Below are positions 1 through 64,000 of a DNA stretch of 64,000 nt, one piece after another. Location of the stretch: the NCBI GenBank assembly GCA_029204225.1, contig CM055102.1, forward strand, positions 25,194,780-25,258,779, read 5' to 3'. The stretch comes from Diphasiastrum complanatum (Eukaryota > Streptophyta > Lycopodiopsida > Lycopodiales > Lycopodiaceae). Made by a program: the position numbers and the translations under genes. The notes under the pieces were generated by a model. That model saw nothing but the letters and a program-made list of their open reading frames with translations. It was not told the DNA's origin and ran no database searches. The stretch's first letter is position 1, and each line of letters opens with the position of its first letter.

Positions 1-1784
1 AGAATTTGGAAAAGTCGTGCAGGAGATGTCGGACATGAGATTTAAATAGGAGACATAAAAAAGTGGACATCATCGGCAAACAACTGATGCGAGAGAGGGC
101 CTACTTGGGAGTGGACAAGAGCTACAAGGTGAAGGGAAGATGCACGGTGAAGGGCACAAGAAAGCAATGGCAAAAAGCAAGGGGAAAAGCGGATAGCCCT
201 GATGAATACCACACTAGAATTGAGGAATCCCCAAGGCTAGACAACTGCAAAGGATATAATGTCATCTGATACAATCAACGGCCTTGTCCAGGTCAAGGCA
301 TAGTATCAAAGAGGGAGTGGAGGAAGTGAAAAGGGAGTCATCTAGTGCCTACATATTAAGAATGGAGTCCGTGATGTTACATGTGAGGAATAGGGCAAAA
401 TATAGCTTTATCAGGCCAAATTTATGTACATAATGTCATTCCACATGTGTGAAGCATAGGCCTAGGTTAGCTTGTACATAATCTCAAGAGCCATGAAGGC
501 AAATAGACAAGTTTTCCAAGTTAGAATGCATTTTTTTAGATTCTAGCTTTTTTCAAGAGGTGCAATTTGATTGGATTTGTTTGAGACCTTAGGAGGTGTC
601 AAAGGACAAGTGGATGCATTGTCCCCATGTGTGAATAGTTCAGATCAGTCCAACTCTCAAGCTTTTTGTATATAGTCCAATTTGGAGCTCATTTGGAAAC
701 AACAGATCTTGAGGATTGTGCATCAAGCTTGTGTATCTCTTTCTTTGCATGCATTTTGATGAATCTAATGCTTCAATTAGTGTAAGTATTTTGCTCTAAG
801 GTTTAGCAGGCTATGTCTCACACATGTGAGGCCTATTTGATCTTTAAACATTTCGTTTAGATTGCTCTTGCTTATAGATCTACATTGTGTCAATTCTAGG
901 TGCTAGTTTTGATGGAGATGTTGATATTAATGCAACTAAAACGTCTCCCAATACTTCCAATTTTAAACCAGAAACCAAAAGTCCAACAACTAGAATAGAT
1001 TGAAAAATTTCGTTTCATGCCAAAATCGGAAAAAACCGAATCGAATTAACAAGACCATTCCAAACCGATTCATCCAAACAAAGGTAGAACACCTACTTGG
1101 AAGATCACCGATTTACCGAAAGCACACGGATTGTTGATGACACGATTCCACAGCAAACTGGTCTACACCAAGCCGCTCCCATGACCCGATTGGTTGCTTT
1201 GATGCCAATAAAAACTTCCCCCAAGACTTTCAATCCGAGTAGAGCTCCAAGAACACCAAGGGAAAGTGTAGTAGACGAATCCAACCCAACCGATTCTAGA
1301 TCTCTGTTGATCTAGCCCTTAAGTAATCCAGGAGATAGGCAATCACAATAGAATAAAAGTGCTTTGCACTTTGACAGCATAACGGCCGCAAGACTCTCAA
1401 TGATCCTCATGGAGACGGGTGAAGGTATATATAGAGCACAAAGCTTAACCCACCTGTCCATGCACCGAATCTACATGTAAGCACTAAATCAGATCATGCC
1501 AAGCTCCCATGCATGTCCACTGCATGTAGGTACCCCTAACCCATAGTAGCTAAGACCCATGCAATAGCATAGTGCATGTACATTCCATTCCATACTAGAA
1601 TGCAACACACATGCTAATACCGCATGCATGTGGTCACTTGACCCCATGGTCCTACTCAAATACTATCCAGGTTAAATCCGGTTATGTCCAAGGCACCCCC
1701 TAATGGTCCAAATTCCCATTAGGGCCATGACATCAACCAATCACTCTTGTGGATTGAATGAATCCCATTTATGATCCTAATTGT
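1..1784. other. Unassigned non-coding stretch
   Basis: I see no recognisable gene here. Short frames (for example 63-269 and 1097-1315, both plus) have no motif I know. A TATA-like run lies at 1426-1433 and a 9-bp inverted repeat (CCCTAATGG / CCATTAGGG, 9-bp loop) at 1698-1724. Repeat-derived sequence is likely given the surroundings, but no LTR ends were found. Confidence 0.4.
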
Positions 1785-2020
1785 ACTTTTCTTTCACATT
1801 ATGACCTTTCACGAAGCCGAATTGCTCAATAGACAACATGAAACTTAAGAGGGGGGGAGAGACGCAAGGCCATGGCTTTAGCCAGAACTTCATAGGAGGT
1901 ATTAAGCATGGTAAGAGGGCAAAAGCCGGCTAGTGTTAGTGGAAGGGACTTTTTGGGGGTAAGTTTGACCAGCCCTTCAGAAACATAGAGTGGGAGGGAG
2001 AGAATTGGAAGAAGAAGCAT
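1785..2020 (-). mobile_element. LINE (L1-type) reverse transcriptase relic
   Basis: Reading the minus strand from 2020 downwards, the translation contains EGLVKLTPKK, then CPLTMLNTSYEVLAKAMALRL, followed after a frameshift by IEQFGFVKGHN. In L1-type non-LTR retrotransposons the RT fingers region runs (I/V)KL(I)PK ... WRPI(T/S)LLN..YK(I/L)(L)AK.(L)A.RL ... QxGF(V/I).GR, in this order and spacing. The invariant Trp of WRP is replaced by Cys and the frame is broken near 1835, so this is a dead fragment. Neither the YADD catalytic block nor the endonuclease domain is visible nearby. The family assignment is secure from motif order; the subfamily is not resolved. Confidence 0.72.
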
Positions 2021-2369
2021 GGAGGGCTAACTGAAGAATGTTGGGTCCTAGTTGCAGCCAAAACTTAATATTGTTTTCCACACGCTTTTGTGTGCGTGCG
2101 CATAAAAGTGCACATAAAACTCTTGGTCACTTGACGAGAAAACATTTCCTCTTTGAGCTCCTTATAGAAGAAAAATTTGCTCCTATATCCAAAGCATTAT
2201 GAGGGACAAGAACTAAGCTAAACTATTTGAAAAGCATCAAAGATTCTTTCTAAAAAACTAAAGAAAAATATATACATGTATTAGCAAAGCAAATCTCAGA
2301 TGCAATGGAAAGAATAAAGCCTAATAGAGATACAACCAAACATCTATAAGCATTCATCCTCACAATCTA

Positions 2370-2575
<206 letters not shown>

Positions 2576-4775
2576 ATTCACAAAATGGAGGATTTTCCCC
2601 TTATGTTTAGTTGGGTCCAAAAAAGCTCGAGTGGCACAAGACTACTGGTCGATTACTAACCTTGAGAGTCTAAGTTAAATTGCTTTTATCTCCGTGGATC
2701 TAATTGTTGATGCTACTTCTTGTGAGATGTGATCATGGGTAGGAAAAGCATGTGGTATTGCGGATAGAAAATTGTAAAAAATCTGTTTCAAATTTAGTGT
2801 GTGATTGAATAGTTGTGGCTGTTCGTCAAAGTTAGATGGGACTAGATTTGGTTCTTGTCATCCATTCCTCCCTTTTAATGTGGTGAAGGTGAAATGAGAG
2901 CATTTTAGAATATCTTAAGGAAGATGAGCATTTACACACACACACAGACACACACACACACATTCTATTCATTTATTTATTTATACTATAGCGCTGCTTC
3001 TAGATTACAATTGAGAAGGGTGGTGCAAAGATTTGATAGAAGAGATCGAGTTGGAGCTAATCTAAAAGAATGGAAAAATAATGAACAAATATAAGAAATG
3101 AAAATAAGACAAAATAACAAATAAGAACATTGTAAAACAAGAAATTATCAAAAAAGGAGCCTTTTTTTTTTTTATTGTATCTTTTCTTTTTCCCTTTTTT
3201 TCATTTTTTACTTTATTTGAGATTATATGATACATTGGAAGTTTATGTATAGAAAAAGTGCCAGGTGACCTAATCCTTGGCCTACTCAACTATCTTTGAA
3301 GTTTTTCCTAGTTAACCACTTGATTTTGACATATTTGATTGGAGATCAATTGGGCAAAATGCTGGTGTATTGTAGCCTATAGGTGAGCTATCTCACAAAT
3401 GGGGCTAAACATGGGGTGTATGCCTTGGAGCCATTGTGTAAGCTACCATCATTCCATTCATATTATAAAAATGGAGGAGCCAAGGGTAGACCAATAAAAT
3501 GTGCGATAGATAGGGAGCCAATCAAGGCCAAGTATATATACTTTATTGAGATCAAAGTAACACTCATCAAAACAACCATCCCATGTAGCATGACTTTTGA
3601 GATCAATAGAAGAATACGATAGTTTTTCGTTGCTTCTACTACTACCTTGTCTGAACTCTATTTATACTTTTTTGCAAAATCATCAAGACTTTGTTGGAAC
3701 TCCACGAGGGTTATCCAACTCTTTCTTGATTGAATTTTGGAGAAGTTTCAATGCTCCACAATGGATCCTTCTGCCCATGTTGAACATCACATAATAATAT
3801 CTTGGATGGACCGAGGCCCAATAAAAGATAGACCTCCTCCTGCCATTTGGATTGTGATTGGAGGTTGGCAATGGTGTCTCTAAAATAGTGGGACTACAAT
3901 TTCAAGGCTAGGAATGAGAGTTTGTAGGCCCGTCAGGTTGCAAGGTCTAGTATTGAGCTAGGAAATCATGGATAAGCTTAGTCACTAGAGGTAGACATTT
4001 CTTGAAATAATTTTGGTGCACCTCGACAAGATTTGAGTGAAGATGTACGCATGTAATTAGAAAGCGTCATAGGAATCATTTTTGGGGTGGAGGGTGGATG
4101 TGCCATGTCTTGGCTTAAGTTGAGTTGATCTATGCCCAATGTTCAATCGCAAGACATGTCATGGTAAAAAAGGTGGAACATCAACCTAACCAATATGGAG
4201 ATTGGAAAAAAAAAAAGGTAGATTGCAAAGTAGCTAAGCCACGTGTTTGGGTAAGATCATAGGGGAGCTCCTTAAACGTGCATGGGCGATGTATATCAAG
4301 GTTGGCTAAATTCTTCAAGTAGTGTGCTATACCAACATTATAATAGTGTGCCAAAACAGAGAGAAAAAAGATATGAGATTCGGCTCAACGTTGAGGAGAT
4401 ATCGATGGACATCTTGTAGTTGGAGGGGCGACATGGTTATGAGAGGTGCAAGATGCTTAATGGGCTTGGATAGGCGTGGATAGTTCTAGCTAGTCCAAGA
4501 GGGTCTCTTATTCTTGTATATGTGTTGATATAGAGGGAGTTGAAATTGTAGGGGTGGATGTAGATGCAAATGCAATTTAAATGAAATTCAAAAAGTGATA
4601 TGTGTGGATAATTCTGATGTGTATGCACGATCACGACAAAAAAACAAAAAACCAAAAAAAGAGCAAATAAAACACAAATGACTGAGCATCCGAAGATTTA
4701 AAAAGTATGCAAAATGTTGATCTTAAATTATTTATGAATAACAACCAAAGTAAAAATACATTCTTTCAATTTCAT
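2576..4775. other. Unassigned stretch with a short (CA)n
   Basis: No gene recognised. A second, short CA repeat with one CAGA break lies at 2933-2962. Several 60-80 codon frames on both strands have no motif and no supporting context. The stretch around 3600-3870 is open on both strands for about 60 codons but resembles nothing I know. Confidence 0.4.
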
Positions 4776-5640
4776 TCAGAATTTGATATGCTCTTTTGAC
4801 ACGACCATTAAAAAAAAGTTAAAACTATAATGGAATATGTTATCCACAAGAATGCCAAGTTGATGTGAAAGCAATAAACAATGGTGTTCCAATTCTAGAG
4901 TGATGTTAGTGTTGGAGGCCATGTTTATTTTATTGTATTCCACAATAGCCTCATCCTTTGTCACTATCATCTACCTTAGATTCATCATTGATGTGCGCTT
5001 CCATATACTTGGCGTGGAGATCTACAGTTTTCAGTTCATTCTGTTTAAGCGTACCTTTATAGTTCTCTTGCAATGTCATCACATTTTTTTTTAAGTATGG
5101 TGTATTGGTGTTATAGTGCTCAGCTTGCTTAGACTGTCGTATAGTGTCAATGGGAGCGATTGTATCCATCTTAGCATCGTTGATAATAAAGAAATGTTTG
5201 AGCAACTTGTACAAGTTGCCTGAAGCTAACAACTTGAATTTGCAATCATTGAACAATTGCCTCATTACTTGCTAATTCTTTGCCTAAACATTCTTTAATT
5301 GACTTCCCATCTTACTTGTGTTTTGCAATAAGCTCATCAAGCCTACTCTGAAGAGCTACATTCTTCTTGCAAAGAACACGTTTATTTATCTATGAGTATA
5401 CAACTATTTTCCCACTTTTGGAATTAAGTTTGGACTATGCAGGTTGTATAGACATTTGATCTAGTTCTTATAGCTTTCTAAATCATTGGCACACATCACA
5501 TGATTTTATGGATTAGTAGACATTCTTGTGAAGGGTTGGCCATCAAAATCTTCCTTGGAGAATCTATAAAAAGTGCCCACCTCCTATTGTTCATGAGTTA
5601 ACTTTACTCTGAATTCAATTTTATGGAGTAGGACACTTCT
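4776..5640 (-). pseudogene. Degraded coiled-coil coding relic, family unknown
   Basis: On the minus strand a broken series of frames reads as one decayed protein. It begins near 5640 with a patch containing YRFSKEDFDGQPFTRM, continues (5400-5300) with a heptad-like stretch including LQSRLDELIAKHK and KECLGKELASNEAIV, and ends in a 104-codon open piece (5265-4951) with ENYKGTLKQNELKTVDLHAKYMEAH. At least three frameshifts or stops separate the pieces. Charged, Leu-spaced composition suggests a coiled coil. Gag-like or leader ORFs of plant Gypsy elements often look like this, and a Gypsy integrase relic lies 1 kb away, but no diagnostic motif links them. No function is claimed. Confidence 0.35.
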
Positions 5641-6536
5641 ATATAAGATTCAATTGGGACCTTTCTTGTAGAGCTAGCTAGTTATTAGAGAATAAGGAGC
5701 ATGTTTTAGAGTCAGCTACTCTACCTTATTCATTTTTAGAGGTCCTCACATCATAAGACATTCCGAAATATTTGCTAACCTGTCATGTGCCAAATCTCAA
5801 GCAAATAGCAATAACAATGAAGTAAAGCTAAGAGCAAGAAAAGTACAAAGCATTCAGGATAGCATATCCATAGAAAGCTAGAAACAATGAGATCTCAATG
5901 GAATCACATTAGTAATGAAAAGAAGAGTACAAGCAATGTAAATGAGCATGGATTCATGTAGATAGGGCACATGAGACCTAGCAATGGAGATTCTCATGGC
6001 TCACATTCACAAGGAAGCTAGAAGCTCTCACTTGCAAATGAGCCAAAAGATCCACAAAATGATGTCTCTTGCCTAGTTATAGACAATGCTCTTACTTAAC
6101 TTAACTATCTCGAGGGATAGTTAGCGCTTGTTAAGTATTATTCAAACTACATTGGGCCCTTATTGGCCTATTATCCTTATTACTTACTTTGAAGGGCCTA
6201 AAGAGGGAACCGCCTTGTTCTTAAGGCTAATAGCTCCTTTTGGGCCTAAAAGCTTACAATGGATATTATATTGCCTTGAAAAGCACTGATGTACTAAAAG
6301 TACATGACATAACCTCTTCGATATAACATTTACTAAAAATAAAATTGTGTCTGAAAGTTTGGTAGGTATTTCTTTGCTAGGCGGTGCATTTTGGATCCTT
6401 GATAGATGATCTAAATAGTGCTACTTCCTTTTACATACCACAATCCAAAATTCAACTTTCTATTTTAGCAACAACCATCTCTTCTATTCGTACAAGGCCA
6501 ATTAACAAAATACAACAAAGCTTGATAGTCAAAAAA
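5641..6536. other. Unassigned stretch
   Basis: No recognisable coding motif, LTR end or structured repeat seen. It sits immediately upstream of the Gypsy integrase tail and may be eroded integrase or RNase H sequence, but I could not align it convincingly. Confidence 0.35.
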
Positions 6537-7010
6537 GAATGCAAAAGGGTTAGCCAATAAATAATGTTGATATTTTTTAATGTTATAAACCATGGCAAGA
6601 GCTTCTCATTTAGAAGTGATATAATTAACCTCTTATTCATTTTGAACTACATTTAAAGTTAGTACCAATCAGACACCTTTCCAACTGATTTATGGACAAG
6701 ATGTAGTGGTGCCTAAAAAGTTTTTAATACCATCCTTATGGATCACCACAACAGAACATTTATATAAAGAAAAGTCGCTCCAATTCCGACATAAAACATT
6801 AAACAAGTCAAGTGTGAAACCCGTTGATTAACAATCCATGTGTTAGCTACAAAAAAACTCACATCAAAATAGTTGGCATGATTGATTCCTTCACAAGAAA
6901 GACTTTGAATATGGTGACCTGATTCTCATGTACAAGACGAAGTTGATCGAGGGAAATCTCAAGTTCATGAGAGAAGGCTCTTTTCGAATTAAATACACTT
7001 TATCTCAAGA
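6537..7010 (+). mobile_element. Ty3/Gypsy integrase C-terminal relic
   Basis: In one plus-strand frame with several stops, I read TTFKVSTNQTPFQLIYGQDVV (about 6635-6700), the block that follows the catalytic core in plant Gypsy integrases (usually RTT.K.ST..TPF.LVYG.EAV). About 170 bp on comes WHD ... KKDFEYGDLILMYKTKL and EGSFRIKY (about 6877-7005), which matches the integrase C-terminal GPY/F module (F..GD.VL.......GKL...W.GPF.I) with GP changed to EG. The reading frame is riddled with stops, so it is inactive. No catalytic D,D-35-E core was recognised upstream. Confidence 0.72.
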
Positions 7011-7941
7011 GTGATTTGAAAAAGTTAAATGGAACACAATTTGTAACTCCAATCAATGACAACCAATTATGCAAGTATTCGCTGTCACAAGCTTCCTAAA
7101 CCAGCGGAATCACCACTTTTATATTCACTTTCCCTTTTCCCATTCTTGTTTTCCTTAGTTATTTTTAATATTTATATAGTGAATAATTGCTCACAAATCT
7201 TTGTTGAAAAACCCTTGATAATTTTTTAAAAGGACCTTTGACATAAATTTTTTTATTAATTTATACTTAAACCTTCACATGTGAACCCTTGTCAAAAACC
7301 TTCAGCACAAAAGAAAAATCATTTTCATCATCGAGTGGGACAACCATAATCTTCTTGAAGATTAACTATACATCTCAACCATTATTGTTGACGCTATGAC
7401 AACTATAGAACAACAATTGGCTCGACTATATATGTTCATGATGAACAATTCAACAATGCTCTAGAAGGATTTACAACATAATGACCCACCCATTGCTGCA
7501 AAAACCACAATGATGTACTATTACACTAGCCTTCTCGACAAAATCAAAGTTGGTATGAAAGAATTCACATTCCATGACACCTACACAACTTTTTATGCAT
7601 GCCATCAATATTGAAACTCAAATAAGGAAAACAGAACTAAACAAAGTCTGTTCAATTTCAGTACCATTAGATGAAAGACCAAAGGAAACATTACCGATGT
7701 CAAAAGATCATGCAAATGAGGAAGACATGACATCACAATAGAGTGATGAAGACAAGTAAATGAGACCAAGTGCTACGAAATTAACAGTTGACCAAGAACT
7801 TTATCATTTTAGTGACTAGAGTCCATTGCCTAAAAAGCTTGATCATGTTGTAACTTACGGGTTGATGGATTGAATGATCATAAATTATAGAGAATGTTGT
7901 TTTACTTTTCCTATTGTAGGCAAAATTGTCCAGCAAATTCT
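7011..7941. other. Unassigned stretch between Gypsy and Copia relics
   Basis: Plus-strand frame at about 7390-7610 is loosely open and contains the patch MTTIEQQLARLYMFMMNN, which might be the N-terminus of a retroelement Gag, but nothing diagnostic follows. No other feature seen. Confidence 0.3.
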
Positions 7942-9324
7942 GGGCATAAGTGCAAGGCCAGATTAGTAGCAAAAGGTTTCTCTCAGAAATCGTGTATAGA
8001 TTACTTTGAGACTTTCTCACCAATTGTGAAAATGACCACCATTCAAGTTCTGCTTTGTTTGGCAGTCTTGTTCAACCTTGAAATACATCAAATTGATGTT
8101 AAAACAACATTTCTACATGGAGTACTAGATGTGGAAATTTTTATGGAGCAGTCACAGGGCTTTGCCAATAAGAATTATCCCAATCATGTGTGTAAGCTCA
8201 ATAAGAGCATCTATGGATTGAAACAGGCTACAAGAGTGTGGTATAAGAGGATTGATTAAGTCAATAGGTATGATACCATTGAATGCCGATTGTAATTGCA
8301 AGAAGGCCCACAACTTCTTATACATGACACTCTTCGTAGATGACTCATTGTTGATTGGGAATTGTGGTAAGCTCATCCAAAAGGTGAAAAGCTTATTGGA
8401 TCATGAGTTTGGAACTAGGTGAGGCAAAGGTTTGTGTTGGCCTGTAGATTGCAAGGAATAGAGACGAAGGAACAATTCTTTTATATCAAAGCAAGTATGC
8501 TTTGAAGATTCTGAGGGACTATGAGATGGAGAATTGCAAGGGCAAAAGTACTCCAACGGAAACACGAGCAAACTTAACATTGGAAGACAGTCCCAAAATA
8601 GAAAAAGAGAAGAAAGAAATAGAATGAATTCCATATAGAAACCTGATTGGGAGCTTAATGTACTTGGCAATGTGCACAAGGCCTAACATAATTACGGCAA
8701 TATACACTCTCGGTCAATTTGGAAATAATCCAGGACCAAAGCTTTTATAGAATGGCAAAGTGGATAGCGCAATATGTCAAGATGACACCACATTATGGCC
8801 TAATGTATAGGCAAAATGCAAATTGTACACTATTACCATACAACGATGTGAGCTAGGCAAATTCTAGAATTGACAACAAGTCAATTTCAGGTGGTTGTTT
8901 CATAATGTGTGGAGCAGCAGTGAAATGGGTTTGCAAAAAAAAATCCCTGGTTGCTCAATCATCCTGTGAAGTGGAGCACATCACAGCATCGAAGAATGCC
9001 AATGAGATTGTCTGGCTTAGATTCTTACTCCAAGAGCTTGGGGTGCTGCAGCAAAAGATCCCACAGTGATAAACATGGATAGCAAGACTGCAATTTGCCT
9101 TATAGAGTATCCATTTTTCTACAGACCAAGCATATACTTTTGAAGTATCATCATGTCAGAGATCTGATCCAGAAGGGGATGCTCATTCCAAGGTACATCA
9201 AATCTGCAGACATGTCTGCAAACATTCTGACAAAGCCATTGTGCCAGCCATCGTTCATAAAGCATCGAATGGGCTTGGGAATCACTACAAATTGTATGAA
9301 TGGTTCCTCGGTTCAAGAGGGAGC
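7942..9324 (+). pseudogene. Ty1/Copia pol relic A (RT and RNase H)
   Basis: This is the 3' half of a Copia polyprotein with many stops. The open part at 7942-8259 holds RT blocks KARLVAKGFSQ, the IHQIDVKTTFLHG block and YGLKQATRVWYKR. Shifted frames carry the catalytic box as FVDD (about 8328). RNase H follows (about 8840-9070) with [16 protein letters not shown], the usual Copia RNase H signature. The C-terminus (9095-9324) includes KYHHVRDLIQKG and NILTKPL, the standard end of Copia pol. Gag, protease and integrase are absent upstream, so the element is 5'-truncated. It ends at a short polypurine tract, AAGAGGGAG, at about 9315-9323. Confidence 0.85.
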
Positions 9325-9785
9325 TGTTGATGGGTGAACTTCACAACCCTTCAAACCTGCAAACACAAGTGGCAAAACAGTTTACAAGATAGTTAGTAGA
9401 TAAACTAGCTAGTTATTTTCTAACTGTGCTCACAAAAAAAGATTAGGTATAGAAAGTAGGAATACATAGGAGATACGTAGAGCAGAATAGAAAGAAGCAA
9501 GCAGAAAGCAGAGGGAGTTGTAGGAAACACAAAGAGCTTGTTCTTAGGAGACAACAAGAAAATAAGCAGTAGGCATATGTGGCATAGGCTTTCATTTTGC
9601 AACATTGTATTGTTTTTCACATTCCTTTAATTCAAAGTCTGATGGAAACTTAATGAATCTCTGTGTGTTGACAAGTGCAAGTGTAGGAGTCATTTGTAGA
9701 TTGCTGTAATCCCCTGCTTTAAAAGTACTGCTTTGTTTTTTTTGGTTTCCCTCTTGTGTTTTGGGTAGGTTGTTCCTTTTATGCA
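9325..9785 (+). mobile_element. Probable 3' LTR (partial) of Copia relic A
   Basis: The sequence begins TGTTGATGGG directly after the polypurine tract that closes Copia relic A, the position where a 3' LTR must start. It runs to about 9785, where homology to an oppositely oriented Copia gag-protease begins. No matching 5' LTR exists in the window, so the right boundary is inferred only from the start of the neighbouring element. Confidence 0.5.
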
Positions 9786-10941
9786 GGTGAAAATTTACAT
9801 CAAGGCCATTATCAAGCAATTGGCCAACACTAATAAGATTCTTGGTAAGCTTAGGTACATAAAGAACTTTAGAGAGAGAAAGAACTTTAGAGGATGCAAG
9901 ATTCAAGGGAATGTTCCCTATGCCTTCAATAGGACATTCAAAATCATTTGTAGTGTATATTGATTTCTTGACTCCATCATAAGGTGCAATAGAAGAGAAA
10001 GAGTCCTTGGAGCTACACATATGTGAAGAGGCTCCACTATCAATATACCATAGGCCGTCCTTCTTGAAAGGAGTAGATGACAAACTAGAGACCATAAGAG
10101 ATCCCTCTCCATCACTTGCAATAGTGTCTTCCTTCTCATTGGTAATGTTGGCTTGTTTGAGTTGATTCTTCTTCTTGAAGCAATTGGTGGCATAATGACC
10201 TTTCTTGCCACAATAAAAGCACTTGATCTTCTTCTTCTTGAGCTTGGATGATGAAGCATTAGAGGAATCATCTTCTTCCTCATCTTTGTCTTTGGATTTG
10301 ACTTTGTCCTTGCTTGAGGATTGTTGATGTTGGTTCTTGCTCCTCCCTTTGTGCTTATCCTTGGCAAAGAGAGCTTTGCCATCATTATGAGTGAGAGAAA
10401 GCTTGTCCATCCTCAAGAGCTTGTACTCTTGTCTTGATTCTTCCAAAATTAGCACACTTTGGAGAGCCTCCAAACTTGGTAGCTCCTCCTTAATGGCATA
10501 GGATTGGACAAGGTTATCAAATTCACTTTTCAAGCCATTGAGAATGACTTGAACAAGCTCATTTTGATTGATGGAATCACCAATACAAGCAAGTTCTCTA
10601 TGAATATCTTTTACTCTCAAAACATAACTAGATGCACTCTCATCACTCTTTTGGCTACTTTGAGAGGAGTGAGAAGCCTAGAGGTATTCTTAGTCTCATA
10701 GATAGTCTTGAGACAATCTTAAGCTTCTTTGGCTCTTGTACAAGTACCAATATCTCATTAGAGACATTCATCTTAATGTAGTGGAGAGCCATCCTAGCTC
10801 TCTTTTTGTATATTTGAACCTCTTGAAGAACTTGTGGTTCTTCTTCAAGGCCAAGAACTATGTTCATCACGTCTTGAAGGAATAGTTTGAAGTGGACAAT
10901 CTTTCACTTGGTTCCAACAAGGATGAACCCATTGAAGACAT
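9786..10941 (-). pseudogene. Ty1/Copia gag-protease relic B
   Basis: Minus-strand Gag starts at an ATG at 10941 (MSSMGSSLLEPSERLSTSNYS) and soon suffers a deletion and frameshifts. The main open piece (10620-9786) has the Gag core (LVQVILNGLKSEFDNLVQSYA), a CCHC zinc knuckle CFYCGKKGHYATNC (CX2CX4HX4C) and the protease active site WYIDSGASSHM, followed by the protease flap region. Homology stops abruptly near 9786, where it abuts relic A's 3' LTR; integrase and RT are missing. Gag binds genomic RNA through the knuckle, and the aspartic protease would mature the polyprotein. It closely resembles the plus-strand element at 46.2-51.0 kb, so both belong to one family. Confidence 0.85.
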
Positions 10942-11680
10942 TTGAAGTGAAGAAAACTCAAATGATGAACAATAAATGTTGCTACACACTCTCTATAAAT
11001 TCCAATAATAGAGTACTATCTCCTCCTATGAAAATTCTTGCAACTATTTGTGAATTGATTCTCACTAGCTACTCAAATCTCTCTAAAACAAGATCTATTT
11101 CACATCAAATGATGGAGTATAGGCAAAGTTAGGATCAAACACTCTTAGCACGTGTGAAGTACACTATGAAACCAAATTTGACTCAAATACAATGATATTG
11201 CATGAAACAAAATGGCTAAGATCTCAAAACAGTGCCTAGATCACAAATAGATGAGATTAGTAAGCATACAACTATGATTTTGGATCAACCAAGCAATTTC
11301 TTGACCAAACCAAATGTGTCCACCCAGGTCTAGGTGCCCTACCTAACCCTCTTCAAAAGCTTATTCTGATTGGCTCAACCAAATGGAATGAAACTGATTG
11401 CATCATAAACTAGACAAAAATAGCTTCAAAACAAGCTATCAAGCAAGATAAATGGATCAAGCATGAGAGAGAACTTCCAAACTGAAATTGGATTTTCCTC
11501 ACACGTGTCTGAGCACTTGATTCCGTACAGTACCAGGTCAGACCCAATCAACGTCCTTTTGATCTCTTTTGATCCAAGATTAAACAAGATGGCTAGGAAA
11601 ATGGGCCTTGACAATTTCTAGCTCAAGATTGATGAAAAGTTTTCACTTAGATGGATCAAAATGCATGGTAACCTTAGGTA
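10942..11680 (-). other. Untranslated leader of Copia element B
   Basis: Sequence between the primer-binding site and the gag start of the minus-strand element B. No gene is seen in it. A CACACGTGT motif occurs near 11503. Confidence 0.55.
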
Positions 11681-11693
11681 GGCTCTGATACCA
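11681..11693 (-). promoter_or_regulatory. Primer-binding site of Copia element B (tRNA-iMet type)
   Basis: The minus strand reads TGGTATCAGAGCC directly after the LTR end TTCAACA. This is the standard plant Copia primer-binding site, complementary to the 3' end of initiator methionine tRNA, and fixes both the orientation and the inner LTR boundary. Confidence 0.93.
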
Positions 11694-12427
11694 TGTTGAA
11701 TTTCACATGTGTGGATTGTCCACATGTACTTGTGATCTCCTAAGGTGTGTAGATGCACCAAGATCAAGACTAGATTGAGATTCAAGATCAATCTTGGATT
11801 CTATGGCAAAAACACACTACTACATGCATTCAATCACTTCCAACTCTCAATCACACGTGTGGGAAGTATTCAAAAAATATTCTAAGTAAAAACAAGCTGC
11901 TCTCCTCGAGTAGAGAGAGAAAAAACATCATGAGCTCTCGAGTAGAGAGAGAAAGCTAGAAATCCAATAACACTCAAAATCCATATAATCACCAAATCAA
12001 TTAGCTTCAAAATGAGGAGTACAATGATACTAGTAGATCCACGAGCTACCATTATGCTTAACTATGATTGGACCATACTTTGTCACCTCTTGATCCTATT
12101 GGACCATTGATCCATGCACCTCTTAATTCTATTGGACTATATTCAAGCACACCTCAATTTCCTATTGGACCTCACATGGTTCCACCTCTAAATCCTATTG
12201 GACCTCTTGGAATTCATCAAACAAAAGCTTTACACTTGTCTACACTCTAATTGGCACAAGTTTAGCCTCTTACTCTATTTTGGCTCAATGGTGGCATTAC
12301 AAGTGGAAATGCATAATTTGCCATCTATGCCAAATTTGTTCCTATCAACATCCTACACCTAGATGTTTGATGTAAAAAACATAAGACCCCTATATCTAAC
12401 ATAGATAATCTTTTTCAATTCTTCACA
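11694..12427 (-). mobile_element. 5' LTR of Copia element B
   Basis: 734 bp beginning (plus strand) TGTTGAATTTC and ending AATTCTTCACA. It is collinear throughout with the 737-bp solo LTR at 17978-18714, with only scattered substitutions and small gaps, which defines both ends. It follows the primer-binding site exactly. Read on the minus strand it carries an array of CCAAT boxes and a TATA box (separate entry). A 60-codon frame present in both copies is not a protein; it is conserved because the LTRs are homologous. Confidence 0.95.
11983..12254 (-). promoter_or_regulatory. LTR promoter: TATA box plus six CCAAT boxes
   Basis: In the LTR of element B, CCAAT (plus-strand ATTGG) occurs six times: 12067-12071, 12098-12102, 12131-12135, 12164-12168, 12197-12201 and 12250-12254. 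The first five are spaced 31-33 bp apart. A TATA-like ATTATATGG lies at about 11981-11989 on the minus strand, some 80 bp downstream of the nearest CCAAT, which is the normal promoter geometry. NF-Y is the known CCAAT-binding complex in plants. In the solo LTR the CCAAT array is kept but the TATA is changed to CATGAAATC. Confidence 0.6.
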
Positions 12428-14877
12428 TTTCAAACACGTCGAATGAATATTTAGATCAACTATGATTCACAATATTAATCAAGTTACTAATACACTACGA
12501 ACCCATTCGTTAACTGGTATGGAAACTAGCATAAATTGCAACTAAACATACTCCAACTGACAAGAAGTGCTTACGAAAAATAAATGGTTACATAAATGAC
12601 ATAGATGAAACGAACTAAAAATAGATAAAGCCATACCTATTTGTGAGCGCATATGTATGTAGCCGGAAAGCGAAGAAGTGCTAGTCATGAATGTTGCAAT
12701 CGATTCTACTATGTTTGCCACTTTGCTTTTGTCCTTTGCCAAGTAATGAGGTAGACAATTGATCACTCAGGTAAACAAGCGTTGTAGGGTTTGTAGGTCG
12801 CTAGAAAACCTTGACAAAGGGCCACAAGCAGATGCCATACTTCACAGGTTTGAAAACATAGGCACAGATGGCCATAGGTAGATATCTCAAAAGGCCGCAG
12901 ATTTGATCCTAACCTAGGTAGGGCAAATAGGGCCAGAAATGAGCTCACAGACAAGGTTTACAATTAGGTGGAATGCCACCCGATGCTCGAGCTTTCCATT
13001 CCCCCCGCAACTCATTTTAAATTCTATCTTAAAAAAAAACGCTCAAAAAAAGCATTGGAAATCACACGTCTTGTTGTAGTGTTGCCCAAAGTCAAGTCTA
13101 TACCATGTACATCAAAATTACAACAAAATAGAATCATTTGGAGTACATGTTTTTGCTAACAATGATCATATGCAACCAGCTGAGTCACAACCAATGATCT
13201 TATTTAGAATGGTTATTATAGCTTAGATTCCAACATTGCAAAGACAACACATCATTCAAATATATCCTAGAGCTCAAAATTATAAACCTTACACCTGAAC
13301 CCCTCATGTGAAATGCAAAATGCTAGCACATCATTTCAAAGTGAACCTAAGTTCAAAATTGGCCACAAGACAAAAAATCCACACAATTGAAATGGAAAAC
13401 AATCCATACATGGATGTAGTTACTCTAAACCGTACCATAATACCCATTTACAAAACTATGCAATATCGTTGCTTCCTCTATCACGAGAAATATCTATCCT
13501 TTTTGGCTCTTAACACTGTTGCAAGTTGAGTGAAAAAGTTTGCGAGCTTAGGAGAAACATTTGGAATATTGGTCAATATTTTTTTTAAACTCTATTTTTT
13601 ATGTCCTTTTGAAATTTCATATGCGCACGTATAAAGACTTTCAAAATATGGCTACAAAATATGAGCATTTTTTAATTTTGAGGCTCATTACAAAATTTAA
13701 AAAGTATACAATTTTTGTCAATTTTGAGTTTAAAATATGTTAAATAAAAAGTAGGTGACTATCATATCCATCAATATCTCCAGTATACATGGATGAGCCA
13801 GATGATGTAGAGGATGCATCTTCTTCTTCATTGTTAACTAGAATGCCATCTGATTCTATATGGAGACCATAAGACTCAGGATTACTTTTGTATGAACGAG
13901 TGTTACGACTTGGACTATGAGAAATTTGTAAAGTGGAAATCTTAGATCTTAACCATAGCCATGTCTAGTTTATTATTATTTTCTTTCAAAAACGGGGCAA
14001 AATCTGGACTAGACAGTCTAACCAAAGCCAAATTTCTTCCTTAAAACGTTTATTGTCAGCGCAAGTACAAGGTGGAATGGTGTCAACATCGAAATCACAA
14101 AAAACTTGAAAAAGTTTATACCATTCATTCTTCAAATGTGGAAAGTAAGACCAACCAAACAGAATAAGCTCAAAAGTCTCATCAATATGACCAAAAATCT
14201 GAAGCAAGGGTTCAACATATAATCGTTTAACATCAATCCTCTCAAAGCATCTGTTATAATAACGTAAATGCAAAAAAAAAACTTCCCTTTGTCTTTTCTA
14301 ACCACTAGTCATCGTCTATCAGTATTGCTGACCTCCAATATCCTTGTTTCTTCTATGTCCTCCTACACATGGATCAATCACGGTAAAAGTTCAGCTTTCT
14401 GATAGGAAGATCCCCCTTACCACCACTGCTTTGCCCTTCTTTGCCTTTGTTTGGAAAGTACTTTCTCTTCCTGTTATTGCCACTACCTGATATGACTGAG
14501 CTTGGATTGTTCAAATTGAAGGAACCCGTTTTTTTGCTAGTTTTCAGAAAGTATATGTCTTGGAAGGTAAAAAAGGGGTTTTTTTCAAAAGGCGTTCAAT
14601 TTCTTAAACGTTTTCAACATCGCCAAAGTGTGCAAGGAGCTTAGCAGTAGGGTTTATGGAAAGTTCAATGGCAGCATCAATCATGTATTGTTGGAAATAC
14701 AGAAAGACAAGGTGGGACTTGACAACCTCTCTAGCAGGTTTATGCAACCAAAGGAAGAAGGCATTAAGCTGATTTTGCAGAGACGCACCAAGAAAAAAAA
14801 ATGGAAAGATTATTCATTATGTACCAGATAGAGTGATCAAACCATATGATAGAAGAATTGTTTTTGCATTTATCACC
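12428..14877. other. Unassigned stretch
   Basis: No recognisable gene. Small frames on the minus strand (12542-12766, 12763-12954, and 13986-14273, the last Trp/Cys-rich with FGHIDETFELILFGWSYF) and on the plus strand (14441-14831) have no motif I know. The minus frame at 13986-14273 could be a further piece of the unknown frame at 14878-15786, but this is only a guess from strand and proximity. Confidence 0.3.
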
Positions 14878-15786
14878 TCATCTGCACTTAAAGAAAGCTC
14901 TTTTCCAGTTCCAGATTTTAGCTTGATGAAGGTTCATTCTGTTAAAGCCAGTGTCAAAATGGCCTCTAGTTTTAGACCAGGTCTGCTCAAAAGGACATCT
15001 TGAAGGTTCAAATCTGCTCATCTTGATGACAGTATCAAAGGCAATAGGAGTATCAAAAGAATGATTCTTATGCAAAGCAGCAAGCTTGCACGCTTGGACT
15101 TCTACATCAGTGAGATGAGGAAGAGCGATCCAGAGCTCAATAGAGATAGGTGCTAGGAAGTTGATAGAGGGAAGGCTCCAAAGTTTATAAGCAGTTTTTG
15201 CAGATTTAAACTCAATGATACAACTTTGTACCAATGGTACTTGGCAACTATTGGCCTGACAAAATTCAAAGGCAGATTGATTTCCCACATCACAGATTTC
15301 TTGTGAGAAGGACTCTAACTGAGAAGCATTGTCTTCATCAAGGTCTTCGGTAAAAATCAAAGGGTGAGGTGAAGTAGGAGCAGTAGTAGGAACAGGGGTA
15401 TCAATAGAGGAGTCACCATTTTCTTTTTCCAGGCAAGCAAATACTTTCCGAATATGTTTATTACAGAACTTTTCTTCAGCAACAATTCGTTCAACATAGT
15501 TTGAGAGGTCCATATAAATTTTTTCAACCATGCTAAGGGTTTTCTTCTTTTTAATAAAATTCGTATAAATTTTGATCCAATCCATGATGCACATCAAATC
15601 AACAAGGCAAAGAATTTTATCATCTGGGCCAACATCATTGCAAGTAGTCATATCATAAGCAGTAATCAATTTGCGAACTTCAACAACTTTCTTCATGCAA
15701 CATATAATAGTCTGAACAAAAGGACTAGGAGGAGGAAGGGGCTCCCCATAGCCAAGAGTCACTGCATCATGAAACCATCCTGTGGA
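14878..15786 (-). CDS. Hypothetical protein, about 300 codons, possible internal exon
   Basis: A single open frame of about 303 codons, long for this AT-rich sequence. I do not recognise the protein. It has no in-frame ATG near the upstream end; the frame opens just after a good 3' splice-site-like sequence (TATAGTGTAG then TCCACAGG at 15786), so it may be an exon rather than a complete gene. Visible features: a helical N-terminal half rich in Ile/Val/Lys (FVQTIICCMKKVVEVRK), a run of Lys near residue 80, a Pro/Thr/Ser linker followed by acidic FTEDLDEDNASQLES near the middle, and a Trp-rich C-terminus ending WNWKRAFFKCR. A TATA box in the right orientation lies 2 kb upstream (17808-17815). 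It could instead be the internal ORF of a non-autonomous retroelement. Confidence 0.4.
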   Translation of the reverse strand, partial: STGWFHDAVTLGYGEPLPPPSPFVQTIICCMKKVVEVRKLITAYDMTTCNDVGPDDKILCLVDLMCIMDWIKIYTNFIKKKKTLSMVEKIYMDLSNYVERIVAEEKFCNKHIRKVFACLEKENGDSSIDTPVPTTAPTSPHPLIFTEDLDEDNASQLESFSQEICDVGNQSAFEFCQANSCQVPLVQSCIIEFKSAKTAYKLWSLPSINFLAPISIELWIALPHLTDVEVQACKLAALHKNHSFDTPIAFDTVIKMSRFEPSRCPFEQTWSKTRGHFDTGFNRMNLHQAKIWNWKRAFFKCR

Positions 15787-17972
15787 CTACACTATACAAC
15801 AGACCTGGTTAGCCATAAAATACAAGTAAAGGTAAAGGTTTGGTACTACCTCGACCAAAGGGTAGTCGGGGTGGCATCAGAGATGCTAGAGAGAGAGTAA
15901 CAAGATTTCACATAGTCTCTCTTGACAAGTCAAGACCATACCCTTTGAACCCTTCAATTTATAGCATAACAAAAATACAGCTGTATAAAGTTTAAAGCGA
16001 AGCAAGTTATAAGACGCCCAGCTGTTACTTGCCACCATCCCACACAACAAAATCGTACAAGTTAGTCGTGTGAGGAAGACAGGTGTCATAGTTGAGCATC
16101 AGTTGTTATCCATGTCCGAAACAAGATTCACTACTTTATCAGCTAAATTGCATTTATAACAAGTACGTCCAATTTTTCCAATCATTTACTTCATCACTTA
16201 GCAATACATTCCACCCTTTAACGAAGCCGTATCAGGGCACAAGCCATACTGATCAGTACAAGAGCAAAAGGAATGTATTAGGTTCACATCTACACTTTAC
16301 ATGTGAAGCAACTACCTTTCACTACACTGATGGACAGAGACATGACTATGGCAACAACGCTAGGTACTAGAGCACCTGCGTGCTATACTAGCCCCCATGG
16401 ATATCCCGTAACCGTTTTCCAGGAGTCCAAGCACCGAACAACTTGGGCAAATCCATGCCATTCAAGTGTACCATGGTCGAGCCCTATATGAGTACATGAC
16501 TTTACTTATCATAACCGGACTTAGGATGCAGGAGAAATTCATTTTACAAAAACCACAAGCTCATGTCCACTTTAACGCACATAAGATCAGACTTTTCTAG
16601 ATCTATTAATTAGTACCATTATAGGAAGCATTTGCAGTATTATCATGTATGTATAAGATTTCTCGTAGTAATGAGTAAGGCTACCCACCGTATTGGTGAA
16701 GTTCCGTATAGCATCGTACCTAAATGATAGGCGAAGTCATCTCTTGCAAACTATCCATCTTCAGCTGTTTAAACGAATCACCTACGTGCTAGAAGATTCA
16801 AACTGAAAGTATTGTGTTAAGCATAGAGTACTTCTACCAACCTCATAGTCTTTACCAATAGCTAATCCATCGTCTTCCCGAAAATTATTAACTTAACATT
16901 CAGCTTTTCAAGAGCATTTCATTCCTCACCATATCCATGATATACAGATTATCAATTTTTGTGCACATGTCTTCTCAGAAAGATACTATCAAGCCAAGCT
17001 TTCTTCATGCTACATTCTTTAGAAGCCATTAGACTTGTTATCAGAGGCAGCTATCATCATAGTTTCTATCATCCTACCAGAGCAATCATTCGGAGCAATC
17101 AATCATAGCAAGTTATAGCCAATGGAGTATAGAAAGAGTACTCTTATCAACTGCATATAAGCTATAACCATTGGTATCATCGAAACCTATATGTAAGGAC
17201 AACGGTCCATCGCACTTTTACTGTCATTCCATACTGAAAAATGCGTGGAGTTTTGCTTGCATGCAAGGCACTGCTAAATCGTAGTAGCAAAATGAATATT
17301 CTTTCCAAAAACTAGCACTGGCCAGCGACCAAATCCGTTACAGAAGAGTGCTGGCCAGTGACTACACTCATTCATAAAATGTGATAATTATTGCCAACAT
17401 CTGGATTGCTGTCCAACGCCAACCATAGATCAACAGAGGTTGAGAAAATACCTATAAGAATGCCCACTACTGCTCCTTGAGGCAGCGCTTGATTGCAAGG
17501 GTATCCAATCACAATTTTGCAAGCCAATACTTGCTACTACACAACGATAATCACAACAAGTAGTAAGCATCCCCATTCCTAATCATAAAGCACAACATAC
17601 ATTCTTCATAATCAGCAAGCTACCATTCCACAAATCATTCTCACCTTTGTTTGCATTATCATTCCCACGCTCGCTTTTCCAATAGCCTCACGAGCTTTCT
17701 CTTCAATCACCGTATGGTAGAGCACCAGTAGAGCAAGAATGAGGGAGAGAGAGAGAGAGAAAGTAAGAAAGCATGAGGAAAAGTGAATAGGGTTGTGTGA
17801 TTTCCCTCTTTATAGAACCAGAGGACACTTAGGTGTACTAAGTGTAAATTGCTGCTCACTTTTAGAATAACTGTCCATAATGTGCACAGATCCTGGCAAT
17901 TGAAAGATTCACAACTTTCCCACCATTTTAAAAAAAAAAAAACTTTTTCTATTATGTGGAGTCTTTTATCAT
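15787..17972 (-). other. Possible leader or long LTR upstream of the hypothetical frame
   Basis: No coding region seen. On the minus strand, downstream of the TATA box at 17808-17815, comes a short CT-rich tract (17745-17761) and then GC-richer sequence ending in AACAAAG followed by GTGAGAATG at about 17640, which looks like a 5' splice site. This could be an untranslated exon of the 14.9-15.8 kb frame, or a long retroelement LTR; I could find no second copy in the window. Confidence 0.3.
17808..17815 (-). promoter_or_regulatory. TATA box (candidate promoter)
   Basis: Minus strand CTATAAAG followed by AGGGAAATC. About 15 bp upstream of it (17827-17845) is an inverted repeat, CACTTAG / CTAAGTG. 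The solo LTR inserted about 160 bp further upstream. Confidence 0.4.
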
Positions 17973-17977
17973 AGTAA

Positions 17978-18714
17978 TGTTGAATTTCACACGTGTGGAC
18001 TGTCCACTACATGTACTTGTGATCTCCTAAGGTGTGTAGATGCACCAAGATCAAGACTAGATTGAGATTCAAGATCTATCTTTGAATCTATGGCAAAAAC
18101 ACACTACTACATGCATTCAATCACTTCCAACTCTCACTCACACGTGTGAGAAGTATTCAAAAAATAATCTAAGTAAAAACAAGATGCTCTCCTCGGGTAG
18201 AGAGAGAAAAAGCATCATGAGCTCTCGAGTAGAGAGAGAAAGCTAGAAATCCAATAACTCACAAAATCCATGAAATCACCAAATCAATTAGATCCAAAAT
18301 AAGGAGTACAATGATACTAGTAGATCCACAAGCTACCACTATGCTTAACTATGATTGGACCATACTTTGTCACCTCTTGATCCTATTGGACCATTGATCC
18401 ATGCACCTCTTAATTCTATTGGACTATATTCAAGCACACCTCAATTTCCTATTGGACCTCACAAGGTTCCACCTCTAAATCCTATTGGACCTCTTGGAAT
18501 TCATCAAACAAAAGCTTTACACTTGTCTACACTCTAATTGGCACGTGTTTAGCCTCTTACTATATTTTGGCTCAATAGTGGCATTACAAGTGGAAATGCA
18601 TAATTTGCCATCTATGCCAAATTTATTCCTATCAACATCCTACACCTAGATGTTTGATGTAAAAAACATAAGACCCCTATATCTAACATAGATAATCTTT
18701 TTCAATTCTTCACA
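17978..18714 (-). mobile_element. Solo LTR of Copia family B
   Basis: 737 bp from TGTTGAATTTC to AATTCTTCACA (plus strand), homologous end to end with the LTR at 11694-12427 and in the same orientation. It is flanked by a perfect 5-bp target-site duplication AGTAA at 17973-17977 and 18715-18719, and has no primer-binding site, gag or second LTR. This is the signature of a full element reduced by LTR-LTR recombination. It keeps the six CCAAT motifs and two CACACGTGTG palindromes (17988-17997 and within 18137-18150). Confidence 0.97.
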
Positions 18715-18823
18715 AGTAAGACATTTTTTTTGCCCCCACTAGTAAATAAGGTTAGTACGCAACATTTACATTCCACAGAGGCTTGCGAAGCGATTAAAGT
18801 GATATATGTATGTAACAGAGCCC

Positions 18824-18960
<137 letters not shown>

Positions 18961-19302
18961 AAAAGTCGAATTGCCAAAGAGAAAAAGGGATAAGCTCAAA
19001 TAGGAGTATCATGGACTTTTAGAAATTATACCCTTCTAGATGATGGAAATAATTATCAATTCAAAGAGAAAGTGATATCGATGCAAGGAGAGATAGATTA
19101 TTGAACTATGTAGATCCTTTGATCCAAGATACATTGTTGAACTATCTAGATCCTCTTAATCCAAGTTAGACTAAGTTGACTTCATATTGCTTTTGGTTAA
19201 CAAATATTTCCTAACAATAACATTAGAGGCAATAAATCTCCATATAGGAGGAGGCTCAAAATGTTATTCATTGGGGGTTCTCTCCCATCCAGTGGGGTTT
19301 TG

Positions 19303-19566
19303 GATGGTGACATTGTAATTCTTGTACTTTATGTAGATGATGTAATATTTTGTGGAAACAATGCCAATCTCATTGATGAAGCTAAGATGGCATTGTGTAG
19401 AGAGTTTTAAATGCAAGATCTAGGTCCCTTACACTAGATTTTGGGCGCTCTAGTAATTAGACCTTGTATTTATAGCTTCATTAGTCAATCCAAGTATGCT
19501 ACTTCAATTATTAAAAAGTTCAATATGGATATGTGCAAGAAAGTAGCAACTCCAATGGAGGACTAA
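19303..19566 (+). pseudogene. Ty1/Copia RT fragment
   Basis: A short plus-strand relic of the Copia RT and connection: VILVLYVDDVIFCGN carries an intact YVDD catalytic box, followed by EAKMALCREF, MQDLGPLH, a broken ILG block, then ISQSKYATSIIKKF and KVATPM, the standard order after the catalytic box. Three stops interrupt it and both flanks are lost. Confidence 0.82.
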
Positions 19567-21351
19567 CATGGTAGAAAGCAAGAGACACTTTGCATACTTA
19601 TACATGAAGTCCACCAAGGATTTAAGGGTCCTAAGCTATTTGTTCTAGTACATCTATAGTATTGCCAATGATTAAGTTTGTTCTTGAATCAAGTTGTTGA
19701 TTGTTGGCTCTTGATTGGCTTCCATATCTTCATCCATATTATTTTTCACATGCCAATCAACATCAACTCAATTGTTGATGACATGAGGGTCACGATGATT
19801 CAAGGAAGTGACAACTTGATGAGCCAATCATTATATAAAAATAACAAGAATTATATAATCCCATATAAATGCTCTTCTCATTAAAAACTCCATAAGAACA
19901 ACTTATCAAAGCAATAAGCTCACATGCATCCCCACCAAAACAATGGTGCCTGTAATTAGGAGAGGAGCAAACTTTACTTTGGCCCACTAGAACATTTGAA
20001 CATAGTATCACGATAGACAAAACATAGGTTCCTGTTGTAACACTTGAGAGCCAACGGCAACAACTCCCAACTTAATTCATATCATTGTCACTCGAGCGTT
20101 TGATACTCTTGGCAAATGAGCAATGCCCTATAAAACAAAAGACTACTGAACATGAGGATATCTCCACGATGTTTTGATAATAATAAACTTCATCCATACT
20201 AAAGAATATTGGTGCATGCACATGATTCAAACAAAAATTAGAAAAATGATGCCGATTACTTTGACGGTCGACATGCAAGCTCATCCACTCTGCACCCCTC
20301 CCCGCCAAGCCAGCCTTAATCTCAGTTGCATGTATATGCACTTTTTGCATAATTTTGATTTCACATTGAGTGGGGGTAAGTGCAAAGGGCCCAAACATCT
20401 CATAATTAGTGGAGGCCACTTGAAGTGACCTTCACCCATTTCACAAGGAGATGGGGAGTTACCTCTAGGTGAAATTGAAAACTGCTAGCTTGAGGTAGGT
20501 CAACATGCCAAGGGGAATACCCCAACCATCTATCTGGAGTGGCCACTACTAGTGGGCTCTTTCTCTCCCTCAATAAAAAACATAAATGCCTTATCTAGAC
20601 TTATATAATTTGAATTTAAGAATGCAATGCACTTACCTTCAAAAAAAAGGGGGGTTTTACATGGAATGATCTCGTCTTTCTAATTGGGGGGTAAGTGCAT
20701 ATTTCAAAATGAGCTTTGCCCCCCTTCCATGTGAAACCATCCTTATTTCATCAGCTAGTTAAATACATCAATCGATGTGACAACCAGATCTCTCTCGCTC
20801 CCTCTCTCATATTTTAAACACGAACCTCTCCGTCTCTCTGATCACGGACTTCATGTGAAAAAAATAGATTTAAAAGCATCTAGCCAACATATGGATGTCT
20901 GAGTCTTAGTTGAATATGCGCAGTTGTTGATATAAATGTAGCTACATGTAAATAAAAAAGCAATCACAACTACAGATTTGATTTTCAGATGAAACAAATG
21001 TTTACTTATGTGGAAAAGAATTAATTATAATACAGTCAATAAGACTCATGGTTATGATACATGCCTCCGATACACGAGATAGTGCCCAGTGCATAGATAT
21101 ATGCATATACAAAAAGTTGTTCAATCCAAAGCTGTTCGACCCTTGAAATGCTGCTGGTGCTCAAATGTACAAAGGATGAGCAAAAAGGGACATAGCATAA
21201 GCTGTTGGCATACCCCACTTCCTTGATCAACAATGCAGAGCATTTATATCACAGCAAATTCCTTCATCTTGACTTTGGGTGATTCTTTGTGTAAAAGCAC
21301 AAGACAAACCTTCACCTCCAATTTTACATAATTTTATAGCACAGTTCTTGC
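19567..21351. other. Intergenic region and 3' flank of DRP1
   Basis: No gene recognised. The first part may be eroded Copia. The last 300-400 bp before 21352 should contain the 3' UTR of the minus-strand DRP1 gene, but no canonical AATAAA was found on the minus strand there. Frames at 20072-20428 on both strands look like chance. Confidence 0.4.
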
Positions 21352-24300
21352 TCACTTTCCATAAACAACAGCATCTATTTCATCACGAACATTTTTGTAC
21401 AGCTCTAGACGTTTAGCACATGCTGACCGTCGTTCCATCACAGCTGGGTCTTCATCAAGGAGTTGTGCAAGTTGTTTTCCCTGGCCAAAAAAAATGATAG
21501 TGAGCTTTTGAAGGCATTCAGCAACATGTATAAAATGCCTCTACAAGCATAGACATTTACTGCAGAACTGCAAATTAGGTGGAAGAAGAATCTAAAGCAA
21601 CTCCAAACAGCCTGCTTTCATTTTCGAATTTTGGTTAAGGTTGTTTTCCTTTACCTGTTCACTTGATCACTGACCTGCTTTACCAAACTGAGGAGAGAAA
21701 ATCTAGCATCAATTTTGGTTAAAAATTCCTATCAATAGCAGTCTTCAAATTTGTCACTCTTTGGTGTTGACTGATGATTTGACGACTTGTTGATGAAATT
21801 TAACTATTATAAGTCAAATATTCTACTTAAATGCACTCTGAAGCATCTTCTGAATTATAATTGACCTACAATACGCTAGTCGTTGTTGTCCACAACTGCA
21901 TCTAAAATCAGCAGTTGCAATTTGAATATGGCTACTGAGCTAATCAATTACCAACATTGAGAAATTTGATTGAGCAGAATTTTGAATCAATTACAAAAGA
22001 AGGCTCCAATAAAAATATGCTTTCCAACACAAAAAAATCACTAGCAACAATCATCACATCAAAGGTTTTGCAAGAATAGTGATTTGGAGCTCTCACTGAC
22101 TATCAATGCACAAATTCAAGTTCTTCATCTATTTATTAATACAGGTTGTGGAGATAGGTTGGGCTGATGTGACAGAACATATACGTCATAGATATAGCTG
22201 AATTTACCACTTTGTACAATATATTACTTTAATACAAACATCAGATGAAATTTTCTAGAATTTCTGCATACAAACGTTATAATGAGAAGGAAAGCGTACT
22301 ATACCCTACATATGATGATTAGCAAGCAAATCGCAAACTATCACACATTTGCACTTTTCATCGGCCTATTTCGATTGATTTCTATTTCCATTTCTAGAAT
22401 GATATATATATATATATCAAAAGCCTCTGATTATATTGGATCCTAGTACCTCTCTTTTGCCAATCTGAGTGTAAAAGTTGTCCAGTAATGAACGCTTTGC
22501 TTCTCGTACTTGGCAATGAACTGCTGCCTTTGGAATGGATTTGCAAAGAGTGTCACACACCATTCCAACATATGCTGAAACATTTGACCCTGCATTAAAA
22601 AAATGTCCTGGACATAAGTACACTAATGTCACAGGTGATTAGTCTAGAAAATGAACAGCAAGACTGAAAAGCCAAGTTGCACCAACCAATTCGACGAAGA
22701 TGGGCCTCAGAGTAGCGATCCAATGAAGGACCTACTGGATTTCCAGCTTTCTCCATTTCCTGGGGAAGTTTACGGAAAAAGTCAACAGTCAAATAGCTTG
22801 CCTCCATATCAACCAATCTCAAAGCAAACTTCTTGCTGTCACTGCGAAATTTTTCCAGTGCTTCTGTTGCTGCAGCTGCAATCTCAGATTGCAGATTTGG
22901 AAATCTCCTTAGTTCCTGATGCAAACAGCAAAACAAGCCAATTATCATTACCCAGAAAATGTTGGCAAGCATCACCTTCTTGATAGTAAACCACATACAA
23001 AGCAAGTTTAGGCAAAGTTCCATACTTGTGCTTCAGTGATTGCTTTTCTTACGAGATCCTTCAGAATAGCATGAACCTGTTATCCAGCAAACCATATGAG
23101 ATAACTGAATACTGAATAGCGTTATGGAGTGAAGTCATAGACAGCTTGAACTCAAGCAACTGTCTCAAATTCTTGATAAAAGGTCAACTTTCTCGAGTCG
23201 TTTAGAACACGGAAGTTTGATTATACTGTTGCAGAGATATTTTATACTAAGAAAGTAGTTCAATATGATCCTACCGCATCAACAACAGCATCTGCTGGGC
23301 CTCTAAAAAGCCCTAGAGAGCCCTCAATAAGACGTCTGTAGCCTTGTTCAGGTGCTATTAGATGTGGCTGATAGCCGTCAGCTTCAGTAACAATTTTTTT
23401 CACATTTTGCATTGAGAGGTATCTATCGAAAGGTAATCTTTTCAGTGCAGCAGTGAGTTGATTGTCAAAAACAGAATATATACGTTCACCACCAGGTCGC
23501 CTGTAAGCACAACATTGCTCAATCAGGCGGACAAAATAATCTCCTATATGAAATTTCATCATGAGCATCCAATGAAAAGGGAAAGGACACATAAGCATTG
23601 AATAGATAACAAACAAGTATACTAACCCTCCATCAAGATGAGACTTGAAGATATGATCAAAACTTCTGCATAGTTCCAGGATGGTGTACAACTGCGCCTA
23701 AAATTAAAACATCTCAATTCAACCAAAGTTCAAAAGAAACATCCCACATTATCATCCTTTTGGCATATAAAAGACAAATTATGAAAAGTAAAATATTCTG
23801 CATTCTAGCAAAAGATCAACATTCCTAGATTCCAAGCAGCACATGGTTTTTTTTTAATTGGTACTTAATAATGAACGATGGCCTACAACCCAAGGTTAGA
23901 AAATGCAATGCTGGGTATGGAGAAGCTATTGATAAATTTGTGGCATGTTGGTTTGCCCAGATGCCACATGTCATATGTCTGGGTAGAATATGTATGCGTA
24001 AAGTGAATAGTTTGCACGTGTAATGCCAAGACAATACTCTGCCACGTGCTTGCTAGGGCTAGTGATGGATGAGGGCTGATCCTATGGGCATGGGACACCA
24101 GAATCTCCTTAACTCTTGATTGTGGATTGGGGTGTGCTTTATCAGCAGCTATATGGCTTGTAGGATAAGTATGGATGGAATTAGTGAAGAGTCAGCAAAC
24201 TATTCATATGAGGTTGAAGATCTTGGGGTGACTAAGCGCATAGAAGATTCAAGATCATTTCCATAAAATGGGAGGAGGCCCATATAGCTTAGGAAGAACA

Positions 24301-25138
24301 TGGTTCTGGCTTGACCCAAGGAGGTCAAGTTTTTCAACCATGTAAACATGATAGTTTTAAGATGGATAAATGAAACTTCATTCAGAGGAAACAGTTGCCA
24401 CATTTTCGACGACCTCAAATTTGGCAAACCTAACAGGAATGTTTATCAGAAGCCCTCCAACATTTTGAGACTTGACAAAAAGTGTCAGATTTGAGCAACA
24501 ATGGTGTCTGGAAAATGACATTTAAAAACCAACAAAGAGGTTCCACTTAACAAAACCAAATTCATACATACACAGGAGGCAAAAGCACATGAATAACACT
24601 TACCCCAGGATCCACAGCGAGGGCCCTGCCAAGCTGGTTCATTTCTTCTTCTAGTTCATCAATGGTCTTGTTTATAAGAGCCAGTATACTTGGAATTCGA
24701 GCTTTGATGACAGCTTCTAGATGCTACAAAACCAAAAAGCAGAATCGCCAAAGATGATGGAATTCATTTTATACTACAGGATCTAAAATATCTCAAACAA
24801 TAACTTGTGGTAATGGAAGATGAAATTAAAATTCAGAATCTGGCTAACCTATTAAGAAACATAATGTACATTGTTCATTGACTCAAAAGAAAACCTTGAT
24901 AGAGCTGCCAGGGTGCCTTACCTTTGAAAGCATTTTCCCCAGATATTCTGAGCCCATACGGTTTGCAAGATGTCCATAATCGAGACTGTTTGAAAAATAC
25001 TCACGCTCCCTTCTTCGAGCTGCTATCATATCTACATTTTTGTTTATATCGGCCTGGGATCTGTTCACTACTCCAATCCATGGCTGCTGCAAACGATAAG
25101 CCCTTCCTTCTAGAACCTATTAAAACAAAGAGAAAGTT

Positions 25139-25200
<62 letters not shown>

Positions 25201-28200
25201 CAACCACGCACATGAGAAGCTCTCCCAGAGCATAGTTATAGAGTTTTTCATTTGACCAATGTTACTTCATCCAGTAAAAGCTTTCTAAAAATATGAGACT
25301 TTCAAAATTGAATGTCTTGGCTAACCATCAAGTCTCAAGCATGGCATACTCATAATGGCTAGTCGGAAAGTAGATTAAAAAAATTGGAAGGTTATTAACC
25401 AGAAAATTCATGTCCAGGATAAATCCAATTTACGACACTTCAAGATAATAGAACCACTGCAATAGTACGTGGGTGAAAGATGTCACAAATAGTAACTCAC
25501 ATCAACGGCATTGGTGCCCTTGTCCATTAGGTCAAGCTTGGTAAGTACACCCCATGTCCTTTCACCTGCCAAAAAAAAAAACTCAGCACCACCATCTCTC
25601 GTGATCCAGCCACCAACTATTTGAAACAATAATCACAGTTACGAAATCCAACTTCGTCATTCGAGGAGCATAAACACACTATCTCCACTAGATATTATAC
25701 TAAAATTCTAATTGCGGCCTCGAAATTTGAACCTTATTTATTTGTGTGAAATTCATCACTACATGCATTATCTGACTCGTGAAGTAAGGAAATTATATGA
25801 TATAATAGCACAATTCGTGTACACAAACTAAAACAAATCTCATGATCAATTCGAAATAGTTACAATTCATACAAAAAATATAAAATAATGTCCAACTCTG
25901 CAGAAGCTAGGAGATAATTTAAAATCTGCTGATGACTATACCTGTTGGATCTACTTCTCTTGCAAGCTTCATTGCATCAGATGTAGCAATATCTTGATTT
26001 GCAGGAGAAATAGCCAGAATTATAGAGTTTTGCTGCATTTCAAAACATACAAACAAAATAAATGCCAGCAAGGTCCTATGTTGCAAATTGATTAAAGAAA
26101 ATAAGAGTTCATAATATTGATGAGGTATATGCTCTTCTAATATCAATACATTGGTATACATGAAATTTAACAGTTACTCAATTATTCCATAAGCATGAAA
26201 ACAAATCAAAAAACGTTCACAATGTGTCCACTGTCAGCTACAAATGACCAGATCATAGTAATCCGCTGCAACCACATTCCAGAATGTGCATTCACGGGCG
26301 TCCTATTTCACATCTTGGGCATGGTGTGCATGGTGGCAACGACAAGGGAGCTACGTGGGGAAAGAAATTATTTTTGGGTAAGTTTTGGTATTGTTTTCTG
26401 TACGGTAATAGCATAGGTTGTAGGCAATGTATTCAAGTGATTTTTGGTTCTAAACCAACTATCTTCATGCCCACAGACATCCCTGTGTCGTTAGTTTCGG
26501 CCGTTACGGCATGTAATGAAAGTTTTGAATGACACGCCCTGTTCCCGTGTGTTTTTTGGCAAATTGACTAATAGTCATCCATTTGAGGTGCAGTTTGAAG
26601 CTACATGGTGTTTCTTTATGCCTACAAAGACTTCTATGCAATTAGTTTCAGCCATTATTGGATGTAGCAGAAGTTTGCAATGACATGCCACCCTAATCCC
26701 ATGTGGTTTTTGTTCCCTTTAGTGAACTGACCTATAGGCATCTGATTGAGGTGCAGTTTGCAGCAACATCGTTTTTTCATGCCTACAAGAATACCTAAAG
26801 TGTTTATATTGATGAGTTTAGGGTTTAGGTCTTTATTCTGACTTGAATCATATGTTAGACAAAAAAATATGGTTTTTTTTGGTTGTTGGGTTACATTAGT
26901 TGTCAGGGTTGTTGTAAGCAATTGAATGCATGTGCGGATGTTGTAGTAACCAATGGAATGTATTAAACATCTGCATGTTTGCTCCTCTTTTGCAAGTCTG
27001 CTACCATAAGGACATGAGGCTGGCCCTTGGCAGGGGAATTTTGTCAAATGTTGAGCTGATAGAGGGGGATGTGGCTATCTACCAAGGTTCAAGTGCCTGC
27101 AAATGGAGATGTGGGTGCATTATGGTGGGGTGCTCACTAGATCTCTTACCAAGGTCAGCGCCCACTTATTACAACTCACCAAGCCAAATGGGTGAACTAT
27201 GGGTATATCTATTTATTTGTCCCTACATATCAAAAGCAGAGGTGGAGAGGTCGAGAGACACATAGAAGACTGAGAGTACATCTCTTGAGCCATTGACACT
27301 AGCTCAGAGCCTTATTTGTAGGTTAGGGACAGGTGTAGGTTCTAGTACAGGTGTAGGGGCTAGCGTAGGTGTAGTGTCAAGGCCTAGTCAACGGGGGAAG
27401 AGGAGGGGGGGGATTCTGTTTCTACATGCAACCCCTCGGCTTTCTTCTTCAACAAGTCCTTCCCATCTCTCATCGTCATCGGCTGTATGCACCATCTTCT
27501 GAGCCAGATCCTATGTAGGCCCATTAGTCACCTCCATGGGGTGCGCTAGACTAAGAGAGCCCTTTGTATGGCAGAGAGGGGTTAGGCCTAGCAGCAGAAG
27601 ACTCTAGCCAATTGCGGGGGCAAAGAGAGCAACATGCCCTTTGACCTGACGGGTTGCCCAAATCTTTTACAAGTGCCACATTCCATTCGCCATTGCTGAC
27701 ATTTGTATCTTCAGGGACACTTGTCAGAAATTGTGAACTCCTGCAACTTTGTCGCGAAGGTGACGAAGCGAAAGGCGAACATACCCCGAAGACCGAAAGA
27801 AAAGTATTCCTGATTCAGCCCGACGACCAGATGACGGAAAGACACGAAAAGAAAGAAAACAATTCGCGCTGCCAACTGGCAGCTCGACGAGCGTGGTGTA
27901 TTGTACTTCACGCTCAGCTGAAAGAAACAACAAAAATAGAGAATAACTAACTAGTTGATTAGGATTAACTTGTGTTGTAATTCTCTAATTAACTATCTTG
28001 TAAACTTCACACTGTGAAAATAAATACGCATTTTTGATTAACACGAAAAAGAGAATGGGAGAGGAAGATAGAGAGTAGAACTGTGCATGAAAGTCTGCCA
28101 ACGAGCAGAACACAGCGACTGAGGTGAGCGTCAGGGCGCCAACGAGCGAGACACTGAACGACTCACCCGAAAACGAAAAACAGAAAATACAATTGTTCTC

Positions 28201-31200
28201 TTCTCCACCTCTTCTTTGTCTTGTCGTCTTCTCAATTGATTCTGTCGTGATCTGTAATCTGTAGTCGCTTGCTTAGGATCCTGGAAAAACAAAACAGAAA
28301 CACGAAAAGCGAAATTCGCTACATGATGGTATCAGAGCCCGGTTATCGCTACATGATATCTGAGCAATGATTCTCTAAGACAACACAATATGGCTACAAC
28401 AATCCAGACAAGAATAGCAATTAGTCTTGATGACGAAAACTACAGAGTATGGAAATTCAAAATCAAAACACTTCTGAAGGGTGAAGGCATCTGGTCGGTG
28501 ACCAAACTCACAGAGGTGCAGCCTCCAGAGGTAGACCCAAGGAGAGCTGAGTGGATTAGAAAAGATGAACGTGCAATGGCGATCATCATTTTGTCCATTA
28601 ACGATGAAATACTCATGCAGATGAAGACTGTGAGAGCAGCCATGAAGCATGGGAAAGACTACAGCATAAGTACGAAGTGAGGACTGCCGCTTCGGTGATG
28701 CATCTTCACAATCAGCTGCAATCTATGCGATGGGATGGCAACCAGTTGGATCAGCATGTTGAGAAGATCAGAACGATCTTCGCTCAACTCGCTGCATCAG
28801 GGCAGGAACACTAGGTCCAAGCACCACAACAGCTGATGTACTTCATGAAATCCCTACTTGCGTCCTATCAGCCGTTGAGAATGCTCATACTGAGCCTACC
28901 AGATATGACATTCGAGAGAGCAATCAGTCTTGTCGCTGATGAGAGACTGATGAGGGAAGAAGGAGAAGGAAGCAGTGGCCAAAAGAAGGCCCTTTAGATG
29001 AAGGGAAAGAAAAAGAACAAACCCAGACCCAGATTTGACAAGGTGAACACAAAGTCTTCGAGCAGAGGCAACGACAACCAACAAACATCCTCCTGTAATC
29101 ACTGTCACAAGCCAGGACACGCAGCCAGCAAGTGCTGGTTTAACCCGACAATACCTTGCATGCACTGCAAGAAGAAGGGACACTCTGCATACAATTGCAA
29201 ATTCAACCCGAAAAGAAAAAACAAAGCTGACAAGGCGAATGTTGCAGAGTCGTCGATGCAGACAAAAGCGATGAGGCCTTCACGATATTCAATGAAGCCT
29301 CGACAAGCCACACATCACTTGCAGCAAAAGAACCTTGATCGCCTTCAGAGAACTCGAAACAACAGAGCAGTGATTCTAGGCGATGGGAGCCGACACGATC
29401 AAGGGCGTCGGAACTCTACAACTACGAACACTGTCGGGACAAGCAAAGCTGCCAGGAGCACTATACGTACCCTCATTAAGAAAAGACCTACTATCAATCT
29501 CCAAGATGGTAGATCTTGGAATTCGAGTTCTATTCGATGGCAATGTATGCCGGATGATCGAGAAAACAACAAACAAGTTGCTGACAGTTGGATCAACTCT
29601 GGCACAAAAGAATGTATCCTCTGAACATGAGGAGCTTCTACGACATGAGCAAGAAGGACATAGTCAAAGTTCTGAAAATATCCAGACCCGATACTGAGTT
29701 CTGCGAAGCCTGACAGAAAGGGAAACAACATCAGAATCCATTCGTACACGAGGGAAGAAGAGCTGAAGAAGTTCTTGAGCTCATCCACTCAGACGTCTAT
29801 GGACCGATGAAAGTTGATTCGCTCTCAGGATCGAGGTATTTCCTGACGTTCATTGATGACTACAGCCGGATGACAATGATCTATTATTTGAAGAAAAAAT
29901 CTGAAGTGTTTGACTCTTTCAAAAAGTTCGTGGCATTCGCAGAAAGACACACCTCAAAGAAGATTCAGATCATCAGGTCTGATAATGGAGGTGAGTACAA
30001 GAGCACAAAATTTTCAAGATTCTACCAAGAACAAGGAATAGAGCATCAATTCACTCCTGCGTACACACCCGAATATAATGGTGTCGCAACAAGAAGAAAC
30101 AGGACACTAGTCGAAGGAGCCAGATGCATGATGGCACAGGCTCGATTGCCAAGTCAATTTTGGGCTGAGGCAATAGCTGCAGCGGTACACCTGCAGAACT
30201 GATCAACAACGACAGCCCTGGAAAACAAAACACAGTGCGAAATGTGGACAGGTAGAAGCCTGATCTGTCATACGTGCGTGTATTCAGATGTGCAGCATAC
30301 AAGCACATACCAGAGCAGACAATCATGGTCAGATACTCGAACGGATCACAAGTCTACAGACTCTACAACCCAACCACGAAGAAAGTTGTGTCGAGTAGAG
30401 ATGTGACGTTCGACGAGTCCACATTCCCTGGATTTAAGGAAGAAAAGGGGCATGAGATCTTTGCACTATTGCCGATTCAAGAGGGAGATCAAGGGCAAAC
30501 ATCAAATCAAAATGTCGAGCCCCATACCCCAGGGCAGCAGGAAGCCAAAGATCAACCCGACGAAGAAGAAACATTCGAGCAACGACGAATCGAACCTAGA
30601 AGGTCGACAAGACAAAGAAGACCTCCAGAACGATAGACTGACAGCCTTCAATGGAGCAAAGAAACAGAGTTCGAATATTGCAGCTTCACTGAAGAACCAG
30701 CAACATATCAAGAAGCTATCCAGAGTCCATAAGGTGAATTTTGGAAGCAAGCAATGTCAGAGGAAATCAAATCAATGAGGCAAAACGAGGCATGGACACT
30801 AGAGCCACTACCCGAAAATAAGAAGATCGTCGACTGCAAATGGGTCTACAAAAGAAAAATCAAATCAAATGGCACTGTCGGACGATACAAAGCAAGGCTT
30901 GTCGTGAAAGGCTACACACAAAGGTACGGCGTCGATTACTTCGATACGTATTCACCAATGGTGAAAATGACAAGCATTCGACTGCTCCTTGCATACGCAA
31001 CTCAATACAATTTGGAAATTCACCAGATTGATGTAAAGATAGCCTTTCTCCACGGAGATCTAAAGGAAGAAACCTTCATGAAGCAACCTGAAGGATTCGA
31101 AGACCCCGACAATCGACAATATGTTTGTCGGTTGCAACGATGCATTTATGGTCTAAAGTGCAGGCATCACAATCTTGATATAAGAAGATCGATAGTCTTC

Positions 31201-34200
31201 TGAAGTCTCTAGATTACATTCCTACACAACCAGACTGTAATGTCTATATAAAGGAAGTAGAAAGAAATTTTGTGATTCTGACTGTATTTGTAAATGACTC
31301 CCTAATGATAGGAAATTCCTTGATGCTAATCAAGGAAACGAAGAGTCAAATTTTTAAAAGTTATGAAATCACAAACCTAGGAGAAGCAACAAAATGCCTT
31401 GGGCTGGAAATCAGAAGAAATCGAATCAGAAGATAAATGCATCTGAGTCAATCAGAGTACGCCCGAAAAGTGCTGAAGTGGTACCGAATGATGGACTGCA
31501 AAGAAAAAGCCACACCAATGATAGCTGTAGCCAGACTAACGAAACAGGATTGCCCAAATACAGATGAGGAGAGACAGAAGATGGAAGGTACACCCTACCA
31601 AAACCTGATCGGTAGTCCGATGTACCTCACAATTTGTACCAGACCCGATTTGGCCTTCTCTGTCTATGCTTTAAGCCAATTCTCTTCAAATCCTGGCATG
31701 GCACATTGGCAAATGGCGAAGCGAATTCTGCAATATCTGAAGGGTACCCAAAACATGGGATTAACCTATAAAGCAAACGAAGGCAAAGGATTCGAGCTGC
31801 AACACTACAGTGATGCAAGCTGGGCGAGCTGCAAAGACGACAACAAGTCCGTGACAGGAAGATGTTCGATTGCGTGCGGAGCAGCAATCAGCTGGACATG
31901 CAAAAAACAAACCTTGGTGGCTCAATCCTCATGCGAAGCTTACTATGTCACAACTTCAAAGATGGCCTATGGTGCAGATGATATTGGAAGCAGTTGGCAT
32001 ACCACAAAGAGAACCATGCATGATGATGATGGATTCTCAAAGTGCCACATATTTGTCCTAGGATCCTGTTTTCCATTCAAAGACAAAACATATACCTCTG
32101 AAGTACCATCACATTCGAGACTTGATCTCGAAAGGAGAGCTCAAGGTTCAATACATAAAATCTGAAGACATGATTGCAGATTTGCTCACGAAGCCGCTCG
32201 ACAAACCACTCTTCGCAAGGCCAAGCAAAGCAATATACAAAGTTGCAAGGTTCAAGAGGGAGTGTCAGAAATTGTGAACTCCTGCAACTTTGTCGCAAAG
32301 GTGACAAAGCGAAGCGAAAGGCGAACATACCCCGAAGACCGAAAGAAAAGTATTCGTGATTCGGCCCGACGAGCAGATGACGAAAAAACTAGAAACTTAA
32401 GAAAACAATTCGCGTTGCCAACTGGCAGCTCGACGAGCGTGGTGTATTGTACTTCACGCTCAGCTGAAAGAAACAGTGATAACAGAGAATAACTAACTAG
32501 TTGATTAGCATTAACTTGTCTTGTGCTATCTTGTAAACACCACACTGTGGAGATAAATACACATTTTTGATTAACACGAAAAAGAGAACGAGAGAGGAAG
32601 ATAGAGAGCAGAGTTGTGCATGAAAGTCTGCCAACGAGCAGAACACAGCGACTGAGGTGAGCGTCAGGGCGCCAACGACATTGAACGACTCACCCGAAAA
32701 CGAAAAACAGAAAATACAATTGTTCTCTTCTCCACCTCTTCTTTGTCGTGTCGTCTTCTCAATTGATTCTGTCGTGATTTGTGATCTGTAGTTGCTTGCT
32801 TAGGATCCTGGAAAAACAAAACAGAAACACGAAAAGCGAAATTCGCTACAACACTTGCCTTCAGATCATAGTAGTGAATTCTACATGGAGGCCTTCGAGG
32901 AGAGAGGCATTGCACATGAGCCTCTTAAATTAGGAGGAGCAGACTATCACATGGGAGCTGAGCTCTTTTTGCACACTGTGGTAGATGAACTTGCTACTTT
33001 TTATTTTGTGCTTCATAATTGCTTGAAGCTCTAACCCTTTCTGTTAGAGATGATTTAAAAGTTCTTTTTTCTCTTAGCAAAAAGCAAGGGACAACCCAAT
33101 TACTGTACACAAAAAATTTGCAAGACAGGAGTCATCAGACAGCACCAGTGATATACTTCATCGCAATCAACAATCCACAAACAACACAGCAAATTTGGGA
33201 TTAACGATAGTGGTGAAGCATATCACAGGTACCGTTTGACAACTCCTATCTTAAGAATCTTGTGAATATCGATTTCTTGGTCACATGTCCTTTCACCCCA
33301 AGTAACCTTGAGCTCTTCTGGCAGATTACCCCATTGGTAACATTCTTTTTTGGCTCCAGTAACTAGATAGTCCCTTGTTTTTTTTCTCAAAGAGTTAACA
33401 ACAACTCCTAAGTCAGGTCTAGGAGAAAGGTTCATAGCTTAAAGCAATTATGAATCATAATCACTCATCTTCGTGAAGCTAGAGCTTAACAAATCTCAAA
33501 GCTTGCTACAAGAACATGAATCTGATCAACAAAATATGAGGGCATTAATGAAAACACTTGGCAGCGTAAAGCTCTCATACAACTGAACATTGGGCCGAAT
33601 TAATAACAACTTTGGCAAGTCTACATAGCCACATTTGTTGGTTTGTTGTGGTTCAATAATGGTTCCACATCATTTCATTTTGAATGATAGAGAAACTTAT
33701 GTTCGACATGGTTTTGTATGAACACTGGTTCACTTAACTCCCCAAAACTGGACTGTATCGTTCTTGAAACTCCTAGCAAGCTCGGTAATTTCATTGCTCT
33801 TGAAAACCCCTTTATTGCCCCCCAAAAAACAATATTTCTGATCTGGCCTTGCTAGCATGGACTCTACACATAGATCCACAGAATGACAGTAGCAAAGCCT
33901 TTCCTTCACTCTAGCATGCAATTTCCACACCCTGAGCTCCTATTAACACGATGGAATGTGTCTCCCTTCTCTGCACTCACGCTCCACACCCAAATACATA
34001 TATAGTTGGAGAAGAGGATTATGAGATTAAAGTTCCGTGAGCCCTACTCCCCGAGGTCCCTTCACATTTTAGACAATGTGCCCATATTTGGCTAAACAGC
34101 TTGCCTTTTCCCCTTCTCTATTATCTGAGCAACAGGAATAATCGGCCCACTAGAGTGACGGTGTGGAGCATGTACATAGCCTCAAGCTGTACTGATTAAG

Positions 34201-36766
34201 GTTGGTGAAAGGCCCTATCATCAAGAGTAAGAGTAATGAATAAGCAGAAGGCTCAAGGGCCAAATTCTTTAGTTCCAAATATCTAGGAAACAAAAGGGAA
34301 CATGGGGCCCAAAGCCCAAAGAGGTGACAATAATAGTTTCTAACCAGGTTCAAATGCAAATTATGATGTGCAAACAAAAACATGAGTCGTTTATTCTCCA
34401 AATAGATACAAAATTTTGAGAGAAGCAATGCCCTAAAACAAACAAAACAAACAAAAAAAACAAAGTCTGCTTTGTTTAAGCAACATACCCAACTGAATGC
34501 ACAGTTGTAGGGCTGTACAATTCAAAACAAGCACAATCATAGTGGATTCCAGTGGGAGTGAGGATTAAGTCCAGATGTAGACATCAAAATCTCTTATTGG
34601 GTGAGGTGGCCCCACCTGCCATGATCCCATTTTCACCGACATCCTCATTAACACAGCTGGTATCCTAGTGAGAATTTAAAATGCAACACTAGGGTGAGGG
34701 TTTGGTAGTGAGCATGACACATGTGGGTAAGTGAATCTTAGCAATGGATGAAATGTTGTCCCCAGCCCTTTCCTTCCATTTTCTTGACACTAATGCACTC
34801 ATGTTCAAAGGAAGATATTGTGGAGTAAAATCTGCAAAAGAGCTTGGGAACATGCTGTATTGTCCTGCAGTTAAAGGGCTATAGTGCACAAACCCATGTA
34901 CTGTCTGACGACAATGTAATTTGGGGGAGAGGTGGGTAAGTGAAGCCAAGGAACACTTGGCAGCCTTGAATAGATTCATTCACATGCCAATCATGGTTAA
35001 TTCTACATCTGAAGTACATCAAGATTCAATAGTAAGTTGAACTTGGACACTAGACTTTCACTGAATCATTCTGTTGATTTTGAAGTTAGCCTATATGTGT
35101 GGAAGAAATCTTAGAGACCTTACCTTTTCAACGTAAGTCTGCACCATGTTTTCAATATCAGCAACAATGCTGTCCGGTTGACCATCTACACAAATAGAAA
35201 CAAAAATGAGTCAGTATGTCCAATACAGGATTTCACACAGGATTTTTTTTTTTTTTCACACATGGCGAGTAAAATTTCACAAAAAAATACCTGGGACAAA
35301 TTGTAATATACATGTGCAGAGAAGAACTTACCAACAGCCACCTTTGTCAAACCAGGCAGATCAATCAATGTAAGATTCACAACTGCAAAGACACATCACA
35401 TGCAAATGTCAAAGGCCTTACTTGATGACGTCTGCTACACTTATCATGGCGGCCTGTACTTGATGACATCAGCAACACTACTATCGTCTCAAAAGAAAAG
35501 ATTCTCTAAGTAACTGCCTGGATGAGAAATAAAACTTTTCAATGTACACGAAGGTCAACAAAGCTCTGTTTACAATGAAAGATTTATAGGTCAATTTAAG
35601 AAAAATCTTGAAAAAAATCTGAATCCTTCATGCTGGTGGACAGTGGTGGAGTACAAGGAATCGATAATCAGTCCGGGCAGGATTGCACCGCTCCATTAAT
35701 TCAGATAGCATCCAGAATGTACCATTAGGAGAGTAAATACTAAGATGAATAGGTACAGGAGAAATCTGCTTGCTGCGGCCTGTGATTCTGTCAGTTTCAT
35801 CCTGGATTTCTTTCCTCACAAGAGCTGCATATCCAAAAGTGCTAAAATTAGAGCACAAATTCGAAAGGCGCAGTTACAAAAGTCAAATTGCCAATTCATA
35901 GCTATCCAACAAGTAATTACAAAATACACGTGACAACGTGAACAACGTGAACAACGCTTGCATCTTGTTTTCAACAGTCAGAAGAAATGCAGACATAGCA
36001 TGTACTAAGCACCGATAGGACATCCCTACGAAACCAGCCAACTTTTGAACAATGAGAGCTGCAGTCTGAATTTCGCGTGAACAGACACCAAGCTTGGGAG
36101 TCATCAAAAGCTCGAGCCGTATAAAAGCATACAGAGCAGAGCTAGTGTATTGCGTCATTCAAAAGGAAAATAAATATCAGATCAGCATGATGGTACAAAA
36201 ATAAGTCCAATTACTTACAAAAATCCACAAATTTCTTTCTGGGAAGGTGGAGAAACTCTGCATATTCCGTCCCTTCCTCTATCCTATGTAACTGCAGAAC
36301 GAGTGGTCGCCTGGTCACGATTCCTGTGACTCAGAAGGAGGCACGAGTTATGGTAATCTTTCAGAGTTATAACATTTTGTTCACAACATTCACATGGAGC
36401 ACACAGATAATAACGATTTTGTTCACAGCAGTTACATGGAGTAAACAAATGGTAACTGACCACAGAGAATCCGCACCTGAGCCTCTTGGCAGAAAGTCTC
36501 GTCCTACTATACTCTCCAATACAGATGATTTGCCAGAACTCTGCAACACGAATGAGACAAACAAATGTTTAGGACTTTAGCAATGCAGTCATGGTGAAAG
36601 AGCTTGAAGCAACGAGAAAATCGGAGCAGACCTGTCCTCCAACTACCACAATAGATGGCAAATGCTCCCAAAGGGTTGGGAGAGCGTTGTCTCCTCCATA
36701 GTCGCCAAGAACAGTGCATGCTCTCTGTATTCGGTTGACAAGGCCAATCAAACTTTCCATTGCCAT
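21352..36766 (-). CDS. Dynamin-related GTPase, DRP1 (phragmoplastin) class, complete, 16 exons
   Basis: Exons, 5' to 3': 36766-36632, 36540-36477, 36323-36219, 35824-35723, 35382-35332, 35185-35124, 26032-25942, 25565-25501, 25116-24922, 24723-24604, 23697-23627, 23500-23275, 23076-23026, 22915-22687, 22589-22450, 21480-21352. Phases agree and give 611 codons, the usual DRP1 length. GTPase motifs: P-loop GGQSSGKS (43-50), switch Thr70 in GIVTRRP, DLPG (143-146), TKLD (212-215), VVNRSQ (241-246). The stalk ([33 protein letters not shown]) and GTPase effector domain ([24 protein letters not shown]) follow. There is no PH or Pro-rich domain, as in DRP1 and unlike DRP2. The family assembles on membranes and acts at the cell plate and in endocytosis. 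The start [11 protein letters not shown] matches family N-termini; the next in-frame ATG is only two codons on. Intron 6 is 9.1 kb and carries a Copia element. All motifs are intact, so it is probably functional. Confidence 0.95.
22402..22417. repeat. Short (AT)n run in DRP1 intron 15
   Basis: About eight AT units, 33 bp beyond the 5' splice site of DRP1 exon 15 (exon end 22450). Confidence 0.9.
25141..25197. repeat. (CT)n microsatellite in DRP1 intron 8, at the 3' splice site
   Basis: 57 bp of CT on the plus strand, i.e. (AG)n in the transcript. It ends 24 nt upstream of exon 9. Between it and the exon the transcript reads GCTAACTTTCTC ... TTTTAATAG, so a consensus CTAAC branch point (25136-25140) directly abuts the repeat. 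Confidence 0.95.
26033..27721. other. DRP1 intron 6, portion downstream of the Copia insertion (transcript sense)
   Basis: No gene recognised. A plus-strand stretch at about 27300-27500 has a short GTGTAGGT-type tandem motif and open frames that look like chance. The last five bases (27717-27721, ACACT) are the left copy of the Copia target-site duplication. Confidence 0.45.
27722..28323 (+). repeat. 5' LTR of Copia element C
   Basis: 602 bp, TGTCAG ... GCTACA. A TATA-like AATAAATA lies at about 28019-28026. The inner end is three bases from the primer-binding site. Confidence 0.95.
28327..28339 (+). promoter_or_regulatory. Primer-binding site of Copia element C
   Basis: TGGTATCAGAGCC, complementary to the initiator methionine tRNA 3' end, separated from the LTR by TGA. 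Confidence 0.93.
28390..29290 (+). pseudogene. Copia C gag, with two zinc knuckles
   Basis: Gag starts at ATG 28390 ([23 protein letters not shown]), keeps the W-K-I/F pattern of the Copia Gag N-terminus (UBN2/RVT-associated type), then shifts frame near 28650. The shifted frame continues [13 protein letters not shown] and [13 protein letters not shown] with two stops. From 28998 an open frame carries two CCHC knuckles, [14 protein letters not shown] and [14 protein letters not shown], both CX2CX4HX4C. Two knuckles distinguish this family from elements B, D and E, which have one. The knuckles bind and package the element RNA. Confidence 0.85.
29290..30650 (+). pseudogene. Copia C protease and integrase
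   Basis: The protease active site is not intact: where DSGAS is expected (about 29285-29310) the frames read FNEAST or are shifted, while the flap VILGDGS and the following [12 protein letters not shown] to [16 protein letters not shown] are clear. The integrase core (29807-30202) has TFIDDYSR (first Asp) and RSDNGGEY (second Asp), but the catalytic Glu block is [10 protein letters not shown] instead of NGVAERxNRT, so the third acidic residue is lost. The C-terminal part (30274-30636) has [12 protein letters not shown] and [11 protein letters not shown], typical of the Copia integrase tail. The whole is dead as an integrase. Confidence 0.85.
30700..32165 (+). pseudogene. Copia C reverse transcriptase and RNase H
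   Basis: RT begins with [33 protein letters not shown] and [15 protein letters not shown] (30754-31203), then shifts frame. The catalytic box reads FVNDS (about 31288) instead of YVDD, losing the first of the two Asp. The connection and RNase H (31437-32165) include [38 protein letters not shown], the [10 protein letters not shown] block and [11 protein letters not shown]. Indels break the C-terminus at about 31960. Confidence 0.88.
32254..32262 (+). promoter_or_regulatory. Polypurine tract of Copia element C
   Basis: AAGAGGGAG immediately before the 3' LTR start at 32263. Confidence 0.85.
32263..32850 (+). repeat. 3' LTR of Copia element C
   Basis: 588 bp, same termini as the 5' LTR; several indels relative to it, then the target duplication ACACT at 32851-32855. 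Confidence 0.95.
32851..35123. other. DRP1 intron 6, portion upstream of the Copia insertion (transcript sense)
   Basis: Begins with the right ACACT duplication. The first 160 bp (plus) are open for about 55 codons, including [22 protein letters not shown], of unknown identity. A minus-strand frame at 33223-33435 ([16 protein letters not shown]) is also unrecognised. The rest shows nothing I can name. Confidence 0.4.
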
Positions 36767-37942
36767 ACCTCTTCCCTTGTTAACGACACTGCGACTGCTT
36801 CAGGTGCAATTACCGATGCGCGCTTATCCGAAAATAACCGATTGCAAGGACAGGACAATATTTGGGAAACTGTGTTCCTGCCAACGACTGATGATTAATG
36901 GTATGATTTAGCGCCTAGTCTCAAAGGGACAATTGCAAGCGTTTTCTTCTGAGACTCCTAAGGTATCAAATCAAACGATAACGATTCGGCTCTACAGCGA
37001 TCCTCCAAGAGAAATATCTGCCAAAGCTACCAGAAGCTACCAGTCAGCAAATATCCAATCCGTTTCCCCCTAAAGAGAAAGCCCAATGGCGCTAACAGAC
37101 CTGTTTGCGACTATACAAGCTCAAGTGTCCGGCTCTACCAAAAGTATTCTGTAATGTTCCCAGATGAGGAGGACATAAGCCTTGAAAACTCGCCTGCTGC
37201 CTCCCAGACGATAATTGCAATCTTTCCACTGAGTTTTTCTGGTTATTCCCGAATGGTTAATATCAGATATACAAGTCGAGAATTAATCTCGTATTTATCT
37301 CAATATATGCTTCTCGACCTTCCTTGCTTCGGCGGAATGATTATGGTACCGCAAATAGATTAGTCTTAATAGACTTTTGTGTCAAGAATAAAAAGTTTGC
37401 ATCCAACAAAGTTTACGTTAAAAAAAAGGCCGATCAAACAGCTTGCTGCAGGCTTCCTATTTCTTGACACTGGCGATGATGAAGTTTTGGAGGTTGCACA
37501 ACAGATTTCTTCGATAAATGTGCGCAAGGTGGTGTAGGACAAGAATACAGCAGATCGTCGCAGAGGGGGCAGGAGAACACAGAAGGAAGAAGGAGGAGAA
37601 GAAGCGGTGTTGTTCTTGCTATACGTGTGCACGAGACGATAAGAACTCTTGTGGCGACTTTTCTTCCTTTTCTTCAGCCGCCATGAGGTTCGAGAATGAC
37701 GGGGATCGAAAAAGCGCAGAAGCCACGGAAGGGAAAACAGGGAAGGTGATGCACCAGCACACGTGTGTACGAGGAAAGCAAGCCTATTAAAATGTAAACG
37801 CACATATTCCTTTCTCTTTTTCCATAGAGCACACCACCCATTCTCTTTTCCAATTTTGCTCCTATGGAACAAAAAGAAAGGGTGGCACCCTAACCTAACT
37901 TGTTCTTAGCCACCTCCATGAGCAGATGAAGACAATTGGGAG
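36767..37942 (-). promoter_or_regulatory. Upstream region of DRP1: probable 5' UTR and promoter
   Basis: The minus strand between about 37380 and 37700 is rich in TTC/CTT pyrimidine tracts typical of plant 5' UTRs, and the long frames across it (37366-37872 minus, 37518-37790 plus) are poor protein candidates. A perfect CACACGTGTG palindrome (G-box core CACGTG) lies at 37758-37767, about 1 kb upstream of the start codon. The transcription start and any UTR intron are not determined. Confidence 0.35.
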
Positions 37943-38094
37943 AGGCTAACCCACACACGGGTTAGTCTCTCTCAGCTTGCTTGCATGTGAAGAACCTGAC
38001 CCACTCAAAGGTTTAGTCTCTTTCAACTTGCTTGCATGTGGAGAGGCAGACCCACGCACAGGTTAGTCTCTCTTAGCTTGCTTGCATGTGAAGC
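37943..38094. repeat. Three-copy tandem repeat, period about 51 bp
   Basis: Three successive units each contain a CCCAC ... GGTTTAGTCTCT-like stretch followed by AGCTTGCTTGCATGTGAAG. The TAGTCTC core recurs at 37963, 38014 and 38064. Units differ by a few substitutions and one-base indels. Confidence 0.9.
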
Positions 38095-38843
38095 ATCACA
38101 GGGTAGAAGCTTGCCTTTGTCTGTTTTTGATGTCATGAACGGGCCAGATTGCCCTGCATGTGAAGAGGACTAAGCAAAAGATGCGTCCAATGCCCCCAAC
38201 CGTCTGATCTTCATCTTCAGTTTTAATTTAAGATCAAAATTAATTCCCTGATCTTTCTCGTGGACTTGCCATGCTAACGAAAAATCCTAACACTCTCATC
38301 CACAAGAACTAACTTTGAAAATCACCAGCTTGGAACTTCGTTCGTAGTCATCACAAACTTATTTGATCTTTTTTAGATTTGCCACTATGGTGGTAAGCTG
38401 TTGTGATGATTTTTTTGAAGTTGAGGTGCCACTCCAATGTCAATTTGAGCACAAAAATGAGCGCTTTTAAGTTTTTTAATTTTTCTAAATTGCAATGTTC
38501 TGTTTTTTCGATTTTTTGACAATTTTGAAGCCTCTTATATAAGAAAGGCACCAACTCCCATTTTCAACATGGTGTAATGCAAGCTTATTTGAATCAAACA
38601 AAATCTAATTAACCAACATCATCACCTTGAGTGAGAATTATAGTTCATTTGGGTGTCACTCTCTCAAAAGCTAAACTGCGGCACCTTGGCTTATTGCACT
38701 TTTGGTAAGCAATAACATCTATAATGTGTGTCATAAAATCTTACATAAATGTATGGTCCACACAGATTTTTGCGAAAAACAACACCAACTTGGGCATAAT
38801 AATGGAATTGCATTTTTTTTCTTAAAAACTTTAGAGTGGCTAT
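38095..38843. other. Unassigned stretch
   Basis: No gene or LTR homology found. The missing outer part of the 5' LTR of Copia element D should lie at its right end but does not align with the 3' LTR. Confidence 0.4.
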
Positions 38844-39185
38844 ACACATCTTCTCACTTCCCTCTCTCATTTCATCATTATGGTTCTCTTTGGGTTCTAC
38901 TACTCATTGGTGCACTCTCATGATGTTATCTTGCAATTCTATGTGTAGAATAATCATTTATTGCTATTTTTTGTTTCACACGTGTGAAATACAGTAGGGT
39001 ATTGTACGGACAGAAAATAGATTTTATGTTTTGGTTTATGTTTGATCAGTATCTCTTAGAGTTTGCATCTCATTTTGTATGTAGATGCTGATTTTTCTAC
39101 ATCGGCAGGATTGTTGGTTTGCTCCTTATTGTAACCAAAGATCAGGGACATGGATTGGATCTTGAATGATCTGAAATCCTTCACA
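38844..39185 (+). repeat. Truncated 5' LTR of Copia derivative D
   Basis: 342 bp collinear with the last part of the 3' LTR (43457-43807). The first roughly 290 bp, including the TATA box, are missing. It contains the 16-bp palindrome TTTCACACGTGTGAAA at 38974-38989. Confidence 0.88.
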
Positions 39186-39198
39186 TGGTATCAGATCT
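39186..39198 (+). promoter_or_regulatory. Primer-binding site of Copia derivative D
   Basis: TGGTATCAGATCT, matching the initiator methionine tRNA site except at its last positions (TC for GC). Confidence 0.85.
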
Positions 39199-39786
39199 AT
39201 TGTGTTTCAAATTATGAAAGGATCATCCATTTTTAGCAAGGATTTGGAGGAGTTACCAATGCTAGAGCATGCTAGATTGATTTCTACTTAAAAATCAACA
39301 TTTTTGCATATGTAGATTGGATCTTTTGTAGGTCAAAACTCAATATAGGATTATATACTTGATCAATTCCGATTTCACACTTGTTTTACTGGAATTAGAT
39401 GATTTTCGGTGCAATAGGAAGGTCTCATTGGAGGCTACAAGAAGATTTATCAAGTTTTTAGAAATTGCATGTAGAATTTGAGATATTCAAATTCTTGTGG
39501 TTTTGTCAAAACCCTAATTTTGATTGGATCTCTAGTTTGTGAGGTTACTGAACTTAATTTTAGTGTGTTTCAATCTTAGTAAATGGCAAGAATCATTATA
39601 TTGAGGATAGATCATAGGTTGATCAAGATTTCACTATTCTATGTGTTGATTTTCTAGTTAGAGTGCTAGAAGAGATTTGAGAGGTTCCATATCTTTGTGA
39701 TTTCTTCTTGAGTTCATTTGTTGACATTCAAGAGAGTGCTTTGTGCATTGGAACAAGTTGAAAAAAGAAGATCAGGTCATTGCAAC

Positions 39787-41030
39787 ATGGCTACAAGTGG
39801 TGGATTCATGTTGGAAGGCAATGATAGGCTTACCTCAATCAACTATTCTACTTGGAAGGTGAGGATAGAGTCCTTATTGGAGATGAATGAGTTGATGGAA
39901 ATTGTTGCAGGTGTGGAGGAGAGGCCTCAAGCACCTCAAGATCAAGTGAGGTATGACAAGAGAGCTAAAAGAGCTTTACACATGATTAAGATGAATGTTA
40001 CCAATGAACTTCTCAAGGAGATTGGTAAGTGCACATCATCTTTGGAGGCTTGGGAAGCTTTGAAGAAGCTTAATGAATCCAAGTCTACATCAAGAGTGCT
40101 TACTCTTAGGAGACAAATCTTTCAAAGTTTGCAAAAGAAGGAAGAGAGTACTCATGCTTTTGTTTTGAGGGTTAAAGCATTCAATGATGAGTTAGCATAT
40201 ATTGATGAGAGCATTAAGGAGGTAGAACTTGTTCAAGTTATACTTAATGGCTTGTTGGATGATCATGCTAATCTTGTTTAGAGTTTTGCTATTCAAAAGA
40301 CTTTGCCAAGTATTGTGGATCTGCAAGAGATCTTGGTGAGTGAGGAATATAGGCTTCAATCAAGAGGAGGTGGATCTACATCGACATCTCATTATGAAGA
40401 GGAGGCTATATTCATGAAAGGCAAGTTCAAAGGCAAAGGAGGCAAGTGGTCTAAAGGGCAAGATCAAGGTGAGAATTCCTCTTTTGGCAAAAAAAAAGAT
40501 AAGTCTAAGTTAAAATGTTTCTATTGTGGAATCAAAGGACATTTTGCAAATGAATGTTTGAAGAAGCAAAGAGATGAAGGTAGCAAGCAAATCAACTTTA
40601 CTACTAATGATGAGGATCTAGGTGGTGGTGATTCTCTTTTGATGTGTTCTTCAAGTCTAATATCAAGTGAAGGTGTCAAAGATTCATGGTGGATTGATAG
40701 CGGAGCTAGTTGACACATGACTAGTCACAAGGAGTTCTTTACTTCTTTGGTCGCTTATGATGGAGTCAAGAAAGCAATTCACATGGCCAATGGTGGTGAG
40801 TGTGTGATTGAAGGTATTGGTTCAATTCCTATTTGTCTCTCTACTGATAGGAAAGCAAGACTTGATCGTGTTCTTTACATTCCTTCACTTTCAAAGAATT
40901 TTCTAAGTTTTGGTCAAATGATAGAGAAAGGATACATGGTAAAGTTTGGTGGTGATGCTTGCTTCATTACAAAGAAAGAAATCTTGGTTGCTAGGGGCAA
41001 TAGACAAGGTAGACTTTTCAAGCTTGATGC
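39787..41030 (+). pseudogene. Copia D gag-protease, two in-frame stops only
   Basis: Starts at ATG 39787 (MATSGGFMLEGNDRLTSINYSTWK). The Gag core has LHMIKMNVTNELLKEIG and LVQVILNGLLDDHANLV; a TAG at 40279-40281 is the first interruption. The knuckle is CFYCGIKGHFANEC (from 40516). The protease active site WWIDSGAS is intact but is followed at once by TGA (40711-40713) where elements B and E have Ser or a similar residue before HM. The flap and LYIPSLSKNFLSFGQM follow in the same frame. Apart from the two stops the frame is open from 39718 to 42048, which is unusual next to the other decayed elements here. Confidence 0.85.
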
Positions 41031-42048
41031 TTTTGTTATGGCTAACAAAAAGGATGGAATGAAAAAGGAGATTGGTCTCAACTTTCCAAAGTTACCTTTT
41101 AGCATCAATAAGATTGGTGGATCTTATGCAAAGTCTAAAAAGCTTCCTTATGCTAGATCTAGGTCAAGATCTAATATGTTTCTTGGAGATGTTCATCTTT
41201 GTACTAACTTGGCTAGTCTTGAGGATAATGATGGTGTTTCAATGGTTCTTCATGGCAAGTGCAAGCATGCAAAAGGTAAGGAAAGAGCTAACTTCATCAA
41301 TGGAGGTGAAGGTTCTTCCTTGAAAAAGATTGTTGTTAATGATTTCTTTGATCATATGGAAAAAGATGTTGCTAGGTGCATTCATGAAGGAGGTGGTTCT
41401 TCTACATTCTTTTGTGATGAGTCCAAGAAAATCATTTTTCCAGCAAGTGGAGTCACATGTCTTCATAAAGAGAGTAGATCAAATGGTTCTATCAAGAGAC
41501 TTGGTGAGGGAGATAGTCACAAGTCAAGAAGAAGAGGAGTATGTGAAGAGTTCAAAGTAGGATGTACTTTGAATGATGTCATTGTGAACGATAGTGAGGA
41601 AGAATCATTATCATATGAGTCATTACATAAAACATTGATTAGAAGTTCTTGTTTGAAAAAAGAGAGTACTTCAATCATCCTTATGTTGAAGGTACTAATC
41701 ATTTTTTTCATGGCTTCTAATGTCTTTGAGGTTTCTACTTCTTATGATGCAATCATTAAGAGGGAGTCTTATGAAGAAAAGAGCAATGGAAAATTGGTTC
41801 TTGGAAAGATCCAAGGCATGGATCTCACATCTCTTCATCAACTCAAAGGATTCTATGATTGTGAATTGAGGTTGGAGAAGACTACATGGAGCAAATCAAG
41901 AGGCAATTTCTTCAAGGCAAGGGAGATCTCATTGGTGAGCTTATTGAGGTTTTTTATGGACTCAAGAGGGCTGGATTTCTTAGGTTTGATGCTCATCTTC
42001 ACCTACTCTACTTCATGTTGGATGGAAAGTTTGGAATCTATCTTTTGA
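40717..42048 (+). CDS. Long open frame of Copia D, protease tail then unknown sequence (443 codons)
   Basis: The first 110 codons are protease and the start of the pre-integrase region (GRLFKLDAFVMANKKDGMKK). From about 41050 to 41900 the protein is unfamiliar: basic patch YARSRSRSN, KCKHAKGKERANF, FFDHMEKDVARCIHEGGG, ESRSNGSIKRLGEGD, then a hydrophobic patch IILMLKVLIIFFMAS that could be a membrane segment. No HHCC, no D,D-35-E core and no RT block occurs in this frame. Near its end another frame (41886-42134) carries VFYGLKRAGFLRFDAHL and YLLIYDGDI, an eroded RT catalytic region with YVDD changed to YDGD. Staying open for 443 codons at this base composition suggests recent origin or selection. 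Confidence 0.55.
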   Translation: MTSHKEFFTSLVAYDGVKKAIHMANGGECVIEGIGSIPICLSTDRKARLDRVLYIPSLSKNFLSFGQMIEKGYMVKFGGDACFITKKEILVARGNRQGRLFKLDAFVMANKKDGMKKEIGLNFPKLPFSINKIGGSYAKSKKLPYARSRSRSNMFLGDVHLCTNLASLEDNDGVSMVLHGKCKHAKGKERANFINGGEGSSLKKIVVNDFFDHMEKDVARCIHEGGGSSTFFCDESKKIIFPASGVTCLHKESRSNGSIKRLGEGDSHKSRRRGVCEEFKVGCTLNDVIVNDSEEESLSYESLHKTLIRSSCLKKESTSIILMLKVLIIFFMASNVFEVSTSYDAIIKRESYEEKSNGKLVLGKIQGMDLTSLHQLKGFYDCELRLEKTTWSKSRGNFFKAREISLVSLLRFFMDSRGLDFLGLMLIFTYSTSCWMESLESIF

Positions 42049-42121
42049 TTTATGATGGTGACATTGGTGACATTGTTTTCACTAACCTTTGTGAATTTCA
42101 AGATCGAGCATTGATGAGATC

Positions 42122-43075
42122 TTGTTGGATATAGATCATATGTTTGAGAGGGAGTATTTCCAGAGGTTTGGGTTTGAAGATACTCGTGTCTTTGATATCT
42201 TTGATGATCAAGAGAAAGGTAAGCAAGTGGAAGGGACTCACTTTGTTTTACTCACATGTTTTGGAGAATCTTCTTGTGTAGATGATGCTATGCAAGTGGA
42301 TATTGGTTATCATGGTTTTTATACTAGAAAAGAAAGTAATGGATCTGGAAAACAAAGTTTGTTCAATGACTTTGAAGGTCAAGAGGAAGATCAAGAGGTT
42401 GGTCTCAAAGGGCTTCAACAAGGCAAAAAGGAAGTTGGCAATCTGGAGCTAGTCAAGAGCATCAAAGGAAGGTTATTTGGCAAAGATGTTATGGATATGT
42501 TTTTGCAGCTTATGGAAGACTCAAGTAAGGTCAAAGGAACAACAAGGAAGTGTTGTTCAGGTTTACTTTACTTGTTTTATCTCATGTTTAAGCTATTTCA
42601 TGTAGATGTGTGCAAATTGTCAAGATATGGACAAACTAGCTACATTGTCTTGCAATATCTTATTGTTGGAGTTGTACTAGCATTCTTGGCTGATTTTACT
42701 GATGAAAATGAAGATATTGGAGGTTTATTATGTCACTCACTCATGGCCAAGTCATCAAGTGTTGATGATATCTTGTGGCAAGATGGAGATGGAGGCTCAT
42801 TCATGGAGTTTTATGGTGGAAACATATCAAGAAAGGATAAATATGGAGGAGACAAGCAAGCAAATGGCCATCACTCACATTTATTGTTTGGTTGCTGTAA
42901 TTTTCCAGAGAGTTCAAAGTTTGAAACATGGAGGAATCATTCCATTCACATTCTTTTTAGTTCTTCATGTTCTAGTTATATCTTGATGTGTAAAATTGAT
43001 GTAAGAGATAGTGAAGCATCCAATTTGTACACTATTCTCTATGTCAATTATGGAAACTACTTTAGAGCATTATAA
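42122..43075 (+). CDS. Second open frame of Copia D, unknown protein (317 codons)
   Basis: I do not recognise this protein. It is acidic and Gln/Asp/Gly-rich at first (FDDQEKGKQVEGTHF, FEGQEEDQEVGLKGLQQGKK), then has two hydrophobic stretches (LLYLFYLMFKLF and YIVLQYLIVGVVLAFLADF) that could cross a membrane, then a Gly/Asp-rich tail. The patch KVKGTTRKCCSGLLYLF faintly recalls the Copia RNase H block D.R.S.SGY.F.LG, which would suit its position before the 3' LTR, but the AQSS.EAEY block that should follow is absent. Either a replaced segment or a scrambled pol end. It stops 90 bp before the 3' LTR. Confidence 0.45.
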   Translation: MLDIDHMFEREYFQRFGFEDTRVFDIFDDQEKGKQVEGTHFVLLTCFGESSCVDDAMQVDIGYHGFYTRKESNGSGKQSLFNDFEGQEEDQEVGLKGLQQGKKEVGNLELVKSIKGRLFGKDVMDMFLQLMEDSSKVKGTTRKCCSGLLYLFYLMFKLFHVDVCKLSRYGQTSYIVLQYLIVGVVLAFLADFTDENEDIGGLLCHSLMAKSSSVDDILWQDGDGGSFMEFYGGNISRKDKYGGDKQANGHHSHLLFGCCNFPESSKFETWRNHSIHILFSSSCSSYILMCKIDVRDSEASNLYTILYVNYGNYFRAL

Positions 43076-43164
43076 AGGAGATCTATACTTAGAATGAAGA
43101 TAGTTCTAAAGTTGGGATCAAAGTTCTGTTGTCAAAACTATGCCAAAACTAGTTGAAGAGGGAG

Positions 43165-43807
43165 TGTGAGAGATTTCAACAAGTTTAGTCATATTTTGGT
43201 AAATTGTCAATATGAGGCCAAAACTCATTTTAGACTTAGAGATAAACTTTTTGAAGTTATATTAGTTTAAAATACATTCAATAAACACTTTTTGAAAGTG
43301 TGGGAAAGTTGGTAGTCAAGTTTGAGAGAGATTCAAATTTGAACTTTGGGTACATTGAATCTAGACCCAAAAATAGTAGGGTTTACATTTTGGAGGGAAA
43401 GCCAAGTGGCAAAATAGGGTTTGGACACTCTATAAAAGGATGTAACTCATGGAGAGACACATCTTCTCTCTTCTCTCTCTCATTTCATCAGTATACATGG
43501 TTCTCTTTGGGTTCTACTACTCATTGGTGCACTCTCATGATGTTATCTTGCAATTCTATGTGTAGAATGATCATTTATTGCTCTTTTTGGTTCTACACGT
43601 GTGAAATACAGTAGGGTACTGTGATTGTACAAACAGAAAACATATTTTATGTTCTAGTTCATGTTTGATCTGTATCTCTTAGAGTTTCATCTCATTTTGT
43701 ATGTAGATGCTGATTTTTCTACATTGGCAGGATTGTTGGTTTGCTTCTTATTGTAACCAAAGATCAAGGACATGGATTGGATCTTGAGTGATCTGAAATC
43801 CTTCACA
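43165..43807 (+). repeat. 3' LTR of Copia derivative D
   Basis: 643 bp, TGTGAGAGATTTC ... ATCCTTCACA, preceded by the polypurine tract GAAGAGGGAG (43155-43164). TATA box TATAAAAG at 43431-43438, followed by a CT-rich start region. An imperfect copy of the CACACGTGTG palindrome (TACACGTGTG) lies near 43596-43605. Confidence 0.93.
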
Positions 43808-44242
43808 AAAACACAATAAAAGCATGAGAGATGGAGGAAAAGTGATAGAGAGCAAGGACATTCACAAATTCATTTCACAAGAGAACCAAACTGCTTTATT
43901 GAAATGAAGATATGTACATGTGTAGCAAACTCAAGTTGGTCCTTTTTTATAATGGAGAGGAGGATCCTGACCTCAGAATCCTATTGGTCCATTTCTGCCT
44001 CCCTATTTATTCAAATTTTAAAAAGAGTGGAAACCATTTAAAATTGGAGGGAAACCCAACTTTATTTGCTAACTTGACATTTAGGCCTGCGACATTAAAA
44101 GCCCTAAAGTCCTTTTATTGACTTTCTAATTAATCAAATCTCTATGTGATCATCGGGGTAGACTTACACACGCAGGGTGCCAAATCCCTCTCATTTATTA
44201 ACTAGGGTTAGGGTTGTCTTGGGATTTGCAAACCCTCCAACA
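43808..44242 (-). mobile_element. Partial 3' LTR of minus-strand Gypsy element
   Basis: About 435 bp closely matching 53491-53930, the right-hand part of the full LTR at 53188-53930. It ends (plus strand) CCTCCAACA and is cut on the left exactly where Copia derivative D's LTR ends. Confidence 0.9.
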
Positions 44243-44258
44243 GTATCCCCCACCAAAA
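44243..44258 (-). promoter_or_regulatory. Polypurine tract of the Gypsy element
   Basis: Minus strand TTTTGGTGGGGGATAC just before the LTR start TGTTGGAGGG. It confirms minus orientation. Confidence 0.65.
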
Positions 44259-44381
44259 CTGGTGGCGGTCCTATGACACCTACGAGATGCAGTTACTGTG
44301 GGCTTTTATTTGCATCACGACGAATTTTTATGAAATGATACTAAACCTTCTCCATAAAATCGAGTCGAGTGGTATTGAGAT

Positions 44382-46228
44382 CTAGGTTGTGTGGCAAAAA
44401 ACAACGATGGCCTCCAGCGATCCATTAGGATTACAATGATAGAACTTTGTAACCTTTGGAACTGCATCATGTAATAAAGGTATAGTATGTTCAAAAACTG
44501 ATGTCGGAATACCCTTAAGATCTTTATAAGTCCGTGAAAAACAATCTTGATACTTAATAAGTAACGTTCGTAGCACTTGAAACTGTTCAGGATTAAGTTG
44601 CGATCCAACTTGTACAATCTTTTCTGGATCTCCTAGTTCAGCAAGATTCATAGGCTGTGTCCTAGTTGGGCCATCGTAAACATCTTTCGATTCTAGCACT
44701 TGTTTTTCGGGTTCATGATGTGCTTTGGGTAACATGATAACCACATCATCCAGTGTATATCGTTTAAAATGTTCTGGCATATCATGCTGGACTCCATGTG
44801 CTTGTTCTTTGTCAAAAGGATTTGTCTTGGATCTTCGCTTAGCCTTCTTAGCAGGAATTGATCGTGGAGGCGATAACTTTTGGGAAGATAGACTCTTCTT
44901 TGAAGGTGAAGACTTCCTAGATGGTGATGTCTTGCTAGAACTCTGACTTGCAAAATCATCCTTGACTTTCCCTTTGTCTTTATCAAGTAAGGGTGGCACA
45001 TTCTTTGAATCAATCTTTTCAGTGGATTTTCCCATTTCATGATCGTACTATAATGTTGCTTGGCTTGTTTTTTCGTCATTGATCCTATGATCTTGTCTTC
45101 CTTCAATATAACTGCTTTTAGTGGTTATATTGTTGGTTCCTTAGGAATATTACGCATTCCAAATCTGGTTGGATCCATATGATTTATAATCTGCTCATCA
45201 GTAAGTTCTGCATTGTCATCATAAGTCAAGGCATGACTCACAAAAATGAGTTCATTTTCAATCAGATAATCTTTGTAAGGCCCCATTTTGCACATAGCTT
45301 TGTAGAAATCAGGTTAACTCCTAAACCTCCATCTATCACGGTTGCTTCTTTAGGAAATTGTCTATGCTGTATCGGTAGAGTGATATTCTTGTTCACTTTC
45401 CCAAGCGGCTCCAACATGGAGTACTTCGTAGCTCCGTTGATATCCAAGCTACGTTCAACACATTCAAAGGAAAGGTGATCTGTGTATTTAAAATTCAATC
45501 CAATAATGAAATCCCCTTTAAATCTGATTGATTATCTTGTTGACACATATAACTTGTTGTACAGTCAATTGTTGCAAGAGCTTGATTACAGTTGACAATA
45601 TCGGTTTGAGAGTCGTAATGAACTCCCCAATTTTTTACTGGTTGGTCACAAGTATGATCCATTGTTGATGAATCATCATCCTCTTTTTGAGCCACTGGTT
45701 TGATAGTCCAAGTTACATGATCAACCTTGACTGCATGTTCACGATTTTCAAAAGTGATTTTTCTAGTACCCCGGTTATGAACTACTTGCGCAACTCGTAA
45801 CCATGGGCATCCCAATAGGACTCGGTAAACAAACTGTACAAAGAGTGAGAACCGTATAGCACTTGTCAAACAAAACTTGCATTCATCAACATTGATAATG
45901 TACCTTGACGATTGCAATATTTCATTTGTTTTGTAGAGTAATGTGACTTACTCGGACATGCCCTTGTCAAAACAAGACAAAATTGGTGATACTAAAATCT
46001 ACCATCATTGATAGCAGATGTTGTAAGATATAGCTTGAGATGAATGTATGGGTGAGGGACTATGTCCTGAGTACCTCTCTGAGCAAGAGATTTAGAACCA
46101 AATCTCTATCTGGATTTCCGATTCCTAAATTTATTGTGTATTGGCACATTGGAAATATCAGCATGTGGAAAGACAAATATCTTTGAGGTTGAAGAAGGGG
46201 AGAAAAACTGTCAATTCCATGTGGAGTT
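44382..46228 (-). pseudogene. Ty3/Gypsy pol fragment: protease pieces and RT N-terminus
   Basis: On the minus strand, from high to low coordinates: eroded coding sequence 46228-45920; VYRVLLGCPWLRVAQVV (45917-45495), the block that ends plant Gypsy proteases; VIDGGLGVNLIS (about 45350-45315), the protease active-site region with IDGG for IDGGS; a Lys/Ser/Pro-rich linker (KTSPSRKSSPSKKSLSS); then LNPEQFQVLRTLLIKYQDCF and the DLKGIPTSVFEHTIPL block (44620-44480), the RT N-terminus that precedes the fingers. The polymerase palm, RNase H and integrase are deleted before the polypurine tract. The order of the two protease blocks is the reverse of normal. Several stops and frame changes. Confidence 0.75.
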
Positions 46229-46958
46229 TGTGAAGATTATTAAAATATTATCTTCCTATCTCGAGTTTGGGGTCATGTCCATGATAATTTCCACTAGATT
46301 TCATGTTGTACATATAAGGAGTGTGAATTGAGCACATATCCTTCTAGTGTAGCTCAAATTTGAGTTAGATAGGTTCAATTGTAATGACATGCAGATGTTT
46401 TGATAGCATGCAAAGTCTTACTGTATGCATGCAAGCCACATGCAATCAGAGCATGCAACATGCAAAGTAGTTTATGTGATCTACACATGTCTAGGCACTT
46501 TTATGAGTTGACATGCAGTACATGCACAATACATGCATGCAGTTACACATGTGGATCTCTGGTAGGTGAATTAATTCAGTTAAGTGGACTTTCCATGCAA
46601 CTCCACTGTAGGAATTCTAGCCTCTCTCATGTAGGGAAACCTGGGCATGTTTTGCCATATTGTGAATATTGAGATTTTGGTGTTTTGGACTCATTATCTC
46701 TCTACCTGAGTTTTCTATGTATGATTTTCTCTCTCTACCTGAGAGCAGTCTCTTTTTCCCATACTGAACATTTAGAATTATTTCCGACATTCATTTCTCA
46801 TAGTGAAGAGTTAGATTTTTTCATCAAATGTATGCCATTGTGCTCTTGCCTTAGATTTTTCAAGCATATTGTTCTTTGATCAATCTTGTGCAATCACAAC
46901 ACCTCAGTAAGATCCTATAGGGTGTGTGGTGAAGTTCACACGTGCTAAAAACTTCACA
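46229..46958 (+). repeat. 5' LTR of Copia element E1
   Basis: 730 bp starting TGTGAAG and ending CTTCACA, a perfect 7-bp inverted terminal pair, directly followed by the primer-binding site. The left end falls inside the Gypsy pol fragment, and no 3' LTR exists because the element is truncated. Length and terminus resemble family B (734 and 737 bp; TGTGAAGAATT on its own strand). A TATA-like ATATAAG lies at 46312-46318. Confidence 0.75.
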
Positions 46959-46971
46959 TGGTATCAGAGCT
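46959..46971 (+). promoter_or_regulatory. Primer-binding site of Copia element E1
   Basis: TGGTATCAGAGCT, initiator methionine tRNA type, immediately after the LTR end CTTCACA. Confidence 0.92.
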
Positions 46972-47735
46972 TCATGCTTTGAAGAGGTGAGGGTGTATAC
47001 ATCAGATCATCAGTGTTTTTGCTTGCAGAAACTCGGATTTTGGAGAAGGATTCAAACTCGTTGAGAAACAAGCAATCTGTGGATCATAAGTGGACCAAAT
47101 CAAGGCTGATCTGATCCAGTAGAGCTCTGTACGGACATAGATCTCACACATATGAAATCAGCCCTCATTAATGAGTGCTACTTCTCAAGGAATGATCCAA
47201 ATTTGATGTTCTATAGCTTGTTGGATAGGTATTGGAGAGTAGAATGTGTTGCTCTTGTTTTTTAATCAATTTGATTTGTTTTTAGAAGAGTTTTAGGCAA
47301 TTAGAGAGTTTGAGAGGGTACTCAACTCGTGGGATATGCCAAAGTGAGCACACATCTGTCTTTTTAACCAATTTCATCAATTTTCATTGTCATTCAAGTA
47401 GGATTGGATAGAAGTGAGTGTTCTGAGGTCTTAGACTTTTTATTTCACACATATTACTGTGTTTGAGTTGAAAGTAAGTTCCTAGAGAGTTTTTCAGTAC
47501 ATTGAAACTCGTAGGAGAGATAGACTTCCTGCTTGCATGTGCTTCTTCTTTTGTGACTGAAGCAAGATCCAAATTCAAGATAGATTGATTCTCTGTATTG
47601 AGAATCTGTTCTCACATCTGTTGCTAGATTTCATAGGGTGGATCAACATCTGTGTTAGATCCTAGATTGAGATAGCAAGCAACATCCTTTCAACTCCATT
47701 TTTTTTTATCATTACTAGAATTTCTCACCAAGAAG

Positions 47736-48710
47736 ATGTCTTCATCTGGTTCACATTTCTTAGAGCACAGTGGGAGATTAACATCTTCCAATTATGCAAT
47801 GTGGAAGATCAGAATGCAATCATTGTTGATTCTACATGATGTAATGGATATTGTGAGTGGAGCTGAAGAAGAACCTGTTGCACCTAATGAAGCTGCAGCA
47901 TTCCACAAAAGAACCAGAATTGCCCTTTATTTTATAAAAATGAATGTTACCAATGAAGTGTTAAGAGAGATCAGTACATGCACCACTGCCAAGGAAGCTT
48001 GGGATACTCTAAAAATAATCTATGAAATAAAAAATACTTCTAGATTGCTTACACTTAGAAACCAAATATTTCTAAGTTATCAGAGAGTAGATGAGAGTGC
48101 TTCATCATATGTCATGAGGGTTAAGGATCTTCATCAAGAGTTAGCTAGTATTAGTGATGCTCTTAAGAACACTGAACTTGTTCAAGTAGTCCTAAATGGA
48201 CTTAGAGATGAGTATGACAATATTGTGCAGACTTATGCTGTCAGAGAGGATCTTCCATCCTTGGAGACACTGCAAGGTGTTCTCATTGCTGAAGAAAGCA
48301 GGCAAGAGAACAAGATGTTGAGGATCAACAGACTTTCATTGAAAGATGGTGGAGATGACAAAGCACTCTTCATTAGAGACAAGTCAAGAGGCAAGGGCAA
48401 AGGACAACAACACTTCAAGAAGGATAAAGCCAAAGAAGGTGGTGAGGATCAGTCCTCACAAGGTGCAACATCCAGTGGCAAGAAGAAGTTGTCAAAGATC
48501 AAGTGTTTTTTATGTGGAAAGAAAGGACATTATGCATCAAACTGTTGCAAGAAGAAGAACCAATCTAAGCAAGCTAACCTTACTAACAAGGGTGAGTGTG
48601 AGGGTGTAGAGAGTGAAAGAGAGGATTCATTAATGATGTCTACTTTTTCATCTTTTCCTTTTAAGAATGAAGAAGTCTAGTGGATAGATAGTGGGGCTAG
48701 TTCCCATATG
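47736..48710 (+). pseudogene. Copia E1 gag and protease start
   Basis: Starts at ATG 47736 (MSSSGSHFLEHSGRLTSSNYAMWK) and is open for 314 codons. The Gag core includes LYFIKMNVTNEVLREIS and LVQVVLNGLRDEYDNIVQ, then a Lys/Gly/Gln-rich linker and the knuckle CFLCGKKGHYASNC. A TAG at 48678-48680 sits one residue before WIDSGASSHM, the intact protease active site. Same family as relic B on the minus strand at 9.8-10.9 kb. Confidence 0.9.
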
Positions 48711-50193
48711 TCTAGTTCTAGGAACTCTTTCACTAATCTCATGCCATATCTAGGTGCAAAAAGATCAATCTATACTGCTAATGATGTAGAGTGTAGAATT
48801 GAAGGAATAGGTAGTATTCCATTGCATGCATCATCATCAAAAAAAAAATTCTTACATGATGTATTGTATGTACCTAGATTAATCAAGAATCTCATTAGCG
48901 TAGGATAGTTGTTTGATAGTGAATTGGATGTCAAGTTTCAAGTTGACAAGTGTATAATCTCAAGAGAAAATGAAGTTATTGCTAGAGGATCTAGAATTGG
49001 TAAGTTGTACAAACTAGATTCTAGGGAGAGTGCTAACATTTCAGATATTGCTTATGAGACCAAGGTTCTACAGGAGGATCTGTGGCATAAGAGATTGGGT
49101 CATCCCAATTTCAAAGCCATGCAATCTATGGTCAAAGAAGGAAAAGTTGTTGGTCTACCAAAGACATTGTCAAAGGAGCTTCTACCTTGTGAAGCTTGTG
49201 TGCTGGCAAAGTCACACAGAAGGCCTTTTCCTAGATCAAGTATCAAGACAAAGCAACCATTTGAACTTGTACACTCAAATGTTCATTTCTCATCAACTAA
49301 GAGCAAAGGAGGAGCCAACTGCTTTGTATCTTTTGTAGATGATTATACAAGACATTCTTGGATCTATATGTTGTCTTCAAAAGCCATGGTTTATGATGTT
49401 TTTCTTACTTTTAAAGCTTATGTAGAGAAGCAGTTTCCTTTCAACATAAAAGCTTTAAGAAGTGATAGTGGAGGGGAATACACTTCCAATAAGTTTAAAG
49501 ACTTTTTGTGAGAGAGAGGGTATTCAAAGAGAGTTTTTTTGTTCATATACTCCTCAGCAAAATGGAGTTGCTGAGAGAAAAAGAACAACTTTGTGTGAAT
49601 GTGCAAAAGCCATTAGGCTGGAAGCTTCTCTGCCTAAAGAATTTTGGGGAGAGGCAATTGCATGTGCAAACTATCTTTGTAATAGGCTTCCAAATCTTGC
49701 AATTGGAGGAAAGACACCATTTGAGATCTTGTATAAGAAAAAGCCTAAGGTAGATCATCTTAGGATTTCTAGTTGTGTATGCTTTGTGCATGTACCTATA
49801 GAAACTAGGAAGAAGGAAGATCCTAGTACAGTGAAAGGAATTTTTGTTGGTTATGCATCTACTAAAAAAGCATACAAGATTTATTTGCCCTCTACTGACA
49901 AAAATGTTGTTAGTAGAGATGTGGTCTTCCATGAAGATCAGAAATTTAACTTGGATGATGTTCAGATCAAAGAGACTCATGCAAGATCAATCATCAACCT
50001 TGATGTTGTTCAAGAAGAGGTGAGGCCGAGGCTTGAGGAGGAGCAGATTCAAGCTATCACACCAAGAAGATCTACACGAGCAAGATCTGAGCCAAGGAGG
50101 CTCACATATGATGAAGAAGGAAGGCAAGTGGAAGGTGAAACTTCCTATCATGCACTTTTTATACTAGATGAAGAGCCTAAGGATGTCTAGGAA
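48681..50193 (+). pseudogene. Copia E1 protease and integrase
   Basis: Protease with DSGASSHM, flap and LYVPRLIKNLISVG, then a TAG (48906-48908) in place of the Gln usual here. The integrase pre-domain has LWHKRLGHPNF and CEACVLAKSHRRPF (an HHCC-like zinc site: H..H....C..C). The core has VSFVDDYTR (first Asp) and RSDSGGEY (second Asp), a frameshift at about 49505, then NGVAERKRTT with the third catalytic Glu present. The tail has VCFVHVPIETR, FVGYASTKKAYKIY and SRDVVFHED, and the chromodomain-free C-terminus with RRSTRARSEPRR. A third TAG closes the frame at 50188-50190. All three catalytic residues are retained, so this is the best-preserved integrase in the window. Confidence 0.88.
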
Positions 50194-50994
50194 GATTTTC
50201 AATCCAAGAAGTGGGTTGAAGCAATGACCCAAGAATTTGAAGCCTTGATGTCAAACAACACATGGGAGCTTGTGGAGCCACCAAACAACATGCATGTGAT
50301 CGGATGTAAGTGGGTATTCAAAATCAAGTCTAATCATGATGGATCTATCAATAAGTACAAAGCAAGACTTTGTGCTAAAGGCTACTCTCAGATTGAAGGT
50401 CTTGATTATGAAGATACCTTTGCACCAGTTGCAAAGATGGTAACAATTCGAATACTCATCTCTCTTGCATGTTTTCACAAATGGAGTATGTTCCAGTTTG
50501 ATGTTTCTAATGCATTTCTCAATGGTTACCTTGAGGAGGGGATTTATATGGAGCAACCTCCAGGTTTTGTGAAGGAAGGTGATGAATCAAAAGTTTGTCT
50601 TTTGTTCAAAAGTCTGTATGGACTAAAACATGCACCAAGGTCCTGGTATGCAAGGGTCAATTCTTATCTCATATCACCCGGATTTTGTCTAAGTGAATAT
50701 GACCCTTCTCTATATTATAAGTTTGTAGATAACTTTGTAATTATTCTTCTCATCTATGTAGATGATATCATTCTTTGTGGAAATAGTGAGAAGTTAGCTG
50801 AAGAAACTAAGCATGCACTTGGTACTGAGTTTAAAGTGCAAGACTTAGGAGTTCTTCACTATATTCTAGGCCTTGAAATAGATTTTTGGAAAGGTCATGC
50901 ATTTATGAGCCAAAGTAGATATGCACTTTCCATGCTCAGGAAATTTCATATGGAGAACTGTAAAGGCATAGATACACCTATGGAGCACACTGTA
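50191..50994 (+). pseudogene. Copia E1 reverse transcriptase, truncated
   Basis: Open from 50191 to 50994: NNTWELVEPPNNMHVIGCKW, YKARLCAKGYSQ, FQFDVSNAFLNGYLEEGIYM, SLYGLKHAPRSWYARV, and an intact catalytic box IYVDDIILCGN. It continues FMSQSRYALSMLRKF and CKGIDTPMEHTV, then homology ends at about 50994; RNase H and the 3' LTR are absent. The frame runs on into unrelated sequence and stops at 51039. The junction joins it to another Copia fragment in the same orientation. Confidence 0.9.
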
Positions 50995-53112
50995 AGAAAA
51001 ATTTACTTTTTGTTGGTGTCATTACTGATCAAAAGTTGAAAGTATAATTTGCCCACGATCGTTGCTTTGTAAAGGATGTGAGCCAAAAGTTCAAAGTTAT
51101 TGCAGATGGTATAAGGGAGCCCAACACTAAATTGTACAGGTTGAATGCCACAATCAAGGGGCAGCATGGACTTGTATCATCCATTCCATCGCAAACTGAA
51201 CTGTGGCATAAGAGGCTTGGTCACTTGAAGTTAGGAAGTCTCAGTTTGATGAGAAAATTGGAAATGGTGAGAGGATATCCTACGATAGAAGACCATTTAA
51301 AATTGATGTGCGAATCATGTGTGTATGGGAAGCAGCATCGAGAGAATTGGGTAAACCCTTCTATTTCATGACCTTTATTGATGATATGTCACATAAGACA
51401 TGGATTTACTTCTTGAAGAAGAAATCAGATGCATTTGACAATTTCAAGAGCTTCAAAGCATTGGTCGAAAATCAGATAGGTAGGAAGATCAAAGTTTTAA
51501 GATCACATAGTGGAGGGGAGTACAAGTCTAACGACTTTAATGATCTTTGTGATCAATGTGGGATCAAAAGACAATTTATGCAAGCTCATACTCCTGCTCT
51601 CAATGTTGTAGCTGGGTGCAAGAATCGTACGACTGTGGAAAGTGCCATATCTATGCTAGCTGAGATGAAAATGCCAAAAGATTTTTGGCCAGAAGCATGC
51701 AGCAGTACAACAGTCTATCTTCAAAATAGAAGTCCTACCATTACCATACCAAAGATAACACCCATGGAGGCATTCACAAAGAAGAAGACAAAGGTGAACC
51801 ACTTGCAAATCTTTGAATGTAAAGCCTTTGTACACATTCCTAAGGAAGAGAGATGTAAACTTGATGTGAAAGCTATCAAGTGTATATTCCTAGGATATGA
51901 TGATCGTGTGAAGGGCTATAGATGTTTTGATCCAGTGGAGAACAAAATACATATCAACTGTGATGTCATCTTTGATCATGAATCTAAGATGTGTGAAGTG
52001 AGAATGCTGAGGAGACAGACACATCCAGTGGAAAAAATGATATAGTGAGGATACCTCCTGATGATGATCCATTTATTGACTTTCCTAGTGATGGACATGA
52101 GGATACATCTTAAGATACTACTACTCAACCTCAAGACACAGGTTGGAGAGGTAGGAACAAACCCTTTGGTGCAAGAAAGATTGAAGTTGAAGGTGACAAA
52201 TGCAAAGAGAAAGATGTACCGTGGGATACATTTTCACCCAGAAGTCGATCACCTGACAGAAAACTCCCTAAGTGGTTTGAGAGATTGTTGGAGAGCCATG
52301 ACATGGATGACTTTTAGGATCATCTAGCCAGAGAGAGCTACGAAGATTAACAAGAGAGAAGACACAACCTAAAAGGTATGAAGCAAATTATGCTCTCTTA
52401 TCTAGCATTATTCAAAGCAAAGAACCTTCAACTTATGGTGAAGTAAAGGATGATGACATTTGGGTCATTTGTGCCAGTATGTAAGTGGAATACTCTACGT
52501 CTACCTTTGCATCAAATAGATGTGAAATCTACTTTTCTAAATGGGGAGCTAGAAGAAGAGATGTTCATGGATCAACCTGAAGGCTTTGTAGGGAAAGGAC
52601 AAGACAATAAAGTATGTCGCTTGAAGAAAGCACTTTATGGTCTTAAACAGGCACCGCGTGCGTGGTATAGCAGGATTGATGCTTACTTTCATTCAAAGGG
52701 GATGGTGAGAACACACTCGAATCCAAATCTTTATGTCTTATGCTTTGATAGTATGGTTGCTTTGATTGCTCTTTCTATTGATGACTTGATTATTATGAGA
52801 AATAATCAAGAGATGATAGACATGATCAAGAAAGACCTTATGGAACAATTCAAGATGACAGATTTCTAATGCATTATTGCCTTGGAGTAGAGGTGTGACA
52901 AAAAGAACACGAAGTGGGTTTAGCACAGGTGAAGTATGTTAGAGAGTTGCTGCACAGGTTCAAGTTGCAGGATTGCAAGCCAGTGAACACTCCTATTGAA
53001 CCAGGTAAAAATCTTTCTAAGCTTGATGAGTCACAGCCATTTGATGCTACGTTGTATAGACAATTAGTAGGGAGCTTGATTTACCTTACCACACTTAGAC
53101 CAGATATATGCT
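50995..53112 (+). pseudogene. Copia E2: integrase and RT fragment of a different family
   Basis: Begins in the pre-integrase region (KLYRLNATI, ELWHKRLGHLKLGSL, CESCVYGKQHR). The integrase core keeps MTFIDDMSHKTW but has RSHSGGEY (second Asp changed to His) and NVVAGCKNRT (Glu changed to Gly), so two of three catalytic residues are lost. A degraded linker (52046-52450) is followed by RT: LHQIDVKSTFLNGELEEEM and YGLKQAPRAWYSR, with SIDDLII replacing YVDD. The end (52914-53112) has FKLQDCKPVNTPIEPG and VGSLIYLTTLRPDI and then stops abruptly about 55 bp before a Gypsy primer-binding site. No LTR of its own. Confidence 0.88.
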
Positions 53113-53165
53113 AATGCAAGCTAACCATCCAACTAACATGCTTCAAACTAAAAAATTGGCGTAGC

Positions 53166-53183
53166 TCCCCGGCAACGGCACCA
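53166..53183 (-). promoter_or_regulatory. Primer-binding site of the minus-strand Gypsy element
   Basis: Minus strand TGGTGCCGTTGCCGGGGA, the sequence typical of many plant Gypsy elements, four bases inside the LTR that starts at 53188. Confidence 0.88.
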
Positions 53184-53187
53184 GAAG

Positions 53188-53930
53188 TGTAGTGGGTTTC
53201 TTTCCTTGTCTATCCTCAATGCAAGGTCTAATCATTCTAGCATCAAAGAGATGAAGTTAGTTATCACGCGTAGGTTTGTTCCCATGAGAGCGATAGCATA
53301 TTTCAGATTTCAACATGAATGGAAGATCCAGATCTAATCACTAACATCCATTAACCCTAAGCATTAACACTACGATCATTAACACTAAGATCCACAATGG
53401 AGATAGCTTACTCTTTCTCTCTATCCCTATCCCTCTCATGAAAAGTATAAAAACATGCAATTCCAATAATACTCAGATCCAACAATTAGCAAACACAATA
53501 AAAGCATGAGAGATGAAGGAAAAGTGATAGAGAGCAAGGACATTCACAAATCCATTTCACAAGAGAACCAATCTGCTTTATTGAAATGAAGATATGTACA
53601 TGCATAGCAAACTCGAGTTGTGGTCCTTTTTTATAATGGAGAGGAGGACCCTGGCCTCAGAATCCTATTGGTCCATTTTTACCTCCCTAATTATTCAAAT
53701 TTAAAAAAGAGTGGGAACCATCCAAAATTGGAGGGAAAAATAACTTTGTTCGCTAACTTGACATTTAGGCCTTCGACATTAAAAGTCCCACAAAAGGGCC
53801 TAAAGTCCTTTTACTGACTTTCTAATTAATCAAATCTCTATGTGATCATCAGATTGGACTTACACACTTAGGGTGACAAATCCCTCTAACTAGGGTTAGG
53901 GTTGCCTTGGGATCTACAAACCCTCCAACA
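53188..53930 (-). mobile_element. 5' LTR of the minus-strand Gypsy element
   Basis: 743 bp, TGTAGTGGG ... CCTCCAACA on the plus strand. Its right-hand 440 bp recur at 43808-44242 as the partner LTR. The interior between the two LTRs (44243-53187) now holds only a pol fragment plus Copia pieces E1 and E2, so the original Gypsy gag and most of pol are gone. Confidence 0.9.
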
Positions 53931-55690
53931 TCATCTAACATCATGACTTCTTCTTCCTCCACTGACGAATCCGACACCAAGCAGGTCATCCAACAAGAGA
54001 TACCTTCTGCCACCTAGATTTGGGCCCTGCCATATGATTCTTTGATCCAACCCTGGCTTCAAATAGCTGGCCCTCTTCTTGCAGCAATGGGTTTTTATCC
54101 GGTGCTATTTTCCTCTGACATCAACATGGGGCTAGCTCTCCAAGCTTTCGCCATGTGGGTCATGCCGAAGTCATGTTTCCACATCTTGTACCAAGGTACC
54201 ACTTACAAGGTACGAATAAACACTAACTCCATGTCAGCGTCAGCATAGTGTCTGGTGATCGGTAGTTAATTTTCCATCGCCAAGCAAAAAACACCATCAA
54301 ACCTTACGTAACCAAGACTGCCCTTGAGATACCAGTCTAGACTAATAATGGGTATTTGATAGAGGCTATCAATAATCCCATAATTCAAGCAATTGCCTAT
54401 CTAAATAACTTTTAGGTTATTTCAAATTTTTGCAAGGACCACATACAATCCATGTTGCTCAACCAGATTGTGGAATCCTTCATGGAGTTTCCTAGCCCCA
54501 CAGTAGCACCATATGACTGACATACTTTTTTTTTGCACGAACTCTCCAGTCATCAAACCTAACATGCGTGACCGTATCGCAGCAGGACCCCTGCTGCGTA
54601 ACTTTGCTTGTGTGCTTCTTGAGGAGAAGGTGCATGGACTTAACCTTTCATCTGTTCTTTCTACCACCATCCCACACACTACCTTGTATCTACCTTCTGG
54701 CCCTTCCACCTCCCAGCAACCCACAATTACTGATACAACGGCCAGCAAAAACATGTGTGGCAATGCCCCCTCTTTGTCAAGTCCTCCTACCATCAGACAA
54801 TGTACTGCACCTCTACAGCTGACCACCCCCACTTCTGCCACCACATCTTCTTCTTCTGTTCAACCCTCTACTACTACTACCACATATGTTCCTTTTTTCC
54901 CTGTTCCTACCACTTCTACCTCTGTTTTCACATCCTGCACTGCTTCCATTACTATTGCTTCATCCATACCCCCTGCTTCTGCTTCTACACCCCTCCTTCA
55001 GATCAACCCTCTCGACTCTCAGCTCTATCCTAACACTCTTTCATGAATGAACCTCCTCCATCTTTTACCTCCTCGCCAAGCCACCCATCCTTAACACCAC
55101 CCTCGAGTCCCCTTTGTTCCTCCCATTCTTTTTTTTGAACAATCTGTTCTCACACCTCTTCCCACCATCGCCACTCCTCTCACAGCTCCCACATCTCTAG
55201 TGAAGGCTGCCGAGGGTGACAACCCGTTGTCCGATGACACATTTGTTCAGACAAAATTTGTATCATCAGCCCTTCATGCTGATTCCACAGCACCAGAGGA
55301 TATGGCGCCGCCAGAGAACTTGATTGAAGATGACGACACCAGTTTGCAAAGCAGTTGGGTGACAACAACAACAGCCCCAACTGCCACACTACCAGCTGCT
55401 CCCACGGACCTCATAATAACCTACCAAGCTTTGGGAACCTTCATCCAAGACGCGATAGTGGCCAAGGCTTCACTGGATAGCCGAGTACTACAATTAGCCA
55501 CCAGCAACCCAGCTGCAAGCAGACCTTACAAAGCTCCAACAAGAATTGATGATCTCCCAACAACATGAGCTGGATGGACAGAAGGAGATCCTGAAGCTCC
55601 AGCAGAAACAATATATCCAAAGCCTCTTCAAAGTAGTCACGGATGCTTCTGCAAAGGTCCAGGAACTTCAGACCAAATCCACACAATGAC
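53931..55690 (+). pseudogene. Unknown coding relic: PST-rich and coiled-coil protein
   Basis: Directly after the Gypsy LTR a plus-strand coding relic begins at ATG about 53942 (MTSSSSSTDESDTKQVIQQE) with a TAG after 26 codons, then the open piece LIQPWLQIAGPLLAAMGFYP to KSCFHILYQGTTYKVRINT (54042-54248). After a degraded 250 bp an open frame of 177 codons (54513-55046) is strongly Ser/Thr/Pro-rich. A further piece (55200-55568) has FVQTKFVSSALHAD and, after a frame change, an evident coiled coil (ELDGQKEILKLQQKQYIQSL, VQELQTKST) ending at a TGA at about 55688. I do not recognise it; a Gag-like or accessory protein of a retroelement is plausible but unproven. Confidence 0.4.
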
Positions 55691-56851
55691 TTGCCCCTAA
55701 TTTATTATTGTACAGAAAATACCCACAACATATTTGCTGAACCTAGTTTAGATATGCATGTTTCTATACCATTTTTTTCGTCCAACATAGTCTAGATCAC
55801 TTTCGTAAGGTTAGTGACTAGATCCAATGCGTTACCAGAATCCATGTGGATTGTTGTTGGTGTAGCAGCAGCAGGAGCAGCACTTGTAGGAACTATGCTT
55901 ATTTGGCATTGATGTCGTGTCGATTCTTCTTCTTCATAGCCTTCGGGCACCGTGGCATCGAACTGCTTCAGAGATATAATCGCATGGTTGACCCTGATGG
56001 TTATTGGTGCTACTTCGTCTTGATCTTGCTGATATATCTGAAACGATGGATAAAATATTGTAGAACTATCATGAAACTGTTTGAATCCAGTTCCAGGGGA
56101 TTGGGGATCAAAGGGTCCTGGACTCTTGGTCATCTAAAAAATTTCATCTGGCCCTAAGGGATTGGAATCGTTGAACATGTCCATAAAAGCCTTGGTGTTT
56201 GGTTAAATTGCTTGCTTTGTGGAGATGAGATGACTTCGGCAGCTGTGGCTAGAATGGTATTTCCAATGGTCACAAATTGACCCTGTGAGGAAGCAGAGAT
56301 GAGGGAAGCATCGGTGAATTGGGGGATAGGTAGTTCAATGTGAGTTGCAATAGGGGGTGGAAGTGCAGCTGAAGATGTTTGCCTAGTACGACGACATGAC
56401 AAGGGAGACGAGTCAGGAATGATGACTTCCCTGCGCACATGACGACGACTATGAGAACTCGAGGCCTGATGTAAAGACTCGGTAGGTGTGTCTTCATACC
56501 TAGATAATACGATGTTAGCATAGAACCCACGAACTTTGTTGTCTAGATAAGAAACAACAAGGGAGGATAGAAGAGGACCTTGGAATTTTCCTTGATGGCT
56601 CTCTTTAATTCTCTGAATACCATTTTGTACCAGCTATAAGTCTCTAATGTTTCGGATCCTAACTTGTAGTTGTGGACTCTACAATGTGATGCAAGATTTG
56701 AGAAGTATAGAACCTAGTGAGGTGTTAGAAAGTCATTAACATGGGTGTTTTGGCTAATATTCTAAACCTTGGGCCTCAACCTTGAACCATATCACTTTAT
56801 TGGTCTTGGACCAAAATATACAAGCACAACTTGGGAAATGAGACCTAGTAG
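55691..56851. other. Unassigned stretch with eroded minus-strand frames
   Basis: Two minus-strand frames (56133-55792 with YEEEESTRHQCQISIVPTS, and 56438-56154) are Ser/Thr/Pro-rich and unrecognised. They could be further pieces of retroelement coding sequence. Nothing else seen. Confidence 0.3.
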
Positions 56852-57686
56852 TGTAGGGTGTAGATTTTAGTCGGTGAGCAGCCCTTCTGCCTGTTAAAGA
56901 GGGTTAGAACACTTGGATAGGAGCCTAACTAAGCCAAGATGCTACTTTTAGTTGATCTCTACTTTTTTCCTTAACTCTACTCACCTTTAACACTACCCCA
57001 CTAACTCTACTCCACTAAACTAGCATTCAACATGATTTTGGGTGAAATGGGATGAGAAGAATTGAAGAGATAGAGAGGCAAAGAGAAAGAGAGAGAGTGT
57101 GTGGAGAGGGAGGTTAGCTCAAATGCTCAAGATGCATGCTAATGAATAAAAACATAACTACTCAAGACAAGAACAAGAACATGGAAATCAAATGGAAAAT
57201 ACAACAATAACATTAGCATGAGTGCTTAGCAAATGAGGATGCTTTGGCTCTCCAAAATGGTAGAGTCTCCTCATTCTCATTAAGCATGGAAATATGGTAC
57301 AAGAGGTGTTTTTTTATCAATGGGAAAGGCCCTTTGCCCCAAAATCCTATTGGCTACTTCTAAAATTATAAGCTTTAATCTACACCATTCACCTTGGGTC
57401 CAATCTAATCCAAGGGTCTTAAAAAAGTACATTGGAGATCACATGATACATGTGAGTTTCAATTTGTACCCAACTTTGAAAGTTTTTAGACTAAGTTTAT
57501 TAACTTGACACTGTGGCCTCAAGTTTTATTTTATTAACAAAAGGCCCAAGTCCTTTTATTCTATTTACAACTTGACTTGCGTGCTCATTGGGCCATGGGC
57601 TTATACACGCAGGTGACATGACCCTCGCAACTAATTCTACTTTTTCGACTTTATTTATTTACACTATGTTGGAAATACCCCCAACA
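56852..57686 (-). repeat. 3' LTR of the coiled-coil Gypsy-like element
   Basis: 835 bp; plus-strand start TGTAGGGTG, end CCCCCAACA. GA-rich tract near 57070-57110. Confidence 0.85.
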
Positions 57687-57733
57687 AGACCCATGACCTG
57701 AAGTAGTGCCGGTCCCTCGGCACTCTGCCGATT

Positions 57734-58290
57734 CTATATAAAGGTTGCTTGATGCGCCTCTGGTGGATGAGATATCCAGTGATGTCTTCCATGAAGTCCA
57801 ATCTGGCTAGGCTCTTCTTGTTCTTTTGGGTATAGCCTGTGTCGGTTGTCGGCTCTTGAGGTATCATGGGGCCCCTGATCTTGTGCACCCGGGCCATGAT
57901 CTGAGCTACTTGCCCCTGCTGCTTGTTTCCCTTTGTCGTGGCTGGAGTCGGCCTGTGCAGCATAAAAAATTTGTGGCGATGAAATTGCCACTGGGGCTGG
58001 TTGGGATTTCTGCTCATACATCTCTGACAGGCCTTTAGTGCTTGCTTGGTCTGGGCCAATTCCTGATTGGCACTTGCTCTGTACTTGTCAAACTTTGCCT
58101 GGTAGTTGTTCAAGGTCAGGCTGTAGACCTGCACCTGATACTAGAATAAGTTCATTTCTGCCTGAGTCAGCGACATATTATCAGGTGCCAATTGAGCTGA
58201 ACATGCGACCTTTTCATGCTGCAACGCTTGCACCTTTGCTCCCAGACGAGTGTTTTCTGTCTCATAGATTTGAAGTTGTGCATGAGACCA
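57734..58290 (-). pseudogene. Coiled-coil / Gln-Ser-His-rich ORF of the Gypsy-like element
   Basis: Minus-strand coding sequence beginning near 58290 (WSHAQLQIYETENTRLGAKVQ) with heptad-spaced Leu/Val through ALQHEKVACSAQL, a TAG at about 58142, then QVYSLTLNNYQAKFDKYRAS and ELAQTKQALKACQ. A frame change near 58020 leads into a disordered Gln/Ser/His/Gly-rich segment (SSHDKGKQAAGASSSDHGPG) that stays open to 57734. A coiled coil of this kind could drive Gag-like assembly, but no zinc knuckle or known Gag core is visible. No start codon is certain. Two lesions make the present copy broken. Confidence 0.5.
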
Positions 58291-58849
58291 TTAAAACTTC
58301 TGTTGGCCAAGCCTTACCAAGTGGGCCCCACCACAATACAATAGAGCAATAAGTGTGAGGCACTTGCTTTCTGTGTGTTTAAGCCCAGCCACCAATGAGC
58401 ACACTAGCTAAATAGTTTAAGTTGTTTCCTAGTGACTTGGGCCTTAGGTGCAAATAAAATAAGTTAAAGGCCAAAGTCTAAATTACAAGGTTGAATCAAA
58501 GTCAAATGATGGTAGGTGGGGTGTGTTTCTTTGTACACCACTAGATCTTTGGGTTAATTGACACTAGTTTTGGAGATATAAAAATCTGATGAGATTTTAG
58601 GCTCTTTTTCCCTCCAAAATACAGATTGGTGTGTTTTTTGGGTTTTTTGGCTAGTTGGTTTGAGTTTCAACCCCTTAGAGACTGTTCAGGGCCTCCTCTA
58701 CCCTCTCACACCTCCTCCGCTAGTTGTGAACAGTCCAAACACAAAAAAAAAAACAGAAAACTAACTCTAAACTCCCAAAAATCTACCTAAAACTACTCTA
58801 AAAACAAGAAAATAGCTAAACTGCAGCTAAACTAGTTAGTGGTAGCCTA

Positions 58850-58867
58850 TCCCCGACAACGGCGCCA
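58850..58867 (-). promoter_or_regulatory. Primer-binding site of the coiled-coil Gypsy-like element
   Basis: Minus strand TGGCGCCGTTGTCGGGGA, two bases away in sequence from the site at 53166-53183, one base from the LTR. Confidence 0.88.
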
Positions 58868-58868
58868 C

Positions 58869-59685
58869 TATAGGGTCGAAGACCTTGTGTAGTATAGCCC
58901 TCCCGCCTGTCAACAAGGGTTAGTTCACTGGATAGGTACCTAATTATGCATAGATGCTACTTTTAGTTAGTTTCCTACTTTGCATCTAACTCTACCTCCC
59001 CTAACACTACTCACACTAACTCTATTCCCCTAACTAACTTCGTCATGATTTTGGGTGAAGAGAGAGGATAGAATAGAAGAGGAAGAAAAAGGGGAAGAGA
59101 GAAAGAGAGAGAGAGATGAGATGGAGGTTAGCTCAAATGCTCAATTTCATTGCTTATGGAAAAACCTTAACTAGCATAAACCGAAAGGCATGGGAAATAG
59201 AAATAACAAGCAATCACAACAAGAGCATAAGCAAGAGTGATTAGCAAATGAGGATGCTTGAGCTCTCAAAATGATAGAGTCTCCTCCTCTCTATTAAACA
59301 TGAAAATAGTGTACAATTGGTGCCTTTTCATAAAACAGAAAAGGCCTTGCCCCAAAATCCTATTGGCTAATATTTACATTGATCCTATCCATTCATCTTG
59401 GACTCAACTTGATCCAAGGGTCCATAAAAAGTACATTGAAATTCACAAGATTCATGTGAGTCCTAATTTGGACCCAACTCTAAAAAGTAATCTTCTAAGT
59501 ATAAAAATGACTTTGGGCCTCTAGTTCTATTTTAACTCAAAGGCCCAAGTCTATTTTATTTTATTTACACTTAAGCTTGCGTGCTCATTGGGCCATGGGC
59601 TTACGCGCGTAGGTTGCCATGCCCTCGCAACACATTTTATTGGTCGAATTTATCTATTTACAATTCATTGGGAATACCCCCAACA
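58869..59685 (-). repeat. 5' LTR of the coiled-coil Gypsy-like element
   Basis: 817 bp; plus-strand start TATAGGGTC (TG mutated to TA), end CCCCCAACA. GA-rich tract near 59070-59120 as in the partner LTR. Confidence 0.85.
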
Positions 59686-59689
59686 ATGA

Positions 59690-60680
59690 CTCGCCAGACA
59701 CTTTGTGGCATAGAAGACTCTGCCACATGAACTCAATGGCACTTTACCAAGCAAGCCATCATGGAGTGATAACAGGGGTCAACATCTCGAATGCAACCAG
59801 TTCGACCACCTGTAATGCATGTTTGAAGGGCAAGATGTCACGCACTCCATTCATCAAAGACTCTTACAGAACGACTAAGATTATGGAGTTAGTGCATTAT
59901 GACATCTGCGAACCATTCAACGTGATCTCAGTAGGAGGTTCAAGATATTATATAACCTTCATTGATGACTATAGCGAATTTGCCAGAGTGTATTTTATCT
60001 AGAATAAATCTGAAGCAGTCGATAAATTCATAGAATATGTGAATTGTGTTGAAAGATGTATAGGCAACAAGGTTAAGCAGATCAAGACAGATCGAGGTGG
60101 TGAATACATCTCGAATCGATAAACTAACTTCTGCAATGATCGTGGCATCATTCACAGAAGAACTGCAGCCTAAACATCACAACACAATGGTGTTGCAGAA
60201 AGGAAGAACAAAACCATGATGGAAGCAGCCAGATGCATGATGGCCTACTCGAAAGCTCCAAGGGTGTTGTGGGCTGAAGTAGTAGCTACAATCGCATACA
60301 TCCAGAACCAAACATACAGTCTAGTGTCCCTCATGTGACACCACACGAGCTATGGTGGAGTAGAAAGCCCAATCTGTCTCACATCAAAATCTTTGGTTGT
60401 GCAGCCTATGCACATATTTCTGATAAGCTTCGAAAGAAGCTTGATGAGAAAGCCGAGCAGGGATTTCTGGTAGGTTATGACAACAATTCATCATACTACA
60501 GAATCTACATGCTAGACACGAACACTGTAAAAACAGTGAGAGATGTCAGATTTGATGAGAGCAGGACAATGGCCAACGATGATCCTTTCAGCTACGAAGT
60601 CTTGGAGAGACAGTATTATGACCTGCAGCCAGTGATAGAGGGAGCAGAGGACGAACACGAAAACGAAGATCTTTGAGTCA
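59690..60680 (+). pseudogene. Copia F integrase
   Basis: Starts abruptly at the edge of the neighbouring LTR with the pre-integrase zinc region LWHRRLCHMNSMALYQ ... CNACLKGKMSRTPF (H, H, C, C). The core has ITFIDDYSEFARVY (first Asp) and KTDRGGEY (second Asp), then a stop, and NGVAERKNKT with the third catalytic Glu intact. The tail (60335-60676) has MTPHELWWSRKPNL, FGCAAYAHISDKL, FLVGYDNNSSYYRIY and VRDVRFDES. Stops at about 60001, 60121 and 60171, plus a frame change near 60330, inactivate it. It is closer to element C than to B/E, judging by the RT entry sequence downstream. Gag, protease and the 5' LTR are absent. Confidence 0.88.
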
Positions 60681-60959
60681 TCTCCCATTCGAACGATGAA
60701 TCAAAAGAAGAAAGATTCGAGAGGTGACCTGTTGCCGCAGTTCTTGTAAACCAAGATGGTTTTGAACCAAGCAGAGCAGACAAAGGCAAAGGCATTACTG
60801 TCCCAGGAGGATTTCCAAAAGGTCGACAAGACCTCGAAGAGTGCCAGCAAGATATGTGCCAGGCAGCTCAGTTTCAATATCAGAAGAGTTCTGCGGATTC
60901 GATGGAGAACCACAGACTTTCGAGGAGGCGATTGACAATCCAGACAAGGACAAATGAAT

Positions 60960-62165
60960 CCAAGCCATGAACGAAGAGATGGAGTCCATGAGGAAGAACC
61001 AGGTATGGATGTTGGAGCCATTACCACATAAGCGCAAGATTGTCAAATGCAAATGGGTTTTCAAGCTCAAATACGGACCAGATAGAAATGTGACAAAATA
61101 CAAGACAAGACTGGTAGAGAAGGGATTCTCTCAGACTACTCTAAAACCTTCTCCCGTGTCGTCAAACATTCGTCCCTATGTTTGTTATTTGCATACGCAG
61201 CAGCTTATGACATTAGGATCCACATTTTGGACGAGAAGACAGTCTTCTTGCATGGCGAACTAGACGAAGAACTCTATATGGATCAACCCCTAGGATTTGT
61301 CTCGAATTCACTTCCTGACTATGCATGCAAAATGCATAGAAGCATCTACAGTCTGAAACAATCAGTCCGACAATGGTACAAGAAGAAAGATCAAGCCCTG
61401 AAATCATTGGGATTCAAGTCTCTGTTGGCTGATTCTAGTGTATATGTCAGAGTTACAGATGGGCAGATTATCATTGTGGCTGTATATGTGAAAGACACTC
61501 TGATACTTTGTAGGAGGGAGCAGCTAATTGCTGAAGTGAAGATAGACATCTTGAAACATTTCAAGATCGTGGATCTGGGAGAAGCCAGGTATTACCTAGG
61601 CTTATAGATTGAAAGGGACTACGAGGGAGGTAAGTTATACCTTCACCAGTCCAGATACACCCTAAAGATCCTAGAGGACTTTGGGATGTTGAACTGCAAA
61701 GGAGCAAATACTCCAATGCTTGTAGGGATGGTGCTAACAAGCGACGACTGTCCGAAGACTGAGGAAGAGAGAGAACAGATGCAGCTCACACCTGACAGGA
61801 AGCTGATAGGATCACTGATGTACCTTGCAGACAACACACGTCCTGATATTGCTCATGTAGTATTCAAGATGAGCCAATTTTGCACATTGGAAGATTGCGA
61901 AACAAATTTTGCAATATCTTTAATTAACAAGGGATTACGGGCTGTATTATTGTCGTGGTGCAGATTTCAGGATACTTTCCTATAGAGATGCTAGTTGGGC
62001 ATCTCTCAAGGATGATTGTAAAAGTGTCTCAGAAAAATACACCATCACATCAGGAGCAGTAGTTCTCTTGGTCAGCAAGAAGCAGACCATTGTAGCCCAG
62101 TCATCCTGCGAAGTAGAGTACGTTGCATCAGCAAAGATGGCCAACGTAGTTCAGGGTGCTTGTGA
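60960..62165 (+). pseudogene. Copia F reverse transcriptase and RNase H, interrupted
   Basis: RT entry EMESMRKNQVWMLEPLPHKR and CKWVFKLKYG (60967-61120), a frameshift at about 61140, then LDEKTVFLHGELDEELYM, SIYSLKQSVRQWYKK and the catalytic box YVKDTLILC (61485-61511), in which the first Asp of YVDD is Lys. Connection LNCKGANTPMLVG and RPDIAHVVFKMSQF. RNase H (61990-62150) has DASWASLKDD in a shifted frame and TIVAQSSCEVEYVASAKMAN, then Copia homology ends suddenly and unrelated sequence begins near 62166. Confidence 0.88.
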
Positions 62166-63838
62166 TTTTGCAGGTATTAGCAGGGAAGCATTTGCAACAA
62201 TATTTAAACTAATTAGAGAAGCTTTTAAGCAAGTTCAAATTAGAAAAGTCCCAATCTCTAGGACATATCACTTGAAGAAAGAGAGGGATACATTAAACAT
62301 AGGTATGCATAAGATCACTAGAACTCCATTTCATATTGAGGTGTATGAAACTGATGGAAGATCGATATTCTATAATTCATCAAACAATTTATTTGTTGAT
62401 CTAAATTACTTGCTGAGATACATCATCACATTCTATGATATAACCTATGAAAAGGTGAATGGCAAAATAATCATAGTACTTAAGTTAGATGACTCTCATG
62501 AATGGTGCTCTATCACAAACAGAGAACCAAGAAGATTTCAGATTCAGTGTCTAGTCAAAAAATGATATATGGTGGTTGGCAATGTTTCAAGTAACTAGCC
62601 TCATTATTACATTACATTCATTGAATAGTATTAATACATCGTAAATTAAGTCTGATTAATTTTTTTGGACAGGTGCTAAAAGAGGATCATGATATATTAT
62701 CATGGATATTCTCAAGGACATCTTATCCTAGAATCATCAAGGACCATATGGATGGAGGACTTCTCAATGTTCCAGGAGTTGGAGACTTCAATGTTGAATG
62801 GCACTTAGGAGGTGATTTGAAAACATTGAAATGTATGTATAATGTCTCTCACGGTGCTACATCAAAACACCCTTCTTTGTACTGCATGAAAATGGCAAAA
62901 GATGTAACTAGGAGTACATGAATTACTAGAGAATATGTAGATCCAAACTGGAAGCCTGTGCTGTCTATCCCCTTAAAAAATGTGCATGTTTGCGCTCTTC
63001 ATGCAGAAGTTAGATTAATAGAAAAGATCATTTATCTTCATATAGTAAGCCAGCATCATTAGCAAAGGAAGCTATCTCTCGATTGGAAGATATTTAATCA
63101 AAAGCAGGACTCCATAAAGGACATGTCAAAATTCAAAAAGATGAAAAGCTTTCAGAAAGAATGGGAACATGTCAACTAAACCAAGCATAGGAGGAGCAAA
63201 AGCACGTCGTTTCCTATCAAATCATACTGGTAGGGCTTCTAATATTCAACACTCAGTCTGGACATATATTATTGCTGCTACTCAGGACTTCAAGAAAGAT
63301 GGCAAAACCATAATACTAAAAGTTGATGTATGGAAAAAGCTTGATAGTATGATTGCTATTTTAAGAAAAGAAAAATACTCTGATATTGATAAAAAAAAAG
63401 CTGTCCAAAGGACTTGTGTTGAGTTTGTTAATGCAATATCAAAAACATGGGGAGATGATCACATCACTCATTACATGAGTAGTATTAAATTCTTAAAATG
63501 CTTTCAATTTTCATATATATTTAGATCCAAACATAAGACTAACATTATGATTTTGACATATGCAGCACATAATAAGAGATCATACAACGTTTTTTGCAAA
63601 TACATATGGAAGCTTGAGTGTATGGTCATCACAAGGGATGGAGAAGTCACACTGGCAAGCACGAGCAGCATTTCATCGAAATACACAACATGGAGGAACC
63701 AATGAAAAACAAAACTACATTTGTCAATTGTTTCAATGGTTCTACTGCAGAGTTCAGATTCGAAATATAACAAAGTCCACACAATACAACAAGTTTAGAA
63801 AAGCATGCAAGTTCATACAGGAAGAGAAAATTAGATGA
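62166..63838 (+). pseudogene. Broken, probably intron-bearing gene of an uncharacterised transposase-like family
   Basis: Four coding pieces in one direction. (1) 62173-62562: REAFATIFKLIREAF, then FHIEVYETDGRSIFYN and IIIVLKLDDSHEW. (2) 62673-63043, after a good 3' splice-site-like TTTTTTTGGACAG: WHLGGDLKTLKC followed by GATSKHPSLYC, then an in-frame TGA at 62919-62921 and IPLKNVHVCALHAEVRLIEKI. (3) 63108-63480: KPSIGGAKARRFLSN and VWKKLDSMIAILRKEKY. (4) 63560-63835: FANTYGSLSVWSSQ, GMEKSHWQARAAFH, RNTQHGG, LFQWFYCR. From memory, a poorly named protein family in animals, fungi and protists has a GGDxKFL ... ATSxxxC.WC block, an LHA..R..EK block and a GMEKSH ... HGG end in this order. That match is unverified. 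No transposon ends found. Confidence 0.5.
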
Positions 63839-64000
63839 TTGTTGAGTAGAAGATCATCATTGTCATCAAATCATGACATGTTCAAAATTGATTTGCAAAT
63901 TCAATGAACAAGGAAAGAGAAATACTCAATGTAAATGTATTGACTGTATTATACCAAATACAAAGTGTCAAATATTCATTATTAGATCTTGTGTCAGATT

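Follow-up and report, generated by a model that had tools for sequence, protein, structure and literature searches.

Transposases of the RAG1/Transib/CACTA ("CMCT") clade are described in PMC12730594 as having C(2)C and H(3-4)H motifs between the second D and the E. The members listed there are EnSpm/CACTA, Mirage, Chapaev, Transib, Plavaka, ESTA and Lanisha, with 5'-CA..TG-3' termini in most of them and target duplications of 2-5 bp. Transibs typically make a 5-bp target duplication (PMC4411706), and Spy transposons insert without target-site duplication and prefer AAATTT (PMC4482050). Genes related to chromatin are also found on transposons: fungal transposons carry TET/JBP dioxygenases (PMC12730594), and fungal hAT elements amplified a captured housekeeping H3, which was inactivated by RIP in P. 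fijiensis (PMC6710886).

The gene described here lies in a window, i.e. the whole stretch of 64,000 nucleotides that was analyzed. It is likely (a probability of roughly 80 %) that this gene is a decayed transposase fragment of a multi-gene plant DNA transposon with its own histone H3, the working proposed below included. The transposon family is of the cut-and-paste type, and its histone gene lies outside the window. In the partial open-access library that was searched, no publication describing a selected H3 gene carried by a plant transposon was found, which does not imply that none exists. The features of the window around the transposase gene (gene A) are as follows.

60278..62147, + strand: decayed Copia-like element, broken at the transposon junction (a label from reading of translations, not from a profile search)
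62147..64000, + strand: 5'-truncated copy of the ~9.5-kb inverted-repeat DNA transposon, running past the window end
62147..62590, + strand: gene A exon, 3' part, with the putative first catalytic D (codon 62488-62490)
62591..62672, + strand: putative gene A intron (donor GTAACT after CAA; acceptor TTTTTTGGACAG followed by GTG; the corresponding sites were used for copy L014)
62673..63477, + strand: gene A exon with the putative second catalytic D (62814-62816), CxxC and the LHAEVR block
63478..63565, + strand: putative last intron of gene A (acceptor ATATGCAG)
63566..63838, + strand: last gene A exon with H (63566-63568), H (63581-63583), the putative catalytic E (63641-63643) and the stop codon (63836-63838)

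The fragment corresponds to element positions 1420-3334 of the copy L021 (90.6 % identity over 1,924 columns, blastn); pairwise match limits were also computed among 20 loci and listed for six of them. One sister copy, L009, shares 99.7 % identity over a 9.7-kb stretch that includes the Copia-like flank. Two deletions were seen in the window copy: 44 nt that L021 and L024 have after 62491 are missing, as they are in L009, and 16 nt that L021, L024 and L009 all have are missing after 63045. In addition, the first Cys of its CxxC is changed to Ser; the motif GS..W.S.GME in its last exon holds the putative catalytic E. The intron at 63478-63565 was deduced from other copies, by their reading frames and splice-like ends, rather than from a transcript, and its donor reads GTTAGT in the L024 copy and AGTAGT in the window copy. 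Pfam gave no meaningful match to the gene A pieces of the window, and Rfam and tRNA scans of the window returned nothing.

A preliminary description of the window had reported four coding blocks on one strand, and these are present in the order given; as many matching copies occur in the host genome, the blocks are more than chance. The splice-acceptor-like TTTTTTGGACAG ending at 62672 is matched by an AG acceptor in the other copies that were read (GGACAG in L024 and L014, GGATAG in L021), the in-frame TGA is found at 62919-62921, where L024 reads through, and the frame change is seen in exon 2. What that inventory overlooked was the second intron at 63478-63565. Two of its details are consequences of decay. 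LKLDDSHEW had been taken as a motif, whereas only LKLD is native and SHEW belongs to another frame; other copies read LKLDESEIVKGQKIERVGITLMNGAL at this place, and the artefact is due to the 44-nt deletion after 62491. Likewise, the 63-nt GT-AG intron proposed at 63045-63107 is coding in L021 and L024, and its apparent GT was created by the 16-nt deletion after 63045. The gene had also been described as inserted in the Copia-like element. However, the fragment begins inside the transposon, at element position 1420, and no inverted repeat was found at the junction at 62147, where the window and the intact element have only the short stretch TAGTTCAGGG in common. Thus, we concluded that the junction at 62147 arose by truncation or repair and does not mark an insertion end.

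When the host genome was searched with the DNA of 62166-63838, 47 matching places were observed in 40 scored candidates (window included) with 88-100 % identity, and exon 2 had at least 142 protein-level matches with 92-100 % identity. Sequences of 10 kb were taken around 20 copies, among which L017/L018 and L020/L023 are near-duplicate loci, and about 300 kb of the host genome were read. Of the 20 loci, 15 have the exact 5' end CATTAGAGGAGTTCTC and one more has it with a single mismatch; it was absent in the remaining four, including the window copy and L009. The best-delimited copy, L021, is 9,530 bp long and has perfect 31-bp inverted repeats (CATTAG...CTAATG, 31/31 bp). With up to one mismatch, the terminal 22-mer occurred 961 times in forward and 1,010 times in reverse orientation (1,971 in total) and the reversed control did not occur. 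The L021 element carries at least four genes, and the copies align to it collinearly over the part that each one covers. Most copies read in detail are broken. The positions of the genes (relative, 0 = window 62166) are given below.

about -950 to 1722, + strand: gene A
about 1870 to 3554, - strand: gene B
about 4190 to 5170, + strand: gene C (the histone H3 variant)
about 5763 to 6967, - strand: gene D

Pfam returned no meaningful match for genes B and D, and no transposase feature was recognised in them. In gene B, acidic stretches and a candidate Cys motif (CPYCNKKC) were noted.

A second subfamily of the element was observed at L057 (G000:C8:18045680-18047600), where gene B lies divergent upstream of H3. 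The DNA of its B/H3 region shares 82 % identity with L021 and 92-93 % with L027/L013, whereas the difference between L021 and L027/L013 is far smaller in gene A. This pattern suggests mosaic or recombined elements. A further copy, L016, is nested in an opposite-strand copy of its own family and is a clean example of self-insertion.

Both ends were read for nine elements (four in the loci and five on contig C1), and none of the nine (0/9) had a target-site duplication. For four insertions, the two flanks were joined and aligned to copies of the target sequence that carry no insertion there. Three of them (L010, L016 and C1:60101101-60110116, the last being L049/L050) join exactly at empty sites, one of which lies in this window:

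39492..39945, + strand: Copia gag-like stretch, the empty target site for the L010 copy

Along this stretch the joined L010 flanks align without a gap across the join (400 bases on the left, 53 on the right). In the case of L016, 14 of 17 distinct aligned copies are gapless across the join, one has a one-base gap and two have a ten-base gap; the L016 flanks show a chance 2-bp repeat, which is native and not a duplication, as the empty sites show. For C1:60101101-60110116, all 40 listed Copia empty sites span the join (93-94 % identity), 34 of them exactly from 180 to 180 bases. The fourth insertion, L043/L044, had matches to either half and none across the join, and the join itself reads open. 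Insertion thus makes no target-site duplication.

Gene A looks like a DDE transposase with the CMCT layout. In L014, three blocks spliced at this copy's own sites give an open frame of 629 codons, the last donor being GC rather than GT, and a coiled-coil-like N-terminus precedes the candidate DDE core. The D, D and E stand at the places and spacing expected of the CMCT triad: the arrangement in L014 is D-96-D-249-E, compared with 108/254 in RAG1. Counted from the second D, the CxxC stands at +20/+23 (+19/+22 in RAG1); counted from the E, the HxxxxH stands at -25/-20, which is identical in RAG1. Over the stretch IT.Y.H....H........GS...W.S.G.E, 12 of 34 residues are identical to RAG1 in an ungapped alignment (pairwise BLASTP E=0.001). 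The RAG1 sequence was checked against PDB chains. The seven-residue putative catalytic/zinc layout was reproduced in 4 of 50,000 shuffles of gene A, and a score as high as that of the selected RAG1 window was reached in 1 of 20,000, both sets of shuffles having been run after the likeness, mainly one 34-residue ungapped stretch plus spacing, had been noticed. In an all-versus-all comparison of gene A and RAG1, the best 42-residue window scored 58 (maximum 49 in 400 shuffles) and lay on the motif diagonal (runner-up 20). The transposase HzTransib (6pqn) has its best-scoring match to RAG1 in the same C-terminal region (query 330-399, E=0.003). By sequence, the spliced reading of gene A had no meaningful match in Pfam, nor to any solved structure in PDB. 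The RNase H-like catalytic fold and the zinc site of gene A are predicted features.

Selection on gene A is weak. Among its four blocks, only A_E1 had a shared pN/pS in the coding frame that was below the values of the two alternative frames; this was not observed for A_coil, A_E2, A_E3 or B1, and it was observed for B2 in the coding frame. The pooled singleton-versus-shared tests were also weak (Fisher p 0.014 for A and 0.029 for B).

The RSS heptamer is CACAGTG. Like RAG1 and Transib, the element has the D-D-E order and spacing, CxxC, HxxxxH, GS...W.S.G.E and termini that begin with CA. However, its termini read CATTAGA rather than the RSS-like heptamer, it makes a 0-bp instead of a 5-bp duplication, and gene A has no detectable similarity to RAG1 outside the 34-residue stretch and the spacing (~600-aa core). 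The host here is a plant, and no RAG2-like gene was recognised. Membership in Transib was rejected on the duplication, the heptamer and the core similarity. Spy (PHIS superfamily) shares duplication-free insertion with the element; an AAATTT target (AAA^TTT) was found at none of the nine insertion sites and the transposase layout here is RAG1-like, and membership in Spy was rejected on the target preference. As for the CMCT clade as a whole, gene A of L014 contains C(2)C and H(3-4)H (the window copy is without the first Cys) and the element has 5'-CA..TG-3' termini, whereas the duplication is 0 bp instead of 2-5 bp and gene A has no Pfam transposase match. Because the motifs and termini agree with CMCT and the duplication does not, we consider that gene A probably works like a CMCT/RAG1-type transposase and did not file the element as Transib, RAG or Spy. 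The suggestion of a transposase in the preliminary description, which had been offered as a guess, is supported by the terminal inverted repeats, the many copies, the precise insertions with empty sites and the DDE, CxxC and HxxxxH layout.

Gene C encodes a histone fold with a conserved KRVTIMPKD and a C-terminal extension of ~200 aa. Pfam Histone (PF00125) matched the 329-aa intact frame of copy L056 (E=4.2e-27) and the L021 piece (5.5e-26), and the best PDB matches were H3 chains (E=4e-21). Over ~80 residues, the fold shares 54-58 % identity with canonical H3 (58 % with plant H3.1) and 55 % with Arabidopsis CENH3. The tail (MDRRKQTRRDFFSPG...) is without K9 or later tail lysines, while the canonical H3 tail has K4, K9 and K27. 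In L056 the tail reads MDRRKQTRRDFFSPGSSSSPAVAITPPARPRTDNRSRW, with a single lysine in a KQT context; its likeness to K4 was judged by eye and the MAFFT alignment does not place it so. L021 also has one tail lysine, L057 has two adjacent ones and L024 has KYT in place of KQT.

A search of the host genome for the element H3 gave at least 150 places (86-96 % identity), and 19 of the 150 matches listed have open frames of at least 331 aa without a stop (counted by hand). When canonical H3 was used as the query, full-length matches were obtained at 13 loci (97-99 %), together with a few partial ones (79-93 %) and a long tail of matches at 44-57 %, of which one sampled member (L057) belongs to the second subfamily of the same element. 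Nine of the 13 full-length canonical loci are on C11 (30.7-31.0 and 50.4-51.8 Mb), the window's own chromosome.

The element H3 is under purifying selection. Between L056 and L057, dN/dS was 0.28 over 305 codons (95 % interval 0.18-0.42), with 0.11 (0.04-0.23) in the fold and 0.46 in the C-terminal part, and none of 1000 bootstraps reached 1 or more, either whole or in the fold. When 11 copies of both subfamilies were compared, the shared pN/pS was 0.28 in the H3 frame and 1.05 and 0.76 in the other frames, with 0.79 for singletons (Fisher p=0.0005 for shared versus singleton N/S). This test is not independent of dN/dS, since differences between the subfamilies are among the shared variants. 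The shared pN/pS of C_tail was mildly lower in its own frame (0.43 vs 0.55 and 0.65; singletons 0.49). From dN/dS we concluded that the histone is a selected working part of the element and not a passive cargo.

In the fungal case the carrier is also a DNA transposon that amplified an H3 gene, whereas here the H3 is divergent, has a C-terminal extension, is kept by selection and is carried by a different kind of element. The TET/JBP transposons likewise carry a chromatin/epigenetic gene beside the transposase; it is an enzyme there and the histone itself here.

Other explanations were weighed for both genes. The RAG1 likeness could be a coincidence, with gene A being another nuclease or a carried gene that is not a transposase. 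The missing profile match, the shortness of the similarity and a test made only after the likeness was noticed speak for it, but seven putative catalytic and zinc residues spaced as in RAG1 (4/50,000 shuffles) and the same diagonal picked by the whole-versus-whole comparison speak against it, as do termini that fit the CMCT clade and genes B and D without a recognised transposase feature; we consider coincidence unlikely. Alternatively, the element may belong to a lineage that already has a name, for example Lanisha, and only the histone would be new. Lanisha goes back to Maumus, McDaniel and Carey in 2020, who reportedly work on mosses. It is listed with CMCT motifs in PMC12730594, which however assigns duplications of 2-5 bp to the whole clade, and we regard membership in such a lineage as possible but doubtful.

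In the case of the histone, one alternative is that a host H3 was captured and simply copied along, for which the fungal hAT elements are a direct precedent (PMC6710886). This reading is very unlikely, as it is opposed by the dN/dS of 0.28 (fold 0.11) between the two subfamilies, by a synonymous excess of shared variants in the H3 frame only (0.28 vs 1.05 and 0.76 in the 11 copies) and by the 54-58 % identity to canonical H3, the signal being milder (0.46) in the fused C-terminal region; a purely passive cargo would agree with the purifying signature only if repeated capture or host gene conversion explained it. Another alternative is a variant of the CENH3 type that directs insertion towards centromeres or interferes with them. 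CENH3 has a loop 1 that is longer than that of H3 by two or more residues, but the alignment of gene C shows one extra residue. At 39 fold positions at which plant H3 and Arabidopsis CENH3 differ, the element agrees with CENH3 at 10, with H3 at 13-14 and with neither at 15-16. Pfam matches to the CENP-T and CENP-S histone folds lend the CENH3-like reading some support, although both are below the curated cut-offs. The inverted-repeat ends do pile up on C1, where 28 of 100 listed matches are within 64.9-66.7 Mb. However, all five sampled C1 matches (5/5) share one left flank, so that the cluster at 65-66.7 Mb is one insertion amplified locally; centromere targeting was rejected for this reason, and the listed matches of the element H3 and of exon 2 are spread over many contigs. 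We consider a CENH3-like role improbable.

Under the preferred reading of a multi-gene plant transposon with its own H3, the RNase H-like core of gene A (D, D, E and the CxxC/HxxxxH zinc site) would bind the inverted repeats, excise the element and join it to target DNA without a stagger, leaving no target-site duplication. The H3 variant would be produced from the element's own gene and incorporated into nucleosomes, most probably those that lie on element DNA or close to it. Without K9 or any later tail lysine, and with a lysine kept in a K4-like KQT context, such a histone could resist H3K9-methyl silencing or help the transposition complex to engage chromatin. The function of the variant is probably anti-silencing or chromatin targeting; deposition on the element and its purpose are proposals, the anti-silencing role being suggested by the tail. 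A more specific form of this reading is a plant lineage of the RAG1/CACTA supergroup that combines blunt, duplication-free integration with a silencing-resistant H3 (no K9/K27) blocking H3K9-methyl heterochromatin on element DNA, and we put it forward only tentatively.

With these results, an active-site layout like that of RAG1 is placed in a plant transposon, an inverted-repeat transposon of this layout is seen to insert without target duplication, and selection is shown to have maintained an H3 variant among the genes of a transposon. A transposon carrying a histone is surprising because selection has kept the histone intact. If the histone is deposited on element DNA, this would be a new escape of selfish DNA from silencing and a natural experiment on the H3 tail residues needed for it; a selfish element would then edit chromatin through a histone that it supplies, not through an enzyme. 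In addition, some genes annotated as divergent "H3 variants" in plant genomes may belong to transposons, as the host genome has at least 150 places of the element H3 against 13 listed full-length canonical H3 loci.

Four scans of viral_contigs for relatives confirmed none: 34 pattern matches were not confirmed by tblastn, and two further motif matches were due to chance. On C1, 64.97-66.68 Mb contains a dense local amplification of one element insertion with strand runs, which might be a large duplicated or centromeric array. A long GA-type microsatellite, judged from the translation, lies just past the decayed right part of L024 (relative 7778-8023). An rbcL-like nuclear fragment (G000:C9:23504858-23505082, 85 % identity over 75 aa), which supports a plant host, was also observed and is probably plastid DNA in the nucleus.
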